Assembly: GCF_003640395.1 (NCBI RefSeq)
Contig: NZ_RBZQ01000001.1
Span: 620,001 to 684,000, forward strand
From: Stutzerimonas urumqiensis
GTDB taxonomy: Bacteria; Pseudomonadota; Gammaproteobacteria; Pseudomonadales; Pseudomonadaceae
Direction: 5' to 3'
Length of the DNA: 64,000 nucleotides
Shown here piece by piece: positions 1 to 64,000 of this stretch (its first letter is position 1; every line of letters begins with the position of its first letter). Made by a program: the position numbers and the translations under genes. The notes under the pieces were generated by a model. The model had not been told where the DNA came from. It made no database searches and worked only from the letters and a program-made list of their open reading frames with translations.

Positions 1-1484
1 CCCGAAACCAACTCGGGGCTGTCGTCACGCAGACGCACGACTTCGAAGTGAGGCGTCTCGAGATGATCGTCAGGCAGGATGAAGATGCGCGCACGGGTGC
101 GCAGTTCGATCTTGGTGATCGCGTTGCGCTTCTCATTGAGCAGGAAGGCGGCGACCTGGAAAGGCACGCGTGCACGCACTTCCGCGGTACGGTCCTTGAG
201 AGCCTCTTCTTCGATCAGGCGAAGGATGGCCAGCGACAGAGACTCGACGTCCCGGATGATGCCTTGGCCGTTGCAGCGCGGGCATACGATGCCACTGGTT
301 TCACCCAGCGAGGGACGCAGGCGCTGTCGAGACATTTCCAGAAGACCGAAGCGCGAGATGCGGCCGATCTGCACGCGCGCGCGGTCGGCTTCCAGCGCTT
401 CGCGCATGCGGTCTTCGACGGCGCGCTGATTCTTCGCCGGGGTCATGTCGATGAAGTCGATGACGATCAGGCCGCCGATGTCGCGCAGGCGCAGCTGGCG
501 AGCGATTTCCTCGGCCGCTTCGAGGTTGGTCTGGAGGGCAGTCTCTTCGATGTCCCCGCCTTTGGTGGCGCGGGCCGAGTTGATGTCGATCGAAACCAGT
601 GCTTCGGTGGGGTCGATGACGATCGAGCCACCCGAGGGAAGCTTGACCTCGCGCTGGAAGGCCGTTTCGATCTGGCTTTCGATCTGGAACCGATTGAACA
701 GCGGGACGCTGTCTTCGTAGAGCTTCACCTTGCTCGCATACTGCGGCATGACCTGGCGAATGAAGCTCAGTGCTTCTTCCTGGGCTTCGACGCTATCGAT
801 CAGGACCTCGCCGATGTCCTGGCGCAGATAGTCGCGGATGGCGCGAATGATGACGTTGGATTCCTGATAGATCAGGAAGGGGGCCGACCGGTCCTGCGAG
901 GCTTCCTTGATGGCCGACCAGAGCTGCAGCAGGTAGTCCAGGTCCCACTGCAGTTCTTCGCTCGAACGACCGAGGCCGGCGGTCCGGACGATGAGTCCCA
1001 TGTCGGTTGGGATGTTCAGTCCGTTGAGGGCCTCGCGCAGTTCGTTGCGCTCTTCGCCTTCGATACGACGGGAGATGCCGCCCGCACGCGGGTTGTTAGG
1101 CATCAGGACCAGGTATCGGCCTGCAAGGCTGATGAAGGTGGTCAGTGCGGCGCCTTTGTTGCCGCGCTCTTCTTTTTCGACCTGGACAATGACTTCCTGC
1201 CCTTCGGACAGGACATCCTTGATGTTGACTCGGCCCTCAGGGGCTTTCTTGAAGTATTCGCGAGAGATTTCCTTGAGAGGAAGAAAGCCGTGGCGTTCGG
1301 CTCCGAAATCGATGAAAGCCGCTTCGAGGCTGGGTTCGATTCGGGTGATGCGGCCCTTGTAGATGTTGGCTTTCTTCTGCTCACGGGCGCCGGACTCGAT
1401 GTCCAGGTCGAACAGTCGCTGGCCATCCACCAGTGCGACGCGCAACTCTTCAGGCTGAGTTGCGTTTATTAGCATTCTTTTCAT
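1..1484 (-). CDS. rne: Ribonuclease E, N-terminal half (3' end outside window)
   Basis: Endoribonuclease that starts decay of most mRNAs, processes rRNA and tRNA precursors and scaffolds the RNA degradosome at the inner membrane. Reading the minus strand from the ATG at 1484 gives [20 protein letters not shown], which is almost identical to the start of known RNase E. An S1 domain follows (about residues 35-125, including [16 protein letters not shown]), then the DNase I-like catalytic region with [20 protein letters not shown] and DFIDM, and the zinc-link CPRCNGQG. The frame stays open to base 1, so about 494 residues are visible and the degradosome-binding C-terminal half is missing. It is transcribed divergently from rluC and is preceded by a leader of about 480 nt, as expected for an autoregulated rne gene. 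Confidence 0.97.
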
Positions 1485-1963
1485 GTAGTACCGTCGGTTT
1501 CCGGGCTGCCGGAAACGGCGTTCGGCACACACGACTCTCTCGGTCGGTGTCAGGTGCGTCAGGAATGGTTGTCAGTCATCCCAGTGTCCAGCGATACGAG
1601 GCTTTTGCCGGTATCGCGACGACGTCTCCTGCTTGCTGTGTTAACAGGAAGCAATGGTTCGGGAGGAGGAATCGGTCAAGGATTGCGGACGGCATGGAGC
1701 GTCTTGAAGCTGTGCTACGCCAATCGTTAACCGTGCATCTCCACCCAACACGCATACTTTGATAATCGGGTGCCGCTCGCAGAATCCAGAGCGGTTGCAT
1801 TGGGCGCGATTCCCCAGTTGGGGGCACGCAACGTGTCTTTCGAGGCTTGTTCCGATTTTCGCCATGGCGGAAATATCGTTGGATGGCCTCAGCATCCTTG
1901 AACAAATTGCGAGCCGGAACGGTTATATGGCAAACCTTCCTGGGCTGACCGCTTTTGGCGGCG
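1485..1963 (-). promoter_or_regulatory. Long 5' leader of rne
   Basis: The 540 bases between rne and rluC hold no convincing gene. From the promoter at 1970-1998 the predicted transcript start is near 1963, which gives rne an untranslated leader of about 480 nt. In Escherichia coli the rne leader (about 360 nt) folds into hairpins that RNase E itself cleaves for autoregulation. A similar role is inferred here from length and position only; I did not fold the RNA. Confidence 0.55.
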
Positions 1964-1969
1964 TTCGCG

Positions 1970-1998
1970 ACTATAGCAGCAATGACTAAGTGCTTCAA
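1970..1998 (-). promoter_or_regulatory. Sigma-70 promoter of rne
   Basis: On the minus strand, TTGAAG (1998-1993) and TATAGT (1975-1970) are separated by exactly 17 bases. The -10 is preceded by TGC, which makes an extended -10. The element points toward rne. Its -35 lies only about 12 bases from the rluC -10 on the other strand, so the two divergent promoters sit face to face in the same polymerase footprint. Confidence 0.6.
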
Positions 1999-2009
1999 TT
2001 GCATGAAGT

Positions 2010-2018
2010 TGCTATGAT
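2010..2018 (+). promoter_or_regulatory. Extended -10 promoter of rluC
   Basis: TGCTATGAT fits the extended -10 form (TGnTATAAT). No good -35 lies 16-18 bases upstream. The predicted start point, about 7 bases downstream, falls on or next to the A of the rluC ATG at 2025, so the message may be leaderless. The sequence between this element and the ATG has no Shine-Dalgarno. Confidence 0.5.
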
Positions 2019-2024
2019 GCGCCG

Positions 2025-2978
2025 ATGATTACGACCCCCTCCCAGACGTCCGGCGTTCAGTTGCTGGAGGTCTCGCCTGAGCTTGCGGGCCAGCGCATCG
2101 ACAATTTTCTTCGCGCCCAGCTCAAGGGTGTGCCCAAGACGTTGATCTATCGCATCCTGCGCAAGGGCGAAGTCAGGGTCAACAAGGGGCGGATCAAGCC
2201 TGAATACAAACTGCAGGCCGGCGATGTCGTTCGCGTTCCGCCTTTGCGTCTGGCTGAGCGCGATGAGCCAGCACCGCTGTCGGCGTCGCTGCTCGAGCGA
2301 CTCGAGGCCGCCATCGTCCATGAGGACAAGGGGCTGATCGTTCTCAACAAGCCTGCCGGCATCGCAGTGCATGGCGGTAGCGGCTTGAGTTTCGGGGTCA
2401 TCGAGGCGCTTCGGCAGCTGCGCCCGGACGTCAAGGAACTCGAGCTGGTGCATCGGCTGGATCGTGATACGTCCGGGCTGCTCATGGTTGCGAAGAAGCG
2501 CAGCATGCTACGCCATCTTCATGAAGCGCTCCGCAGTGATGGCGTGGATAAGCGCTATCTGGCGCTCGTTCGCGGTCGCTGGGATGCCGGACGCAAGCAG
2601 GTGAGTGCGCCGCTGCAGAAGAACACGCTCCGATCAGGCGAGCGTATGGTCGAGGTCGACGAGGAGGGGAAGGAGGCGCTCACGCTGTTCCGTGTCCTGC
2701 GGCGATTTGGCGATTTCGCCACGCTCATCGAGGCCAAGCCTGTCACGGGTCGGACCCATCAAATTCGGGTGCATGCCCGACATGCGGGGCATGGCATCGC
2801 TGGCGACGCGAAGTACGGCGATGAGGCGTTCAGTCGGGAAATTCGCGAGCTGGGCGGTAAACGCCTGTTCCTGCATGCCTATGCGTTGCGGGTGCCGTTG
2901 CCGGATGGTGGGCTGCTCGAGCTCGAGGCGCCGGTCGATGAGATGTGGGAACTCACCCTAGGGCGCCTGGGTGCTTAA
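2025..2978 (+). CDS. rluC: 23S rRNA pseudouridine(955/2504/2580) synthase
   Basis: Pseudouridine synthase that isomerises three uridines of 23S rRNA near the peptidyl-transferase centre. The 317-residue protein has an S4 RNA-binding domain at about 20-80 ([27 protein letters not shown]) and an RluA-type catalytic domain with the signature [12 protein letters not shown], whose Asp is catalytic, plus GRTHQIRVH. Length matches E. coli RluC (319). The ATG at 2025 gives the usual N-terminus but has no ribosome binding site, fitting a leaderless transcript. The stop overlaps the GTG of the following HAD phosphatase gene, so the two are probably co-transcribed. Confidence 0.95.
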
Positions 2979-3657
2979 ATACGACCTCCTGATCTTTGAC
3001 TGGGACGGCACGCTGGTCGATTCGATCGAGCGGATCGTCGTCTGCATGCGCGAAGCGGCGCGAGGTTGCGGACTGCCGCAACGTGACGATTCGCAGATCA
3101 AGGGCATCATCGGGCTTGGCTTGCCTGACGCGATCGCTGTGCTTTATCCGGAAGTCGCCGGGACAGGCGTGGCTGACGATTTTCGTCGTCGATACAGCGA
3201 TTGTTACCTGGGATACGAGGGGCAGCCGTCGCCGTTATTTCCAGGTGTCGCGCATTCATTGCAACGACTGCGCGCGGCTGGCTATCGCTTGGCGGTGGCG
3301 ACCGGAAAGAGCCGGCGAGGTCTTGATCGGGCGCTGCGGGATCACGGGTGGGATGGTTATTTCGACATCACGCGCTGCGCGGACGAGACGGCGAGCAAGC
3401 CCGACCCGCTGATGTTGCGCGAGATACTTGCCTATTGCGATGTGTGCCCTGAGCGCGCCCTGATGATCGGTGATTCGTTGTTCGATCTGCAGATGGCGGC
3501 TCGTGCCGGCATGGACGCCGTCGCAGTTGCCTACGGTGCGCAATCAATGGCGTGTTTGCAGACGGCCGATCCGCTGCTGACGGTTGAATGTTTTGATGAG
3601 TTCGCTGCCTGGTTGGCAGCGTTTGAATCGTGTGGAGTCGATGAATATGTCGGATGA
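2971..3657 (+). CDS. HAD-superfamily phosphatase, phosphoglycolate phosphatase-like
   Basis: Small cytoplasmic haloacid-dehalogenase-type hydrolase that probably removes phosphate from a small metabolite. The four HAD motifs are visible: [10 protein letters not shown] near the N-terminus (nucleophile and acid/base Asp), a Thr in [11 protein letters not shown], the Lys in ASKPDP, and [11 protein letters not shown]. An alpha-helical cap of the phosphoglycolate phosphatase subclass lies between motifs I and II. The GTG start at 2971 overlaps the rluC stop by eight bases. In pseudomonads this gene regularly sits between rluC and sppA. The natural substrate cannot be read from sequence. Confidence 0.85.
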
Positions 3658-4630
3658 GTGGAAGGCGCCGTCGTCCTCGTCGGGTAACGACGATCAGAAG
3701 AGTTGGAAGTTGCTGGAGCGCACCTTGCAGGCCGGCATTCAAGAGCAGCGTCGTGCTCGGCGGTGGGGTATTTTCTTCAAGTTCCTCACCTTCACGTATC
3801 TGCTCGTTGTGCTGGCTGTTCTTTTTCCAGCGTTCGAGCTTGGCGACAGTGCCGTGGAGACCCGTCATACCGCGGTCATCGATGTGCGCGGTGTGATCGC
3901 CGATGAAGAAGCCGCGAGTGCGGACAATATCATCGGTGCGTTGCGTGAGGCGTTCGAGGACGAAGGGACGCGCGGCATCGTGTTGCGGATCAACAGTCCC
4001 GGCGGCAGTCCCGTTCAATCAGGCTATATATATGACGAAATCCGTCGCCTGCGCGGTGAATACCCGGACATCAAGGTGTATGCGGTCGTGACCGATCTTG
4101 GTGCCTCGGGCGCCTATTACATCGCTAGTGCTGCCGACGAGATTTACGCCAACAAATCGAGCCTCGTCGGTTCGATCGGTGTAACGGCAGCCACGTTCGG
4201 ATTCGTCGAGGCGATGGATAAGCTGGGGGTCGAGCGCAGGGTCTACACCTCGGGCGAGCACAAGGCTTTCCTGGATCCTTTTCAACCTCAGAAGCCGGAG
4301 GAAACCCAGTTCTGGCAGAACGTCCTGGAGACGACTCATCGCCAATTCATCGAGGCGGTAAAGCAGGGTCGTGGCGAGCGCCTGCAATTCGAACAACATC
4401 CGGAACTGTTCTCGGGCCTTGTCTGGTCAGGCGAGCAGGCGCTCGAGTTGGGGTTGGTCGATGGTCTGGCGAGCACCGGGGAAGTCGCCCGGCGCATCAT
4501 CGGAGCGCCCGAAACGGTCGATTTCACTATCAAGGGTTCGCCGCTCGAGCGCTTGAGCAAGGAGCTCGGGGCGAGCGTGGCTGATCGTCTCGCCATGTGG
4601 ATGGGCTTGTCGGGGCCAACGCTCAAGTAA
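3647..4630 (+). CDS. sppA: Signal peptide peptidase SppA, S49 family (short form)
   Basis: Membrane-anchored serine protease that degrades cleaved signal peptides and other membrane-embedded peptides. I take the ATG at 3647 (MSDEWKAP) because GGAG lies nine bases upstream and the N-terminus matches pseudomonad proteins; an ATG at 3641 is in frame. A signal anchor lies at about residues 42-62 (FFKFLTFTYLLVVLAVLFPA). The nucleophile Ser is in DLGASGAYYIASAADEIYAN, and the following NKSSLVGSIGV is also conserved. With 327 residues it is the half-length form that works as an oligomer, like Bacillus SppA, unlike the 67-kDa E. coli protein. It begins inside the end of the HAD gene. Confidence 0.9.
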   Translation: MSDEWKAPSSSSGNDDQKSWKLLERTLQAGIQEQRRARRWGIFFKFLTFTYLLVVLAVLFPAFELGDSAVETRHTAVIDVRGVIADEEAASADNIIGALREAFEDEGTRGIVLRINSPGGSPVQSGYIYDEIRRLRGEYPDIKVYAVVTDLGASGAYYIASAADEIYANKSSLVGSIGVTAATFGFVEAMDKLGVERRVYTSGEHKAFLDPFQPQKPEETQFWQNVLETTHRQFIEAVKQGRGERLQFEQHPELFSGLVWSGEQALELGLVDGLASTGEVARRIIGAPETVDFTIKGSPLERLSKELGASVADRLAMWMGLSGPTLK

Positions 4631-4634
4631 ACCC

Positions 4635-5210
4635 TCAGGGAACTTCGACGCCTTCGTTTGCGAGCATGTCCACCAGGCGAATGAGCGGCAATCCGATCAG
4701 GCTGGTTACGTCTTCGCCTTCGGTTTTGCTGAACAGGCTGATGCCGAGTCCTTCCGCCTTGAAGCTGCCGGCGCAGTCGTAGGGGGTGTCACGGCGTAGA
4801 TAACGCTCGATCTGGTTGTCGCTCAGGTCGCGAAAATGCACGGCGAATTGGGCGTGATCGACCTGCAGGCGCCCGCTGGCGGTATTGAGCAGCGCAATTC
4901 CTGTGAGGAAGTCGACTCGTCTGCCGCTGGCGGCCCGAAGTTGCTGGAATCCGTTGTCGAAGGTGTGGGGCTTGCCAAGTACCTCATTGCCGAGAACGGC
5001 GACCTGGTCCGAGCCTATGATCAGCCCCTGGTAACCGCAGGATAGTGCTTGTGCCTTTTGCATGGCGAGACGGCGGACCAGGTCGGTCGCTGGCTCGTGA
5101 GGGAGGCGTGTCTCGTCGATACTGGGCGACGCGTGGGTGAAGGCCAGGCCCAGGCGAGCCAGGAGTTGGCGACGGTAGGGAGAGCTGGATGCAAGTAGAA
5201 GCGGAAGCAT
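4635..5210 (-). CDS. maf: Maf-family nucleotide pyrophosphatase (YceF, 7-methyl-GTP type)
   Basis: Housecleaning nucleotide pyrophosphatase that hydrolyses modified nucleoside triphosphates; the YceF subgroup prefers 7-methyl-GTP. The 191-residue protein starts LLLASSSPYRRQLLARLGL, containing the SSSPYRR signature of Maf proteins. It has the catalytic GSDQVAVLGNEVLGKPHT segment around residues 66-82 and the conserved DCAGSFKAEGLGISLF near the end. Of the two E. coli paralogues, the position next to yceD-rpmF-plsX argues for yceF. It converges on sppA with only four bases between the stops and is divergent from yceD. Confidence 0.9.
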   Translation of the reverse strand: MLPLLLASSSPYRRQLLARLGLAFTHASPSIDETRLPHEPATDLVRRLAMQKAQALSCGYQGLIIGSDQVAVLGNEVLGKPHTFDNGFQQLRAASGRRVDFLTGIALLNTASGRLQVDHAQFAVHFRDLSDNQIERYLRRDTPYDCAGSFKAEGLGISLFSKTEGEDVTSLIGLPLIRLVDMLANEGVEVP

Positions 5211-5269
5211 GAGCGAGCCTGATGGTTGCCGAGGTGATGACGCTTATTGTGCAGCTGGACTGAATTCCT

Positions 5270-5298
5270 TTGACACCTGTAGAGGTCGTAAATAGAAT
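5270..5298 (+). promoter_or_regulatory. Strong sigma-70 promoter of the yceD-rpmF operon
   Basis: A perfect -35 TTGACA (5270-5275) is followed after 17 bases by TAGAAT (5293-5298). The predicted start is near 5305, only about three bases before the yceD ATG at 5308. Either the first gene is translated from a nearly leaderless message or transcription begins elsewhere as well. Confidence 0.65.
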
Positions 5299-5307
5299 GC
5301 CGCGCTT

Positions 5308-5841
5308 ATGTTGAAAGGACCTATACCATCGCACGTTGAGCCACGCCAGTTGGCCGAGCGATCCGTCACCCTTGAGGGTGAGTTGCCGCTTGAAAGATTG
5401 GAAAGGCTCAGTGACTCCCTTGAGGATGATCAGGGTGCGGTGCGCACGAATCTTTCGTTCGAGCGGGACGAGCAGAGAACGGTTGTTATACGCAGTCGGC
5501 TCGATGTAGACGTCAAGATGATTTGCCAGCGTTGTCTGGAGCCGGTTGTTCTGCCGATCCATAGCGAATGCGTCTATGCGGTCGTGAATGAAGGCGCGAA
5601 TACCCAGCATCTGCCCAAAGGGTATGACGTGCTGGAGGTGGGGGAGGATCCGCTGGATCTGCTGGCGCTCGTCGAAGACGAATTGCTGCTGGCGCTGCCT
5701 ATTGTTCCACTCCACGACCCCGAAGTATGCCAGCCGCCGATGGCGCCAGATGAAGATGTGGCCGAATCGACGGAGAACGAGGTGAAGCGGTCCAACCCGT
5801 TCAGCGTGCTGGCTCAGTTGAAGCGTGACCCAAACGTTTAG
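5308..5841 (+). CDS. yceD: YceD, 23S rRNA accumulation protein (DUF177)
   Basis: Conserved protein needed for normal 23S rRNA levels, in plants and E. coli linked to processing of ribosomal RNA; its molecular activity is not settled. It is 177 residues long with the family CxxC pair in MICQRCLEPVVLPI (about residues 72-82) and an acidic C-terminal half. The usual linkage to rpmF is kept, with 13 bases between the genes. No Shine-Dalgarno precedes the ATG at 5308, and a strong promoter ends ten bases upstream of it. Confidence 0.9.
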   Translation: MLKGPIPSHVEPRQLAERSVTLEGELPLERLERLSDSLEDDQGAVRTNLSFERDEQRTVVIRSRLDVDVKMICQRCLEPVVLPIHSECVYAVVNEGANTQHLPKGYDVLEVGEDPLDLLALVEDELLLALPIVPLHDPEVCQPPMAPDEDVAESTENEVKRSNPFSVLAQLKRDPNV

Positions 5842-5854
5842 GAGTTGATCCAAA

Positions 5855-6037
5855 ATGGCTGTTCAGCAGAACAAAAAATCCCGTTCCGCGCGCGACATGC
5901 GTCGCTCGCATGACGCGCTCAAGGGCAATGCCCTGTCCATCGAGAAAAGCACCGGTGAAGTTCATCTGCGTCACCACGTGTCGCCGGATGGTTTCTACCG
6001 TGGTCGTAAAGTGATCGACAAGGGCGCTGACGAGTAA
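5855..6037 (+). CDS. rpmF: 50S ribosomal protein L32
   Basis: Small component of the large ribosomal subunit. The 60-residue basic protein starts [20 protein letters not shown] and ends in a short acidic tail. It lacks the four zinc-binding cysteines present in some L32 forms, as is usual for gammaproteobacteria. The Shine-Dalgarno AGGAG lies at 5840-5844, straddling the yceD stop. Expression with yceD and plsX couples ribosome production to phospholipid synthesis genes, an arrangement shared with E. coli. Confidence 0.97.
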
Positions 6038-6041
6038 ATCC

Positions 6042-7049
6042 TTGTCCGCCTCGGTCATTGCGATCGATGCAATGGGTGGGGATCACGGTCCCCACTGCAT
6101 TGTTCCAGCAAGCTTGTCATGCCTTGCTGACACCCCCTCGCTTCACCTGATCCTGGTGGGTCAGCCCGCTGTATTGAATCCCTTGGTTTCTGCGTTTCCA
6201 GGCGTGGATCGTTCTCGCGTGAGCGTCGTTCAGGCGGACGAGTTCATCACCATGGACGAACGCCCCGCTCAGGCGCTTCGCGGCAAGCCGAATTCCTCCA
6301 TGCGGCTCATGCTCGAGCTGGTGCGCGATGGAAAGGCCGACGCCGCGGTGAGTGCTGGTAATACCGGGGCGCTCATGGCGCTCTCCAAGTACATTCTCAA
6401 GACGTTGCCTGGTATCGATCGTCCGGCCATGTGCACGCTCGTTCCGACGCAGGCGGGTAGTTGCCTCTTGTTGGACATCGGGGCGAACGTCGACTGCGAT
6501 GTCGAACATCTCCGCCAGTTCGCGGTGATGGGGTCGACCGTAATGCAGGCCCTTGGTAATGAGCGTCCCAGGGTGGCGTTGCTCAACGTCGGTGCGGAAG
6601 AGGTAAAGGGCAACCAGCAAGTCAAGCTTGCGGCCGATCTCTTGCGGCAGGCCCGCGATATTCATTTCACGGGATTCATCGAAGGGGATGGGCTCTATCG
6701 CGGCGAAGCGGACGTCGTCGTGTGCGATGGCTTCGTCGGCAATATCCTGCTCAAGTCCAGCGAAGGCCTTGCCGGGCTGATTTCCTCCCGGCTCGAGGCG
6801 AATTTTCGGCGATCGCCGCTCTCGCGGCTTGCCGGTATCGTTGCGCGACCCTTCCTGCGGCAGTTACAGGCTGAGTTGGCTCCTTCGACCTACAACGGTG
6901 CCAGTTTCCTTGGTCTGCAGGGCATCGTGGTCAAGAGTCATGGTGCGGCCGGCGAGGCTGGCTTCCAGGCGGCGATACGACATGCGCTGGCAGAGACCAG
7001 GCGCAACCTTCCCGGCAGATTGCGCGCTCGACTCGAGCGCCTATGTTGA
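6042..7049 (+). CDS. plsX: Phosphate acyltransferase PlsX
   Basis: Converts acyl-ACP and phosphate to acyl-phosphate, the acyl donor for PlsY in the first step of phospholipid synthesis; a peripheral membrane protein. The 335-residue product carries [13 protein letters not shown] at the N-terminus, [17 protein letters not shown], the glycine-rich [16 protein letters not shown], and [15 protein letters not shown], all typical of PlsX. Translation starts at TTG 6042, four bases after the rpmF stop, with GACGAG as a weak ribosome binding site; no later start keeps the conserved N-terminus. Confidence 0.95.
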
Positions 7050-7152
7050 AGGGTGTGACCGTACGGCACTGCCGATCATCCAAAAGCGATAGCGCGGGAT
7101 TTGGTCGTTACGGCCTACCTTGAAAATCCTTATCAGAAAGCAAGAGATGCCC

Positions 7153-8085
7153 ATGACAACTGCATTCGTCTTTCCCGGCCAAGGTTCCCAGTCCGTCGGG
7201 ATGCTTGGTGAAATCGCAGCGCAACAGCGCTTGGTCGTCGATACCTTCGGCGAGGCTTCTGACGCGCTCGGGTACGATCTCTGGGCGTTGGTACAGCAGG
7301 GGCCTGAAGAACAACTGAATCGGACCGACAAGACGCAGCCCGCGATACTGACATCGTCGGTGGCCCTCTGGCGCCTGTGGCTGTCGGAGGGAGGCGCGCG
7401 TCCCGCTTACGTCGCGGGCCATAGCCTTGGCGAATATTCTGCACTCGTTGCGGCGGAAGCATTGACGCTGGTGCAAGCGGTGCGGTTGGTGGAATGCCGT
7501 GGCCAGCTCATGCAGCAGGCCGTGCCGGAGGGCGAGGGTGCTATGGCTGCGATCCTTGGACTCGACGATGCGGACGTCATTGGTGCCTGTGCTGAAGCGG
7601 CCGATGGCGATGTGGTGAGTGCGGTCAACTTCAATGCACCGGGGCAGGTGGTCATTGCCGGCTCGGCCGGAGCCGTGGCGCGGGCGATCGAGGTCTGCAA
7701 GGCGCGGGGTGCCAAGCGGGCCATGCCGCTGCCTGTGAGCGTGCCCTCGCATTGCGAATTGATGCGTCCGGCCGCGGAGCGCTTCGCCGATGCGGTGACG
7801 GAGATCGATTGGCGGATGCCGTCGATTCCGGTCGTCCAGAACGTCAGCGCGGCCGTGGCGCCGGAGCTTGAAACGCTCAAGCGCGATCTGCTTGCACAGC
7901 TCTATAACCCGGTGCGCTGGGTGGAATCGATGGAGTACCTCGCTCGGCAAGGTGCCACCGATCTCGTTGAATGCGGGCCGGGCAAGGTGCTGTCTGGCTT
8001 GAACAAGCGATGCGTCAAGGGTGTGGCGACCCACAATCTCGATACGACCGATTCTTTTGCGGCAGCACGTGCCGCTCTGGCTTGA
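7153..8085 (+). CDS. fabD: Malonyl-CoA:ACP transacylase
   Basis: Moves malonyl from CoA to acyl carrier protein, supplying the extender unit for fatty-acid synthesis. The protein (310 residues) shows FVFPGQGSQSVGM, the nucleophile Ser in GHSLGEYSALVAAEA, the oxyanion Arg region LVECRGQLMQQAV and the catalytic His in VPSHCELMRPA. I choose ATG 7153 because AAGAG lies six bases upstream; an ATG at 7147 and a TTG at 7120 are in frame but poorer. About 100 non-coding bases separate it from plsX, so it may have its own promoter. Confidence 0.95.
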   Translation: MTTAFVFPGQGSQSVGMLGEIAAQQRLVVDTFGEASDALGYDLWALVQQGPEEQLNRTDKTQPAILTSSVALWRLWLSEGGARPAYVAGHSLGEYSALVAAEALTLVQAVRLVECRGQLMQQAVPEGEGAMAAILGLDDADVIGACAEAADGDVVSAVNFNAPGQVVIAGSAGAVARAIEVCKARGAKRAMPLPVSVPSHCELMRPAAERFADAVTEIDWRMPSIPVVQNVSAAVAPELETLKRDLLAQLYNPVRWVESMEYLARQGATDLVECGPGKVLSGLNKRCVKGVATHNLDTTDSFAAARAALA

Positions 8086-8098
8086 TAGGAGAAGCACG

Positions 8099-8842
8099 AT
8101 GAATCTGCAAGGTAAGGTAGCGCTGGTTACCGGGGCGAGCCGTGGCATTGGTCAGGCGATTGCGTTGGAGCTGGGGCGTCAGGGAGCGATCGTCATCGGT
8201 ACGGCGACATCCGAGGCGGGCGCGGAGCGGATTGGCGCCGTACTGCGCGAGGCAGGTCTGCAAGGTCAGGGCGAGGTGCTCGACGTCGGCAGCGACGAGT
8301 CGGTCGATGCGGTGCTCGAACGCATCCAGCAGGCGCATGGTCCGATCGCCATCCTGGTCAATAACGCCGGGATCACCCGTGACAACCTGATGTTGCGGAT
8401 GAAAGACGACGAATGGCATGACGTCATCAATACCAACCTCACAAGCCTGTATCGGCTGACCAAAGGTGTCTTGCGTGGGATGACCAAGGCTCGCTGGGGA
8501 CGGATCATCAACATCGGCTCGGTCGTTGGTGCGATGGGTAACGCCGGCCAGGTCAACTACGCAGCGGCCAAAGCCGGGCTGGAAGGTTTCGGGCGCGCCC
8601 TGGCGCGGGAAGTCGGATCGCGCGGCATCACCGTCAACTCGGTTGCGCCGGGCTTCATCGATACAGACATGACCCGTGAGCTTCCCGAGGCGCAGCGTGA
8701 CGCCTTGCTGGGGCAGATTCCGCTGGGGCGGCTTGGACAGGCCGAAGAAATTGCCAAGGTCGTGGGTTTTCTCGCGTCCGAGGGCGCTGCCTATGTGACC
8801 GGTGCGACCGTGCCGGTGAACGGCGGGATGTACATGAGCTGA
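8099..8842 (+). CDS. fabG: 3-oxoacyl-ACP reductase
   Basis: NADPH-dependent short-chain dehydrogenase performing the first reduction of each fatty-acid elongation cycle. The 247-residue protein has the cofactor motif VTGASRGIGQAIA at about residue 10, NNAG at about 87, the catalytic Ser in IINIGSVVG and the YxxxK pair in QVNYAAAKAGLEGFG. The ATG at 8099 is preceded by AGGAG at 8088-8092. It lies 13 bases after fabD in the same operon. Confidence 0.96.
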   Translation: MNLQGKVALVTGASRGIGQAIALELGRQGAIVIGTATSEAGAERIGAVLREAGLQGQGEVLDVGSDESVDAVLERIQQAHGPIAILVNNAGITRDNLMLRMKDDEWHDVINTNLTSLYRLTKGVLRGMTKARWGRIINIGSVVGAMGNAGQVNYAAAKAGLEGFGRALAREVGSRGITVNSVAPGFIDTDMTRELPEAQRDALLGQIPLGRLGQAEEIAKVVGFLASEGAAYVTGATVPVNGGMYMS

Positions 8843-8949
8843 CGAAAAGGGTGACCATTTGGTCATCCGATGTGTCGGCTGGACGACTAAGTGCTGCTTC
8901 CTTTATGGACATATGGTCGAAGCTGGCGGCATGCTGCCCCGCTTTTGGC

Positions 8950-8977
8950 TTGAAATGCTGAAAACCCTTTCTATAAA
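8950..8977 (+). promoter_or_regulatory. Sigma-70 promoter of acpP
   Basis: TTGAAA (8950-8955) and TATAAA (8972-8977) are 16 bases apart, predicting a start near 8984 and a leader of about 45 nt with the ribosome binding site TAGGAG at 9011-9016. Together with the terminator behind acpP, this allows the very abundant carrier protein to be made from its own short transcript. Confidence 0.6.
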
Positions 8978-9028
8978 CTACCGCGCAGGTTAGCTGCCTG
9001 GACTTTTCCATAGGAGTGAAAACAAGGT

Positions 9029-9265
9029 ATGAGCACCATCGAAGAACGCGTCAAGAAAATCGTTGCCGAGCAACTTGGCGTCAAGGAAGAGGAAGTAACC
9101 AACAGCGCTTCCTTCGTCGAAGACTTGGGTGCCGACTCCCTTGACACTGTCGAGCTGGTGATGGCCCTGGAAGAAGAGTTCGAGACCGAGATTCCGGACG
9201 AGCAGGCTGAGAAGATCACCACCGTTCAGGAAGCGATCGACTACATCAACGCTCACGCTCAGTGA
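9029..9265 (+). CDS. acpP: Acyl carrier protein
   Basis: Carries growing acyl chains on a 4'-phosphopantetheine arm during fatty-acid, lipid A and quorum-signal synthesis. The 78-residue acidic protein has the attachment site Ser37 in [20 protein letters not shown]. It is flanked by its own promoter and a strong terminator, which explains high independent expression inside the fab cluster. Confidence 0.98.
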
Positions 9266-9298
9266 CGCGTCGCACGTAGCTACTTGCTTCGAACTGGA

Positions 9299-9338
9299 AA
9301 GCCGCACTGCCTTGTTTAGGGCAGTGCGGCTTTTGTTT
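9299..9338 (+). terminator. Rho-independent terminator after acpP
   Basis: Arms 9301-9311 and 9320-9330 form an 11-bp GC-rich stem (GCCGCACTGCC pairing with GGCAGTGCGGC) with an eight-base loop, followed by TTTTGTTTG. It lies 33 bases after the acpP stop and separates the acpP message from fabF. Confidence 0.9.
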
Positions 9339-9427
9339 GTACATCGGAGTGGTAGCCGTCGCGCCTTGAATCGCTTCACGCCATCGCGCCGCGATGGTGC
9401 CTAGAGATACGTGTAAGGAGAATCGCA

Positions 9428-10672
9428 GTGTCGCGTAGACGCGTCGTAGTCACCGGGCTGGGCATGGTATCGCCACTGGGCAACGATGTGCCGAGCAGCT
9501 GGCAAGGCATTCTGGCCGGCCGTAGCGGTATAGGGCTGATCGAGCACATGGACCTTTCGGCGTATTCGACGCGCTTCGGAGGTTCGATCAAGGGCTTCGA
9601 AGTCGAGCAGTACTTGCCGGCGAAGGAGGCGCGCAAGCTGGATTTGTTCATCCAGTATGGCCTTGCAGCGAGCTTCCAGGCCTGGCGCGACTCGGGTCTC
9701 GAGGCGACCGATGAGAATCGCGACCGATTCGGCGTCGCCATCGGTTCCGGTATTGGCGGGCTCACCAATATCGAAAACAACTGCAAATCGCTCATCGAGC
9801 AGGGCCCGAGGCGCATTTCGCCCTTCTTCGTACCTGGCTCGATCATCAACATGGTGTCCGGGTTCCTGTCGATCCATCTCGGCCTGCAGGGGCCGAACTA
9901 TTCGATCGCCACGGCCTGTACGACAGCTACCCATTGCATCGGGATGGCTGCGCGCAACATTGCGTACGGCGAGGCCGACGTCATGATCGCCGGCGGTGCG
10001 GAAATGGCCGCGAGCGGCCTGGGCATCGGTGGCTTCGCGGCCGCTCGGGCGCTTTCCACGCGCAATGACGATCCCGTCGCAGCCAGCCGTCCCTGGGACA
10101 AGGATCGCGATGGCTTCGTCCTGTCCGACGGAGCCGGTGCGCTCGTCCTGGAAGAGCTCGAGCACGCTCGTGCTCGCGGCGCGACGATCTATGCCGAGCT
10201 CATCGGATTCGGCATGAGCGGCGATGCCTTCCACATGACCTCGCCACCGGAAGATGGGGCGGGTGCGGCACGGTGCATGCGCAATGCGCTCAGGGACGCG
10301 GCCATCGGCGCCAGCGAGGTCCAGTACATCAATGCGCACGGCACATCGACGCCTGCCGGCGACAGGGCCGAAGCGGCTGCGATCAAGCAGGTCTTCGGTG
10401 AGCATGCCTATCGTCTCGCGGTGAGTTCGACCAAGTCGATGACCGGGCACCTGCTGGGTGCGGCGGGCGCGGTGGAGGCCATCTTCACGGTGCTTGCGCT
10501 TCGTGATCAGGTGGCGCCGCCGACGATCAACCTGGATGAGCCGGGCGAGGGCTGCGATCTGGATTTCGTGGCGCATCATGCACGGTCCGTGCCGATCGAT
10601 GTGGCGCTGTCCAATTCCTTTGGCTTTGGTGGCACCAACGGCTCGCTGGTATTCCGTCGCTACGCCCAATGA
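9428..10672 (+). CDS. fabF: 3-oxoacyl-ACP synthase II
   Basis: Condensing enzyme of fatty-acid elongation; the FabF class is also responsible for thermal control of cis-vaccenate. It is 414 residues with [13 protein letters not shown], the active Cys in [12 protein letters not shown], and catalytic His residues in [11 protein letters not shown] and [16 protein letters not shown], plus NSFGFGGTN at the end. The GTG start at 9428 has AAGGAG at 9415-9420. Its stop overlaps the ATG of pabC. Confidence 0.96.
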
Positions 10673-11477
10673 TTTGGGTGAACGGTTCGCCGGGCGACTC
10701 GGTCTCTCCGCTGGATCGCGGGCTGGCCTATGGCGATGGCCTGTTCGAGACCATCAGGGTCAAGGGTGGAATTGCTGTCCGGCTGTCACGTCATCTGGCC
10801 CGGTTGAGTGCGGGCTGCGAGCGGCTGGGCCTTGCCGTCGATCTCGACGAGGTACGCGACGAGATCGAGCGTTTCTCGGCTGGCCAGAATGGTGTGGTCA
10901 AGCTCATCGTGACCCGAGGGGTTGGGCAGCGGGGCTATCGTCCGTCGCCGATGGCTCGTGCCACTCGGGTGCTCGTGCAAGCGCCGGCACCGGATTACCC
11001 TGCAAGCCACGCGAGCGATGGCATCCGTCTGTATCCGTGCCAGACCCGGCTGGCCGAGCAGCCCCTGCTCGCAGGGCTCAAACATCTGAATCGCCTCGAG
11101 CAGGTGCTCGCCCGTGCGGAGTGGTCCAGCGAGGCCTTCGCGGAAGGGCTGATGCGAGATACGAGTGGGCGAGTCATCGAGGGCGTTTTCAGCAACCTCG
11201 TGATGATTCGAAAGGATCAGTTGATCACCGCTTCGCTCGTTCGCTGCGGCGTGGCGGGCATCATGCGCGCCGAGATCCTTTCGCTGGCACCATCCATGGG
11301 CCTATCGGTTGTCGAGGCCGACGTGACGATCGATGACTTCATTCGTTCGGATGAAATCTTCCTGTGCAACAGCCTGTACGGTATCTGGCCGGTTCGGGAA
11401 TGGGCGGGCCATGACTGGCCGGTAGGCCCGGTGACTCGTAAACTGCAGGCCGTTCTGGCTGATGAGACGAGCGCTTC

Positions 11478-11481
<4 letters not shown>
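10669..11481 (+). CDS. pabC: Aminodeoxychorismate lyase
   Basis: PLP enzyme that splits 4-amino-4-deoxychorismate into p-aminobenzoate and pyruvate for folate synthesis. The 270-residue fold-type IV protein has [16 protein letters not shown] near the N-terminus, the cofactor Lys in [17 protein letters not shown], and [20 protein letters not shown]. It overlaps fabF by four bases (ATGA) and mltG by four (GTGA), so the three are translationally linked. This fabF-pabC-mltG-tmk-holB order is the same as in E. coli. Confidence 0.93.
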
Positions 11482-14147
<2,666 letters not shown>

Positions 14148-14177
14148 AATCCTGGCTCCGAACGCTGGACAAGACAC

Positions 14178-14534
14178 ATGAACCTCCCACCGCACCTGGG
14201 CCCACGCAACGGCATTTTGTCCCTGACCATCAAGGACAAGTCGGTTCTCTACGCCGCCTACATGCCGTTCATTCGCAACGGCGGCCTGTTCATTCCGACG
14301 AACAAGACCTACAAGCTTGGCGACGAGGTGTTCATGCTGCTCAACCTCATGGATGAGCCGGAGAAGATTCCGGTAGCCGGCAAGGTCGTCTGGATCACGC
14401 CAAAGGGCGCACAAGGCAACCGGGCGGCAGGGGTAGGCGTCCAGTTTCACGATGACGACACCATCGCCCGCAACAAGATCGAAACCTATCTCGCCGGTGC
14501 GCTGAAGTCCGACCGTCCCACGCACACGATGTGA
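14178..14534 (+). CDS. pilZ: Type IV pilus assembly protein PilZ
   Basis: PilZ-domain protein required for type IV pilus assembly through binding to PilB and FimX. The 118-residue protein starts MNLPPHLGPRNGILSLTIKD and contains the PilZ-fold segment GLFIPTNKTYKLGDEVFMLL. It lacks a clear RxxxR plus D/NxSxxG pair, as in the founding PilZ protein of Pseudomonas and Xanthomonas, which does not bind cyclic di-GMP. Its location between holB and tatD is conserved in pseudomonads. Confidence 0.93.
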   Translation: MNLPPHLGPRNGILSLTIKDKSVLYAAYMPFIRNGGLFIPTNKTYKLGDEVFMLLNLMDEPEKIPVAGKVVWITPKGAQGNRAAGVGVQFHDDDTIARNKIETYLAGALKSDRPTHTM

Positions 14535-14582
14535 CGCCAGGTCGCACGCGCTGGCCCGCACCCGTCCGAAGGGCCTTTCCTC

Positions 14583-15374
14583 ATGTTGGTAGACTCCCAC
14601 TGTCATCTCGATCGGCTCGACCTGAGCCTCTACGGCGGCTCCCTCGACGCGGCGCTCGATGCCGCACGTGCGCGTGGCGTCGGGCACTTTCTGTGTATCG
14701 GTGTCAGTGCCGAAAACGCGGCAACCGTGAAGGCGCTTGCCGGGCGCTACCCGGACGTGGGTTGTTCGGTGGGCATCCATCCGCTCGACCTGAAGCCTGA
14801 CGAGGGCACGGATCTCGAGTGGTTGATTCAGGAGGTTGCGCATCCGCAGGTCGTAGCGATCGGCGAGACCGGTCTGGACTACCACTACGAGCCGCAGGCA
14901 GCGGAACGTCAGCAAGCCTCGTTCCGGTTGCATCTGGAGGCGGCCCGCGAGACGGAAAAGCCGGTCGTGGTCCACACGCGAGAGGCGAGGGAGGACACGC
15001 TCCGGCTATTGCGCGAAGCTGCGTTGCCTCGTGCAGGTGTCTTGCACTGCTTCACCGAAGATTGGGCGATGGCCAAGGCTGCGCTCGATCTCGGCTTCTA
15101 CATATCCCTTTCCGGGATCGTCACGTTTCGCAATGCCGAGGCGCTGCGCGAGGTCGCTCGGCAGATTCCGGCCGATCGCTTGCTGGTCGAGACGGATGCC
15201 CCTTACCTGGCCCCGATTCCCTACCGGGGCAAGCCGAATCTGCCGCAGTACGTTCGCGAGGTGGCCGAGTTCATCGCCGATCTGCGAGGCGTGGACTTCG
15301 ACCGGTTTGCCCAGGACACGACCGACAACTTCTTCCGGTTGTTCTACCCCAACGGTCGACCGCCGCGCGGATAA
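14583..15374 (+). CDS. TatD-family metal-dependent hydrolase
   Basis: Metal-dependent hydrolase of the TatD family; members act as 3'-5' exonucleases or deoxyribonucleases. The 263-residue protein has the metal ligands in VDSHCHLDRLD, the Glu in IGETGLDYHY, His residues in VVHTREA and LHCFTED, and Asp in VETDAPYLAPIPYRG. It follows pilZ, as in other pseudomonads, and is probably the last gene of the fabF-holB-pilZ transcription unit. The physiological substrate is uncertain; the YcfH branch is the likeliest subgroup from its position near holB. Confidence 0.92.
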   Translation: MLVDSHCHLDRLDLSLYGGSLDAALDAARARGVGHFLCIGVSAENAATVKALAGRYPDVGCSVGIHPLDLKPDEGTDLEWLIQEVAHPQVVAIGETGLDYHYEPQAAERQQASFRLHLEAARETEKPVVVHTREAREDTLRLLREAALPRAGVLHCFTEDWAMAKAALDLGFYISLSGIVTFRNAEALREVARQIPADRLLVETDAPYLAPIPYRGKPNLPQYVREVAEFIADLRGVDFDRFAQDTTDNFFRLFYPNGRPPRG

Positions 15375-15400
15375 AAAGAGCCCGGCATTGTGGTTGCCGG
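15371..15400 (-). terminator. Hairpin terminator facing the aminotransferase gene
   Basis: Arms 15378-15385 and 15393-15400 pair over eight bases (GCCCGGCA with TGCCGGGC). On the minus strand the stem is followed by CTCTTTTT, so it should stop transcripts coming from the aminotransferase gene about 160 bases away. On the plus strand it directly follows tatD but has no U-run. No gene is visible in 15401-15563. Confidence 0.5.
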
Positions 15401-15563
15401 GCCAAGACCATTAGGAGTACGGGTTTGCGATCCTCGCGCCCCCACCGACCAGGCTCGGGGTGACCGGTCGGTACTGACAGTATTAGCGCCTTTATCCTCG
15501 GCTGCCCGGGAAATGCGGTCGCTGGTTAAACGGATTTGGAATTATCGCTGGCACATTGATGAC

Positions 15564-16697
15564 TCAGCCGCGGGTGAGGCGAGCGATTTCGTCGATCGTC
15601 TCCTCGATCACCCGGGCGTCGGTATAGAAATGCGGCGAGAACCGGATGCCACCGCCACGTAACGCGCAGACCACTTGTGCGCGCGTCAATTGCTCGAACA
15701 GCGGGCGCTGGTCGCCGCTCCCGAATCGTGCGCAGACGATTCCCGAGCGGCGGCGTTCGTCGGTCGGGCTCAACAGCTGGCAACCGGAAAGACGTGCCAA
15801 CCCGCTGGCCAGGGCCTGCGTTCGTTGACCGAGGGCGCTTTCGACTGCTGGCATACCCACCTCTTCGAGCAGTGACAGGCTCGACTCGAGCGCGACTGCG
15901 CCCAGCATGTTCGGACTGCCGCACTCGAAGCGACGCGCGCTCCGGGCCGGTTCCCAATCGGTGCGATCGTAATCGCCGGCGTGTTCCAGCATGTGCCAGC
16001 CGTACTCATGCAGGGTCAGCTGCTCACGCAAGTCGCGCCGGCAATAGAACACGCCGAGCCCCTCGGGACCCAGCAGCCATTTGTGGCCATCGGCCATGGC
16101 GAAGGCGCAACCGATCGCCTGGACGTCAAAGGCCAGCGCGCCGAGCTGTTGGATGGCGTCGACGCAAAGAAGGACGCCGCGCCGCTCGCAGCCCCGTCCC
16201 AGCTCGGCGAGATCGAGCCGAAGCCCGCTGGCGTATTGAACGGCGCTGATCGCCATCAGGCGCGTCGAGGCGTCGCAGGCGGCCAGCAGATCGGCTTCGG
16301 GGCACTCGCCCTTGAGGCTCACCTGGACGACCTCGACCCCAAGCGGCGCCAGCGCCTGCCAGACGACCCGATTGGAAGGGAATTCTTCATCGCTGATGAC
16401 CACCTTGTCGCCAGGCTTCCAATCGAGTCCGAATGCGACGAACGACAAGGCTTCGGAGGTGTTCTTCACCAGTGCGATGTCGGCGGTGGATGGCGCGTTC
16501 AGCAGGGTGCGCAGGCGTTGGCGAAGGCGTCGCTCGATGTCGAGCCACTGGGGGTAGTCTCGGGCGCCGATGGTCGCGTTCTGTCGCGCGAACTCAGTCA
16601 CGGCGGTCGCCGCTCGCTGCGGCCAGGGCGCGACTGCGGCATGGTTCAGATAGCGCAGGCCCGGCGCTTGGGGAAACTCGGCAGCAAAGGTAGTCAT
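15564..16697 (-). CDS. Class V aminotransferase / cysteine desulfurase-like PLP enzyme
   Basis: PLP-dependent fold-type I enzyme of the class V aminotransferase family, near isopenicillin-N epimerase-like and SufS-like proteins. It has RYLNHAAVAPWPQRA at the N-terminus, NTSEALSFVAFGL, LLCVDAIQQLGALAFDVQ with the cofactor Asp, and the Schiff-base Lys in MADGHKWLLGPEGLGVFYC. There is no conserved Cys loop of a true desulfurase that I can identify, so sulfur transfer is not claimed. I use the ATG at 16697 (377 residues); an ATG at 16715 adds six residues. It is divergent from a TetR regulator that may control it. Confidence 0.82.
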   Translation of the reverse strand: MTTFAAEFPQAPGLRYLNHAAVAPWPQRAATAVTEFARQNATIGARDYPQWLDIERRLRQRLRTLLNAPSTADIALVKNTSEALSFVAFGLDWKPGDKVVISDEEFPSNRVVWQALAPLGVEVVQVSLKGECPEADLLAACDASTRLMAISAVQYASGLRLDLAELGRGCERRGVLLCVDAIQQLGALAFDVQAIGCAFAMADGHKWLLGPEGLGVFYCRRDLREQLTLHEYGWHMLEHAGDYDRTDWEPARSARRFECGSPNMLGAVALESSLSLLEEVGMPAVESALGQRTQALASGLARLSGCQLLSPTDERRRSGIVCARFGSGDQRPLFEQLTRAQVVCALRGGGIRFSPHFYTDARVIEETIDEIARLTRG

Positions 16698-16730
16698 GGC
16701 TATGTTTCCGTGCATTTTGAGGCTGCTTAG

Positions 16731-16763
16731 GCATAATATCCCGCTTCGATCAGGGCATTACGC
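16731..16763. promoter_or_regulatory. Possible operator between aminotransferase and TetR genes
   Basis: GCATAAT (16731-16737) and ATTACGC (16757-16763) form an imperfect inverted repeat in the 74-base divergent intergenic region. The spacing is wide for a TetR operator and -10-like AT-rich bases overlap it, so this is only a candidate. Confidence 0.25.
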
Positions 16764-16771
16764 AATCACTT

Positions 16772-17395
16772 ATGCAGAACGAACCTCGGAAAGTCCGCGA
16801 GTTTCGCCGACGCGAGCAGGAGATACTCGACACCGCCTTGCAACTCTTCCTGGATCAGGGAGAAGACAGCGTGACGGTCGAGATGATCGCCGACACCGTG
16901 GGCATCGGCAAAGGCACTATCTACAAGCACTTCAAATCCAAGGCCGAGATCTATCTGCGGCTGATGCTCGACTATGAGCGCGATCTCAACGCGCTGTTTC
17001 ACTCGCCGGATGTCGACCGGGACAAGGAAGCGCTGTCGCGCAAGTATTTCGAGTTCCGCATGCGTGACCCGCAGCGGTATCGATTGTTCGACCGGCTCGA
17101 GGAAAAGGTCGTCAAGGGTCGTCAGGTGCCGGACATGGTCGAGCAGCTGCACAAGATCCGCGCCTCGAACTTCGAGCGGCTGACGCAGCTCATCGAAGGC
17201 CGCATCGCCGAAGGCAAGCTCGAGGACGTACCCCCGTACTTTCACTATTGCGCCGCCTGGGCCCTGGTACATGGTGCGGTCGCGCTCTACCACTCGCCGT
17301 TCTGGAGCAGCGTGCTCGAAGATCAGGAAGGGTTCTTCCAGTTCCTGATGGACATTGGCGTACGCATGGGCAACAAGCGCAAGCGGGACAGCTGA
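16772..17395 (+). CDS. TetR/AcrR-family transcriptional regulator
   Basis: DNA-binding repressor-type regulator of 207 residues. The N-terminal helix-turn-helix is clear (SVTVEMIADTVGIGKGTIYK followed by HFKSKAEIYL, about residues 33-65); the C-terminal ligand domain has no informative motif. In Pseudomonas aeruginosa a TetR gene stands at the same place beside tatD and ahead of a lipoprotein and a DUF1285 protein, so it is likely the orthologue of PA2957. Its ligand and targets are unknown; the adjacent aminotransferase and itself are the obvious candidates. Confidence 0.9.
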   Translation: MQNEPRKVREFRRREQEILDTALQLFLDQGEDSVTVEMIADTVGIGKGTIYKHFKSKAEIYLRLMLDYERDLNALFHSPDVDRDKEALSRKYFEFRMRDPQRYRLFDRLEEKVVKGRQVPDMVEQLHKIRASNFERLTQLIEGRIAEGKLEDVPPYFHYCAAWALVHGAVALYHSPFWSSVLEDQEGFFQFLMDIGVRMGNKRKRDS

Positions 17396-17480
17396 ATTCC
17401 CGGCACTACCGTTGCGAATGGCCTGAAAGCTGCATCGCGCCCAGATCGCCGGAATTCCGACTCGGCATGGGAGAACAAGC

Positions 17481-18080
17481 ATGCGTTTCCTGGGGTTGTT
17501 GCTGATGCTGTCGCTTGCCGGCTGCATGAACCTGAGCGACATGGCGCGCGGTGCCGGCTATCACCTCGGCGATGCCGGCATCCTCGATCACAGCCAAACG
17601 AGCCGCATGAGTCCCTGGCGCTTGCAGCCGGACTCCTTCATTTTCATCGCCCAGGGCCATTTCGCGCCGCCTGGCTACGGCTATCCGCGGCCGAACATCA
17701 TTGCCGAGGAAGCATTCGAGGGATTTGTCGAGTATTTTCCGCTGGTCCGACGGGCCGAGCAGCCGCTGGGGCTGGACGAAGCATTGAACCGCGGGGCGGC
17801 GCTCGGTGCCCATTATGTGCTGTATACGCGTTTTGCCGCGGTGGACGATCGCATCGGCACGGTCGAAGAGTGGGATGACGAACGTGCGCTGGATCGCCTC
17901 GGTGTCGATAGCGGCGTCGTGCAGTTGATGTTGATCGAGACCGGAACCCGCTACATGGTCGACACCGCCACCATCCGTGCACGCGGCGGCTTGCTGACGC
18001 TTTACGACACCAAGCCCGAAGAGCTGCTGGGCGACCCGTTACGCGAATATGCCCGTAACCTGCTGGGTGTGTCGCGATAG
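17481..18080 (+). CDS. DUF4823-type lipoprotein
   Basis: Predicted lipoprotein of unknown function, 199 residues. The N-terminus MRFLGLLLMLSLAGCMNLSD is a type II signal peptide with lipobox LAGC; the +2 Met gives no Asp inner-membrane retention signal, so the outer membrane is likely. The mature part has no catalytic motif I recognise. A good ribosome binding site (GGGAG) precedes the ATG. It sits 10 bases before the DUF1285 gene, an association seen in pseudomonads. Confidence 0.85.
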   Translation: MRFLGLLLMLSLAGCMNLSDMARGAGYHLGDAGILDHSQTSRMSPWRLQPDSFIFIAQGHFAPPGYGYPRPNIIAEEAFEGFVEYFPLVRRAEQPLGLDEALNRGAALGAHYVLYTRFAAVDDRIGTVEEWDDERALDRLGVDSGVVQLMLIETGTRYMVDTATIRARGGLLTLYDTKPEELLGDPLREYARNLLGVSR

Positions 18081-18090
18081 AGGAGGATCT

Positions 18091-18654
18091 ATGAGCGAAT
18101 CCGAGCGCACTGGCGACCTGCTTGGACAGATTTCCGGCGCTGCCAAGAAGGGCCTGCCCCCGGTCCATCTGTGGAATCCACCTTTTTGCGGCGATATCGA
18201 CATGCGCATCGCGCGAGACGGCACCTGGTTCTACCAGGGCACGCCGATCGGTCGCCCCGCGATGGTCAGGCTGTTTTCGACCGTTCTTCGCCGTGATGAC
18301 GATCGCTTCTTTCTGGTCACTCCTGTCGAAAAAGTCGGCATCACCGTGGACGACGCTCCCTTCGTCGTGACACAAGTGACGGTCGAAGGCAGCGGCGAAT
18401 CGCAACGGCTGCGCTGCATGACGAACGTCGAGGATGAGGTGATCATCAGCGCCGAGCACCCGCTGCGTGTCGAGACAGACGTGCAGAGCGAGGAGCCAAG
18501 ACCGTACGTTCACATCCGGGCGAACCTCGAGGCGCTGGTATCGCGCAGTGTGTTCTATCAGCTGGTGGAACTGGCGGTTCCATATCCGCAGGACGGACAG
18601 CAGTGGCTGGGTGTGTGGAGCGCCGGGTCGTTCTTCCCCCTTGGGCGCGCCTGA
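18091..18654 (+). CDS. DUF1285 family protein
   Basis: Conserved cytoplasmic protein of unknown function, 187 residues. The family segments LPPVHLWNPPFCGDIDMRIA and DGTWFYQGTPIGRPAMVRLF, followed by the FSTVLRRDDDRFFLVTPVEK stretch, are intact. AGGAGG at 18081-18086 fixes the ATG at 18091. It is probably co-transcribed with the lipoprotein gene ahead of it. The call is by family resemblance only; no function is proposed. Confidence 0.88.
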   Translation: MSESERTGDLLGQISGAAKKGLPPVHLWNPPFCGDIDMRIARDGTWFYQGTPIGRPAMVRLFSTVLRRDDDRFFLVTPVEKVGITVDDAPFVVTQVTVEGSGESQRLRCMTNVEDEVIISAEHPLRVETDVQSEEPRPYVHIRANLEALVSRSVFYQLVELAVPYPQDGQQWLGVWSAGSFFPLGRA

Positions 18655-18790
18655 AATTTCTGAACGTTGCGCATTAAGCGCAGCCAGGCGATGGTCGCGT
18701 TTTGACGATGAGGTGTCGCCTGGCGCCTCGCCCCGGTCCGCGTTCGATAGCTGAGTCGTCGCACCGGAACTGCTTGCATGGAGGCTGCAG

Positions 18791-19564
18791 ATGCTTACCC
18801 GCAAACGCCTGCTCACGGTCGCGTTCCTGATGGGCTTTTTCAGTGGGACGGGGCGTGCCGAGTCACTTCATGTGTACGTGGGCGAGGGGCAGATGCCCTA
18901 TGCCGATTTCCATGAGAAACCCAAGGGCCTGTTCGGCGAGCTGATGGTCGCGCTCTGCGATCGCCTGCAGCTCGATTGCCAGTTCCGCTCGGTGCCCTGG
19001 CTGCGGGTCCAACAACTGGTGGCGCAGGATGCGCGCGGCGTCCTGCTCAACCTGGGTCGCACCGAGGAGCGAGAGCGGCAATTCGCGTGGCTGTTGCCGG
19101 TCGTACGCCTGCCTTATGTCCTGCATGGTCTGACCAGACCCCTGGATAGCCTCGAGCAAGCGCTCGCCGCCGGACCGGTCGCCGTCATGGCTGGAACGCC
19201 ACGCGCACGGCAACTCGCATCGGTCCGGCAGGGCGATCAGATGGTGGTCGAGGTCACCGATCCCGCGCTCGCCGCGCGAATGCTGCATAGCCATCGCGTC
19301 CTGGCCTGGTACGAGGTGGCCGGCCGGGGTGACTACCTCTGGAAGCAGCTGGGCTTTGCGGCGCCGGCGCTGCTCGCGGGGCCACCGCTGGGCCATGTCG
19401 ATAGCTACATCGCGGCCAGCCCGCGCTTCGAAGAAGCCGACGTCCTGAGCCGGCGCATGCACCAGGCCTTCGAGGCCATGCAGCGCGACGGGACCTGGCA
19501 GACGCTGCTGGAGCGCCACCTCGGCCCGCACCACGCCGCGCTGGTCGCCATGCCGACGCCCTGA
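18791..19564 (+). CDS. Periplasmic solute-binding protein-like (SBP_bac_3 type)
   Basis: Secreted protein of 257 residues resembling amino-acid-type extracellular solute-binding proteins. It has a signal peptide (about residues 1-23, ending GRAES) and the opening LHVYVGEGQMPYADF followed by KGLFGELMVALCDRL, usual for this fold. No ABC permease or ATPase gene is adjacent, which is common for orphan pseudomonad members of this family that may bind a signal or quinone-like ligand rather than feed a transporter. GGAGG at 18780-18784 supports the start. Confidence 0.75.
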   Translation: MLTRKRLLTVAFLMGFFSGTGRAESLHVYVGEGQMPYADFHEKPKGLFGELMVALCDRLQLDCQFRSVPWLRVQQLVAQDARGVLLNLGRTEERERQFAWLLPVVRLPYVLHGLTRPLDSLEQALAAGPVAVMAGTPRARQLASVRQGDQMVVEVTDPALAARMLHSHRVLAWYEVAGRGDYLWKQLGFAAPALLAGPPLGHVDSYIAASPRFEEADVLSRRMHQAFEAMQRDGTWQTLLERHLGPHHAALVAMPTP

Positions 19565-19577
19565 GGCGCGGCGCTCA

Positions 19578-19985
19578 TTACCGACGAAACCAGTCCCAGA
19601 TGCCGAAGGAGAAGTTCGGGAAGATATTGATCCCGAGCGCCGACTTGAGCAGATAGAGCGCCAGCAATCCCACCATCAGTGAAAAGGCCAGGAATGCCGT
19701 CGCGCCGATGGCCTTGGCGAGCAGTGTCAAATCCTGCTGGCGGCGTGTGCGTTCACGTCGATTTCGGCCTAGCAGCAGAACGAAGTAATAGCGCCACTGC
19801 CACAGGCTGATCGTGCCGCGCCAATCGATGGCGTGGGAGCCCCATTTGCGCGCTCCGAACGCGACGCGCAGCGCATCGAGCTGCTCGGTGGTGAATGAAT
19901 CGCGAAGGTGCGTGGGCAAGCGCGCCTTGAGTCCTTCGACGAAGGCGTCGTCTCGCACGTCCGTCTGTTGCATGGGTTGCCTCAT
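19578..19985 (-). CDS. Small membrane protein coupled to the LRR kinase gene
   Basis: Protein of 135 residues with a soluble N-terminal half, a basic stretch (GRNRRERTRRQQD) and one membrane span at about residues 88-110 (IGATAFLAFSLMVGLLALYL), ending in an aromatic-rich tail GIWDWFRR. I set the start at ATG 19985, which overlaps the kinase stop (ATGA), so the pair is translationally coupled. No family is recognised with certainty. Coupling suggests it is a substrate, anchor or partner of the kinase; that is inference. Confidence 0.72.
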   Translation of the reverse strand: MRQPMQQTDVRDDAFVEGLKARLPTHLRDSFTTEQLDALRVAFGARKWGSHAIDWRGTISLWQWRYYFVLLLGRNRRERTRRQQDLTLLAKAIGATAFLAFSLMVGLLALYLLKSALGINIFPNFSFGIWDWFRR

Positions 19986-21319
19986 ACTGCGGGGGCCACG
20001 TCGGCGGCGAGCCGATCCAGGCGGGCGCACAGGGTACGGAAATCGGGACGGTCGAGCACCTGCGGCGTCTCGCATTCATGTTGAAGGGCACGAAGCGCCT
20101 GGGGCAGTGCCGTATCCACCGTCTCGTCCAGGCGATCGATGAGCTCGCCCAGCAAAATGCCGAACGCCCGCGCCTCGATGCGCTGCAAGCGCATGCCGTC
20201 TTCGCTGGCGGCATCGAAGAACGAGGCGGCACCGAAGTCGCTCAGCAAGCAGTGCCCGCGATCTTCGACCAGCAGGTTGTGCGCATACAGATCGCCATGC
20301 AGCACCCCCTTGCCATGCAGATGTCCGGCGGCCGCGCTGACGCCGCGCGCGATGCGGAGCACCGTGCCGGCCGGGTAGCGCTGGCCGTGTGGATACACAT
20401 CCCGCGTGCAGCTTTCCAACGATGGCGGACCGGCAAGCGCACGGAACGAGGGGGCGAGGCGCTCCATCAGCAGTGCCGGTCGCTCATCGCCGTGGGTTTC
20501 CAGCGCGCCGATCGTCGAGACCAGATGGGCATGGCGACCCGCCGTCAGGCTGGCGGCGATTTCGCAGCGCGGCAGGCCATCGCTGGTCATGCTGCCCTTG
20601 AAGCGCTTCAGTGCGACTGGCGTTTCCGAATCGCCATCCAGCCAATCGGCGGCGTATATGACACCGGAGGCGCCTTCGCCGAGGCGCTCGCCGAGACGAA
20701 CCGACTCGGCAGGAATCCGTCCGAGCGGTCGCGCGGTGGCGCTGGCGTGCTCCCAGGCATCGCTGAACGGATTTCCCGCGAAGGCCAGCCAGGCCAGTCG
20801 AGGCAGCTGCAACAGCCACGGCGGCAGTGAGTCGAGTTGATTGGCGGCGATACGCAGCAGCTCCAGTTCGGCGCATTCGGCGAGGCTCTCGGGCAATCCG
20901 ACCAGCCGGTTGCCCGAGAGCATCAGCTTGCGCAGGCGGGGACGGGCACCCAGCCCGCGGGGCAGCGAGGGCAGCGCGTTGTCCGTGAGGATCAGCCAGC
21001 GCAGCGCCGGCGGCAGGGCATTGTCCGGCAGGTCGCGGATGCGATTGGCCTTGAAGCCGACCATCTCCAGCGCCTCGCACTCGCCGAGTACCTCGGGGAC
21101 GGCGGTGAAGGCGTTGTCCGAGCAGAACAGCACCCTGAGCTTTTTCAGGCGAGCGAGACCGTCCGGCAACTCGCTCAACCGATTCCCCGAAAGATTCAGC
21201 ACTTCCAGGCTGTCGGCGAGGTCGAAAATTTCATCCGGTAGCTGCGTGAGTTCGGCCGACAAGTCGAGCCGGCGGATGCCTGCGAGGGCGCCGCTGCGGA
21301 GTTGTTTGAGCGTATGCAT
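19982..21319 (-). CDS. Leucine-rich-repeat protein with C-terminal Ser/Thr protein kinase domain
   Basis: Protein of 445 residues that joins leucine-rich repeats to a eukaryotic-like kinase. Residues of about 20-190 hold some seven LRR units of the bacterial type (for example LEVLNLSGNRLSELPDGLAR and LRKLMLSGNRLVGLPESLAE). The kinase domain starts at about 215 with LGERLGEGASGVIYAA (glycine loop), the Lys in VALKRFKG, the catalytic loop HGDLYAHNLLVE and LLSDFGAASFFD. HGD replaces HRD but the key Asp and Asn are present, so activity is plausible. No signal peptide is seen. Start ATG 21319 follows the usual MHTLKQLR N-terminus; an in-frame ATG at 21363 is possible. Confidence 0.88.
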   Translation of the reverse strand: MHTLKQLRSGALAGIRRLDLSAELTQLPDEIFDLADSLEVLNLSGNRLSELPDGLARLKKLRVLFCSDNAFTAVPEVLGECEALEMVGFKANRIRDLPDNALPPALRWLILTDNALPSLPRGLGARPRLRKLMLSGNRLVGLPESLAECAELELLRIAANQLDSLPPWLLQLPRLAWLAFAGNPFSDAWEHASATARPLGRIPAESVRLGERLGEGASGVIYAADWLDGDSETPVALKRFKGSMTSDGLPRCEIAASLTAGRHAHLVSTIGALETHGDERPALLMERLAPSFRALAGPPSLESCTRDVYPHGQRYPAGTVLRIARGVSAAAGHLHGKGVLHGDLYAHNLLVEDRGHCLLSDFGAASFFDAASEDGMRLQRIEARAFGILLGELIDRLDETVDTALPQALRALQHECETPQVLDRPDFRTLCARLDRLAADVAPAV

Positions 21320-21539
21320 GAGATAGAGAAGCGTCCTTCGAGGCCAGTAAGGCCCGGATTCCATGAAAAAGTGCCGTGCCGGTACGGCGAAACGGGACTG
21401 CCCCGTGATAATTGGCGCCATTGAGAAAAACAACGAGCCGGCACCCCTCGCGGTGGTGGACCCTTGCGACAGTGACGCTCCGGGCAACCGGCCCTGGCGT
21501 GCGCACCATAAAGCAATTCGAATGACGGTGAAGCGACAT

Positions 21540-22469
21540 ATGAATTCGACGACACAGCAACAGTACGCCAGTCTCCGCTCGGCCTGGATCGCCCAGGCGC
21601 AGGCATCGCCAGGCACCGCGCTTGGCCTGGGCGTGGCGCTGCTTGCGGTGCTCTGGCTGCTGGTCGCCAGTGGCGCGAATGCGCTGGAAGGGGAGCGCGA
21701 CGGGCTGCGTTATGCGCTTTACGGCGGCTTCGCCGGCTTCGCCGCGACCTCGGTCGGCGCCTTTCTGGCCGTGGCGCTGCGGCAGATTTCCACGCGCACC
21801 CAGGACACCATGCTGGGGTTCGCGGCCGGGATGATGCTGGCGGCGAGTGCCTTCTCGCTGCTGCTGCCCGGGCTCGATGCGGCCCAGTCGCTGACAGGCA
21901 ACAACCTGATGGGCGCCGGGACCGTCGTGCTCGGCCTGGCGCTCGGGGTGTTGCTCATGCTCGGGCTGGATCGCTTCACGCCGCACGAACACGAGTCGAT
22001 CGGCCCCTGCGGGCCGGACTCCGACCGCATCAATCGCGTCTGGCTGTTCGTTTTTGCCGTCACTCTGCACAACCTGCCCGAAGGCATGGCGATCGGCGTC
22101 GGCTTCGCGGGCGGCGACATGACGGTCGGTGTGCCGCTGGCCACGGCCATTTCCATTCAGGACATCCCGGAAGGGCTGGCCGTGGCGCTCGCCTTGCGGA
22201 CGACCGGGCTCTCGGCACTTGCCTCGGCAATGGTCGCGGCGGCCTCCGGCGTGATGGAGCCGCTCGGCGCGCTGGTTGGCGCCGGCATGTCCACCGGCTA
22301 TGCGCTGGCTTACCCGGTGAGCATGGGCCTGGCCGCCGGCGCGATGATCTTCGTCGTCTCGCACGAAATCATCCCCGAGACGCACCGCCACGGCCATCAG
22401 ACTTCCGCGACCCTCGGGCTGATGGGCGGGTTCGCCGTGATGATGTTCCTCGACACGGCGCTCGGCTAG
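21540..22469 (+). CDS. ZIP-family divalent metal transporter
   Basis: Inner-membrane transporter of zinc or related divalent metals, 309 residues with about eight hydrophobic spans. The metal-binding helix motifs are present: VTLHNLPEGMAIGVGFAGG and IQDIPEGLAVALALRTTG, each with the HN/EG or QD/EG pattern of GufA-like ZIP proteins. A His-rich loop HEHES precedes them. I use ATG 21540 (MNSTTQQQY). It is divergent from the LRR kinase gene; the 220-base region between them shows no clear Zur-type operator to my eye. Confidence 0.88.
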   Translation: MNSTTQQQYASLRSAWIAQAQASPGTALGLGVALLAVLWLLVASGANALEGERDGLRYALYGGFAGFAATSVGAFLAVALRQISTRTQDTMLGFAAGMMLAASAFSLLLPGLDAAQSLTGNNLMGAGTVVLGLALGVLLMLGLDRFTPHEHESIGPCGPDSDRINRVWLFVFAVTLHNLPEGMAIGVGFAGGDMTVGVPLATAISIQDIPEGLAVALALRTTGLSALASAMVAAASGVMEPLGALVGAGMSTGYALAYPVSMGLAAGAMIFVVSHEIIPETHRHGHQTSATLGLMGGFAVMMFLDTALG

Positions 22470-22499
22470 GACGCCTGCGCGTCCCGGCCGGAGCAGCCG

Positions 22500-23201
22500 T
22501 CAGTTGCGCGGCGGAATCTCCAGACCGCGCGTGACGGCCGGCCGTGCGAGGAAGGCGTTCAAGGCACGCTCCACGTTACGGAACGTCTCGAATCCGACCA
22601 GCTCGCCCGCATCGTAGAAGCCGACCAGATTGCGCACCCAGGGAAACACCGCGATATCGGCGATGCCATAGTCGTCGCCCATGATCCACGCGCGACCCTC
22701 CAGGCGCTTGTCCAGCACCCCCAGCAGACGCCGTGCTTCGGCCACGTAACGGTCACGCGGCCGCTTGTCTTCGTAATCCTTGCCGGCAAATTTGTTAAAG
22801 AAACCGACCTGTCCGAACATCGGTCCGACGCCGCCCATCTGCCACATCAGCCATTGCAACGTCTCGTAGCGGCGGGCCGGCTCGGATGACAGCAACTGGC
22901 CGGTCTTGTCGGCGAGGTAGATCAGAATGGCGCCAGATTCGAACAGAGGCAGCGGTTCGCCGCCCGGACCGTCGGGATCGATGATGGCGGGAATCTTGTT
23001 GTTCGGGTTGAGCGAGAGAAACTCGGGCGACAGTTGATCGTCGGTGGCGAAATCGACCCGGTGCACTTCGTAGGGCAGGCCGATTTCCTCGAGCATGATC
23101 GAGACCTTGACCCCGTTGGGCGTCGGCAGCGAATAGAGCTGCAGCCGTTCGGGATGGGCGGCCGGCCACTTGCGTGCGATCGGATGATTGAATGCGGTCA
23201 T
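22500..23201 (-). CDS. Glutathione S-transferase family protein (YfcG/YghU-like)
   Basis: Thiol-disulfide or peroxide-active glutathione transferase, 233 residues. The N-terminal thioredoxin-like domain has LYSLPTPNGVKVSIMLEEIG, VHRVDFATDDQLSPEFLSLN and PNNKIPAIIDPDG with the cis-Pro and LFESGAILIYLADKTGQLL. The TPN motif and overall pattern are those of the Ure2-like bacterial enzymes YfcG and YghU, which are disulfide reductases. The C-terminal all-helical domain ends in GLEIPPRN. Nothing nearby suggests a specific substrate. Confidence 0.88.
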   Translation of the reverse strand: MTAFNHPIARKWPAAHPERLQLYSLPTPNGVKVSIMLEEIGLPYEVHRVDFATDDQLSPEFLSLNPNNKIPAIIDPDGPGGEPLPLFESGAILIYLADKTGQLLSSEPARRYETLQWLMWQMGGVGPMFGQVGFFNKFAGKDYEDKRPRDRYVAEARRLLGVLDKRLEGRAWIMGDDYGIADIAVFPWVRNLVGFYDAGELVGFETFRNVERALNAFLARPAVTRGLEIPPRN

Positions 23202-23248
23202 TTCATTCTCCTGTCGGTGAGTGACGTCCGGCGTGGCGGCGTGACCGG

Positions 23249-26200
23249 TCAGGTCGGCGCGTCGTACCGCTCGGACGCCGAGACGATGGCGAAGATCTCT
23301 TCGATGTTCGCCGGCTTGGTCAGGTGCCGGTCGAAGCCCGCCGCCAGCGCGCGCTCCTTGTCGACGCTCTGGCCCCAGCCGGTGAAGGCGACCAGCGTCA
23401 CGCGCCCGCCGCCTGGGAGTGCCCGGATTGCGCGCGCGACCTCGTCACCGCGCAGGCCGGGCATGCCGATGTCGAGCAATGCCACGTCCGGCCGGAAGCG
23501 CTCGTATTCGGCGAGTGCCTGATGGCCGTCCAGCGCGATGCAGACCTCGTGCTGCTCGATGCGCAGCAGCTCGGCGAGGGTCTCGGCAATGTCCGGATTG
23601 TCGTCGGCGACCAGCACCCGCCGAATGCCCCCGGTAAAGGTGCCAGCCGCATCGACCGGAGCCGCGTCCTGCGGTCTGGCCGTTCGCGGCAGGCGGAGCG
23701 TGAAGCACGAACCCTGCCCGAGGCCGGGGCTGCTGACCTCGATCTCCCCGCCGTGCAGCCGCGCCAGCCCGCGGGCAAGCGCCAGGCCGATGCCGAGCCC
23801 GCTGGACGGCTGGCTGGTGGCGGTGGAAATCTGCGCGAACATCTGAAACACCGCATCGAGATTTTCAGCTGCGATGCCGATGCCGTTGTCGATGACGGTG
23901 ATTTGAGCGTCGCGGTCATCGCCGCTCACCTGAAGCCGAATCTCACCATCCTGCCCGGTGTACTTGATCGCATTGGCCAGCAGGTTGGTGAGCATCTGCT
24001 CCACCCGAAGCGGGTCGGCATCGACCCACAGGTCCGTCTCGGCGGGCAGGACGATGCGTTGCCGCTTGGCCTCGAGTTGCGCGCGCACCGTCTGGACCGC
24101 GCCCTCGATGGCGGTCGCCAGCTTCACGGGCTCACGCCGCAGCACGATCTTGCCGAGCGTGATCCGCGAGATGTCCAGCAGGTCCTCGAGCAGCAGCGCC
24201 ATGTGCCGGACCTGCCGTTCGATCACCTCCTGGCTATGGCGCTTCTGGCTGTCCGTGGCGCTTGGCGAGCCGACCAGTGCGGCGGCCTGGCGAATCGGGG
24301 CGAGCGGGTTACGCAGTTCATGGGCGAGGGTGGCGAGAAACTCGTCCTTGCGCCGGTCCGCCTCCTTGAGCTGGCGCTCCTGCTCCTTGCGCTGGGAAAT
24401 GTTGGTGAACCACAGCGCGACACCCTGAGCGAACGGGTTGGCCGTGACATGGAACCAGCACTCGCAGCCCATCGACAGCGCCTGCCATTCGATTTCCTGG
24501 CTGTGCTGTTCGCCGACCACGCGGCGGCACATGTCGAACACGTCGCCGTCTCTCCAGGTCTGGGCGAAGCTGCTCACCGGTGTGCCGATCAGTTCGTACA
24601 CCGGCCTGCCCAGCGCCTTGGCGCCGACCTGGTTGACGAAATCGAGGCGGAAATCGTGGATCGACCCGTCGTGGCTGCGCACCGGGGCGATGATGCAGAA
24701 CGGCATGGTCGAAGAGTCCAGCGCCACGCGCAGGCGTTGCTCCGATTCACCGGCCTGCTGCCTGGCGCGGGCACGCTCGACGAACACGGCGGCGATTCCG
24801 GCGCACACATCGGCCATGTGAATCTCGCGTGGGCTCGGCTCGCGGCTCTCGGCCAGTTGCACGGTCAGGACGCCCATCACGCCGCCCGCGGAGCTGAGCA
24901 AGGGCGTGCTGTGGACGGCACGGAAGCGCTCTTCGCGCGACAGCCAGCGACAGTCAGCGAAGCGTGGGTCCGTCTCGGTATCGGTGATCACGACTCGGTT
25001 GCTCTGGCTCACCGAGCGCCCGCAGTCCCCTTCGCCAGGCGACGCCTCGCCCAGGCGCGTCAGTGTGGCTTCGGAGAAGCCGCGCGAGGCGAAGATGCGC
25101 AGCGGCTCGCGGCCATCGCTGAGCGAGACGAGTCCGTGGTCTGCTCCGTGGAACGCGCAGAGCACATCGAGAATGGCCTGCATCTGTTCGCCGAGCGTGG
25201 GCAGCTCCAGCAGTCGCTGGTTGAGCGAATGAAGCAACTCGAGGTCATTGACCCGCTCACGCAACGCTTGCTCGGCGTGCTCGAGGTTCACCAGCGCCAC
25301 GTCGCGCTCGGCTTCGCTGGTATGTCGCGCACGAGCGGCATCGACCAGCGCCTGGCTGACGTCCTGGATCTCGCGAATGTCGCTGCGCGGGATTTGCGGC
25401 ACCTGGCCGCGGCCCATCGCATGGGCGGCGCGGGTGAGTTGGCGCATGGGGCGGTTGATGCGTCGTGCCGCGACGACCGCGGCGGCCAACGCCAGCAGCA
25501 GCGACAGCGCCAGCCCGCTGCCGTACAGGCTGAATGCCTGCATCGCGCTTTGCCGTACTTCGGTGGTGGGGATGCCGGTCGCGACCACCCAACCGGTCTC
25601 CGCCATGCGCACGAAAGCCGTGTGCACCGGGTTGCCTTCGATGGTGTAGGACGTGCCGGTGCCCTCGGCGCGCGGCATCTCCAGCAATTCGGCAAGGGTG
25701 GGCGAAGCCGGCGCGCCCAGCGTTTCGACATGCTGCTCGGTCCGTGCGATGCGCCTGCCGGTCGTGTCGAGCACGGTCGTGACCCAGCCCGCGGGCAAAT
25801 GGCGCTGGGTCACCACATCGCGGATCGATTCGGGAGCGATCAACGCGGTCAGCACATAGCGGAGCCGGCCATCCACGCGCACCGGGACACGCAGCGGAAC
25901 GCCCCAGTTGCCGCGCGGGCCACGCGCCAGTTGGCCGATCACCGGCACCCCCGTCGCGACCAGCCGCGCGAAGCTGTCCCGTTCCGCGATATTGACCGGT
26001 CCGGTGATGACGTGCGGCGAGATCCGATCCACCACGCGACCATCCGGCTCGGCCAGCAGTACCGCATGCCAGCCCGGCGTGAGCGGCATGACGCGGCGGA
26101 CCAGATCGGCGAAGGCCGAGAGATCGTTGTGTTCAAGCGTGGGCGATTGCGCCAGGGCTTCGAGCAGGCTGATGGAGCGGCGCAGCTCCACCTCGATGGC

Positions 26201-26377
26201 CGTCGCGGCCATCCGCGTGACTTCGAGGCTGCTCTGCTCGGCGCGCTCGGCCTGCTCGCGCACGATCTGGACCAGCCCGAGACCGGCGACCACGGCCAGC
26301 GGCAGGATGCCCGCCAAGGCGATCGCCAGCAGGCGTCCGCGCATACGGACCGTACGGAAGGGCAGGGTGCGTGCCAC
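23249..26377 (-). CDS. Hybrid sensor histidine kinase with Cache, GAF, PAS and receiver domains
   Basis: Membrane sensor kinase of 1042 residues. Order: membrane span at about 15-38; periplasmic double-Cache-type domain to about 270; second span (about 280-300); HAMP (RRINRPMRQLTRAAHAMGRG); GAF domain with CxxS-like GEGDCGRSVSQS; PAS-like region; HisKA with the His in FLATLAHELRNPLAPIRQAA; ATPase with NLLANAIKYT, DNGIGIAAENLD and GLGIGLALARGLARLHGG; and a C-terminal receiver with VLVADDNPDIAETLAELL and Asp in VALLDIGMPGLRGDE. I choose the GTG at 26377 since GGAG lies six bases upstream; in-frame ATGs at 26443 and 26467 have no such site. No partner regulator is adjacent. Confidence 0.9.
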   Translation of the reverse strand: MARTLPFRTVRMRGRLLAIALAGILPLAVVAGLGLVQIVREQAERAEQSSLEVTRMAATAIEVELRRSISLLEALAQSPTLEHNDLSAFADLVRRVMPLTPGWHAVLLAEPDGRVVDRISPHVITGPVNIAERDSFARLVATGVPVIGQLARGPRGNWGVPLRVPVRVDGRLRYVLTALIAPESIRDVVTQRHLPAGWVTTVLDTTGRRIARTEQHVETLGAPASPTLAELLEMPRAEGTGTSYTIEGNPVHTAFVRMAETGWVVATGIPTTEVRQSAMQAFSLYGSGLALSLLLALAAAVVAARRINRPMRQLTRAAHAMGRGQVPQIPRSDIREIQDVSQALVDAARARHTSEAERDVALVNLEHAEQALRERVNDLELLHSLNQRLLELPTLGEQMQAILDVLCAFHGADHGLVSLSDGREPLRIFASRGFSEATLTRLGEASPGEGDCGRSVSQSNRVVITDTETDPRFADCRWLSREERFRAVHSTPLLSSAGGVMGVLTVQLAESREPSPREIHMADVCAGIAAVFVERARARQQAGESEQRLRVALDSSTMPFCIIAPVRSHDGSIHDFRLDFVNQVGAKALGRPVYELIGTPVSSFAQTWRDGDVFDMCRRVVGEQHSQEIEWQALSMGCECWFHVTANPFAQGVALWFTNISQRKEQERQLKEADRRKDEFLATLAHELRNPLAPIRQAAALVGSPSATDSQKRHSQEVIERQVRHMALLLEDLLDISRITLGKIVLRREPVKLATAIEGAVQTVRAQLEAKRQRIVLPAETDLWVDADPLRVEQMLTNLLANAIKYTGQDGEIRLQVSGDDRDAQITVIDNGIGIAAENLDAVFQMFAQISTATSQPSSGLGIGLALARGLARLHGGEIEVSSPGLGQGSCFTLRLPRTARPQDAAPVDAAGTFTGGIRRVLVADDNPDIAETLAELLRIEQHEVCIALDGHQALAEYERFRPDVALLDIGMPGLRGDEVARAIRALPGGGRVTLVAFTGWGQSVDKERALAAGFDRHLTKPANIEEIFAIVSASERYDAPT

Positions 26378-26509
26378 AGTGTTCTCCAGATCGTCCGTGA
26401 CGCCGTACGGGGTGGCCGCGGTGGCGTAGTGTCGGGCGATCATAGCCGCGCCGGGATGACAAGGCACTAGCCGCGGTGGCCGGGGCGGCGGAGAGTGTGG
26501 CAGGGCGGC

Positions 26510-26959
26510 TCAGCGCTGTTCGAGTTCGGCGATGAGCGCTTTCATCCTCGCGATCTCCTCGCGCTGGCTGGTAATGATCTGCTCCGCCAGTTCGCGTACG
26601 CGCGGATCGGAAAGGTCGGCGCGCTCGCTCGTCAGGATGGCGATGGAGTGATGCGGAATCATCGCCTTCATCCAGGCCACATCCTCGACGGTGGCCTGGC
26701 TGCGCACCAGCCACAGGGAGGCGACGAACAACAGGCCCGCGCCTGTGAACAGCGCGATGTTCAGGCGCGTGTTGCGGTACATGTGCAGCATGAAAGCAAG
26801 CATCACGATCAACATGGCTGCGCCCATGTACAGGGCCATGTAGGCGCGGGTCTGGCTGAACAGCACGTGATCGAGGCTGTAGGCGCTGAGGTACATCAGG
26901 CCAAACATGACCAGCGTCGAGGTGGCGATCATGGCGGCGAAGCGGGCGTACATCTTCAT
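26510..26959 (-). CDS. DUF305 family membrane protein
   Basis: Protein of 149 residues with three or so hydrophobic spans in the first 100 residues (MIATSTLVMFGLMYLSAYSL, YMGAAMLIVMLAFMLHMY, NIALFTGAGLLFVASLWL) and a soluble DUF305 tail containing WMKAMIPHHSIAILTSERA and EIARMKALIAELEQR. DUF305 proteins are ferritin-like four-helix proteins often found with copper-handling genes; the HH pair here fits that but no copper gene is adjacent. The start ATG at 26959 has GGAGAC upstream. It lies 100 bases downstream of hemN on the same strand. Confidence 0.85.
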   Translation of the reverse strand: MKMYARFAAMIATSTLVMFGLMYLSAYSLDHVLFSQTRAYMALYMGAAMLIVMLAFMLHMYRNTRLNIALFTGAGLLFVASLWLVRSQATVEDVAWMKAMIPHHSIAILTSERADLSDPRVRELAEQIITSQREEIARMKALIAELEQR

Positions 26960-27060
26960 GGGTCGTCTCCTTGTCCGGTGTGCAAGGGTGGACCACGAAA
27001 CGGCGCCCGCCGTTTTATCGGCTGTCGGCGGCAGGCGTGGCCCGCCGCCGGGGGGCTGGA

Positions 27061-28464
27061 TCAGACGGTGCGCGAGAAGCGCGTCTGTTGCTCGCCGTCG
27101 AGGTAGGCGTCGAAGGCCATGGCGATGTTGCGCATCATCAGCTGGCCTTGCGGCAGCAGCACCAGCGCATCGTCCTCGATCGTCACCAGACCGTCCTTGA
27201 CCGGTTCGTCGAGCTTCGCGAGCGCGCCGGCGAAATAGTCGCGGAACACGATGCCGTGTCGCCGCTCGATATCGCGGAAGTCGATGCGGCCCAGGCACAT
27301 CAGGTCGAGGATCACCTCGCGGCGCAGCCGGTCGTCGTCGTTCAGGCGGTAGCCGCGCTGGACCGGCAGCATGCCTTCGTCCAGCCGGCCGTAGTATTGC
27401 GACAGCTCCTTCACGCTCTGGCTGTAGCTGTCCCCGACCTTGCCGATCGAGGACACCCCAAGGCCGATCAGGTCGCAATCGGCGTGCGTCGAGTAGCCCT
27501 GGAAGTTGCGTTGCAGCGTGCCGTTGTTGCGGGCGAGAACCAGCTCATCGTCGGGCAGGGCGAAGTGATCCATGCCGATGTAGACGTAGCCGGCCTGCGT
27601 CAGGCGCTGGATGGTCAGCTCCAGCAGCTCCAGCTTGCGCTCCGGTGGCGGCATGTCCTCGCGGCGGATCAGGCGCTGGGCCCGCACGCGCTCGGGCAGG
27701 TGCGCATAGCTGTAGGCGGCGATGCGGTCGGGCCGCAGGGCGATGATCTTGTCCAGCGTCCTGTCGAAGCTGGCGACGGTTTGCAGCGGCAGGCCGTAGA
27801 TCAGGTCGACGCTGACCGACTTGAACTGCGCGGCGCGCGCGGCACTGACCAGCGCCCGGACCTGCTCCTCGCTCTGCAACCGGTTCACGGCGCGCTGCAC
27901 GTCTTCGTCGAAATCCTGGATGCCGAAGCTCAGCCGGTTGAAGCCCTGTTCGCGCAGCACCTGGATCCGCTCCGGGTCGATGGTGCGCGGGTCGACTTCG
28001 ATGGAGAACTCGTGCGCGTCGCTATCGTCCATGTTGAAGGCTTGCCGCAGCGCCTCCATGACCTCGCCGAGCTGCTCGCTGGTCAGGTAGGTCGGCGTCC
28101 CGCCGCCGAAATGCAGCTGGGTCAGCTTGCGCGATTTATCGAACAGCGCGCCCTGCATCGCGATCTCGCGCTTGAGGTAATCGAGGTATTCGACGGCGCG
28201 GTGCGTCTTCTGCGTGATGATCTTGTTGCACGCGCAGTAGTAGCAGAGGCTCTTGCAGAACGGGATGTGGATGTACACCGACAAGGGCTTGGGGTCGCGC
28301 GCCTCGTTACTGGCGCGTGCCGCGGCGTGGTAGTCATCGATGGCGAACGCACTATGGAATTGCGGCGCGGTCGGATAGGACGTGTAGCGCGGTCCCGGCT
28401 GGTCGTACTTCTCCACCAGGGCGCGGTTGAAAGCCATCGTTTGGTCCACTGACCACCTCATCAT
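27061..28464 (-). CDS. hemN: Oxygen-independent coproporphyrinogen III oxidase
   Basis: Radical SAM enzyme that decarboxylates coproporphyrinogen III in haem synthesis without oxygen, needed for anaerobic or microaerobic growth. The 467-residue protein has GPRYTSYPTAPQFH, the cluster motif CKSLCYYCACNK, HFGGGTPTYLTSEQL, and the C-terminal HemN domain (YSTHADCDLIGLGVSSIGKV). The start is either ATG 28464 or ATG 28437; neither has a strong ribosome binding site. No Anr/FNR palindrome is evident just upstream. Position next to the formate dehydrogenase island fits an anaerobic role. Confidence 0.94.
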   Translation of the reverse strand: MMRWSVDQTMAFNRALVEKYDQPGPRYTSYPTAPQFHSAFAIDDYHAAARASNEARDPKPLSVYIHIPFCKSLCYYCACNKIITQKTHRAVEYLDYLKREIAMQGALFDKSRKLTQLHFGGGTPTYLTSEQLGEVMEALRQAFNMDDSDAHEFSIEVDPRTIDPERIQVLREQGFNRLSFGIQDFDEDVQRAVNRLQSEEQVRALVSAARAAQFKSVSVDLIYGLPLQTVASFDRTLDKIIALRPDRIAAYSYAHLPERVRAQRLIRREDMPPPERKLELLELTIQRLTQAGYVYIGMDHFALPDDELVLARNNGTLQRNFQGYSTHADCDLIGLGVSSIGKVGDSYSQSVKELSQYYGRLDEGMLPVQRGYRLNDDDRLRREVILDLMCLGRIDFRDIERRHGIVFRDYFAGALAKLDEPVKDGLVTIEDDALVLLPQGQLMMRNIAMAFDAYLDGEQQTRFSRTV

Positions 28465-28632
28465 CAAGCCTAATCGGGCGGCGAGGCGGCATAGGCACTC
28501 GCGCATGCGGCAAAGTATGGCGCCGATTGCAGGCAAGGCACAGTCGCGAGCGTCGGGCAAGGGCCGCCTGCGACGCGAAGCCGCATCCCGCGCGGCCCAT
28601 CCCGGCCATCCACCCACGACAGGAAGCCATCC

Positions 28633-29589
28633 ATGAGCCTGAACGCCGATATCCAGCGACTCGAGCGGTACGACGAAACCACCGACACCTACACCCTGGC
28701 GATCATCACCGACGAAGATCACGCCGCCCAGGTCGAACTCGAGGATGGCCAGATCGCCTGGCAATCGACGCTGCGCTATGACCTGCTGCATCGCGAGGTG
28801 GACGCCACCGGGCGCGTCCGTTACCGGCTCGAGGAAATCCCGCCGGAGCGGGGCGGCGAGCATCGGCTCGTCAGCCTGATCGCCGAGGGCGGGCGGGGTG
28901 CGGAATTCTCGGAGCTGGTGATGTTCGGCAAGCGGCTGGTGACCTTCGACGACCGCACGGGCCTCGTCTGCGAGATTCGCAACGAGAACCAGCTGGTGCC
29001 GCGCCAGATCCTCATGACCGGCAGCGGCGACGAGCGCTTCAAGGGCTTCAAGAGCGAGTGGGCGACGCTCTGGGGCGACCGGCTGATCGTCGGCAGCCAC
29101 GGCAAGACGGCGCCGGAGGAGTGGGTCAAGATCCTCGACCGCAACTACGGGCTCGCAAGCGTCGACTGGCACGAGCGCTACCAGCTCATGCGCGAGGCGC
29201 TGGGCGTCGGCGAGCGGGGCTACGTCATCCACGAGGCGGCGGAATGGCATCCGTACCGGCGCGAGTGGCTGTTCTTTCCGCGCAAGGTGTCGAGCGAACC
29301 CTTCGACCTGGCGATCGACGAACGCGAGCGCGGCAACCATCGGCTGGTGATCGCCAACGAGGATTTCAGCCTGGTCCGCACCCTGCCGATCGGCGAGTGC
29401 GTGCCCGAGCGTGGCATTTCCTCGTTCAAGCTGGTGCCGGGCCACCCGGACGAATGCATTGGGTTGAAGAGCGTCGAGATCGGCGAACGCACCGAGAGCT
29501 ACCTGTTCTGCTTCAACCTCGAGGGCGAGGTGTTGCAGGAGGACACCTTCATCGGCGACTACAAGTGCGAGGGCGTCGAGATCCTGTGA
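28633..29589 (+). CDS. Calcium-activated nucleotidase / apyrase of CANT1 type
   Basis: Predicted Ca2+-dependent nucleoside di/triphosphatase of the apyrase family best known from human CANT1 and bedbug saliva (Pfam Apyrase). Over its C-terminal 230 residues it follows the animal enzyme closely: EFSELVMFGKRLVTFDDRTG (91-110), FKGFKSEWATLWGDRLIVGS (136-155), RGYVIHEAAEWHP, REWLFFPRKVS, GISSFKLVPGHPDE and GDYKCEGVEIL. Ser94, Glu142, Glu201, Ser263/264 and Glu313 fall where I recall the calcium ligands of the animal enzymes. There is no signal peptide or membrane span, so it should be cytoplasmic, unlike the secreted animal proteins. It is monocistronic, divergent from hemN and convergent with fdhE. 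Family assignment is from remembered motifs. Confidence 0.82.
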   Translation: MSLNADIQRLERYDETTDTYTLAIITDEDHAAQVELEDGQIAWQSTLRYDLLHREVDATGRVRYRLEEIPPERGGEHRLVSLIAEGGRGAEFSELVMFGKRLVTFDDRTGLVCEIRNENQLVPRQILMTGSGDERFKGFKSEWATLWGDRLIVGSHGKTAPEEWVKILDRNYGLASVDWHERYQLMREALGVGERGYVIHEAAEWHPYRREWLFFPRKVSSEPFDLAIDERERGNHRLVIANEDFSLVRTLPIGECVPERGISSFKLVPGHPDECIGLKSVEIGERTESYLFCFNLEGEVLQEDTFIGDYKCEGVEIL

Positions 29590-29594
29590 CCGGG

Positions 29595-29617
29595 CCGGCA
29601 CCCTCGACGGGTGCCGG
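29595..29617. terminator. Bidirectional hairpin between apyrase and fdhE
   Basis: A perfect nine-base stem (29595-29603 with 29609-29617, CCGGCACCC against GGGTGCCGG) and a five-base loop fill the 34 bases between the two convergent stops. There is no strong U-run on either side, so termination efficiency is uncertain. Confidence 0.5.
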
Positions 29618-29623
29618 TGCGTT

Positions 29624-30556
29624 TCAGCCGGCGATCAGCAGCGGGTTGTAGCCGTTGCGGGCGTAGGTGCCTTGTTCGTCGAGCATCAGGTCCAGCACCA
29701 GGCTGGCGAGGTCGTCAGCCAGCGGTTCGGCACTGGCGTTGAACTCGCGCGGTACGATCTTCAGATAGCTGTTGCAGTGGCCGCAGGCCTCCGCCTGTGC
29801 CGGCAGGGCGAGCTTGCCGTCGGCTTCGTCGAGGCCGAAGTAGTGCAGCTGGCCGCCCTTGTGGCAGGTGGTGCAGGTCACGCGCTCCAGGTGCCATTCG
29901 GTCTCGCAGAGGCTGCAATGCAGGTAGCGCACGCCCTGGCGGTCCTTCTCGATGTGAATCACGCTGGCCACCGGCCGCGAGCCGCAACAGGGGCAGAGGC
30001 TGCGCGCAGCGCCGGTGGGTCGCTCGGGCGTGCGGGGCAATGCGAGCGCCAGGCGCGCCCAGGCAACCTGCATCGCCGCGGCGACGAAAGGCAGCAGGCC
30101 GCGATCGGCATCGGTGCCAGGTTTGATCTCCAGAATCAGCTCGGCGAGCTCTTCCAGTTGGTCGTCGGTTTTCGCACGCAGTGCCTCCAGCAGGGGGCTT
30201 TGGCGCTCAGCGACGTGCAGCTCCAGTGCATCGAGCAGGGCGGCGAGGTCGGCGCGCCAGTCCAGTTCCCGTCGCAGCGAAGCCGCCGACAGCGGCGGCA
30301 TGCCGTGTTCCAGCGCGACGTCGAAGGCGCCGGGCGTCGGCCGCCAGGCGGGCTCGCGACCATCCAGCACCTGCTGTTGCGCCTGCACCATGCGGGCCAT
30401 GAACGACAGGAAATCCGCCAGCGGCGGCACCTGTTCGGCCAGCTCACGCATGCGCAGCGCGCGCCGGGCGAAGATGTCGGGTTGGGGCAGCAGCACCTCG
30501 GGCGGCTCCATGATGCCGCTCGGTGCGCTGCCAAAGCTGTGATTGACGCCTTTCAT
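29624..30556 (-). CDS. fdhE: Formate dehydrogenase accessory protein FdhE
   Basis: Cytoplasmic redox enzyme maturation protein needed for active membrane formate dehydrogenases; E. coli FdhE is an iron-binding rubredoxin-like protein that interacts with the catalytic subunit. The 310-residue protein shows the four Cys pairs of the family: CPCCGSRP, HCSLCETEWH, CTTCHKGG and CGHCNSYLK. Its ATG overlaps the fdnI stop (ATGA), so it is the last gene of fdnGHI-fdhE. Confidence 0.93.
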   Translation of the reverse strand: MKGVNHSFGSAPSGIMEPPEVLLPQPDIFARRALRMRELAEQVPPLADFLSFMARMVQAQQQVLDGREPAWRPTPGAFDVALEHGMPPLSAASLRRELDWRADLAALLDALELHVAERQSPLLEALRAKTDDQLEELAELILEIKPGTDADRGLLPFVAAAMQVAWARLALALPRTPERPTGAARSLCPCCGSRPVASVIHIEKDRQGVRYLHCSLCETEWHLERVTCTTCHKGGQLHYFGLDEADGKLALPAQAEACGHCNSYLKIVPREFNASAEPLADDLASLVLDLMLDEQGTYARNGYNPLLIAG

Positions 30557-31248
30557 CGCGGGTTCCTTGTCGATTCACGCGCCGAGGGCGTCGAGGCGTG
30601 GTCGTCGCCCCGTGCCCGTCCGCGCATGATGTCCTCGTACCAGAGCTTGTGGTGGTGCCGTGCCCAGGCGGGGCTGACGCGCCCCTGGGTCATGGCGCGG
30701 ATCGAGCCCTTGACCCAGATGGCCGAGTAGATGTGGATGATCAGCGTGACGATGGCGATGAACGCGGCATAGGCATGCACCATCGCCGCGTTGCGGTGCA
30801 GCCACAGCGGCACGTCTTCGGCGAACCAGGGGCGCCAGATGATCACGCCGCTGACCAGCAGCACCGGCACGGTCGCCAGGAAGATCCAATACACGAGTTT
30901 CTGGCCGGCGTTGTTCTTGCCCACCGGCGGCAGTCGGTCGTCGCGGTTGCTTAGGACATCGCGGATCTGCTTGAGCCACTGGACGTCATGCCGGCGGATC
31001 AGGTTGTCGCGGAAGAAACGCACCGCCTGGATGACGAACAGCAGGGTCATGAAGACCCCGATGTACGGGTGCAGGATGCGCGTTTCCTCCGGCCCGCCGA
31101 ACAGGCCGGTGAAGCTGTAGAAGCCCGGATAGAACAGCGCCAGCCCGCTGAGCGTGAGCAGGGTGAAGCTGATCGCGACGATCCAGTGGTTGAGCCGCGT
31201 CCACCAGCCGTACCGCAAGATGCCGCTCTTGACGTTCGAATGGCTCAT
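30553..31248 (-). CDS. fdnI: Formate dehydrogenase-N gamma subunit, cytochrome b556
   Basis: Membrane diheme cytochrome b that passes electrons from the FdnH clusters to quinone. The 231-residue protein has four spans ([20 protein letters not shown]; a second near [55 protein letters not shown]) with haem-ligand His in [20 protein letters not shown] and IIHIYSA. ATG 31248 overlaps the end of fdnH. Compared with E. coli FdnI the core matches, with an extra basic tail. Confidence 0.93.
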
Positions 31249-32183
31249 GGCCGGTCCTCCCCATCGTGCCGGTCGATCTCCCGCGCGCGCCCGGCGTTTT
31301 CGGGATCGGGGTCGTCCTCGGGCTCTTCCTTCGGGCCCTTGGTGACGTAGTGGAAGAAGCCGGCCAGCACCGAGGCGCCGAGCACCGCCGACATGATCGG
31401 TTTGGTGATGCCCTTCCAGGCCTCGACCGCCGGGCTGATCTGCGGGTCCTTCGCCAGGCCGCTGTAGATCTCGGGCTTGTCGGCATGCTGCAGCACGTAG
31501 ACCACATGGGTGCCGCCGACCCCGGCGGGGTTGTAGATGCCGGCGTTCTCGTAGCCGCGTCCCTTGAGGTGTTCGACCCGGTGGGCGCCGTAGTCGAGCA
31601 TGTCCTCGCGGGTGCCGAACATGATCGCCGAGGTCGGGCAGGTCTTGACGCACGCCGGCTCCAGCCCGTGGTAGACGCGGTCGGAGCACAGCGTGCACTT
31701 GTAGGCCTTGTTGTCCCGCTCGCTGTAGCGCGGGATGTCGAACGGGCAGCCGGCACGGCAATAGCCGCAGCCGATGCAGTGCTCGGAGTTGAAATCGACG
31801 ATGCCGTTGGCGTACTGCACGATCGCGCCGGGGGCCGGGCACGCCTTGAGGCAGCCCGGTTCGGCGCAGTGCATGCAGTTGTCCTTGCGGATCAGCCACT
31901 CCAGGTCGCCTTCCTCGTTCTCGTATTCCGAGAAGCGCATGACTTCGAACGACTCGGCGGTGAGGTCGATGGGGTTGTCGTACACGCCGTGGCAGTGGCC
32001 CACCTCGTCGCGCGTGTTGTTCCACTCCATGCACGCCACCTGGCAGGCCTTGCAGCCGATGCACACGGACACGTCGATCAGCTTGGTGACCTGTTCGACG
32101 CCGCCCTGGCGGACCTGGGGGGAGGGGGTGATCGACGCGGAGCGCGCGACGATGTTCTGCAGGTTGATCTGGTCGCCTCGCAT
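31245..32183 (-). CDS. fdnH: Formate dehydrogenase-N beta subunit, 4Fe-4S ferredoxin
   Basis: Electron-transfer subunit with four [4Fe-4S] clusters: [47 protein letters not shown] and [21 protein letters not shown] are all intact. A single membrane helix near residue 275 ([19 protein letters not shown]) anchors it and an acidic tail follows. It is 312 residues long, begins ten bases after the fdnG stop, and faces the periplasm after Tat export together with FdnG. Confidence 0.95.
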
Positions 32184-32192
32184 GGCCTTCTC

Positions 32193-35100
32193 CTAGAGCT
32201 TCTCGACATTCACCAGGAACGACTTGAATTCCGGTGTCTGCGTATTGCCGTCGCCCACGAAGGGGGTCAGCGAGTTGGTCAGGTGCGCCGGACGGGCCAC
32301 GCCCTTGAAGCCGTAGTGCAGCGGGATGCCGATCTGATGGACCGTACGGCCGTCCACCTGCAGCGGCACCATCCGCTTGGTCACCACCGCCACCGCTTCG
32401 ATCAGGCCGCGCTTGGACGTCACCCGCACCCGCTCGCCCTGGGCGATGCCGAGCTCGGCGGCCAGCACCTCGCCGATCTCGATGAACTTCTCCGGCTGGA
32501 CGATGGCGTTGAGCAGCGCGTGCGTCGTCCAGAAGTGGAAATGCTCGGTGAGGCGGTAGGTCGTCGCCGCGTACGGGAACTCGTCATTGGTGCCGAAATG
32601 GTCGCGGTCCGATGGGAACACCCGCACGATCGGGTTATGGAATGCCAGCGGGTTGTCCGGGTGCAGCGGGTTGCGGTCGATCGGCGATTCCATCGGCTCG
32701 TAGTGCTCGGGGAACGGGCCATCGTTCAGCTGTTCGCTGGCGAAGAAGTGCCCGGTGCCGGTCTGCGTGACGATGAAGGGGCCGACCCCGGCCGACGGCG
32801 GCGTGAAGATCGGGTAGTCCGGTACGTCGGCACCGATCCAGCGCTCGCCGTTCCACCAGATATAGGCCTTGTTGGAGGCCCAGGGCGTGCCGTCCGGCCG
32901 CGCGGAGGCGCGGTTGTACATCAGCCGACGGTTCGCCGGCCATGCCCAGGCCCAGCCGAGCGTGGTGCCGACGCCGTACGGGTCGGCGTTGTCGCGCCGC
33001 GCCATCATGTTGCCGGCCTCGGTGAAGGAGCCCGTGTAGATCCAGCAACCGCAGGCGGTACTGCCATCGGCACGCAGCTGGGAGAAATCATCGAGCAGCT
33101 CACCGGCGCGCTTGATGACCTTGCCGGTCTCGTCGGTGATGTCCCGCAGCGCGCGCCCGTTGGCTTCCTTCGCCAGTGCCTCGGACTCCGGGTGCCAGGG
33201 GTTGGTGTAGTTCCAGGTCAGGTTGAGGATCGGGTCCGGGAAGGCGCCGCCTTCGTCCTGATACAGCTTCTTCAGCCGCATCATCAGCCCCGCGAGAATC
33301 GCCATGTCGGTCTGCGATTCACCCGGACCGGGCGCGGCCTTGACGTGCCATTGCAGCCAGCGCGAGCTGTTGGTGATCGAGCCGTCGTCCTCGGCGAAGC
33401 AGGTGGTCGGCAGCCGGAACACCTCGGTGCCGATGGTGGCCGGATCGACCGGGTTGTATTCGCCGTAGTTCTTCCAGAACTCGCCGGTCTCCACCTCCAG
33501 CGGATCCATGATGACGAAGTACTTGAGCTTCGACAGACCCTCCAGGACCTTATCCTTGTGCGGGAACGACGCCAGGATGTTGAAGCCCTGGCAGATGGTG
33601 CCGGTCATCTCGCCCTTGGCGGCCTGGTTGATGGCATAGAGCACGTCGTAGAGCGGTTGCGACAGCTTGGGCAGCCAGTCGTAGAGCCAGTCGTTCTCGG
33701 CGGTGGCGAGGTCGCCGTACCAGTCCTTCATCAGGCTGATGAAGAAACGGTCGTAGTGTTTCCAGTAGGACACTTCGCCCGGCAGCAGGGGCTGCTTGGT
33801 GCGGACCTTCATGTAGTCCTCGTAGCGCTGCAGCTCCGCCGCGGGCAGTCCCATGTAGCCGGTCAGCAGGTTGGACAGCAGGCCGATATCGGTCAGGCCC
33901 TGGATGTTGGAGTGGCCGCGCAGTGCATTCACTCCGCCGCCCGGCATGCCCATGTTGCCCAGCAGCAGCTGCACCATCGCGCCGGTACGAATGATCTGCG
34001 AGCCGATGGTGTGCTGCGTCCAGCCCAGCGCATAAAGGATGGTCATGGTCTTGTCGGGCGCAGAGGTCTGCGCGATCAGATCCCATATCTGCAAGACCTT
34101 CTTGCGCGGCATGCCGCACACCTGTTCGACCATGTCCACCGTGTAGCGGCTGTAGTGCTGGCGCATGAGCTGGAAGACGCAGCGGGGATGTTCCAGCGTC
34201 GGATCGGTGACGACGAAGCCCTGCTCATCCTTCTGGTAGTTCCAGTTGGTCTTGTCGTATGTGCGCGTTTCGGGGTCATAGCCGACGAACAGGCCATCGT
34301 CAAAGCCGAAGCCTTCTTCCACCAGGTGCGAGGCGTCGGTATAGGCGCGCACGTACTCATGATGGAATCGACCGGTTTCGATCAGGTAGTTGATCAGCCC
34401 GCCCAGCCAGACGATGTCCGTGCCGGTACGCAGCCAGGCATGAACGTCCGCCACTGCTGTGGTGCGGTTGTAGCGCGGATCCACCGAAATCAGGATCGCG
34501 TTGTTGCGCTCCTTGGCGTGCATGACCCAGCGGAAGCCCACCGGATGCGCCTCGGCGGAATTGCCACCCATCGAGAGGATGACGTTGGCGTTGCGGATGT
34601 CGACCCAGTGATTGGTCATGGCACCGCGACCGAATGAAGGGGCAAGACCTGCCACCGTCGGTCCGTGTCAGACGCGTGCCTGGTTGTCCACCACCAGCAT
34701 GCCCAGCGCGCGGGCGATCTTCTGTGTCAGGTAGGCCGTCTCGTTGGTGCAGGCCGAGGCGGCGACCATCGAGGTCGTCAGCCAGCGGTTCACCAGCTGG
34801 CCCTTGTCGTCGTGCGTCTCGAAATTGCGGTCGCGGTCGTCCTTCATGTGACGGGCGATGCGATCTAAGGCCTCGTCCCAGCTGATGCGCTTCCACTCAT
34901 TGGTGAACGGCTCGCGCACCTCGGGGTACTTGACGCGCGTCTCGCTGTTGATGAAGTCCAGCACGCCGGCGCCCCGCGGGCACAGCGAGCCGCGGCTAAC
35001 CGGATGATCCGGGTCACCCTCGACGTGGTAGACTTGGTCGATGACATTGATCGCGCCATCGCCGCGCGTGTAGAGCAGCATCCCGCAGCCCACCGAACAG

Positions 35101-35261
35101 TAGGTGCAGATGTTGCGGGTCATGGTCGAGCCGGTGAGCTTGAAATGGCGGATCGAGGCGAGGGCCTGTTCCGGGGCGAACCCCATCATGGCCATGCTCG
35201 AAGCACCAAGTCCGGCCGCGCCCAGCTTGAGGAAACTGCGCCGGGATACGCGCACTGACAT
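32193..35261 (-). CDS. fdnG: Formate dehydrogenase-N alpha subunit, selenocysteine-containing
   Basis: Catalytic molybdenum-bis-MGD subunit that oxidises formate to CO2 in the periplasm. The reading frame is 1022 codons if the TGA at 34668-34670 is read as selenocysteine. The context DNQARV-U-HGPTVAGLAPSFGRG matches E. coli FdnG at its Sec residue. The N-terminus has the Tat signal SRRSFLKLGAAGLGASS and the cluster motif CTYCSVGCGMLLYTRG. Everything downstream continues as FdnG (TNHWVDIRNANVILSMGGN). It heads fdnGHI-fdhE. Automatic gene callers would split it into pieces of 197 and 820 residues; it is not a pseudogene, since SECIS, tRNA-Sec, SelA and SelB are all next to it. Confidence 0.95.
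34630..34670 (-). promoter_or_regulatory. Selenocysteine codon and bacterial SECIS hairpin of fdnG
   Basis: On the minus strand the UGA at 34670-34668 is followed after 13 bases by GGCAGGTCTTGCC (apex at 34641-34654), a stem GGCA/TGCC closing the loop GGUCU. That loop is the SelB-binding signature of the E. coli fdnG and fdhF SECIS elements and stands at the right distance. SelB bound to this hairpin delivers Sec-tRNA to the ribosome. Confidence 0.85.
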
Positions 35262-35432
35262 GGGTATCTCCTTGTAACTTTATTTTTCGGCTATCACGAA
35301 GGGGTCGACTGCCGCCTGGCTTGAGGGTTCATGCCGGTGGTCGATTGGTGACCCTTTTTCCCCAGCCTAGACCGCTCGCGGCATACTCGCCGAAGCCCTG
35401 ATGGACGGTGTGTATATCGCGCGAAGCGAAGG

Positions 35433-35528
35433 TGGCGGAAGGCAGTGAGAGTCGAACTCACCCGGGAACGGCTGCCGTCCCCAACCGGGTTTGAAGCCCG
35501 GCCGCACCACCGGGTGCGATTGCCTTCC
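35433..35528 (-). tRNA. selC: tRNA-Sec (anticodon UCA)
   Basis: The 96-base element starts GGAAGGCA and ends TGCCTTCC-GCCA with the CCA encoded. The acceptor stem has eight pairs, the T arm reads TGAGTTCGACTCTCA, and the anticodon TCA at 35494-35492 sits in CTTCAAA. There is a long variable arm. All are features of selenocysteine tRNA and close to E. coli selC. It lies 171 bases upstream of fdnG and about 560 bases downstream of selB on the same strand. Confidence 0.95.
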
Positions 35529-35667
35529 TCAGAGAGGCCTGTTCGAAACAAGCGAAAGAGTGGGCCTGTTTGTTAACAAGCGAAACGTTCGACCGCGGCT
35601 TGGCGAAATCGTGTCCGACAAATTGCCGCATCAGCCTCTTCGGACCTGTTGGCCTCGACATCCCTTC

Positions 35668-35689
35668 GTAGGAGCCCGCTTGCGGGCGA
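35668..35689. repeat. REP element
   Basis: A 22-base Pseudomonas-type repetitive extragenic palindrome (begins GTAGGAGCCC, ends GCGGGCGA). It is the first of a cluster that fills the gap between selB and selC and resembles the elements at 35820, 35868 and 36035. Confidence 0.75.
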
Positions 35690-35728
35690 TCCCGGCGGCT
35701 CCGCACCAACTTGCAGGGCGCTACAGAT

Positions 35729-35863
35729 GTAGGGCGGATTCCGGAGCGCAGCGAACAATCCGCCTAAGGCCAGCCACCGCGGAACGACCGGTGCATTGCT
35801 TCACGAATGCACCTCCGAGTTCGCGAGCGAGCTCGCTCCTACGAAGGCCAAGACGGCGAGGCT
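35729..35863. repeat. REP-containing repeat module, copy A
   Basis: This 135-base module contains three hairpins in order: GGCGGATT...AATCCGCC (35733-35764), GGTGCATT...AATGCACC (35790-35813) and an inverted REP (35820-35842). It ends with AAGACGGCGAGGC. The whole order recurs 200 bases later as copy B with a few changes, so the pair arose by duplication or by two insertions of the same composite element. Confidence 0.75.
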
Positions 35864-35867
35864 GTCT

Positions 35868-35890
35868 GTAGGAGCGAGCTTGCTCGCGAT
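35868..35890. repeat. REP element between copies A and B
   Basis: A 23-base direct-orientation REP (starts GTAGGAGCGAG, palindromic core GCGAGCTTGCTCGC). Facing the inverted REP at 35820-35842 it forms a REPIN-like pair. Confidence 0.75.
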
Positions 35891-35928
35891 GAATCATCGG
35901 GGCGGGAAACGCCAAGACTGCCGAGCCA

Positions 35929-36077
35929 TAGGGCGGATTCAGGAGCGGAGCGAACAATCCGCCTAAGGCCAGCACTGCGGAACGACCGGTGCATTGCTTC
36001 GCGAATGCACCCTACGGGGCAACGGTCGCGCCGGTTCGCGAGCAAGCTCGCTCCTACGAAAGCGAAGACGGCGAGGC
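35929..36077. repeat. REP-containing repeat module, copy B
   Basis: Second copy of the composite module, 149 bases: GGCGGATT...AATCCGCC (35932-35963), GGTGCATT...AATGCACC (35988-36012) and an inverted REP (36035-36057), ending AAGACGGCGAGGC. It carries about 15 more bases than copy A near 36013-36030. It stops ten bases before the selB stop codon. Confidence 0.75.
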
Positions 36078-36086
36078 GTACGCACC

Positions 36087-38027
36087 CTACGAGCCTGGCG
36101 GCGTCGAAGCGGCATCGACAGCCAGCGCAGCGACCAGGGCGCTGTCGCGGCGGACCTTGCGGGCGTTGCCGAGGCGGCGGGTCAGGCCGATGCAGTCGAA
36201 GTGCTCGAGCAACTGGATGCTGCGTTTGCGCCCGAGGCCGATGGCGTCGCGAAAATCCGCCGCCTGGACCGTTCCCACTTCTTCTTCGAGCGCGAGCAGC
36301 CGACGGGCCAGCGCGCGGACCGTGGCCTCGGGGTAGAAAAGGTCGCGGACCACCTGCTGCAGCTCGCCCAGCCGCGCCAGTTTGCGCAGCAGGTGACGGA
36401 CCTCGGCCTCGTCGCGATCGAGCGCGCGGGCCAGATCGCGCACCCACGGCGGGTCGTAACCGCCCGCGACGAGCAGTGGCCAGAGCCGGGCCTTGAGCGA
36501 TTCCTCCGCCGTGGTGAGCAGCACGCGATGGCCCGGCAGGTGCAGCCAGGGGCCGCTGGCCTGGATCGCTTCGTCGGCCAGCAGGCTTTCCAGCAGTGCG
36601 ATGAAGACCGGGCGTTCGAGCTGGGGCAGGGCGATGCGGCGCAGGCGATCGCGATCGGGGCCGAGCTCGTCAGGTTGGTCGGCATGGAAGCGCTCGAGGG
36701 CGGCGAGCAGGCGGCTGCGCAGGCCATTCCACACCTCGGGCGCGAACAGCCACGGGCCTTGGCGTGTCGTCAGTTCCAGCACACCGGCCGGCAATCGCCA
36801 GTGCGCGCGCGGGTGGTTGAATTGGCGTTCGAGCGTCCACGGCGCGATGCCGTTGTCCGCGTGCGCGAGCAGGGTCGGCAGCGCCGCCTCCAGTGTCTGG
36901 CCGCGCAGCGCCCGCAACTGCTCGATGCGCGCGGGCGTGCGCCGGTGGCGGGTCGGCGCGAAGGGGTCGAGCACGCGGCCGCCGCCCAGCGTGCGTTGGG
37001 CCGACTGGTCCCGCAGGACGAGCGCATCGCCATGCACGGCATGGGTCGGACCGTTGAGGACGAGCTGGGCCAGTGCCACCTCGCCCGGTCGAACCCGGTC
37101 GCCATCGAGCAGCGCCACGCGACCCGTCACGTCCTGCGCGCCGAGGTGCAGGTGCACCGGCGTCCAGTGGGTCAGGGCGTGAACTTCTGAGGGCAGCAGG
37201 CGCAGTTCGATGTCGAGCCGCGTCGCCGGGCCGTGCAAACCGGGATGGACGAGCCATTCGCCACGGCGGATGGACTCGACCGTAAGCCGGTCGCCAGCGA
37301 TGTTGAGGGCGACTCGCTGGCCCGCGTGGGCTGCGTCCGCCGTGCGGTTCTGCGCATGCAGGCCGCGCACCCGCACGCGCCGGCCCGAGGGGCTGAGCAT
37401 CAGCTCATCGCCGCTGGCGACCGCACCGGCAAAGGCGGTGCCGGTCACCACCACGCCTGCGCCTGCCACGCTGAAGGCGCGGTCGATCGGCAGGCGGAAG
37501 AGGCCGTTCGTGCCGCGCCGGGTGCGTTCGCCGGCCGCCTGGGCCAGCGCCCCGCGCACATCGGCCACGCCTTCGCCGGTCACGCTCGACAGCGGGAAGA
37601 TCGGGGCGCCGGCAAAGGGGCCGGGCGCGAGCAGGGCGCCTATCTGTAGGCGCACCTCGTCCAGCCGCGCCGGTGCGACGCGGTCGATCTTGGTCAGCGC
37701 GACCATCGCCCGGCCGATGCCGAGCAGCTCGGCGATGGCCAGGTGCTCGCGGGTCTGCGGCATCACGCCGTCGTCGGCGGCGATCACCAGCAGCAGCAGG
37801 TCGATGCCCGAGGCACCGGCGAGCATGTTATGCACGAAGCGTTCGTGGCCCGGCACGTCGATGAAGCCGGTCGGCGCGCCATCGCCCAGGTCGGCGTAGC
37901 GATAGCCGAGGTCGATGGTGATGCCGCGCTCGCGTTCTTCGCGGCGATGATCGCCCTCGACCCCGGTCAGCGCCCGGAGCAAGGCGGTCTTGCCGTGATC
38001 GATATGGCCAGCGGTGCCGACGATCAC
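36087..38027 (-). CDS. selB: Selenocysteine-specific elongation factor
   Basis: GTPase that brings Sec-tRNA to UGA codons marked by a SECIS hairpin. The 646-residue protein begins with the P-loop [20 protein letters not shown], then [29 protein letters not shown] and TKID, followed by EF-Tu-like domains 2-3 and C-terminal winged-helix repeats (about residues 400-640) that bind mRNA. The GTG start at 38027 overlaps the selA stop (GTGA). Length is close to E. coli SelB (614). Confidence 0.95.
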
Positions 38028-39481
38028 GGCGCCTGCACCGCCAGCTGCGCGAGCTGTTCGGCAAAGCCCGTTTCGTCATCGAGCTGGCGCAGGTCCAGCC
38101 AGAGGGCGTCGTCATCGATCCGGCCGATGACCGGGATGGGCAACGCCCGCAGCGCCTCTTCGAGATGGCGCAACGCCCGCCCGCGCAGGCGCTTGGGTTG
38201 CCGCGGGCGCAGGCGGAGGCCGGCGCTGGGCAGCCGTGCGACCGGTTGGGCGCCGCTGCCGATCATGCCCAGCACATCGCTCGCCGCCACGTCCCAGCCC
38301 TCGCCAAGCCGGGCCGCGAGTCGAGGCGCGAGGCGTTCGGCCTGCTCGCGGATGTCATCCTGCGGGCGGCTGAGCAGGCGCAGGGTGGTGAGTCGCTCGG
38401 CCAGCCGGTCCGGGTCGCGATACAGGCCGAGCACCGCTTCGAGCGCGGCGAGGGTCAGCTTGTCGACGCGCAGCGCGCGCTTGAGCGGGTTCTTCTTGAT
38501 GCGTTCGATCAGCTCGCGCTTGCCGACGATGATCCCGCACTGCGGGCCGCCGAGCAGCTTGTCGCCGCTGAAGGTGACGAGGTCGGCGCCGTCGCGCAGC
38601 GCCTGCTGCACGGTCGGCTCGGCCGGCAGGCCCCAGCGCGTCAGGTCGACCAGGGTGCCGCTGCCGAGGTCTTCGAGCAGCGGCAGGCCATGCTCGCGGG
38701 CGATGCCGGCAAGCTCGGCGGTGGACACGCTGGCGGTGAAGCCCTGCACGCTGTAGTTGCTCGTGTGCACGCGCATCAGCAGGCCGGTGCGCGGGCCGAT
38801 GACGGCGCGGTAATCCTTGGCGTGGGTGCGGTTGGTGGTGCCGACCTCGACCAGCTTCACCCCGGCGCGCGCCATGATGTCGGGGATGCGGAAGGCGCCG
38901 CCGATCTCGATCAGCTCGCCCCGCGAAATGACCCCTTCCTTGCGCGCGCCCAGGCTGTTGAGCGCCAGCAGCACCGCCGCGGCGTTATTGTTCACCACCG
39001 TGACCGCTTCGGCGCCGGTCAGCTCGCGCACGAGCTCGGCGATCAGCGCGTCGCGGTCGCCGCGCTTGCCGGTGGCGAGGTCGAATTCCAGGTTCAGCGG
39101 ATACCGCGCGGCGAGCGTCATCGCCTCGATCGCTTCGTCCGGCAGCAGAGCACGGCCAAGGTTGGTGTGCAGCACCGTGCCGGTGAGGTTGAAGACGCGC
39201 CGGACCCGGCTGCGATGCCGGCTGGCCAGCCGCTCGCCGGCGCGACCGGCCAGCGCGGCGTCGGTGACCTCGACCGCCTCGAGCTGGCCCTGCCGCACGG
39301 GTTCGCGCAGCTCATCGAGCAGGTTGCGCAGCTCGTCGAGCACGGCACTGCGACCGAAGCGGCGAGCCAGCGGTTCGCAAGATGCGCTGCGCAGCAGGCG
39401 GTCCAGCGAAGGCAGGCGGGTGGCGGGGCGTTGCCCGTCATGGGCGAGGGGGCTGACAGCGACGGCATGCAGATCGGCCAT
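38024..39481 (-). CDS. selA: L-seryl-tRNA(Sec) selenium transferase
   Basis: PLP enzyme that converts seryl-tRNA(Sec) to selenocysteyl-tRNA using selenophosphate. The 485-residue protein contains [40 protein letters not shown], and the cofactor Lys in [23 protein letters not shown] 39481 ([10 protein letters not shown]) gives the expected N-terminus. It is the first gene of a selA-selB operon directed toward selC and fdnG. selD, needed for selenophosphate, is not in the window. Confidence 0.95.
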
Positions 39482-39870
39482 GCGCGGCTCGTTCCTTGTG
39501 CGGAGTTCGAATGACGCGGCAGGGCGGGCAAGCACCGTGCTAGACGGTCTGGCTTGCACAACCGGGTGCCGGTCGCCGTACCGCAGAGAGCGGTCGACCC
39601 TGATCGGCCGAGAACGTTCCGTCGGTCAGGCCCGGTTTAACCCTTTTGATCAAACGGTCAATTGAACCGGTTTGTGTGATGCAGGTCTCAAACAGGTCAT
39701 TCAGGAACCTCCGCTACGGTGCAAGTCCATCCTCTGGCCTTAGGCTCACCCGCCGGTCATGCTGGCTCATTGATATTTCTGAAGAAATTCCCCTCGCCGG
39801 TCGCCTTCATCGTCTGCCGATCGAGACCGACGCCCGCCGCCGGACGCGGCCCCGCACTAAGGAGTGGTTC
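39482..39870. other. Intergenic region, promoters of selA and the stressosome operon
   Basis: No gene is supported in these 389 bases, which separate the divergent selA and rsbR-like genes. The stretch 39645-39672 is AT-richer than its surroundings and carries the palindromes TTGATCAA (39645-39652) and AACCGGTT (39665-39672). It is the likeliest place for a regulator site of the downstream operon. AAGGAG at 39859-39864 is the ribosome binding site of the rsbR-like gene. Confidence 0.4.
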
Positions 39871-40710
39871 ATGTCTTCATCCGTTCTTACCGACCTGCTG
39901 CAAAAGCACGAGGCTGCGATTCTGCAGGACTGGGTCGCCGCCCAGCGCCAGGCGGGCATCCGTGCCGATCTGATCGACGAGCAGACCGTACAGGCCAATT
40001 CTCGCGACCTGCTGCGCGTCTTCATCACCGCGGCTTCGCAAGGCACGGCCGACCTCGACGCCGAGTATTGGAAGCCGGTCAAAGCGCTGCTCCAGCGTCT
40101 GTCGCAGACCCAGAGCCGGCAGGGCTTTTCCCCGTCGGAAACGGCGACCTTCGTGTTCTCGCTCAAGGAAGTGCTGTTCAGCTACGCCCAGCGCCACACC
40201 GACCAGCCGCTCGTCTGCATCGGCGAAATCAGCCGCCTGATCGACAAGCTCGGCCTCTATAGCTTCGAATCCTTCGTCAGCACCCGCGAGACGGTCATCC
40301 GCGAGCAGCAGGAGAGCATGCTGGAGTTGTCCACGCCGGTCGTGGAGCTGTGGCAGGGCATCCTGGCGATTCCGTTGATCGGTTCGCTGGACAGCAATCG
40401 CACGCAGATCGTCATGGAGGCGTTGCTGCAGAAGATCGTCGAGACCGAGTCGGACATCGCCATCATCGACATCACCGGCGTGCCGACCGTCGACACCATG
40501 GTCGCCCAGCACCTGCTCAAGACCGTCACGGCGGCCAAGCTGATGGGCGCCAAGTGCATCATCAGTGGCATCCGCCCGCAGATCGCCGCGACCATCGTGC
40601 ACCTCGGGGTGGAGCTCGGCGACGTGGTCACCAAGTCGTCGCTGGCCGACGCCTTCCGCCTTGCTCTCAGGGAGCAGGATGTGCGTCTGGTAGCCAACAA
40701 GCCGCGTTGA
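39871..40710 (+). CDS. RsbR-like stressosome scaffold protein (RsbRD_N + STAS)
   Basis: Sensor/scaffold of a stressosome complex. The 279-residue protein has an N-terminal helical RsbR-paralogue domain (about 5-150, with LQKHEAAILQDWVAAQ) and a C-terminal STAS domain (about 160-272). The STAS domain copies Bacillus RsbR at both phosphorylation sites: Thr209 in DITGVPTVDTMVAQHLL, and Thr241 in ISGIRPQIAATIVHLGV. In Bacillus these are phosphorylated by RsbT to release it. ATG 39871 has AAGGAG seven bases upstream. It leads a six-gene operon ending at 45378. The signal sensed by the N-terminal domain is unknown. Confidence 0.9.
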   Translation: MSSSVLTDLLQKHEAAILQDWVAAQRQAGIRADLIDEQTVQANSRDLLRVFITAASQGTADLDAEYWKPVKALLQRLSQTQSRQGFSPSETATFVFSLKEVLFSYAQRHTDQPLVCIGEISRLIDKLGLYSFESFVSTRETVIREQQESMLELSTPVVELWQGILAIPLIGSLDSNRTQIVMEALLQKIVETESDIAIIDITGVPTVDTMVAQHLLKTVTAAKLMGAKCIISGIRPQIAATIVHLGVELGDVVTKSSLADAFRLALREQDVRLVANKPR

Positions 40711-40720
40711 GGAGCCTGCG

Positions 40721-41143
40721 ATGGTTGATCGGATTCCCATTCTGAAGATGGGGCGCTACCTGCTGCTGAGCATTCAGGTGGACATGCACGACCAGCTCGC
40801 GCTGGACCTGCAGGAGGACCTCACGCAGCAGATCGTCAAGCACCGGGCCAAGGGCGTGCTGATCGACATTTCCTCGCTGGAGATCGTCGACTCCTTCATT
40901 GGCCGGATGCTCGCGCACATCGCCAACGTGTCGCAGATTCTCGACGCCAAGGTCATCGTGGTCGGCATGCAGCCGGCCGTGGCCATCACCCTGGTAGAGC
41001 TGGGTCTTTCCCTGGAAGGCATCGCCACCGCACTGAATGTCGAAAAAGGCATGCGCTGGCTGGAACGCAACGTCGATGAAGACCTGAGCCTGGAGTGCGA
41101 GCGTGGGGACGACCCAGACCTTTCCGCTGAAGCAGGAGACTGA
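40721..41143 (+). CDS. RsbS-like STAS protein
   Basis: Single STAS-domain protein (140 residues) that in Bacillus forms the stressosome core with RsbR and holds RsbT inactive. Ser58 in DISSLEIVDSFIGRMLAHIA is at the site phosphorylated by RsbT, and VGMQPAVAITLVELGLSLEG matches RsbS closely. About 20 acidic residues (ending DDPDLSAEAGD) extend beyond the usual RsbS end because the frame runs 41 bases into the next gene. GGAG precedes the ATG. Confidence 0.9.
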   Translation: MVDRIPILKMGRYLLLSIQVDMHDQLALDLQEDLTQQIVKHRAKGVLIDISSLEIVDSFIGRMLAHIANVSQILDAKVIVVGMQPAVAITLVELGLSLEGIATALNVEKGMRWLERNVDEDLSLECERGDDPDLSAEAGD

Positions 41144-41501
41144 CATCGTCGTCATCCGGCAACAGGTCCGCAAGGTCGCCGAACAGGCGCGCCTGGGCCT
41201 GGTCTCGCAGACCAAGATCGTCACGGCCGCCAGCGAGATCGCGCGTAACGCGCTGATCTATGGCGGTGGCGGCGAAGCGCGGTTGACCGGGACTCAACGT
41301 GACGGGCGATCGGCGGTTCACCTGGTGATCATCGATCACGGCGCCGGCATCGAGGACCTCGACAAGGCGATGGTCGATGGCTACACCTCAGGCAACGGCC
41401 TGGGGCTGGGCCTGAGCGGTGCGCGGCGGCTGGTCGATGACTTTTCCATCCGCAGCGCACCGGGCGAGGGGACGACCGTGGAGTTATGGAAGTGGCGCTG
41501 A
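41103..41501 (+). CDS. RsbT-like serine/threonine kinase (GHKL ATPase)
   Basis: Kinase of the anti-sigma-factor type, 132 residues, predicted to phosphorylate the STAS domains of the two preceding proteins and then leave the complex to activate a partner. ATP-site motifs: N box SEIARNALIYGGGG (Asn49), G1 DHGAGIEDLDKAM (Asp79 region) and G2 SGNGLGLGLSGARRLVDD. The GTG start at 41103 lies inside the rsbS-like gene, so synthesis is coupled. In Bacillus the partner of RsbT is the phosphatase RsbU; no RsbU gene with the matching binding domain is in the window. Confidence 0.9.
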   Translation: MGTTQTFPLKQETDIVVIRQQVRKVAEQARLGLVSQTKIVTAASEIARNALIYGGGGEARLTGTQRDGRSAVHLVIIDHGAGIEDLDKAMVDGYTSGNGLGLGLSGARRLVDDFSIRSAPGEGTTVELWKWR

Positions 41502-42475
41502 TGCCCGATCAGCATCAGCAAATGATCGAGGTGAGCGACCCGGCGCATGTCGATGCGGCGCGCCGGGCCGCGGTCCGCCTGGCCGAGCGGGTACGGGCCG
41601 ACGAGCAGTGGCTCGGGCGTATCACGGTCGTCACCCAGGAGCTGGCGCGCAATCTGGTGCTCCATGCCGGTGGCGGCAGCGTGCTGCTGTCGCTGGACCG
41701 GCACGGTCTCGACCTGGTCGCCGTCGACAAGGGGCCGGGAATGGCCAACATCGCGCAGTGCCTGAGCGACAGCTATTCGACCGCCGGCACCATGGGCGCG
41801 GGGCTCGGTGCCATCCGGCGCATGTCCGATGCCTTCGATATCTACTCGCAGCCGGGCCAGGGCACGCTGGTCCATGCGCATTTCGACATCGAGCCGCCAA
41901 GCGCGGCGGGCCTGAAGGTGGGCGCCGTCTCGACGCCGTATCCCGGTGAAACGCTGTGCGGCGATGCCTGGGCGGTGCTCGGCAACCGCATCATGGTGTG
42001 CGACGGCCTCGGCCACGGGCATGCCGCGCATGAGGCGAGCCAGCGTGCGCGCAGCCTGTTTCTCGATCACGACAGCTCGATCCCCTTGCCGACGCTGATG
42101 GAGCGCCTGCACCGTGCCTTGGCCGACACGCGCGGCGGCGCCGTCGCCTTCGCCGAGATCCAGCCGGCGCGGGGGCAGGTCGAGTTCTGCGGCATCGGCA
42201 ACATCGCCGGCGTGCTGCTCGCCGAGCGCTCGCGCAGCATGGTGTCGGCCAATGGCACGGTGGGCTACAAGATCGGCCGGGTGCAGACATTCACCTACCC
42301 GTGGGACCCGGCCACGGTGCTGGTGATGAGCTCCGACGGCATCGGCACCAAGTGGGACCTGAACGGCTATCCAGGTCTGTTTCGTCGCAGCCCGGCGATC
42401 ATCGCCGCCCAGGTGCATCGCGATTTCCGGCGGCTGAACGACGACGCGACGGTCGTGGTGGTGAAGGGTGAATAG
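41501..42475 (+). CDS. RsbT-like ATPase fused to RsbX/PP2C-type phosphatase
   Basis: Two-domain protein of 324 residues. Residues of about 5-130 are a second GHKL ATPase (VTQELARNLVLHAGGG; DKGPGMANIAQCL; MGAGLGAIRRMSDAF). Residues of about 140-320 are a PP2C/SpoIIE-type phosphatase with GDAWAVLGNRIMVCDGLGHG and the second Asp in VMSSDGIGTKWDL. RsbX in Bacillus dephosphorylates RsbR and RsbS to reset the stressosome and has no ATPase domain. The ATG at 41501 overlaps the rsbT-like stop (TGATG) with GGAAG eight bases ahead; an ATG at 41486 is less well placed. Confidence 0.88.
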   Translation: MPDQHQQMIEVSDPAHVDAARRAAVRLAERVRADEQWLGRITVVTQELARNLVLHAGGGSVLLSLDRHGLDLVAVDKGPGMANIAQCLSDSYSTAGTMGAGLGAIRRMSDAFDIYSQPGQGTLVHAHFDIEPPSAAGLKVGAVSTPYPGETLCGDAWAVLGNRIMVCDGLGHGHAAHEASQRARSLFLDHDSSIPLPTLMERLHRALADTRGGAVAFAEIQPARGQVEFCGIGNIAGVLLAERSRSMVSANGTVGYKIGRVQTFTYPWDPATVLVMSSDGIGTKWDLNGYPGLFRRSPAIIAAQVHRDFRRLNDDATVVVVKGE

Positions 42476-44231
42476 TCGACGTCCGCTAACCTCGGTGACG
42501 ATCCGCGAGGAAGTCGATGTCGTCGCCTGCCGGCAGTGCGCCAAACGCATCGCCGAGTGGCTGGGCATGAGTCGCCTGGAACAGATTCGGGTGGCGACCT
42601 CGGTGTCCGAACTGGCGCGCAACATCTACCAGTACGCCGGAACCGGCAGCTTTCAGTTCCAGCTCGAGCTGGACGAGCGCGGCCAGTTGGTGGCGATGGG
42701 CTTCGAGGCCCGCGACAAGGGGCCGGGCATCGCGCAGATCGACGCCATTCTCGACGGCAGCTACGTCTCGGCGACCGGCATGGGTGTCGGCTTGCGCGGC
42801 GCGCATCGGCTAATGGACAGCTTCGAGATCGACACCGGCCCGGCGGGTACGCGTATCAGTGCCGCCAAGCGAGTGCATCCGCCGCGTCCAGCCCCGAGCG
42901 ACGCCAGCGTGCGCGCCTTCCAGGATGCGCTGGCTCACGAGGGCACAGTCGATCCGTTCCGCGAAATCCAGGTGCAGGGCGAGGAGCTGATGCTCACCAA
43001 CGCCGAGCTGGTGGCCAAGCAGCAGGAGCTGGAGGCGACCAACCTGGAGCTGGCCAGCACCAACAAAGGCGTGGTGGCGCTCTATTCGGAGCTCGAGAAG
43101 ACCGCGCAGGACCTGCAGGAGGCGAGCGAGTCCAAGAGCCGGTTCTTCTCCAACATGACGCACGAGTTCCGCACGCCCATCAACATCATCGAGAACATGT
43201 CCAAGCTGCTCCAGAGCGGGGCGGACGGCACGCTCAATCCCGAGCAGCGCAAGCAGGTCGGGTTCATCAGCGATGCGGTGAGCGAGTTGTCGCAGCTGGT
43301 CAACGAACTGCTCGACCTGGCCGAAGCGCAGTCAGGGCGCATGGACGTGGTGCCCGGCGCGTTCGGACTGGTCGACTTCATGTTGCAGCTGCGCCAGTTC
43401 GGCTCGGCGCTCTCGACCCGCTACCCGAAGGTCGACTGCCAGGTTCACCTGCCGGACCGTGACCTGCCGATGAACACGGACCGCAACCGGCTGTTCCAGA
43501 TTCTCCGCAACCTGATCAGCAATGCGATCAAGTACACGCCCCAGGGTGAGGTGAACGTGCGGGTGTTCCAGACCGACGAGCACTGCGTCGAGTTTCTCGT
43601 CGAGGACACCGGCATCGGCATTGCCGAGGAACATCAGGCACAGGTGTTCGAAGAGTTCTGCCGCATTCGTTCGCCGGGCCTGACGCATATCGAGGGCACC
43701 GGCCTCGGCTTGCCGCTGGCCAAGCGACTGGCCGGCCTGCTCAAGGGCGACCTGTCGCTCAGCAGCACGCTCGGCAAGGGCAGCCGGTTCTTCGTCCGGT
43801 TGCCGTGCGCGTTCGAGCATCAGGAAGTGCCGTCAGCCCGCGCCGGCCTGAAGGGCACCACCGTGCTGGTCATCGACGACAACGCGGCCGATCGCTATCT
43901 CGTCGGCCGGGCGCTTCAGCCGTTCGACGTGGTGCTGATCGAGGCGGACACTGCGCGCGCCAGCATCGACAAGCTGCATGCGGTGCGCCCGGACGTCATC
44001 CTGCTCGACCTCGACCTGCCGGACATCAGCGGCGAAGACCTGCTCGAAAGCATGGACTGGGCGATGCACCAGCGGGTGATCGTCAATACGGCCAAGGCGC
44101 TTGGCGAAAGCGACCGTGAGCGGCTGGCGCCGATGTGCCACGCCATCCTTGATAAGTCCCGCCCCGATTACAGCGAGGCGTTGATAGAGGCCATCGAGCG
44201 CCTCGTATGGAGTCATGCGCATGAAGGCTAA
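42468..44231 (+). CDS. Hybrid histidine kinase with N-terminal RsbT-like ATPase
   Basis: Soluble protein of 587 residues. Order: RsbT-like GHKL ATPase (about 10-135; SVSELARNIYQYAGTG, DKGPGIAQIDAIL, GMGVGLRGAHRLMDSF), coiled coil (about 165-220), HisKA with His232 in FFSNMTHEFRTPINIIENM, HATPase_c with NLISNAIKYT and GTGLGLPLAKRLAGLL, and a receiver with VLVIDDNAADRYLVG and VILLDLDLPDISGEDLL. The GTG start overlaps the phosphatase gene by eight bases. It thus carries both an anti-sigma-type kinase domain and a complete phosphorelay kinase, linking the stressosome switch to two-component signalling. Confidence 0.9.
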   Translation: MNSRRPLTSVTIREEVDVVACRQCAKRIAEWLGMSRLEQIRVATSVSELARNIYQYAGTGSFQFQLELDERGQLVAMGFEARDKGPGIAQIDAILDGSYVSATGMGVGLRGAHRLMDSFEIDTGPAGTRISAAKRVHPPRPAPSDASVRAFQDALAHEGTVDPFREIQVQGEELMLTNAELVAKQQELEATNLELASTNKGVVALYSELEKTAQDLQEASESKSRFFSNMTHEFRTPINIIENMSKLLQSGADGTLNPEQRKQVGFISDAVSELSQLVNELLDLAEAQSGRMDVVPGAFGLVDFMLQLRQFGSALSTRYPKVDCQVHLPDRDLPMNTDRNRLFQILRNLISNAIKYTPQGEVNVRVFQTDEHCVEFLVEDTGIGIAEEHQAQVFEEFCRIRSPGLTHIEGTGLGLPLAKRLAGLLKGDLSLSSTLGKGSRFFVRLPCAFEHQEVPSARAGLKGTTVLVIDDNAADRYLVGRALQPFDVVLIEADTARASIDKLHAVRPDVILLDLDLPDISGEDLLESMDWAMHQRVIVNTAKALGESDRERLAPMCHAILDKSRPDYSEALIEAIERLVWSHAHEG

Positions 44232-45378
44232 GCGGCGCATCGTCATCATCGACGACATGGATGCCAACCGGTACGTGCTGAGGAAGATCATCGCGGGCGA
44301 ATCGCGCTACGACGTGCTCGAAGCCGGCTGCGGCGCCGACGGGCTGGCGTTGATCGACGAGACGGTCGACCTGGTGATCGTCGACATCAACCTGCCCGAC
44401 ATGAGCGGTTTCGAGCTGGTGCAGGCGATGCGCGACAAGCTGGCCGGCGAGCGCATGCCGGCGGTCATCAACATCTCGGCGACCTTCGTCTCGGGAAAGG
44501 ACAAGGCCACCGGCCTGAACCAGGGCGCCCAGGCTTACCTGACGCACCCGATCAACCCGGACGAAGTGCTGGCGACCATTTCGCTGCTGCTCAAGGCCAA
44601 CAACCGCATGGAGCGCATCGAGCAGCAGCGCAACGTCGCCATCGCGCGCAGCGAAACCTTGCGCACGGAAAAGATCATGCTCGAGCGCTTCATGCGTTCG
44701 CTGAACCATGACCTGCGCTCGCCGCTGTCGTCGGCGACGATGGTGGCCAACCTCATGCGGCGCAATCCCAGCCGGCGTACCGATGACCTGATCAAGGTGC
44801 TCGAAGGGAATTTGCAGCGCATCGAGCAGATGATCAGCAATGTGCTGGACATCTCGCACATGAGCCTCGGTGGTGGCCTCAAGCTGCGTGGCGAGTCGCT
44901 TTCGCTGCGCGCGCTGCTGGACCAGGCGCTGGACAACCTGCGTTATCAGGTCGGCAACCCGCTGCGGCTGGAAGCCGAGCCCGCCGATCGCCAGGTGTTC
45001 TGGGACAAGCAGAGCTTCCTGCGCATCTTCGACAACCTGGTCATCAATGCCGCCAAGCACGGCGCCCCAGGCGAGCCGATCGACATCCGCCAGTGGGTCG
45101 ACGGCGACACCGTGGGCATCCAGGTCAGCAACGTTGGCCAGCTACCGGAGGAGGTGCTGGAGAACCTGGCCACCCCGTACTTCATCTCGACCCGCAGCGA
45201 CACCAAGGGCTGGGGGCTGGGCCTGCCGATCGTCAAGGCGCTGAGCGAGAGCTTCGGCGGAAGCGTCAACTTCGCCAACCGGGAGGGGCGGGTGCTGGTG
45301 GACGTGCGCCTGCCCATCAACATGAACAACGATGGCACCGGCATCGAGCTGGCCGGACGCACGCTCGGTAGCCACTGA
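44215..45378 (+). CDS. Receiver-histidine kinase, end of the stressosome operon
   Basis: Protein of 387 residues with an N-terminal receiver domain (IVIIDDMDANRYVLRKII; acceptor Asp57 in LVIVDINLPDMSGFELV) followed by HisKA (His165 in MRSLNHDLRSPLSSATMVAN) and HATPase_c (NLVINAAKHG; GWGLGLPIVKALSESFGG). The receiver position normally occupied by Lys before Pro is His111 (THPINPDE), which may alter phosphorylation kinetics. No DNA-binding or cyclic-di-GMP domain is present. It overlaps the previous gene by 17 bases; ATG 44221 is an alternative start. Confidence 0.88.
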   Translation: MRMKAKRRIVIIDDMDANRYVLRKIIAGESRYDVLEAGCGADGLALIDETVDLVIVDINLPDMSGFELVQAMRDKLAGERMPAVINISATFVSGKDKATGLNQGAQAYLTHPINPDEVLATISLLLKANNRMERIEQQRNVAIARSETLRTEKIMLERFMRSLNHDLRSPLSSATMVANLMRRNPSRRTDDLIKVLEGNLQRIEQMISNVLDISHMSLGGGLKLRGESLSLRALLDQALDNLRYQVGNPLRLEAEPADRQVFWDKQSFLRIFDNLVINAAKHGAPGEPIDIRQWVDGDTVGIQVSNVGQLPEEVLENLATPYFISTRSDTKGWGLGLPIVKALSESFGGSVNFANREGRVLVDVRLPINMNNDGTGIELAGRTLGSH

Positions 45379-45399
45379 TCGCCGGGCTTGGAGGTGGGT

Positions 45400-46395
45400 A
45401 TGCGGACAATCGTCTTCAGCACTCAGCCGTATGACCGGCGGTTCCTCGACGAAGCCAACGCCGCGCGACCACCTGCCGAGCGCTTCCTGATCGATTACCA
45501 GGAAGCGGCCCTTGACGCCCGCACCGCTGCGCTCGCCGAGGGTTACGAGGCGGTCTGCGTGTTCGTCAACGATGTGGTCGACGAGACCGTCCTGCAGGCG
45601 CTGGTGAAGTCGGGTGTGCGCGCCGTGCTGCTGCGGTGCGCCGGCTTCAATAATGTCGATCCGGACGCGGCCCGCCGGCTCGGCATCGCCATTGCCCGCG
45701 TGCCGGCGTACTCACCCGAGGCGGTAGCCGAGCACACGCTGGCGCTGATCCTGACGCTCAACCGCAAGACGCACCGGGCCTTCAACCGGGTGCGAGAGGG
45801 CAACTTCCGACTCGAAGGGCTGCTGGGCAGTACCCTGCATGGCAAGACGGCCGGTGTCATCGGGCTCGGCAGAATAGGCCTCGCTACGGCGAGAATCCTG
45901 CGCGGCTTCGGCTGCCAGGTGCTCGGTCACGATCCCGTTGTGCCGCCCGGTTTCGTCGAGCTGGGACGCGAGGTGGCGCTGGATGAATTGCTGGCGACAG
46001 CCGACATCGTGTCGCTGCATTGCCCGCTCACCGAACAGACCCGTCACCTCATCGATGCGCGCAGCCTGGGCCTGATGAAAACCGGCGCCATGCTGGTCAA
46101 TACGTCGCGCGGCGCACTGATCGATACCGGCGCCGTGATCGAGGCGCTGAAGACGCGCCAGCTGGGCGCTCTGGCGATCGATGTCTACGAGCAGGAGGCC
46201 GAGCTGTTCTTCCGCGATCGTTCCGGCGAAATCATCGATGACGATGTCTTCCAGCGGCTGATGACCTTCCCTAATGTGCTGGTGACCGGTCACCAGGGCT
46301 TCTTCACGGTGGAGGCGCTGCGCGAGATCAGCGAGACGACGCTGGATAACCTCGCCTGCCTGCGTAGCGGGCGTCCCTGTCCGAACGCGCTCTGA
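45400..46395 (+). CDS. ldhA: D-lactate dehydrogenase, NAD-dependent
   Basis: Fermentative 2-hydroxyacid dehydrogenase reducing pyruvate to D-lactate. The 331-residue protein has the NAD motif GVIGLGRIGLATARIL, the substrate Arg in NTSRGALIDTGAV, and the catalytic Glu and His in VYEQEAELFF and VTGHQGFFT, as in E. coli LdhA. GGAGGTGGG just before ATG 45400 is a strong ribosome binding site. It starts 21 bases after the stressosome operon on the same strand, so read-through co-transcription is possible. It abuts the convergent MFS gene. Confidence 0.93.
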   Translation: MRTIVFSTQPYDRRFLDEANAARPPAERFLIDYQEAALDARTAALAEGYEAVCVFVNDVVDETVLQALVKSGVRAVLLRCAGFNNVDPDAARRLGIAIARVPAYSPEAVAEHTLALILTLNRKTHRAFNRVREGNFRLEGLLGSTLHGKTAGVIGLGRIGLATARILRGFGCQVLGHDPVVPPGFVELGREVALDELLATADIVSLHCPLTEQTRHLIDARSLGLMKTGAMLVNTSRGALIDTGAVIEALKTRQLGALAIDVYEQEAELFFRDRSGEIIDDDVFQRLMTFPNVLVTGHQGFFTVEALREISETTLDNLACLRSGRPCPNAL

Positions 46396-46397
46396 AG

Positions 46398-47606
46398 TCA
46401 GGCCGCCGTTGCCGCGCGCTGCGGTGCGGCACGGCGTTCCAGGCGCCATGACCAGGCGAACACCAGCAGCCCGCAGACGGCGGTCGCGGCGCCGATGTAG
46501 CCGGTCGAGGTCCAGCCCAGGCCGGCGCTGATCGCCAGCCCGCCCAGCCAGGGGCCGAGTGCGTTGGCGATGTTGAAGGCCGCATGGTTGGAAGCCGCCG
46601 CCAGGGTCTGTGCGCCCGTGGCAACGTCCATCAGCCGGGTTTGCAGGGCTGGCGACAGGGACACCATGGTGCCGACGGCGAACACCGACGGAATCACCGT
46701 CCAGATCGACCCGGCCGCCAGCGGAAACACCAGCAGCACCAGCGTGCTCCACATCAGCAGCCAGGCCACCGCACGGAATTGCAGCCGATCGAACAGCCAG
46801 CCGCCGGCCAGGTTGCCGACGATGCCGCCCAGGCCGAACGCTGCGAGGGCGAAGGGAATGTAGTGCGGCGCGACCTTCGTCACCTCCAGCAGGGTTGGCG
46901 CCAGGTAGGCGAAGACGCAGAACATGCCGGCGAAACCGATCGAGCCGATCAGCAATGACAGCCAGACCTGCGGCCGATTGAACGCGCGGATTTCATCCAT
47001 CGGCGCCTGGCGTGGCTCGCTGCGGTCGAGCGGCAGGAACAGCGCGACCAATGCCACGGTCAGCAGCGCGATGGCGCCGACCAGCGCGAACGCCCAGCGC
47101 CAGCTCAGCCACTGTCCAAGCCAGGTCGCCAAGGGGTTGCCGATCAGCATGGCCACCGTCAACCCGGCGAGTACACGCGCCACGGCCTTGGCCCGCTGAT
47201 CGGGCGCGACCATCGAGGCGGCCACCAGCATCGCCACGCCGAAGTAGGCGCCATGCGGCAGGCCGGCGATGAAGCGGAACAGCATCAGCGAGCCATAGCC
47301 CGGCGCCAGCGCGCTGGCGAAGTTGCCGAGGGCGAAAAAGCCCATCAGCCACAGCAACAGGTGGCGCCGGAACAGCCGAGCACCGAGGATCGCCAGCACC
47401 GGCGCGCCGACCACCACGCCCAGCGCATAGCTGCTGATCACATGCCCGACCTGTGGCTCACTGATGCCCAATCCACTGGCCACGTTCGGCATCAGCCCCA
47501 TGATCGCGAACTCGCCAGTGCCGATGGCGAAGCCGCCCATCGCCAGGGCCAGTTCGATCAGGACGATGGCGCGGGGAGAGAGGCGCTGGGCGAGAGGTGA
47601 AGTCAT
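46398..47606 (-). CDS. MFS exporter of the AraJ/YdhP (DHA1) type
   Basis: Twelve-span inner-membrane transporter of 402 residues, probably a proton antiporter for small molecules or drugs. The DHA1 motif C region is recognisable and the N-terminus ALAMGGFAIGTGEFAIMGLM followed by ISEPQVGHVISSYALG is characteristic of AraJ-like sugar-efflux or arabinose-polymer exporters. The substrate cannot be told from sequence. It converges on ldhA with two bases between stops. The 249 bases upstream of its start contain no gene. Confidence 0.88.
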   Translation of the reverse strand: MTSPLAQRLSPRAIVLIELALAMGGFAIGTGEFAIMGLMPNVASGLGISEPQVGHVISSYALGVVVGAPVLAILGARLFRRHLLLWLMGFFALGNFASALAPGYGSLMLFRFIAGLPHGAYFGVAMLVAASMVAPDQRAKAVARVLAGLTVAMLIGNPLATWLGQWLSWRWAFALVGAIALLTVALVALFLPLDRSEPRQAPMDEIRAFNRPQVWLSLLIGSIGFAGMFCVFAYLAPTLLEVTKVAPHYIPFALAAFGLGGIVGNLAGGWLFDRLQFRAVAWLLMWSTLVLLVFPLAAGSIWTVIPSVFAVGTMVSLSPALQTRLMDVATGAQTLAAASNHAAFNIANALGPWLGGLAISAGLGWTSTGYIGAATAVCGLLVFAWSWRLERRAAPQRAATAA

Positions 47607-47855
47607 CGGTAAGGCTGCCTCGATCTTGGGGCGTAAAAGGGCGGACGATTATTCATGGTTCGAATCGGGATGCCAGCGCCGAGGCGCCTGCCCGGCGAGC
47701 CCATGCGGGCGATAGCCGCGTCGGTGGCTGACAACCGTTTCGCCATGGATGCGGCGACCGGCTGCGGCGCAAGAGCGGGACGACCCGACCCCCGACGCAG
47801 CCGGATTCGCCGAAAGGGTACGGGCGAAACATGACGGGCCAATGGCCCGTCGGGG

Positions 47856-48392
47856 TCATGCGCCAAGTGCAGCCGCCAACTGGCCGGGCGTGTGCTGGGC
47901 GCCCATGGTTTGGGCCGCCGTCAACGGGGTGACGCCATTGGCGTCGGCACGGGCCGGGTCGGCGCCGTGGCGCAGCAACAGCTCGACGATCTCGGTGCGG
48001 TCGAACATGGCCGCCATCATCAGGGCCGTCTTGCCATCCGGCCCGCTGGCGTCGACATCCGCCCCGTGCTCGAGCAGCAGGGCGGCCATCGCCGTATTGC
48101 CTTTGAAGCCGGTGCCGGCGAGGGGCGTCTGCCCGGCGTCGTTGGCGATGTTCGGGTCGGCGCCGCGTTCGAGCAGCATGCGACAGGTGTCGAGGTGGCC
48201 GTGGTAGCTGGCGAGCATGAGCAGGGTGTCGCCCTTCTGGTTGCGCAGGTTCGGTGGCAGGCCCTGGCCGAGCAGGGCGGCGAGCATGTCGTCGTTGCCG
48301 TGCCGGGCGAGGTCGAATACCTGGGTGGCGAATTCCTGCAATTCCAGTTCTTCCTGCGGTGTCATCGGCGGGCGTTGGGTCTGAGTGGTCAT
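47856..48392 (-). CDS. Ankyrin-repeat protein
   Basis: Soluble 178-residue protein with four ankyrin repeats from about residue 40 on: KGDTLLMLASYHGHLDTCRM, AGQTPLAGTGFKGNTAMAAL, DGKTALMMAAMFDRTEIVEL and a final partial unit with NGVTPLTAAQTMGA. There is no signal peptide, so it should act in the cytoplasm through protein binding. AGGAG precedes ATG 48392. In P. aeruginosa an ankyrin gene (PA3287) neighbours the PA3286 ketoacyl synthase; here both occur within 3 kb, with other genes between. Confidence 0.9.
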   Translation of the reverse strand: MTTQTQRPPMTPQEELELQEFATQVFDLARHGNDDMLAALLGQGLPPNLRNQKGDTLLMLASYHGHLDTCRMLLERGADPNIANDAGQTPLAGTGFKGNTAMAALLLEHGADVDASGPDGKTALMMAAMFDRTEIVELLLRHGADPARADANGVTPLTAAQTMGAQHTPGQLAAALGA

Positions 48393-48502
48393 GGCGGCTC
48401 CTGTCGGCAGCATCGAAATCAGGCACTCAATCTACGACCGCCACGGGCGGGTGGCGGTGCGTTTTCTTTCTATCGACGCCATAGCCGGCGCTTCGCTTGG
48501 CT

Positions 48503-49492
48503 TCAGGTCGTGCGCGCCGGCGGCGCCATGAATTCCGGACCGATCGGGTCGGTGACATGCTCGACCAGCAGCCGGTCGATGTCGGCGAGATCCTGCTCGC
48601 TGAGCCGCCAGCCGAAGGCGTCGTCGATCCCTTCGAGCTGCTCCGGCTTGCGCGCACCCCAGAGGGCGATGGTCGGGCCGCGATCCAGTACCCAGCGGAT
48701 CGCCAGGGCCAGCATCGATTTGCCGTGCCGATCGCGCGCCAGCGCTGTCAGGGCGTCGACGGCCGAGAGGTACTGGCCGAAGCGCGGTTGCTGGAACTTC
48801 GGGTCCTTCTGGCGCAGGTCGTCTCCCTGGAACGCTCGCTCGGCGCTCATCCGCCCGGACAGCAGCCCGCGGCACAAGGCGCCATAGGCCAGGACGGTCA
48901 GGCCGTGCTCGCGGGCGTAGGGCAGCACGTCGGCGTCGATCGCCCGCTCGAACAGGTTGTACGGCGGCTGGACTGCCGCCAGCGGCGCGACGGCACGGAA
49001 CGCATCCATCTGCTCGCACGAATGGTTGCTAACGCCGATCGCGAGAATCTTACCTTCCCGGCGCAGCGCCTCGAGTTCGCGGGCGGTTTCTTCGATGGGG
49101 GTGAGCGGGTCGGGCCAGTGGACCTGGTAGAGATCGATCCGATCGGTGCGCAGGCGACGCAGCGATGCTTCGATTTCCTCGCGGATGCGCGCGCGGCTGG
49201 CATTGCGGCGCGGGCGCTGTTCGGGCCATTCCAGCCCGACCTTGGTGGCGATGACGACCTGATCCCGGATGCCGGCTAGCGCCTTTCCGATGATCTCTTC
49301 GGAGTGGCCGTAGCCGTATACCGGCGCCGTGTCGATGAGGTTGATGCCCCGATCGATCGCCGAGCGAATGGTCGCTTCGGAGCTCGAATCGTCGCTGCCG
49401 CCCCAGAGACGGCCGCCAATCGCCCAGGTGCCCAGGCCGATGCGCGAAACCGGCGTGGATATGCCGCTGATGTGCAGATGCTCGATGGTCAA
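48503..49492 (-). CDS. Aldo/keto reductase
   Basis: NADPH-dependent oxidoreductase of 329 residues with a (beta/alpha)8 fold. The catalytic tetrad is visible: Asp in NLIDTAPVYGYGHSE with Tyr, Lys in VVIATKVGLEW and His in LYQVHWPDPLTPIEET. VSNHSCEQMDAF and the cofactor region GARKPEQLEGI follow. I choose TTG 49492 (LTIEHLHISG) because AGGAGG lies six bases upstream; an in-frame ATG at 49591 would add a tail without family similarity. Substrate unknown. Confidence 0.88.
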   Translation of the reverse strand: MTIEHLHISGISTPVSRIGLGTWAIGGRLWGGSDDSSSEATIRSAIDRGINLIDTAPVYGYGHSEEIIGKALAGIRDQVVIATKVGLEWPEQRPRRNASRARIREEIEASLRRLRTDRIDLYQVHWPDPLTPIEETARELEALRREGKILAIGVSNHSCEQMDAFRAVAPLAAVQPPYNLFERAIDADVLPYAREHGLTVLAYGALCRGLLSGRMSAERAFQGDDLRQKDPKFQQPRFGQYLSAVDALTALARDRHGKSMLALAIRWVLDRGPTIALWGARKPEQLEGIDDAFGWRLSEQDLADIDRLLVEHVTDPIGPEFMAPPARTT

Positions 49493-49815
49493 GGGATGCC
49501 TCCTGTGGTGGGGATGGCTGTATGACCGCGAATGTCCGGCGGCGTTGTCGGTCGTCCGATGTTTATCGGCCGGTGACCCGCGTGGCTGCACGAGGCGCGC
49601 CGTTCGCCGCGCTTGATTCTCAGGTTACGTCAGGTCCGGTTTTCCGCGGACCGAAGACAGGGAGCATGCCATGCCCATGCCAATGACCGTCGGGCAGTTG
49701 GCGAAGCGTTCGGTATTTGGCGTTCCTCGGGCAGGCCGTGAGCGCGCGCTGACCGGTATCGGCGTCGGCGCATGGCTATGGCACCATGCGCCGCTCGCCG
49801 TCCGGGAGCTGTCCC
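49493..49815. other. Intergenic region without recognisable gene
   Basis: These 323 bases separate the divergent aldo/keto reductase and DUF3820 genes. I see no coding region, strong promoter or repeat. The sequence near 49493-49510 is the reductase ribosome binding site. Confidence 0.4.
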
Positions 49816-50058
49816 ATGAACCCGCAAGACCTCGAACGCCTGGTCACCCTGGCGATGCCATACGGCAAGTACAAGGGCCGACTGCTGGCCGATCTGCCGG
49901 GCCATTACCTCGGCTGGTTCGCCCGCGAAGGCTTCCCCAAGGGGGAACTCGGGCGCCTGCTGGCGCTGATGCATGAAATCGACCACAACGGGCTCAACGC
50001 CTTGCTCGAGCCCCTGCGCCGACGTCATTCCTCCAGCGCGGCGCGCAGGCTTTCGTAG
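49816..50058 (+). CDS. DUF3820 family protein
   Basis: Small cytoplasmic protein of 80 residues. The DUF3820 signature is clear: AMPYGKYKGRLLADLPGHYL followed by GWFAREGFPKGELGRLLALM. A similar fold is found as an accessory part of exonuclease-type proteins, but no activity is established. ATG 49816 gives MNPQDLERLV. Its last 34 bases overlap the end of the convergent gene at 50025-50555. Confidence 0.8.
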   Translation: MNPQDLERLVTLAMPYGKYKGRLLADLPGHYLGWFAREGFPKGELGRLLALMHEIDHNGLNALLEPLRRRHSSSAARRLS

Positions 50059-50555
50059 CTGGGCGCCGCATAGATACCGACCTCGACGGCCAACGCCAGC
50101 ATCGCCTCCAGGTCGCAGCGATAGACCAGCACCGCCTGGAGTTCATCGTCCAGCGGCTCGCTGAGGTCGACCAGCACGTAGCCACCTTTTTCCGGGTACA
50201 GACTCGAGAGCTGGACCTGGATGCGGTTGAGCGCCTTCAGCGGTTCGGTGCGAGCGAGTTGCTTGGCCTTGAGCACGAAGGGCACGTCCGGTCCGAACGA
50301 GGCGACGACCTGCTCGAACAGCGTCTGGTAGTCGTCCGCCTGGAACAGCACGGTGTCCGGCAGGCTGCCGATCACCACCCACTCGCCGAGCGGGATGGGG
50401 AAGCTGTCGTCGTAGTTGATGTCCGGGTTGGCAGCGAGGAAGGCATCCGGGTCGGCATAGGCCTGGGCGGCCTCGTCGGCGATGCGTTCGATTTCCGGCT
50501 CCTGCAGGCAGCCGGAACTCAGCAGGCGAATGAAGGCGCTGAGCGAGTCTTTCAT
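50025..50555 (-). CDS. Conserved hypothetical protein
   Basis: Acidic protein of 176 residues starting MKDSLSAFIRLLSSGCLQEP. It has no signal peptide, membrane span or motif I recognise. Codon usage and even conservation-like composition support a real gene, and the ATG at 50555 is the first with a plausible context; an upstream in-frame extension to 50705 is low-complexity and rejected. It overlaps the 3' end of the DUF3820 gene. Confidence 0.7.
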   Translation of the reverse strand: MKDSLSAFIRLLSSGCLQEPEIERIADEAAQAYADPDAFLAANPDINYDDSFPIPLGEWVVIGSLPDTVLFQADDYQTLFEQVVASFGPDVPFVLKAKQLARTEPLKALNRIQVQLSSLYPEKGGYVLVDLSEPLDDELQAVLVYRCDLEAMLALAVEVGIYAAPSYESLRAALEE

Positions 50556-50788
50556 GGGCGAGTGTCCTGTGCGGGGCGCGCAGCATAGCCGATCCGGGCG
50601 CCTGCGCGGCGAGGCGGGCATCGGCGAAAAGCGACGATGGCTATCGGCCCGATAACGCCGCGGGGCTGGGGGCGATCGCGGTTTTTCGTGCACAATAGCC
50701 GGCAAACGGGCGCACGGCGGGCTTTCGGCGATTGTGCCCGTGGCGAGCCCCGCCCAGAGATCAGCCCCGACTTAAAAGAGGAACGACT

Positions 50789-51910
50789 GTGTACGACGTC
50801 GTCATTAGCGGCACCGGCCTTTTCACTCCGCCCAACAGCATCTCCAACGAAGAGCTGGTGGCCTCCTTCAATACCTACGTGCATCGCTTCAACGAACAGC
50901 ACGCCGCCGCGATCGAGGCGGGCGATGTCCAGCCGCTGGCCGAATCCAGCGTGGCGTTCATCGAGAAGGCGTCGGGCATCAAGAGCCGCTACGTGATCGA
51001 CAAGGACGGCATTCTTGATCCCGAGCGCATGGTTCCGCGCATCCCGGAACGCAGCAATGACGAGTGGGGCATCCTGTGCGAGATGTCGATCAAGGCCGCC
51101 AACGAGGCGCTGGCCCGCGCCGGTCGCACGCCGGCGGACATCGACGGCGTGATCGTGGCCTGCTCGAACCTGCAGCGGGCCTACCCGGCGGTGGCGATCG
51201 AAGTGCAGGCCGCGCTCGGCATCAAGGGCTTTGGCTTCGACATGAACGTGGCCTGTTCGTCAGCCACCTTCGGCATCCAGAACGCGGTCAACGCCGTACA
51301 GCTCGGCCAGGCGCGGGCGATCCTGATGGTCAACCCGGAAATCTGCTCGGGACACCTGAATTTCCGCGACCGCGACAGCCACTTCATCTTCGGCGATGCC
51401 TGCACCGCGGTGATTGTCGAGCGCGCCGATCAGGCCACCTCGGCACACCAGTGGCAGGTGGTCGGCACCAAGCTGCTGACCGAGTTCTCCAACAACATCC
51501 GCAACAACTTCGGTTTCCTCAACCGCGCTGCCGAAGAGCAGATGACCAAACCGGACAAGCTGTTCGTGCAGGAAGGCCGCAAAGTGTTCCGCGACGTCTG
51601 TCCGATGGTCGCCGAGCTGATCGGCGAACACCTGGCCGAGAACGACCTCGAGGTGGCGGAGGTAAAACGCTTCTGGCTGCACCAGGCCAACCTGAACATG
51701 AACCTGCTGATCGCTCGCAAGCTGCTCGGTCGCGAAGCCACGCCGGATGAAGCCCCGGTGATCCTCGACACCTACGCCAACACCAGCTCGGCCGGCTCGG
51801 TGATTGCCTTCCACAAGCATCAGGACGACCTGCCGGCGGGCAGCCTCGGCGTGCTGAGCTCGTTCGGCGCCGGTTACTCCATCGGCAGCGTGATCCTGCG
51901 CAAGCGCTGA
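50789..51910 (+). CDS. Beta-ketoacyl-ACP synthase III, PA3286 type
   Basis: Condensing enzyme of the KAS III fold, 373 residues. The catalytic triad is present: Cys in MNVACSSATFGIQNAVNAV, His in FWLHQANLNMN and Asn in TYANTSSAGSVIAF; the end GSVILRKR is also typical. It is longer than FabH (about 317) and resembles P. aeruginosa PA3286, reported to condense octanoyl-CoA from beta-oxidation with malonyl-ACP and so bypass the early steps of synthesis. GTG start 50789 is preceded by GAGGAACGA. It is followed by a strong terminator and is monocistronic. Confidence 0.88.
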   Translation: MYDVVISGTGLFTPPNSISNEELVASFNTYVHRFNEQHAAAIEAGDVQPLAESSVAFIEKASGIKSRYVIDKDGILDPERMVPRIPERSNDEWGILCEMSIKAANEALARAGRTPADIDGVIVACSNLQRAYPAVAIEVQAALGIKGFGFDMNVACSSATFGIQNAVNAVQLGQARAILMVNPEICSGHLNFRDRDSHFIFGDACTAVIVERADQATSAHQWQVVGTKLLTEFSNNIRNNFGFLNRAAEEQMTKPDKLFVQEGRKVFRDVCPMVAELIGEHLAENDLEVAEVKRFWLHQANLNMNLLIARKLLGREATPDEAPVILDTYANTSSAGSVIAFHKHQDDLPAGSLGVLSSFGAGYSIGSVILRKR

Positions 51911-51927
51911 TCGCGAGTGCGATGAAG

Positions 51928-51955
51928 AAGCCCGGACACCTCTCCGGGCTTTTTT
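51928..51955 (+). terminator. Rho-independent terminator after the KAS III gene
   Basis: Stem AAGCCCGGA (51928-51936) with TCCGGGCTT (51943-51951), a six-base loop, and a run of six T at 51950-51955. It lies 18 bases after the stop codon. Confidence 0.9.
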
Positions 51956-52046
51956 GTTGGCGCTCCGCTCGACCGACAAGGCCGTTTCGCGGTTCGGTGC
52001 CTACCGCTCTAGCTCGCGGCTTTCGGCGTGAGCAGATGAAGTTCCG

Positions 52047-52065
52047 TTGTCACAAAAGCTTTACG
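52047..52065 (+). promoter_or_regulatory. Candidate Pho box upstream of the porin gene
   Basis: TTGTCACAAAAGCTTTACG contains one good Pho half-site (TTGTCAC against CTGTCAY) and a poor second one 11 bases later. It lies about 100 bases before the porin start, a suitable place for PhoB control of an OprP/OprO-type porin. The evidence is weak. Confidence 0.3.
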
Positions 52066-52167
52066 TGATGGCAACTCGCCTGAAATAACCCGCCGCCAAG
52101 ATTCCCCCCAACACCCAGAGCCCATCTCGTGTGTTGACCAACGCTTTGACATTAAGGGGAATTTTCG

Positions 52168-53466
52168 ATGATTCGTAAGCACTTCGCCGGTTTCGCCGCC
52201 AGCGCCCTGGCACTGGCCGTATCGGCCCAGGCTTTCGCCGGCACCGTCACCACCGACGGCGCTGACATCGTTATCAAGACCAAGGGTGGTCTGGAAGTGG
52301 CAACGGCGGACAAGGAGTTCGCATTCAAGATCGGCGGCCGTCTGCAGGCTGACTACAGCACCTTCGACGGCTTCTACACCGACAGCGGCGACGCTGCTGA
52401 TGCCGCCTACTTCCGTCGCGCCTTCCTGGAAATCTCGGGCGTTGCGTACAGCGACTGGGAATACAAGTTCAGCTACGACTTCGCCCACAACGCCGGCAGC
52501 TCCGAAGACGGCTACTGGGACGAAGCCTCCATCACCTATACCGGCTTCGATCCGATCAACATCAAGATGGGCCGCTTCGACCCTGACTTCGGTCTGGAGA
52601 AGGCCACCAGCTCCAAGTGGGTGACCGCCCAGGAGCGTAACGCGGCCTATGACCTGATCGACTGGGCCAACGGCCACCAGAATGGCCTCGGCATCCAGGT
52701 CAACGGCACTGCCGGTGACTCCCTCTACGCATCGGCTGGCCTGCATGCCAAGGACCAGAACGACGAGGACGGCAACAGCGTCAAGCAGTTCAACCTGCGC
52801 GGTGTGTTCGCTCCGATGCATGAGTCGGGCAACGTGCTGCACCTGGGTCTGAACTTCGCCCAGCGTGATCTGGACGACACCGCCGTCGACACCCGTATCC
52901 GCAGCCGTCTGGGCATGCGTGGCGTGAGCACCGCGGGCGGTAACGATGCGGGTGATGAAGGCAACCGCCTGCTGCTCGCCGGCGACAGCGGCCTGCCGGC
53001 CGGTTCCTACGGCGAAGACAAGGCCTTCGGCGTGGAAGCTGCCTGGGCGATGGGCCCGCTGTCGGTACAGGGCGAGTACATCAAGCGTGACCTGCAGGCC
53101 GATGACGCTGCCTACGAAGACATCGAAGCCACCGGTTACTACGGCCAGGTCGCCTACACCCTCACCGGTGAAGCACGCACCTACAAGCTGGGCCGCTTCG
53201 ATTCGATCAAGCCGCAGAACAAGCAGATCGGCGCGTGGGAAGTCTTCTACCGCTACGACCACATCGAAGCTGAAGATGACACCGTCGGCATCGTCGCCAC
53301 CAACGACGTCGAGGGCAAGGTGCACAACCTGGGCCTGAACTGGTACGTCAACGAGGCGGTCAAGCTCAGCGGCGTGTACGTCAAGACTGCGGTCGACAAC
53401 CAGGAAAACGCTGCCGGCGACGACGACGGCGACGGCATGGTCTTCCGCGCTCAGTACGTGTTCTAA
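52168..53466 (+). CDS. OprP/OprO-type phosphate or polyphosphate porin
   Basis: Outer-membrane porin of 432 residues. A signal peptide (about 1-24, ending AQAFA) is followed by the OprO/OprP opening [20 protein letters not shown], then [31 protein letters not shown] and [20 protein letters not shown]. It ends in FRAQYVF, the aromatic C-terminus used by the BAM insertion machinery. OprP and OprO are trimeric anion-selective channels for phosphate and polyphosphate; which one this is cannot be told here. It is monocistronic between two terminators and has no phosphate genes beside it. Confidence 0.9.
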
Positions 53467-53492
53467 GGTTTCGCTCCATCTGATGCTCCTTA

Positions 53493-53517
53493 AGCCCCGC
53501 CTTGCGGGGCTTTTTTT
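53493..53517 (+). terminator. Rho-independent terminator after the porin gene
   Basis: AGCCCCGC (53493-53500) pairs with GCGGGGCT (53504-53511), closing a short loop, followed by seven T. It lies about 30 bases after the porin stop. Confidence 0.9.
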
Positions 53518-53546
53518 CGTCCATCGCACGGGCCACACTGGCGCGC

Positions 53547-54686
53547 ATGCCGATCCTGACCCTCTCCCGTCTCGCCGACCTTGACGCCCATCGCTGGGAC
53601 GCGCTGGTCGACGATCCGCAGCCGTTCCTGCGCCATGCCTTTCTCTGCGCCCTCGAAGACAGCGGCAGCGTCGGGCCGGGTACCGGCTGGCAGCCGGCCC
53701 ATCGCCTGCTGACCGACGATCAGGGGCGCGAACGTGCGGCCTTGCCGCTCTACCGCAAGCAGCACTCCTATGGTGAGTACGTATTCGACTGGGCCTGGGC
53801 CGACGCCTGCGCGCGTGCCGGCATCGATTACTACCCCAAACTGCTCGGCGGCGTGCCCTTCACGCCGGTCACCGGGCCACGGCTGCTCGGCGACCGCACC
53901 GCGATCGGCGATCTGCTGGAGGCGGTGACGGCAGGGCTGGACGAGCGGGGCGAATCCGGCCTGCACCTCAATTTCACCGACCCGGCGGCGGATGCCCTGA
54001 TGGCTGGGCGTGACGGCTGGCTGGAGCGGATCGGCTGCCAGTTTCATTGGCGCAACCGGGGTTATCGCGACTTCCAGGATTTTCTCGACGCGCTCACCTC
54101 GCGCAAGCGCAAGCAGATGCGCAAGGAGCGTGAGCAGGTGGCGGGGCAGGGCATCGACTTCCGTTGGCATCGCGGGGACGAACTGGACGAAGCCGGCTGG
54201 GACTTCGTCCACGCCTGCTACGCCACGACCTATGCCGTGCGCGGGCAGTCGCCCTATCTCGCGCGCGGCTTCTTCAGCCTGCTGGCCGAACGCATGCCCG
54301 AGGCGATCCGCGTGGTGATCGCATGTCAGCACGGGCGACCGGTGGCGATGGCTTTCAGCCTGGTCGGCGGCGGGACGCTATACGGCCGCTACTGGGGCTG
54401 CCTGGCCGAGTTCGACCGGTTGCACTTCGAGACCTGCTTCTACCAGGGCCTCGAGTACGCCATTGGCGAAGGGCTGGAGGCGTTCGATGCGGGCGCGCAG
54501 GGCGAGCACAAGCTGATCCGCGGCTTCGAGCCGGAGATCACCCGCTCCTGGCATTACCTGGCGCATCCGGGCCTGCGTCAGGCAGTGGCCGAATTCCTCG
54601 CGCACGAACGCCGTGGCGTGCTGGCCTACGCCGAGCAGGCGCGCCAGGCGTTGCCCTATCGCCAGGCGGCGGATTCCGGCGCCTGA
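53547..54686 (+). CDS. GNAT-like acyltransferase (peptidogalycan biosynthesis / DUF482 family)
   Basis: Cytoplasmic protein of 379 residues of the family that includes predicted N-acyltransferases related to FemAB and GNAT folds. It has PKLLGGVPFTPVTGPRLLGD, RDFQDFLDALTSRKRKQMRK and GGGTLYGRYWGCLAEFDRLH, with FETCFYQGLEYAIGEGLEAF characteristic of the family. The acceptor is unknown. ATG 53547 (MPILTLSRL) is the best start. Its last 31 bases overlap the end of the convergent LysR gene. Confidence 0.82.
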   Translation: MPILTLSRLADLDAHRWDALVDDPQPFLRHAFLCALEDSGSVGPGTGWQPAHRLLTDDQGRERAALPLYRKQHSYGEYVFDWAWADACARAGIDYYPKLLGGVPFTPVTGPRLLGDRTAIGDLLEAVTAGLDERGESGLHLNFTDPAADALMAGRDGWLERIGCQFHWRNRGYRDFQDFLDALTSRKRKQMRKEREQVAGQGIDFRWHRGDELDEAGWDFVHACYATTYAVRGQSPYLARGFFSLLAERMPEAIRVVIACQHGRPVAMAFSLVGGGTLYGRYWGCLAEFDRLHFETCFYQGLEYAIGEGLEAFDAGAQGEHKLIRGFEPEITRSWHYLAHPGLRQAVAEFLAHERRGVLAYAEQARQALPYRQAADSGA

Positions 54687-55627
54687 ATCCGTGCCGGCGG
54701 GTAACCGTCGTGACTCATTCCCCTGTCCCGGCGCCAGCGCTCGAAGGCCGCGATGACCTGCTCGGCCAGCGCTTCGGCCGGCTCGCTGCGACCCTCGCCG
54801 CGCACCAGCTTGACCTGGTGGTAGCCGAGCGATGGCAAGCCATGATCGAGCCGGGCCAGCGGTGGCCGGACCAGGCTCAGCGGGAAGGGCGCGATGGCGA
54901 GGTCGGCCACCATCGCTGCCTCCTGACCGGCGTACTGCTCGCTGGAATAGGCGATGCGGTACGTCAGCCCGGCGCGATCGAGCGCGTCGAGGGCCTGGCG
55001 TCGCCAGCAACAGGTCTGGCTCGCCAATGCCAGCGGCAGCGGATTTCGCTCGACCGCCAGCCCGCCGCTGCGCCCGGCCCACACCAGCGGTTCGCTGTGG
55101 ATGGTTTCGCCGCGCGGGTCGTCTTCCCCGGCGCTGCCGACGCTGATCAGGCAAAGGTCCAGTTCGCCGGTATCGATCCGGTGCAGCATCTCCAGGCTCG
55201 GTCCGACCTGGACATCCACCTCGATGGCCGGATGGCTACGGGCGAAGGCCGCCAGCAACTCCGGCAGGATCTGCGCGCCGATGTCGCCCGGCGTGCCGAA
55301 GCGCACCCGGCCGGACAGCCGCGGCGCGATGAAGTGGCCGACGGCCTCCTGGTTCAGCTTGAGCAGCCGCCGCGCGTAACCGAGCAGGGTTTCGCCGGCG
55401 GGCGTCAGGCTGACGGCGCGCGCCTGGCGCAGGAACAGCGGCTGGCCGAGGGTCTCTTCGAGCCGCTTGATCTGCATGCTGACGGCGGACGTGGTGCGAA
55501 AGATGCGCTCGGCCGCGCGCGTGAAGCTGCCGGTCTCGGCGATGACCACGAAGGTGCGCAGCACATCGCTCTCAAGCAGCGGGGGTGAAGCGGGGACCGG
55601 GCTGGTGGGCGGGGTGGATGGCTTCAT
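54656..55627 (-). CDS. LysR-family transcriptional regulator
   Basis: Regulator of 323 residues with the N-terminal winged helix-turn-helix (LRTFVVIAETGSFTRAAERI, then TTSAVSMQIKRLEETLGQPL) and a C-terminal periplasmic-binding-like effector domain. It is closest in style to regulators of the LrhA/HexA branch, judging by the SMQIKRLE and CCWRRQALDALDRAG segments, but this is tentative. No divergent metabolic gene gives away a target; the small gene at 55753 is divergent from it. Confidence 0.9.
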   Translation of the reverse strand: MKPSTPPTSPVPASPPLLESDVLRTFVVIAETGSFTRAAERIFRTTSAVSMQIKRLEETLGQPLFLRQARAVSLTPAGETLLGYARRLLKLNQEAVGHFIAPRLSGRVRFGTPGDIGAQILPELLAAFARSHPAIEVDVQVGPSLEMLHRIDTGELDLCLISVGSAGEDDPRGETIHSEPLVWAGRSGGLAVERNPLPLALASQTCCWRRQALDALDRAGLTYRIAYSSEQYAGQEAAMVADLAIAPFPLSLVRPPLARLDHGLPSLGYHQVKLVRGEGRSEPAEALAEQVIAAFERWRRDRGMSHDGYPPARIQAPESAAWR

Positions 55628-55752
55628 GGGGCGATCCTTCAGTTTTGCTGAACGGAGGGTTCGATCTTAGTCGTTTGTCTGAAGGACTGATGGCCGCTCA
55701 TCGTGAGCTTGTCGCGGGACGCTGCTCCCGCCCAGACGAGCGGAGGCACACG

Positions 55753-56025
55753 ATGAGCGAGCGAAACGAAAGCGCGAGAGAACAGCACGAGCCACGGTTT
55801 CCCGACGTGTACATGCCGGCCATGTGGCCGCTCGATTTGCAGTACTACCTGATCGACTGGCTCAGGGCCTGGCGCCAGCGCCGGCTCTATCGTCGCCTGC
55901 TGCAATTGGAGGATTGCGAGCTGGCCGTGCGTGACCTCGACCGTTCCCGGTTACGCGCGCTCGCCGAGCGTCCGCTACGGCAGGCCGTTGCCCAGATGCG
56001 GCGCAGCAGTGGCAAGCCACGCTGA
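55753..56025 (+). CDS. Small conserved hypothetical protein, arginine-rich
   Basis: Protein of 90 residues (MSERNESAREQHEPRFPDVY start) whose middle and end are rich in Arg and Trp: LIDWLRAWRQRRLYRRLLQL and RPLRQAVAQMRRSSGKPR. GGAGG at 55742-55746 supports ATG 55753. The pattern is like the short Arg-rich DUF1127 proteins but I cannot confirm membership. It is divergent from the LysR gene, which may regulate it. Confidence 0.65.
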   Translation: MSERNESAREQHEPRFPDVYMPAMWPLDLQYYLIDWLRAWRQRRLYRRLLQLEDCELAVRDLDRSRLRALAERPLRQAVAQMRRSSGKPR

Positions 56026-56039
56026 GGCGGCGGGGCGGG

Positions 56040-56993
56040 TCAGGGTTTGCGGGCAAGCATCACGGCGCGACGCGGCGCCGGCAGGCCTTCGATCGTTCGG
56101 GTGTGATCGTTCGGATCGAGGAAATCCGGCAGCGACTGGTAGCGCATCCAGTCGGTGCTGCGCTGCTCATCGATACCGGTCACCGAGACATCGACGCAGC
56201 GCACGTCGGTGAAGCCGGCACGCCGCAGCCACAGGGCCAGCGCCTCGACCGAGGGCAGGAACCAGACGTTGCGCATCTGGGCGTAGCGATCTTCCGGGAC
56301 CAGCGCGGTGTGCTCGTCGCCCTCGACCACCAGCGTCTCGAGCACCAGCTCGCCGCCGCGGACGAGGCAGTCCTTGAGGTCCAGCAGATGATCGACCGGA
56401 GATCGGCGGTGGTAGAGCACGCCCATCGAAAACACCGTGTCGAAGCCTTCGAGTCGCGGCGGCAGCTCTTCGAGGGCGAACGGCAGGTGCCAGGCGGGCA
56501 GTTGCGGCAGGTAGCGCTTGATCGCATGGAACTGGCAGAAGAACAGCCAGTTCGGATCGACCCCGATGACGCTGTCGGCGCCGGCACCGAGCATGCGCCA
56601 CATGTAATAGCCGTTGCCGCAACCGACATCGAGGACCCGCTTGCCACCGAGATCGAGGTGCGGCGCCACGCGCGTCCACTTCCAGTCCGACCGCCATTCG
56701 GTGTCGACATGCACGCCGAACACCTCGAACGGTCCCTTGCGCCACGGGCTCAGCCCCATCAGCGCCTCGCGCGTGGCGGCCGGATCGGCGTCGCCGAGCA
56801 GGCGCACGGCGTTGCGAATGTCATAGTCAGCGGGGGCAAGGTCCGGCAGCGCGGCGACGGCCCGCTGCCAACGCGGCAGGTCGCCGTGACCGATGGCGAA
56901 CTTGGCCTCGAACTGGGCTTGCAGGCCGTTGGCCCAGGCGGCCAGCGGCGTACCGGCGGCTTTCCACGCCAGGGCGGTGAGGTCGAGATTCAT
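56040..56993 (-). CDS. cmoB: tRNA U34 carboxymethyltransferase
   Basis: Transfers the carboxymethyl group from carboxy-S-adenosylmethionine to 5-hydroxyuridine at tRNA position 34, making cmo5U. The 317-residue protein has the SAM motif [20 protein letters not shown] and [16 protein letters not shown], plus [20 protein letters not shown], all characteristic of CmoB. ATG 56993 overlaps the cmoA stop (ATGA). Length equals E. coli CmoB (323) within a few residues. Confidence 0.95.
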
Positions 56994-57730
56994 GGCAGGG
57001 CGATCAGCGAGGCGAAATTCAGGCACTGGAACCAGGGCACCACGCGGCTGAAGCCGGCGTCGAGCAGGCGCTGGCGGTGCGTTTCCAGGCTGTCGGGCTT
57101 CATCACGTTCTCGATGGCGCTGCGCTTCTGCGCAATTTCCAGCTCCGAGTAGCCATTGGCGCGCTTGAACGCGATGTGCAGGTCGGTCAGCAGGGCCTGT
57201 TCGTCGTCGTCATCGAAGCGCAGCTTCTCGGACAGGATCAACGCGCCGCCGGGGCACAGCGACTGGCGAATCCGCGCCAGCAGCGTCGGCCGCTCCTGCG
57301 GCGGGACGAATTGCAGCGTGAAATTGAGCGCCACCACCGAGGCCGGTTGCAGGGGCAGGGCGAGAATATCGGCCTCGACCACCTCGACCGGCAGCAGCTC
57401 CTGGAACATCGCGTCCTGCGCATGCAGGTATTCACGGCAGCGCTCGACCATTGCCGTCGAGTTGTCGGCCGCGATCACCCGGCAGCCATCGGTCTTTACG
57501 TGGCGACGCAGCGCCTGGGTGACGGCGCCGAGCGAGGCGCCCAGGTCGTACAGGCAGGTGTTGGGCTGCGCGAAGCGGGCGGCGAGCACGCCGATGTTCT
57601 CGACGATCGTCGGGTAGCCCGGCACGGAGCGCTTGATCATGTCCGGGAAGACCCGGACGACGTCCTCGTTGAAGACGAAGTCGGGCACCTGCGCGAGCGG
57701 CGCGGCAAAAAGGCGGTCTGGATCGGTCAC
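56990..57730 (-). CDS. cmoA: Carboxy-S-adenosylmethionine synthase
   Basis: Makes carboxy-SAM from SAM and prephenate for CmoB. The 246-residue protein shows [20 protein letters not shown], the SAM site [31 protein letters not shown] and SEKLRF. The SAM motif has GASLG where many have GCSLG. GTG 57730 gives a length equal to E. coli CmoA (247); upstream in-frame sequence lacks similarity. It is the first gene of cmoA-cmoB. Confidence 0.94.
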
Positions 57731-57794
57731 GGCGGCGGGCTGCGGCTGGAAAGGCGCGCATTGTAGCGAACCCTTCCGGTCAGCCAAGCCCGCG

Positions 57795-58190
57795 TCACTG
57801 CACCCTGATGCGGCAATCGAAGGCGTCGGTCGGCGTGGGTTCCGCCTCCCACGGGCGCTGGTAGGCAAGGTGCAGGTGCGCCTCGCCGAGCTGGGTGGCG
57901 TCGAAGCGCCAGGTCGAGATGCCGTCACCGGCGATCAGCGCCTCCTCATCCGGCGTGGTGAATACCTCCGGGCCGAGCGGCACCAGGACCTCGGGCGCCG
58001 CGTCGAGCACGACCCAGCGGAAGCCGCTGGCCGGGTTGCTCGGCAGGCTGACGATCAGCGTCTGGCCGATCGTCAGATCGAGCGGACAGCGACTGTCGTC
58101 GCTCAACGCAACGCTGGACGGCGGGTTGGAGCTGCAGGCCGTCAGCAGGGCGAGCAGGGCGGCGGGGGCGAGGCGAGGAAGAGGCGACAT
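57795..58190 (-). CDS. Chagasin-like (I42) cysteine-protease inhibitor lipoprotein
   Basis: Predicted lipoprotein of 131 residues with signal peptide and lipobox LLTAC at about residues 15-19. The mature domain has two of the three inhibitory loops of the chagasin/I42 family: NPASGFRW (family NPTTGY.W loop) and YQRPWE (RPW loop). Such proteins block papain-like cysteine proteases by inserting these loops in the active-site cleft. The gene lies 64 bases upstream of cmoA on the same strand. Confidence 0.82.
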
Positions 58191-58329
58191 GGTTGGGTTC
58201 CGATCCGGCGATGCCCTTCAGGATAGCCGCCAGGCGCGTCGACCCCAACCACGCGTCGGTACGGTCCCGCCGATGCAGGTCGGGCAGGTCTGGGCCACAA
58301 TGGCGCTCCATTCATGCAAGGGCAGCCAG

Positions 58330-59127
58330 ATGACGGAGAAAGCGGTGCGGCGCAGCAAGGGGTCGTCGATCTCGCGGGTGCTGGAGATCGTCGAGGCAGT
58401 GGCTTCCGCCGAGCGGTCGCCATCCGCGGCCGAGCTGGCGTTCCTGCTCGACATTCCCAAGCCGAGTCTGCACCGCCTGCTGCAACAGTTGCAGGCCGAC
58501 GGCTACCTGCAGGTCAACATGCGCGGAGGGCTGGTGCCCGGCGAGCGGCTGCACCGCATGGCGATGGGCGTGCTCTACACCGGCCGCCACAAGGCGGTAC
58601 GCCAGGCCATCCTGCGCCGGTTGGCGGCCGAGATCGACGAAACCTGCGGCATCGCCATTCCCGATGGGCTGGACATGGTCTATTACGACCGCGTGCAGAG
58701 CAGCTGGCCGTTGCAGATCCACCTGCCGGTCGGCGCCCATGTGCCGATCTGGTGCACCGCCAGCGGCAAGCTGTACCTGAGCAGCTTCCCCAAGGCGCGC
58801 CGCGAGCAGATTCTCGCCAACCTGCCGATGCAGAAACTCTCCCGCCGGACCCTCACCGAGCCCGAGGCGCTGGAGCGCTCGCTGGCACGCATCCGCGAGA
58901 CGGAGCTGGGCATCGACGACGAGGAGTTCGTCGATGGCATGGTCGCCTGCTCGGTGCCGGTGAAGGACCAGGACGGCCGCCTGTTCGCCTGCCTGTTCAC
59001 CCACGCGCCCACGGTGCGCAAGAGCCTGGATGAACTCTGTCGCTTCGAACCGCTGCTGCGCGAGGCCGCGCGGGAGCTGGGCGAGCTGATCGGCGAGTTG
59101 CCGGCGTCGGGCGACGACGCCGTCTGA
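58330..59127 (+). CDS. IclR-family transcriptional regulator
   Basis: Regulator of 265 residues. The N-terminal winged helix (SPSAAELAFLLDIPKPSLHR followed by LLQQLQADGYL) and the C-terminal ligand-binding domain (GAHVPIWCTASGKLYLSSF and DEEFVDGMVACSVPV) are typical of IclR/PcaR-like proteins that sense small aromatic or organic acids. No catabolic operon is adjacent, so the target is unknown. ATG 58330 is preceded by AAGGGCA; ATG 58300 is an alternative. It converges on the helicase gene. Confidence 0.9.
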   Translation: MTEKAVRRSKGSSISRVLEIVEAVASAERSPSAAELAFLLDIPKPSLHRLLQQLQADGYLQVNMRGGLVPGERLHRMAMGVLYTGRHKAVRQAILRRLAAEIDETCGIAIPDGLDMVYYDRVQSSWPLQIHLPVGAHVPIWCTASGKLYLSSFPKARREQILANLPMQKLSRRTLTEPEALERSLARIRETELGIDDEEFVDGMVACSVPVKDQDGRLFACLFTHAPTVRKSLDELCRFEPLLREAARELGELIGELPASGDDAV

Positions 59128-59137
59128 TCCAGGCGAA

Positions 59138-59176
59138 CGCCGAGCCTGAGCCGCGAACAGCCGCTCCGGCTCGGCG
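59138..59176. terminator. Possible bidirectional terminator between iclR-like and helicase genes
   Basis: Nine-base arms 59138-59146 (CGCCGAGCC) and 59168-59176 (GGCTCGGCG) can pair across a 21-base loop in the 69-base convergent gap. There is no U-run, so function is uncertain. Confidence 0.35.
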
Positions 59177-59196
59177 ACGCGCGAGGCCGTGCGCCG

Positions 59197-61797
59197 TCAG
59201 CCCTCGCTGGCCTTTTTCTTCACGCGCGGGCGGCCGTCCTTGCGAGCCCTCGGCGTTCGCGGTCGCTTGGCCGGTTCTTGCTCGACCAGCACCGGCGCGT
59301 CCGACGGCGCGCCACCGGGGCCGGCGGCCTTTTCCAGATCGCGCAGCATGCGTGCGATCCGGTCGGCGAGTTTTTCGGAGCTCAGGCTTTCGCGGAAGCG
59401 TTCGACCAACAGGGGGAAGGCCAATGGCGTCGGTCGCGCGACCGCTTGCAGATCGAGCCGGCGCGCCTGCAAGCGCTGCAGGGTTCGCGCGAGGCGATCG
59501 ACGTCGAGCTCCTGACGCAGGACTTCCTCCTGCGCCTGGGTGAGCAGCAGGTTGTCCGGGTCGTACTGGCGGAACACGTCGAAGAACAGCCCACTCGACG
59601 CCTGCAACTGGCGGGCGCTCTTTTGCGCACCGGGATAGCCCGAAAATACCAGCCCGGCGATCCGCGCGATCTCGCGAAAGCGGCGCCGCGCCAGCTCGCC
59701 CGCGTTCAGACTGCCGAGCACGTCGTGCAGCAGGTCGTCGGGGCTGAACAGCGTCGGACCGAGCGCCGCTGACCAGTCCACCTCGGTGGCGCTCAGCAGT
59801 TCTAGGCCATAGTCGTTCACCGCGATCGAGAAGGTGACCGGTGCGCGCCTGGCCATGCGCCAGGCCAGCAGGCTGGCGAGCCCGAGGTGCACATGACGGC
59901 CGGCGAAGGGATAGAGGAACAGGTGCCAGCCTTCCCGCGACTTGTGCGTCTCGGCCAGCAAGGTGGTCTCGGTGGGCAGCGCCGACCAGCGCATCTGCAC
60001 CTCCAGCAGCGGGCGCGCGAGCTGCATTTCCGGCGTGTCGAAATGCCCGCGCGACGCCTCGCCCAGTTGCTCGACCACGGCATCGGCCAGCTCGCTGGAC
60101 AGCGGCATGCGGCCGCCGTTCCAGCGTGGCACGGCGGCCTTGCGGCCGGTTGCCCGTCGCACGTAGGTGGTCATGTTCTCGACGCGCACCAGCTCCAGCA
60201 GGCGACCGGCGAACAGGAAGCAGTCGCCCGGTCGCAGCCGTGCGATGAAGCCTTCCTCGACCGAGCCGAGCGAGCCGCCGGCGCCGCCCTTGGTCCAGTA
60301 CCGCACATGCAGCGCGGCATCGCTGACGATGGTGCCGATGCTCATCCGGTGGCGCTGCGCGATGCGCCGGCTGGGTACGCGCCACAGGCCTTGTTCGTCC
60401 GGCTCGACGCGCTGGTAGTCGGGGTAGGCGGTCAGCGAATGGCCGCCATGACGGACGAACGCCAGCGCCCAGGCCCATTCATCGTCATGCAGATCCCGGT
60501 AAGACCAGCACTGGCGAACCTCCTCGAGCAGGTCATCAGGCTTGAAGCCGCCACCGAGCGCCATGCTGACCAGATGCTGGACAAGGACATCGAGCGGTTT
60601 GTCCGGCGCGCTGCGCGCCTCGATGCGTTGCTCGGCAACGGCACGCTGTGCGGCGGCCGCTTCGACCAGTTCGAGGCTGTGCGTCGGTACCAGCGTCACC
60701 CGCGACGGGCGGCCGGGCGCGTGGCCGGAGCGACCGGCGCGCTGCATCAGGCGTGCGACACCCTTGGGCGAGCCGACCTGCAGCACGCGCTCGACCGGCA
60801 GGAAGTCCACGCCGAGATCGAGGCTGGACGTGCAGACCACGGCCTTGAGCTGGCCCTTCTTTAGCCCAAGTTCGACCCAGTCGCGCACCTCGCGCGCCAG
60901 CGATCCGTGGTGCAGCGCAATGAGCCCGGCCCAATCCGGCCGCGCCTCCAGGATGGCCTGGTACCACAGCTCCGACTGGGATCGCGTGTTGGTGAACACC
61001 AGCGACGTCGCCGCCGAATCGATCTCGGCGACAACCTGCGGCAGCATTTTCAGCCCGAGATGCCCGGCCCACGGAAACCGATCGATCGCCGCGGGCAGCA
61101 GCGTGTCGATGCGCAGATCCTTCGGCACCTTGCCCTGCACCAGCCGGCCGTGGCCCGGATAGACCAGTACCTCGAGCGCGTGCGGCTGATTGCCGAGCGT
61201 TGCCGACAGGCCCCAGGCGACCAGCCCCGGGTGCCAGCGACGCAGGCGGGCCAGGGCCAGTTGCAGCTGGGCGCCGCGCTTGTTGCCGAGCAGCTCGTGC
61301 CATTCATCGACCACCAGCATGCGCAGCCCGGCGAAGGCTTCGCGCGCATCGGCACGGGTCAGCAGCAGGGTCAGGCTCTCTGGCGTCGTGACCAGCACGC
61401 TCGGCAGCCGGCGGCTCTGGCGCGCGCGCTCGGCGCTGTCGGTGTCGCCGGTTCGCAGGCCGAGGCTCCAGTGGATGCCGAGTTCGTCCAGCGGCGCTTG
61501 CAACGCGCGCGCCGTGTCCGCGGCGAGCGCCCGCATCGGCGTGATCCACAACACCGTGAGCGGCGCCGGCTTGCTGGCCGTGCCACCGTCGGCGAAGCGG
61601 GCCAGCGCGCCGAGCCAGACGGCGTACGTCTTGCCGGCGCCGGTGGTGGCGTGCAACAGGCCGGACTCACCGGTCGCAATCGCCTGCCAGACCTCGCGCT
61701 GAAAGGGAAAGGGCTGCCACGCCTTGTCGGCGAACCAGCGCTCTCCGAGCCCGGCCGGCTCGGGCGTTTGTCTAGCGGTTCGGCTCGGCGGGTTCAT
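59197..61797 (-). CDS. Ligase-associated DEXH-box helicase (Lhr-like)
   Basis: Superfamily 2 ATP-dependent helicase of 866 residues, related to Lhr, encoded with the DNA ligase for repair. Motifs in order: Q-like [11 protein letters not shown], Walker [20 protein letters not shown]-type [23 protein letters not shown] in [17 protein letters not shown], and [16 protein letters not shown] Lys/Arg-rich tail ([20 protein letters not shown]) closes the protein. ATG 61797 ([10 protein letters not shown]) gives the usual N-terminus. Its start overlaps the tandem-repeat frame that follows the ligase gene. Confidence 0.92.
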
Positions 61798-62212
61798 CGT
61801 GGCTTCGAATCCAGGGAAGAGGGTTGGCGACCTGACACCGCACCCGCCGGCCGCTTGGCGCTCCGCGTCCGCCGGCGGGCGGACCGACGACGCTCTTGAA
61901 CGACGGGCTGACAACTCGTTTGGTCGACGGGCTCATGACGCTTTTGGCCGACGGGCTGGCACCGCTGCTGGTCGGTAGGCTGACGCCGCTGTTGGTCCGC
62001 GGACTGGCACCGCTGTTGGTCCGCGGGTTGACGCCGCTTTTGTAGGAGCCAGCTTGCTGGCGAAGGGCTTCCGGCGGGGGTGGGTTTTTCGCCAGCAAGC
62101 TGGCTCCTACAGGAGCAGGAGAAATCGGGGCTGGGGATACGATGCACAGACAACAGCACGCAGCGCCGCCTATGGGGCCTCGCTTTGTCACGGGCTGGCG
62201 GGATGGCGTCAT
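61772..62212 (-). CDS. Possible repeat-containing protein between ligase and helicase (doubtful)
   Basis: An open frame of 146 codons starts at ATG 62212, overlapping the ligase stop as ATGA, and ends 25 bases inside the helicase gene. This is the arrangement of translationally coupled operon genes. The product would hold about seven 8-residue repeats ([32 protein letters not shown] and so on) encoded by the 24-bp array, plus a stretch read from the REPIN. Another minus frame is also open across the array, and high GC and repeats alone can keep frames open, so coding is unproven. Confidence 0.3.
61882..62041. repeat. 24-bp tandem repeat array, about 6.7 copies
   Basis: Units at 61882, 61906, 61930, 61954, 61978, 62002 and a truncated one at 62026-62041 share the pattern g-gctgacgccgct-tttggtc-acg with variation; the two units at 61978 and 62002 are the most alike. 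The last unit is cut by the REPIN at 62042, which suggests the REPIN inserted into the array or recombined at its edge. It is not a CRISPR since there are no unique spacers. Confidence 0.9.
62042..62110. repeat. REPIN: two inverted REP sequences
   Basis: Arms 62042-62064 and 62088-62110 are perfect 23-base inverted copies, beginning GTAGGAGCCAG and ending GGCTCCTAC, with a 23-base spacer. This is the REP doublet form (REPIN) that is mobilised by RAYT transposases in Pseudomonas; no RAYT gene is in the window. It has a different core from the REPs at 35668-36057. Confidence 0.88.
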
Positions 62213-63909
62213 CCCAATAGGTCCTGCAACGTGGCCAGCGTGTCGGCTTCTTCGATCGGTTTGTCGTGTCGCCAGCGCAGCATGCGCGGGAAGCGCACGG
62301 CGATGCCGCTTTTATGGCGGCTACTGGCGGCGATGCCTTCGAAGCCGAGCTCGAACACCAGCGTTGGCGTCACGCTGCGCACGGGGCCGAATTTCTCGAC
62401 TGTGGTGCGGCGGACGATGGCGTCGACCCGGCGCATTTCTTCGTCGGTGAGCCCCGAATAGGCCTTGGCGAAGGGCACCAGGCTGCGGTTCGGCTCACCC
62501 GGCTCGCCGTCCCAGACGGCGAAGGTGAAGTCGGTGTACAGGCTCGCCCGGCGGCCATGCCCACGCTGGGCATAGATGAGCACGGCGTCGATTGAGTACG
62601 GATCAATCTTCCACTTCCACCAGACGCCCACGTCCTTGGTGCGCCCGACGCCGTACTGGGCCTCGCGGGCCTTGATCATCATGCCTTCCACGCCACGTGC
62701 GCGAGACGCTTCGCGCTCCCGCGCGAGCGAGGCCCAGTCCAGCCCCTCGATCGTGGGTGAAACCATCAGCCGCGGATTGGGGCAGTCGTGCACCACCTGT
62801 TCCAGCCGTGCCCGGCGCGCATGAAGCGGCTGCTGGCGCCAGTCCTCGCCTTGCCACTCGAGCAGGTCATAGGCGAGCACGGCGACCGGCGCCTGTTCCA
62901 GGACCTTGGCCGTGAGGTTCTTGCGGCCGATGCGCTGCTGTAGCAGGGCGAACGGCTGCACGCCACTGCGCTGCGGCGCGGCTTCGCCGGACTGCTCGAA
63001 CGCCTCGCCTTGCGCGGGTGACTCGTCGAACCGCCAGACCACGATCTCGCCATCGATCACCGTGCCGTCGGGTAAACAGCCGGCCAATTCGCAGAGTTCG
63101 GGAAAGCGTTCGCTGACCAGTTCCTCGCCGCGCGACCAGACCCAGATCTGCCCGTCGCGCTTGACCAGCTGGGCGCGAATGCCGTCCCACTTCCATTCCA
63201 CCAGCCAGTTCTCGGGCGGGCCGAGGAGCGTATTGAACTCCTCGACCGGCGCTTGCAGCGCATGGGCAAGGAAGAAGGGGTAGGGCTGGCCGCCGCGCTG
63301 CGCATGTTCGTCGGCCGACTCCTCGGCGATCAGCGCCCGATAGCCGTCGGCGCTTGGCCGGTGCGACAGGTCGGTGTAGCCGACCAGCCGCTGGGCAACT
63401 CGCTTGGGGTCGATCTCGGCCAGTGCTGCGAGCGCACGGGTCACCAGCAACTTGGACACACCGACCCGGAAGGCGCCGGTGATCAGCTTGATGCACACCA
63501 TCTGGCTGCGCCGATCCAGTTGCGCCCAGAGCCGCGGCAGGCGCTCGGCCAGTTCCTCGGGTGGCAGGCCGCGCAGGGGCAGCAGCTTGTCTTCCATCCA
63601 GACGGCGAGGCCGTCCTGGTCCTGATGTTCCGCCTCGGGCAGCAGCAGCGAGATGGTTTCGGCCAGGTCGCCGACCGCCTGGTAGCTCTCTTCGAACAGC
63701 CAGTCCGGCAGGCCCGAGGCGCGCACCGCGGTCTCGCGCAGCAGGCGCGCCGGCACCAGCTGGCGCGGCCGGCCGCCGGCCAGGAAGTACACCGCCCAGG
63801 CGGCGTCTTCGGCCGGCGTATCGCGGAAATAGTCGCGCATGGCCGCGAGCTTGGCGTTGCTCGAGGTGGTCGCATCGAGGCGGGCATAGAGCTCGGCGAA
63901 AGCCTTCAT
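62209..63909 (-). CDS. ATP-dependent DNA ligase (ligase-associated repair module)
   Basis: Nick-sealing ligase of 566 residues with the full-length three-domain layout of eukaryotic ligase I. An N-terminal DNA-binding domain (about 1-200) precedes the nucleotidyltransferase domain with the adenylated Lys in EWKWDGIRAQLVKRDG, IDGEIVVW, and GVEGMMIKAREAQYGVG plus VWWKWKID. The OB-fold domain follows with SLVPFAKAYSGLTDEEM. In bacteria this type is linked to an MBL exonuclease and a Lhr-like helicase for DNA repair. ATG 63909 follows the upstream gene by 43 bases. Confidence 0.93.
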   Translation of the reverse strand: MKAFAELYARLDATTSSNAKLAAMRDYFRDTPAEDAAWAVYFLAGGRPRQLVPARLLRETAVRASGLPDWLFEESYQAVGDLAETISLLLPEAEHQDQDGLAVWMEDKLLPLRGLPPEELAERLPRLWAQLDRRSQMVCIKLITGAFRVGVSKLLVTRALAALAEIDPKRVAQRLVGYTDLSHRPSADGYRALIAEESADEHAQRGGQPYPFFLAHALQAPVEEFNTLLGPPENWLVEWKWDGIRAQLVKRDGQIWVWSRGEELVSERFPELCELAGCLPDGTVIDGEIVVWRFDESPAQGEAFEQSGEAAPQRSGVQPFALLQQRIGRKNLTAKVLEQAPVAVLAYDLLEWQGEDWRQQPLHARRARLEQVVHDCPNPRLMVSPTIEGLDWASLAREREASRARGVEGMMIKAREAQYGVGRTKDVGVWWKWKIDPYSIDAVLIYAQRGHGRRASLYTDFTFAVWDGEPGEPNRSLVPFAKAYSGLTDEEMRRVDAIVRRTTVEKFGPVRSVTPTLVFELGFEGIAASSRHKSGIAVRFPRMLRWRHDKPIEEADTLATLQDLLG

Positions 63910-63952
63910 GCGGGCCTCCCGAGTGCCGGGGCGGTGGCGAGGGACGGCGCGT

Positions 63953-64000
63953 TCATCCAGCCTCCTGGGCGGGGGTGTCGTCCTCCTCGCCGTACTCGGT
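63953..64000 (-). CDS. C-terminus of a gene upstream of the ligase, probably ligase-associated MBL exonuclease
   Basis: Only the last 15 codons and stop are in the window, read as TEYGEEDDTPAQEAG. This acidic tail, and the position immediately upstream of the ligase on the same strand, fit the metallo-beta-lactamase-fold exonuclease that heads the module in other bacteria. The identity is inferred mainly from context. Confidence 0.5.
   Translation of the reverse strand, partial: TEYGEEDDTPAQEAG

What the first reader, a model, noticed from the sequence alone, without database searches (positions are those of the whole stretch)
39871..45378. Six-gene stressosome operon with three separate RsbT-type ATPase domains
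The order RsbR-RsbS-RsbT is that of a stressosome core, with the phosphorylation sites conserved (Thr209 and Thr241 of the RsbR-like protein, Ser58 of the RsbS-like protein). What follows is unusual: an RsbX-type phosphatase that begins with another RsbT-like ATPase, then a hybrid histidine kinase that begins with a third, then a receiver-kinase. All genes overlap or nearly touch. Three switch-type kinases could compete for the same STAS proteins, or one stressosome may release three outputs. No RsbU, sigma factor, anti-sigma factor, cyclase or DNA-binding protein is encoded, so the end target is unknown. Stressosome clusters joined to two-component genes are known in Vibrio and others, but I do not recall this triple ATPase layout being described.
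Basis: partly seen in the sequence, partly recalled or inferred. Interest (0 to 1): 0.87.

Follow-up and report, generated by a model that had tools for sequence, protein, structure and literature searches.

The report
Stressosome wired to a histidine kinase
Six overlapping bacterial genes encode a stress-sensing complex in which copies of its own release switch are fused to the reset enzyme and to a histidine kinase; the same layout recurs in many bacterial phyla and suggests how such complexes may control ordinary two-component signalling.

Summary
Observation confirmed: RsbR, RsbS, RsbT (T1), an RsbT-like domain fused to RsbX (T2::X), another fused to a hybrid histidine kinase (T3::HK-REC), then REC-HK, in overlapping frames. 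The layout is not peculiar to this Stutzerimonas-like genome. A genome-wide scan found at least 583 relatives; of the 80 kept and read, 73 have the exact order R-S-T-(T2X)-(T3HK), in nine phyla. T1 of these operons, T2X and T3 are separate lineages. T3 resembles RsbT (median 81 bits), not RsbW (5 bits). In 53 RsbS-seeded stressosome loci the output protein carries T3 (20, one partial) or the known RsbT-docking domain RsbU_N (12 by Pfam, 2 weak), never both; 9 kinases carry neither. RsbU_N is absent from this genome and from 19 of 20 other T3 genomes. Best reading: T3 replaces RsbU_N, so the kinase itself is a stressosome client and its release or activation is the output. Binding of T3 to RsbS/RsbR and the final target are inferred, not tested. 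Deinococcus radiodurans has the whole operon. New variant of a known kind.

The parts
39871..40710 (+). RsbR-like co-antagonist: RsbRD_N (res 6-104) + STAS (res 158-248); Thr209 and Thr241
   Evidence: Pfam; PDB RsbR hits; phosphosites
40721..41143 (+). RsbS-like antagonist, STAS domain, Ser58
   Evidence: Pfam; best PDB hits RsbS 6jhk (4.2e-31) and 6qcm
41103..41501 (+). T1: stand-alone RsbT-type switch kinase, GTG start
   Evidence: Pfam; T1 group; 36.6% identity to Lysinibacillus RsbT
41486..42475 (+). T2::X, RsbT-like ATPase fused to RsbX-type PP2C phosphatase
   Evidence: Pfam; RsbX 3w40; AF2 pLDDT 90.9 pTM 0.90; Foldseek
41510..41887 (+). T2 domain (res 9-134); ATP-site residues kept; Arg23 and N-box Arg48 not conserved across the family
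41927..42466 (+). RsbX-type PP2C domain (res 148-327); D160, D173, D284, D319, D320 invariant in 40 aligned rows
42468..44231 (+). T3::HK-REC, RsbT-like ATPase fused through a long helix to a hybrid histidine kinase, GTG start
   Evidence: Pfam; AF2
42474..42890 (+). T3 domain (res 3-141), the most RsbT-like of the three here (39.3% to Lysinibacillus RsbT)
42954..43130 (+). linker helix (res 163-221, part of a predicted continuous helix 163-249) with the nearly invariant E-L-x-x-T-N-x-G-V-V-A-L-Y-x-E-L motif (res 194-209)
43131..43337 (+). HisKA/DHp (res 222-290), His232 invariant in the alignment
43479..43805 (+). HATPase_c of the histidine kinase (res 338-446)
43863..44102 (+). receiver domain (res 466-545), Asp514 invariant in the alignment
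44215..45378 (+). REC-HK: receiver followed by HisKA and HATPase_c; found after T3::HK in 20 of 20 Pseudomonas-type relatives checked (L121 and L146 appear to be the same record)
   Evidence: Pfam

Best explanation
This is a stressosome signalling operon in which the RsbT switch kinase exists as three specialised paralogues. T1 (free RsbT) is the core kinase of the RsbR/RsbS STAS scaffold. T2 is fused to the reset phosphatase RsbX. T3 is fused, through a continuous helical linker, to a hybrid histidine kinase. Proposed working: at rest, unphosphorylated RsbS (Ser58) on the scaffold holds T1 and, through T3, the histidine kinase. On a stress felt by the RsbR N-terminal domain, T1 (perhaps also T3) phosphorylates RsbR Thr209/Thr241 and RsbS Ser58. 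The T3::HK is then released or re-oriented, the change passes down the linker helix into the DHp domain, and phosphate flows to its receiver and to the REC-HK. T2::X is held at the scaffold by T2 and removes the phosphates, resetting the system. In other stressosome operons the downstream kinase instead starts with RsbU_N, the docking site for freed RsbT; here T3 stands at that place, so the kinase carries its own copy of the switch. Shown: domain content, order, conservation, separate lineages, retained catalytic residues, no RsbU_N match in this genome. Inferred: T3 and T2 binding to the STAS scaffold, the sign of the effect on the histidine kinase, and the order of phosphotransfer. Unknown: the stress and the final target.
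For: Domains. Order kept in 73 of the 80 loci read. Tree of 121 T domains: 45 T1, 44 T2, 32 T3 rows need 2 label changes against a shuffled mean of 56; T3 is one group at 96 SH-aLRT. With RsbT and RsbW of a Lysinibacillus sigB locus added: T3 99, T1 of these operons 99, T2 94. T3 scores as RsbT (median 80.9 bits, 89 seqs), not RsbW (4.9 bits). ATP-site E45, N49, D78 kept in 94 of 94 T3; in T2X 118, 118 and 119 of 119. R19 kept in 94 of 94 T3, R23 R or K in 88 of 94, but R23 lost in T2X; R19 and R23 are RsbU-facing residues of B. subtilis RsbT (PMC12143880 section 8). Swap: RsbS-seeded loci (architectures 29, 33, 60, 67; Pfam 52, 86, 93) give T3 in 20 of 53 (one partial), Pfam-confirmed RsbU_N in 12 of 53, both in 0. 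RsbU_N genome-wide: own genome 0, other T3 genomes 1 of 20 (weak), RsbU_N-class genomes 15 of 16. AF2: T3 folded (pLDDT blocks 73-95), then helix 163-249 into DHp. Phosphosites invariant in T3-type loci.
Against: No binding or activity was tested. T3 has Gly (91 of 94) where RsbT has Asp92, which pairs with the RsbU linker, and T1 keeps Asp92 in 88 of 89 T3-type operons although no RsbU_N was found with them, so T1 may still grip some linker in trans. 28 of 28 same-genus relatives and 9 of the 53 sampled loci have the same kind of kinase with neither T3 nor RsbU_N, so T3 is not strictly needed for this kinase family to sit with a stressosome. T3 also sits on other kinase cores (HisKA_2 type in L126; divergent cores in L122, L123, L178). 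One genome (G802, Solirubrobacter) has both a T3 operon and a separate RsbU_N operon (L156, L231), so exclusion is per operon, not per genome. T3 and RsbU_N both sit at a protein's N-terminus, so some exclusion is expected without any functional swap. pTM of the T3::HK model is 0.43 (domain placement unsure). phmmer finds no solved relative of T3 at 1e-3. RsbT Asn24, also RsbU-facing, is not conserved in T1, T2X or T3.
Confidence: 0.55

Rival explanations
1. T1 is the only scaffold-bound switch. Freed T1 acts in trans on the linker of the histidine kinase, as RsbT does on RsbU, and T3 is a dimer partner or nucleotide-bound regulatory cap for that linker rather than a scaffold-binding domain.
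For: T1 keeps Asp92 in 88 of 89 T3-type loci while T3 has Gly in 91 of 94; the linker motif is nearly invariant and is also kept, with small changes, by kinases without T3; 28 of 28 same-genus operons lack both T3 and RsbU_N.
Against: T3 keeps R19, R23 (or K), R48 and the whole ATP site, more than a cap would seem to need; Asp92 is also missing in 10 of 19 T1 of RsbU_N operons, so it is not a clean marker.
Confidence: 0.22
2. T2::X is a bifunctional kinase/phosphatase for RsbR/RsbS (in the manner of kinase-phosphatase fusions of other partner-switching systems), and T1, T2 and T3 are all active kinases competing for the same STAS proteins.
For: Catalytic Glu, Asn and Asp and the glycines are kept almost without exception in T1, T2X and T3; PP2C metal ligands invariant in T2X.
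Against: The T2X family lost Arg23 and mostly Arg48 and has longer branches; lower similarity to RsbT (median 51 against 89 and 81 bits), which fits a tether better than a second full kinase.
Confidence: 0.15
3. T2 and T3 are nucleotide sensors (ATP/ADP state) that tune the phosphatase and the histidine kinase without touching the STAS scaffold.
For: ATP site kept in both; RsbT-like kinases bind ATP/ADP (general knowledge).
Against: RsbT-type residues kept in T3; T3 found with the stressosome genes in 73 of 80 loci read; of the other 7 most are cut at a contig end or split, and only L181 and L212 show no core genes in the stretch held.
Confidence: 0.08

Closest known systems
Bacillus subtilis / Listeria stressosome (RsbR-RsbS-RsbT, RsbX) with RsbU-RsbV-RsbW-SigB output
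   Same: RsbR, RsbS, RsbT, RsbX components and phosphosites; RsbX-type phosphatase
   Different: No RsbU, RsbV, RsbW or SigB in the operon; RsbX fused to an RsbT-like domain; output is a histidine kinase carrying an RsbT-like domain instead of a phosphatase carrying RsbU_N
Vibrio-type rsbRSTX with two-component genes (V. vulnificus VvD1/VvD2; V. brasiliensis; PMC9237108, PMC4976288, PMC10014275)
   Same: Stressosome core followed by RsbX and two-component genes; no RsbU_N on the downstream kinase
   Different: There RsbR has a globin sensor and RsbX is a single domain (PMC9237108 section 10); no RsbT-like fusions are described in the passages read; how the kinase is reached was left open
RsbU_N-bearing signalling proteins, histidine kinases among them, beside rsbRST (PMC9237108 section 10; also cited in PMC12143880)
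   Same: Same operon position and same type of output kinase
   Different: RsbU_N (docking site for RsbT) there, RsbT-like T3 here; in the RsbU_N loci read here T2 is separate or absent, not fused to RsbX
Deinococcus radiodurans MP1 operon DR_RS15570-DR_RS15595 (kinases probably DR_B0028/DR_B0029 of PMC6501615)
   Same: The same six-gene, three-ATPase layout
   Different: PMC6501615 (section 21) mentions only kinases thought to be co-regulated with an 'antisigma factor-regulation system', citing Makarova 2001 (not read); the fusions are annotated as 'anti-sigma regulatory factor' and 'ATP-binding protein'
Rv1364c and HsbR-type phosphatase-kinase fusions (Rv1364c structure 3ke6 is; HsbR and the roles are recalled)
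   Same: PP2C and GHKL switch-kinase domains in one chain
   Different: Different domain order and partners; not part of a stressosome (recalled)

Membership tests
Stressosome (RsbRST) locus | Adjacent RsbR-, RsbS- and RsbT-like genes | tested here: met
Stressosome (RsbRST) locus | Conserved phosphosites (two Thr in RsbR STAS, one Ser in RsbS) | tested here: met
   Thr209, Thr241, Ser58; 89/89, 89/89, 90/90 in T3-type loci
Stressosome (RsbRST) locus | Assembly of RsbR and RsbS into a megadalton particle that binds RsbT | not testable with these tools
   needs purified proteins
SigB-type output module | RsbU (RsbU_N + PP2C), RsbV, RsbW, SigB beside rsbRST | tested here: not met
   none among the six genes or the four flanking genes tested; no RsbU_N match in the genome
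Vibrio-type rsbRSTX + two-component module | Globin-coupled RsbR and single-domain RsbX | tested here: not met
   RsbRD_N, not globin; RsbX fused to HATPase_c_2
RsbT family (T1) | Closer to RsbT than to RsbW; ATP-site E, N, D, G motifs | tested here: met
   70.9 bits to Lysinibacillus RsbT, no hit to RsbW
RsbT family (T3) | Closer to RsbT than to RsbW; R19, R23, R48 | tested here: met
   85.9 bits RsbT, 16.2 bits (E 0.58) RsbW; R19 94/94, R23 R or K 88/94, R48 94/94
RsbT family (T3) | Asp92, which contacts the RsbU linker | tested here: not met
   Gly in 91 of 94
RsbT family (T2) | R23 and R48 | tested here: not met
   R23 lost, R48 in 23 of 119; the window's own T2 has the N-box Arg but Val at the R23 column
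RsbX phosphatase | PP2C domain closest to RsbX, metal ligands kept | tested here: met
   3w40 8.1e-10 and 3zt9 9.2e-08 the only PDB hits at 0.1; same two lead in Foldseek; ligands invariant
NCBIfam equivalogs | Any equivalog cut-off passed | tested here: not met
   T1: TIGR01925 52.2 bits, cut-off 135; none over its cut-off in the rows shown (best 25 for the two kinases)

The most novel reading that the evidence does not exclude
A histidine kinase that is itself a stressosome client: a duplicated RsbT domain fused to the kinase lets a Ser/Thr partner-switching scaffold hold and release a His-Asp phosphorelay directly. It takes the place of the RsbU_N/RsbT docking step and is used across many bacterial phyla, with a second RsbT-derived domain tethering the reset phosphatase to the same scaffold.
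Probability: 0.5. Interest if true: 0.8.

Novelty: new variant of a known kind. Interest (0 to 1): 0.66.

Why it matters
How stressosomes outside the Bacillus group pass their signal on is an open question: in Vibrio vulnificus no RsbU_N was detected on the kinase beside the stressosome and no RsbT-kinase interaction could be shown (PMC9237108 section 10). A kinase that carries its own RsbT domain, at the place where other operons have RsbU_N, gives a physical answer that can be tested in one pull-down. The layout is widespread, lies under vague labels such as 'ATP-binding protein' in public records, and is present in the genetically tractable Deinococcus radiodurans.

Tried and rejected
Considered and rejected: (1) that the extra HATPase domains are ordinary histidine-kinase ATPase domains or RsbW/SpoIIAB anti-sigma factors; similarity to RsbT against RsbW from one sigB locus and the tree speak against it. 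(2) That the layout is a chance fusion of this genome; rejected. (3) That the 2-hydroxyacid dehydrogenase gene about 20 nt downstream belongs to the module; found near only 1 of 20 relatives, and there about 1.9 kb away. (4) A sigma-70-like promoter: none found; the 5 terminator-like sites found are close to chance (mean 3.0 in shuffles). (5) Viral spread: no relative in viral contigs with a single-protein query, a weak test.

Led nowhere: phmmer of T3 against the PDB gave no hit. Foldseek of the T3::HK model showed only histidine-kinase entries in its 50 rows, so it says nothing about T3. The VIA-align library was not available. Asp92 did not separate operon types cleanly. T2 genes that stand alone could not be placed firmly with T2X (support 66; apart from T2X). 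The automatic 'none/NA' class is mixed (cut loci, and T3 loci such as L160 and L213 that the script could not sort), so I draw nothing from it. Papers most likely to mention the layout (Pane-Farre 2005 by PubMed id; a Deinococcus genome review by DOI) are not held.


Full report
WHAT IS THERE. Six open frames lie at the stated places on the + strand. One gap is 10 nt; the other four junctions overlap by 41, 16, 8 and 17 nt. Pfam gives: RsbRD_N + STAS (39871-40710); STAS (40721-41143); HATPase_c/HATPase_c_2 (41103-41501, here T1); HATPase_c_2 + SpoIIE-type PP2C (41486-42475, here T2::X); HATPase_c_2 + HisKA + HATPase_c + receiver (42468-44231, here T3::HK); receiver + HisKA + HATPase_c (44215-45378). 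The RsbR and RsbS assignments are backed by solved RsbR and RsbS chains and the phosphatase by RsbX 3w40 and 3zt9. No NCBIfam cut-off is reached in the rows shown. No sigma-70-like promoter was found, so co-transcription is inferred from gene overlap only. Upstream, on the other strand, are selA and selB; downstream, about 20 nt away, is a 2-hydroxyacid dehydrogenase gene that lies near the operon in only 1 of 20 relatives checked.

HOW COMMON. In the same genus, 28 of 36 other genomes have a related operon (39-44% identity in T2::X), and all 28 of these have T1, T2::X and a histidine kinase without T3 or RsbU_N (own profiles, short flanks). So the window's operon is of another type than that of most of its genus. 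A profile of T3 plus linker found full-length fusions in several Pseudomonadota. In 73 of these 80 the order RsbRD_N-STAS, STAS, T, T-PP2C, T-HK is exact: 44 Pseudomonadota, 10 Cyanobacteriota, 9 Acidobacteriota, 4 Actinomycetota, 2 Rokuibacteriota and one each of Spirochaetota, Bdellovibrionota, Planctomycetota and Myxococcota; several rest on MAG contigs. The other 7: L151, L155, L175 and L202 are cut near a contig end; in L213 the R-S-T genes lie on the other strand nearby; in L181 and L212 no core gene was seen in the stretch held. Deinococcus radiodurans R1 has all six on megaplasmid MP1, adding a tenth phylum. The sixth gene varies: mostly REC-HK or REC-HK-REC, REC-PP2C in 4 Thermoleophilia loci.

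SEPARATE LINEAGES. On a tree of 121 T domains, the labels T1, T2 and T3 need only 2 changes (shuffled mean 56); T3 is one group at 96 SH-aLRT, T1 of T2::X-type operons one group at 99, while T2 as a whole has only 66 and T1 as a whole is not one clade (one search is a first version with long branches, where T3 needed 2 changes). With RsbT and RsbW from a Lysinibacillus sigB locus added (98 rows), T3 (99), T1 of these operons (99) and T2 (94) each lie on one side of a branch; RsbT falls among T1 of RsbU_N operons, and T2 falls outside that RsbT set. That RsbT is named by gene order: it precedes an RsbU_N-SpoIIE gene, a STAS gene, rsbW and sigB. The tree has few columns and the RsbW branch is very long, so deeper order is unsure. 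Similarity to this RsbT: median 88.8 bits (T1, 107 sequences), 80.9 (T3, 89), 51.0 (T2X, 104); to RsbW medians of 3-8 bits. The window's T3 is its most RsbT-like domain (39.3%, 85.9 bits). ATP-site residues E45, N49 and D78 are kept in T3 (94 of 94) and T2X (118, 118, 119 of 119). T3 keeps R19, R23 (R or K in 88 of 94) and the N-box R48; T2X keeps R19 (113 of 119) but not R23 and has R48 in 23 of 119. In B. subtilis RsbT, R19, R23 and N24 lie in the RsbU interface and D92 pairs with the RsbU linker (PMC12143880, section 8 read; D92 also). Position 24 is not conserved in any lineage. D92 is kept in 88 of 89 T1 of T3-type operons, is Gly in 91 of 94 T3, and is kept in only 9 of 19 T1 of RsbU_N operons, so it is not a clean marker. 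These counts are not de-duplicated (for example L156/L158, and L121/L146 appear to be one record).

THE SWAP. To avoid the bias of searching with T3, RsbS was used as seed at E <= 1e-12 (more distant stressosomes are missed): 26 of 398 Pseudomonadota genomes, 9 of 194 in the phylum of a cyanobacterial locus (10 loci) and 16 of 199 in the phylum of an acidobacterial locus (17 loci). Architectures were read, with Pfam checks; the class of each locus I assigned by hand from these. Of the 53 loci: 20 have T3 on the kinase (one, G697/L125, only in part); 12 have Pfam-confirmed RsbU_N; 2 more have it by my own profile only (L215, L230; Pfam did not confirm); 9 have a kinase with neither; 5 have another output (GGDEF-EAL in L217, L220 and L221; a SpoIIE phosphatase in L216; another kinase, N-terminus not examined, in L219); 2 (L246, L247) lack a separate T1 and have a T-fused phosphatase followed by a degenerate T; 3 are cut. 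None has both T3 and RsbU_N (L153 and L179 were read without the RsbU_N profile, but one search shows no RsbU_N at those operons). RsbX is fused to T2 in all 20 T3 loci and all 9 'neither' loci, and in none of the 12 RsbU_N loci, where T2 is a separate gene or absent. RsbU_N has no match in the genome of the window. In one search it was found in 1 of 20 other T3 genomes (G800, 26.6 bits in a 103-residue frame, another contig), 0 of 9 'neither' genomes and 15 of 16 genomes of the RsbU_N class (G445 missed; five of these 16 had served to build my local profile, the Pfam model is independent). One Solirubrobacter genome has both a T3 operon (L156) and a separate RsbU_N-phosphatase operon (L231). 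Because both domains sit at an N-terminus, part of the exclusion is trivial; what is not trivial is that T3, an RsbT copy, stands where the RsbT docking site stands elsewhere, and that RsbU_N is then usually gone from the genome.

The kinases with neither domain form one clade (100) inside the T3 kinases on a tree of 46 kinases, but the enclosing branch has 82, so loss of T3 is favoured and not shown. They keep the linker motif as TN-x-GVLALY(A/S)ELD. T3 also sits on other kinase cores (L126, HisKA_2; L122, L123 and L178 on a far branch).

STRUCTURE. The T2::X model is confident (pLDDT 90.9, pTM 0.90): an RsbX-like PP2C domain (3zt9, TM 0.86 by target) and a SpoIIAB-like domain (1th8, TM 0.85 by target). 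The T3::HK model has a folded T3 (pLDDT blocks 73-95) followed by a helix from residue 163 to 249 running into DHp (mean pLDDT 83.6, pTM 0.43; helix blocks 63-78); domain placement is not reliable. This is the kind of helical linker through which RsbT is proposed to switch RsbU and through which histidine kinases receive signals (PMC12143880, passages and section 8).

MECHANISM. See Best explanation. Shown: genes, domains, conservation, lineages, residues, no RsbU_N match. Inferred: that T3 and T2 bind the STAS scaffold, that Ser58 phosphorylation frees T3::HK, and the direction of the effect. Unknown: the stress and the end target.

LITERATURE. In ten searches of the open library (the lists of 36, 53, 109 and 116 were cut at 15-25 rows) no listing or passage that I saw describes RsbT-type domains fused both to RsbX and to a histidine kinase in one stressosome operon; most listed papers I saw only as title and start of abstract. 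Read further: passages of PMC9237108 (section 10 in full), PMC4976288, PMC10014275, PMC12143880 (section 8 in full), PMC5209427, PMC7647112, PMC8363230 and PMC6501615 (section 21 in full); outline and section 9 of PMC9237128. PMC6501615 reports that DR_B0028 is more abundant after vacuum exposure and that it and DR_B0029 are thought to be co-regulated with an antisigma regulation operon, citing Makarova 2001 (not read); that DR_B0028 is DR_RS15590 is my inference. The reviews of stressosome modules by Pane-Farre and colleagues are not held and may describe part of this.

VERDICT. A real, conserved operon; a new variant of the stressosome family rather than a new kind; of interest because it makes an open question about stressosome output directly testable.

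Noticed in passing
L260 (Deinococcus radiodurans R1 plasmid MP1, 4134-9938 of the locus): The complete six-gene three-ATPase operon in a well-studied, tractable bacterium, annotated only as STAS, anti-sigma regulatory factor and ATP-binding proteins.
   Followed up: yes
L156 and L231 (Solirubrobacter, genome G802): One genome holds two stressosome operons, one of the T3 type followed by REC-PP2C and one beside an RsbU_N-GAF-SpoIIE phosphatase.
   Followed up: partly
L217, L220, L221: Stressosome loci whose next gene is a PAS-GGDEF-EAL protein; in L220 and L221 no separate RsbT was found, only a T-PP2C fusion.
   Followed up: no
L246, L247: Loci from the acidobacterial-phylum sample in which an RsbT-like domain with the N-box Arg is itself fused to the phosphatase and a degenerate T follows: an apparently separate fusion event.
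   Followed up: no
L082, L083, L085, L086, L215, L218, L229: A second, stand-alone RsbT-like gene sits between rsbT and rsbX; it may be the unfused form of T2, but the trees do not settle it.
   Followed up: partly
G000:C13:391130-393086 (own genome, outside the window): A 618-residue frame with SpoIIE and HATPase_c_2 matches next to a STAS gene, resembling the HsbR/HsbA pair of Pseudomonas (resemblance recalled).
   Followed up: no
window 45400-46392: D-isomer 2-hydroxyacid dehydrogenase gene about 20 nt after the operon; near the operon in only 1 of 20 relatives checked.
   Followed up: yes
plasmid hits H20, H23: RsbT-like genes annotated as anti-sigma regulatory factor on haloarchaeal plasmids; in H20 the match also covers a STAS gene.
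   Followed up: no
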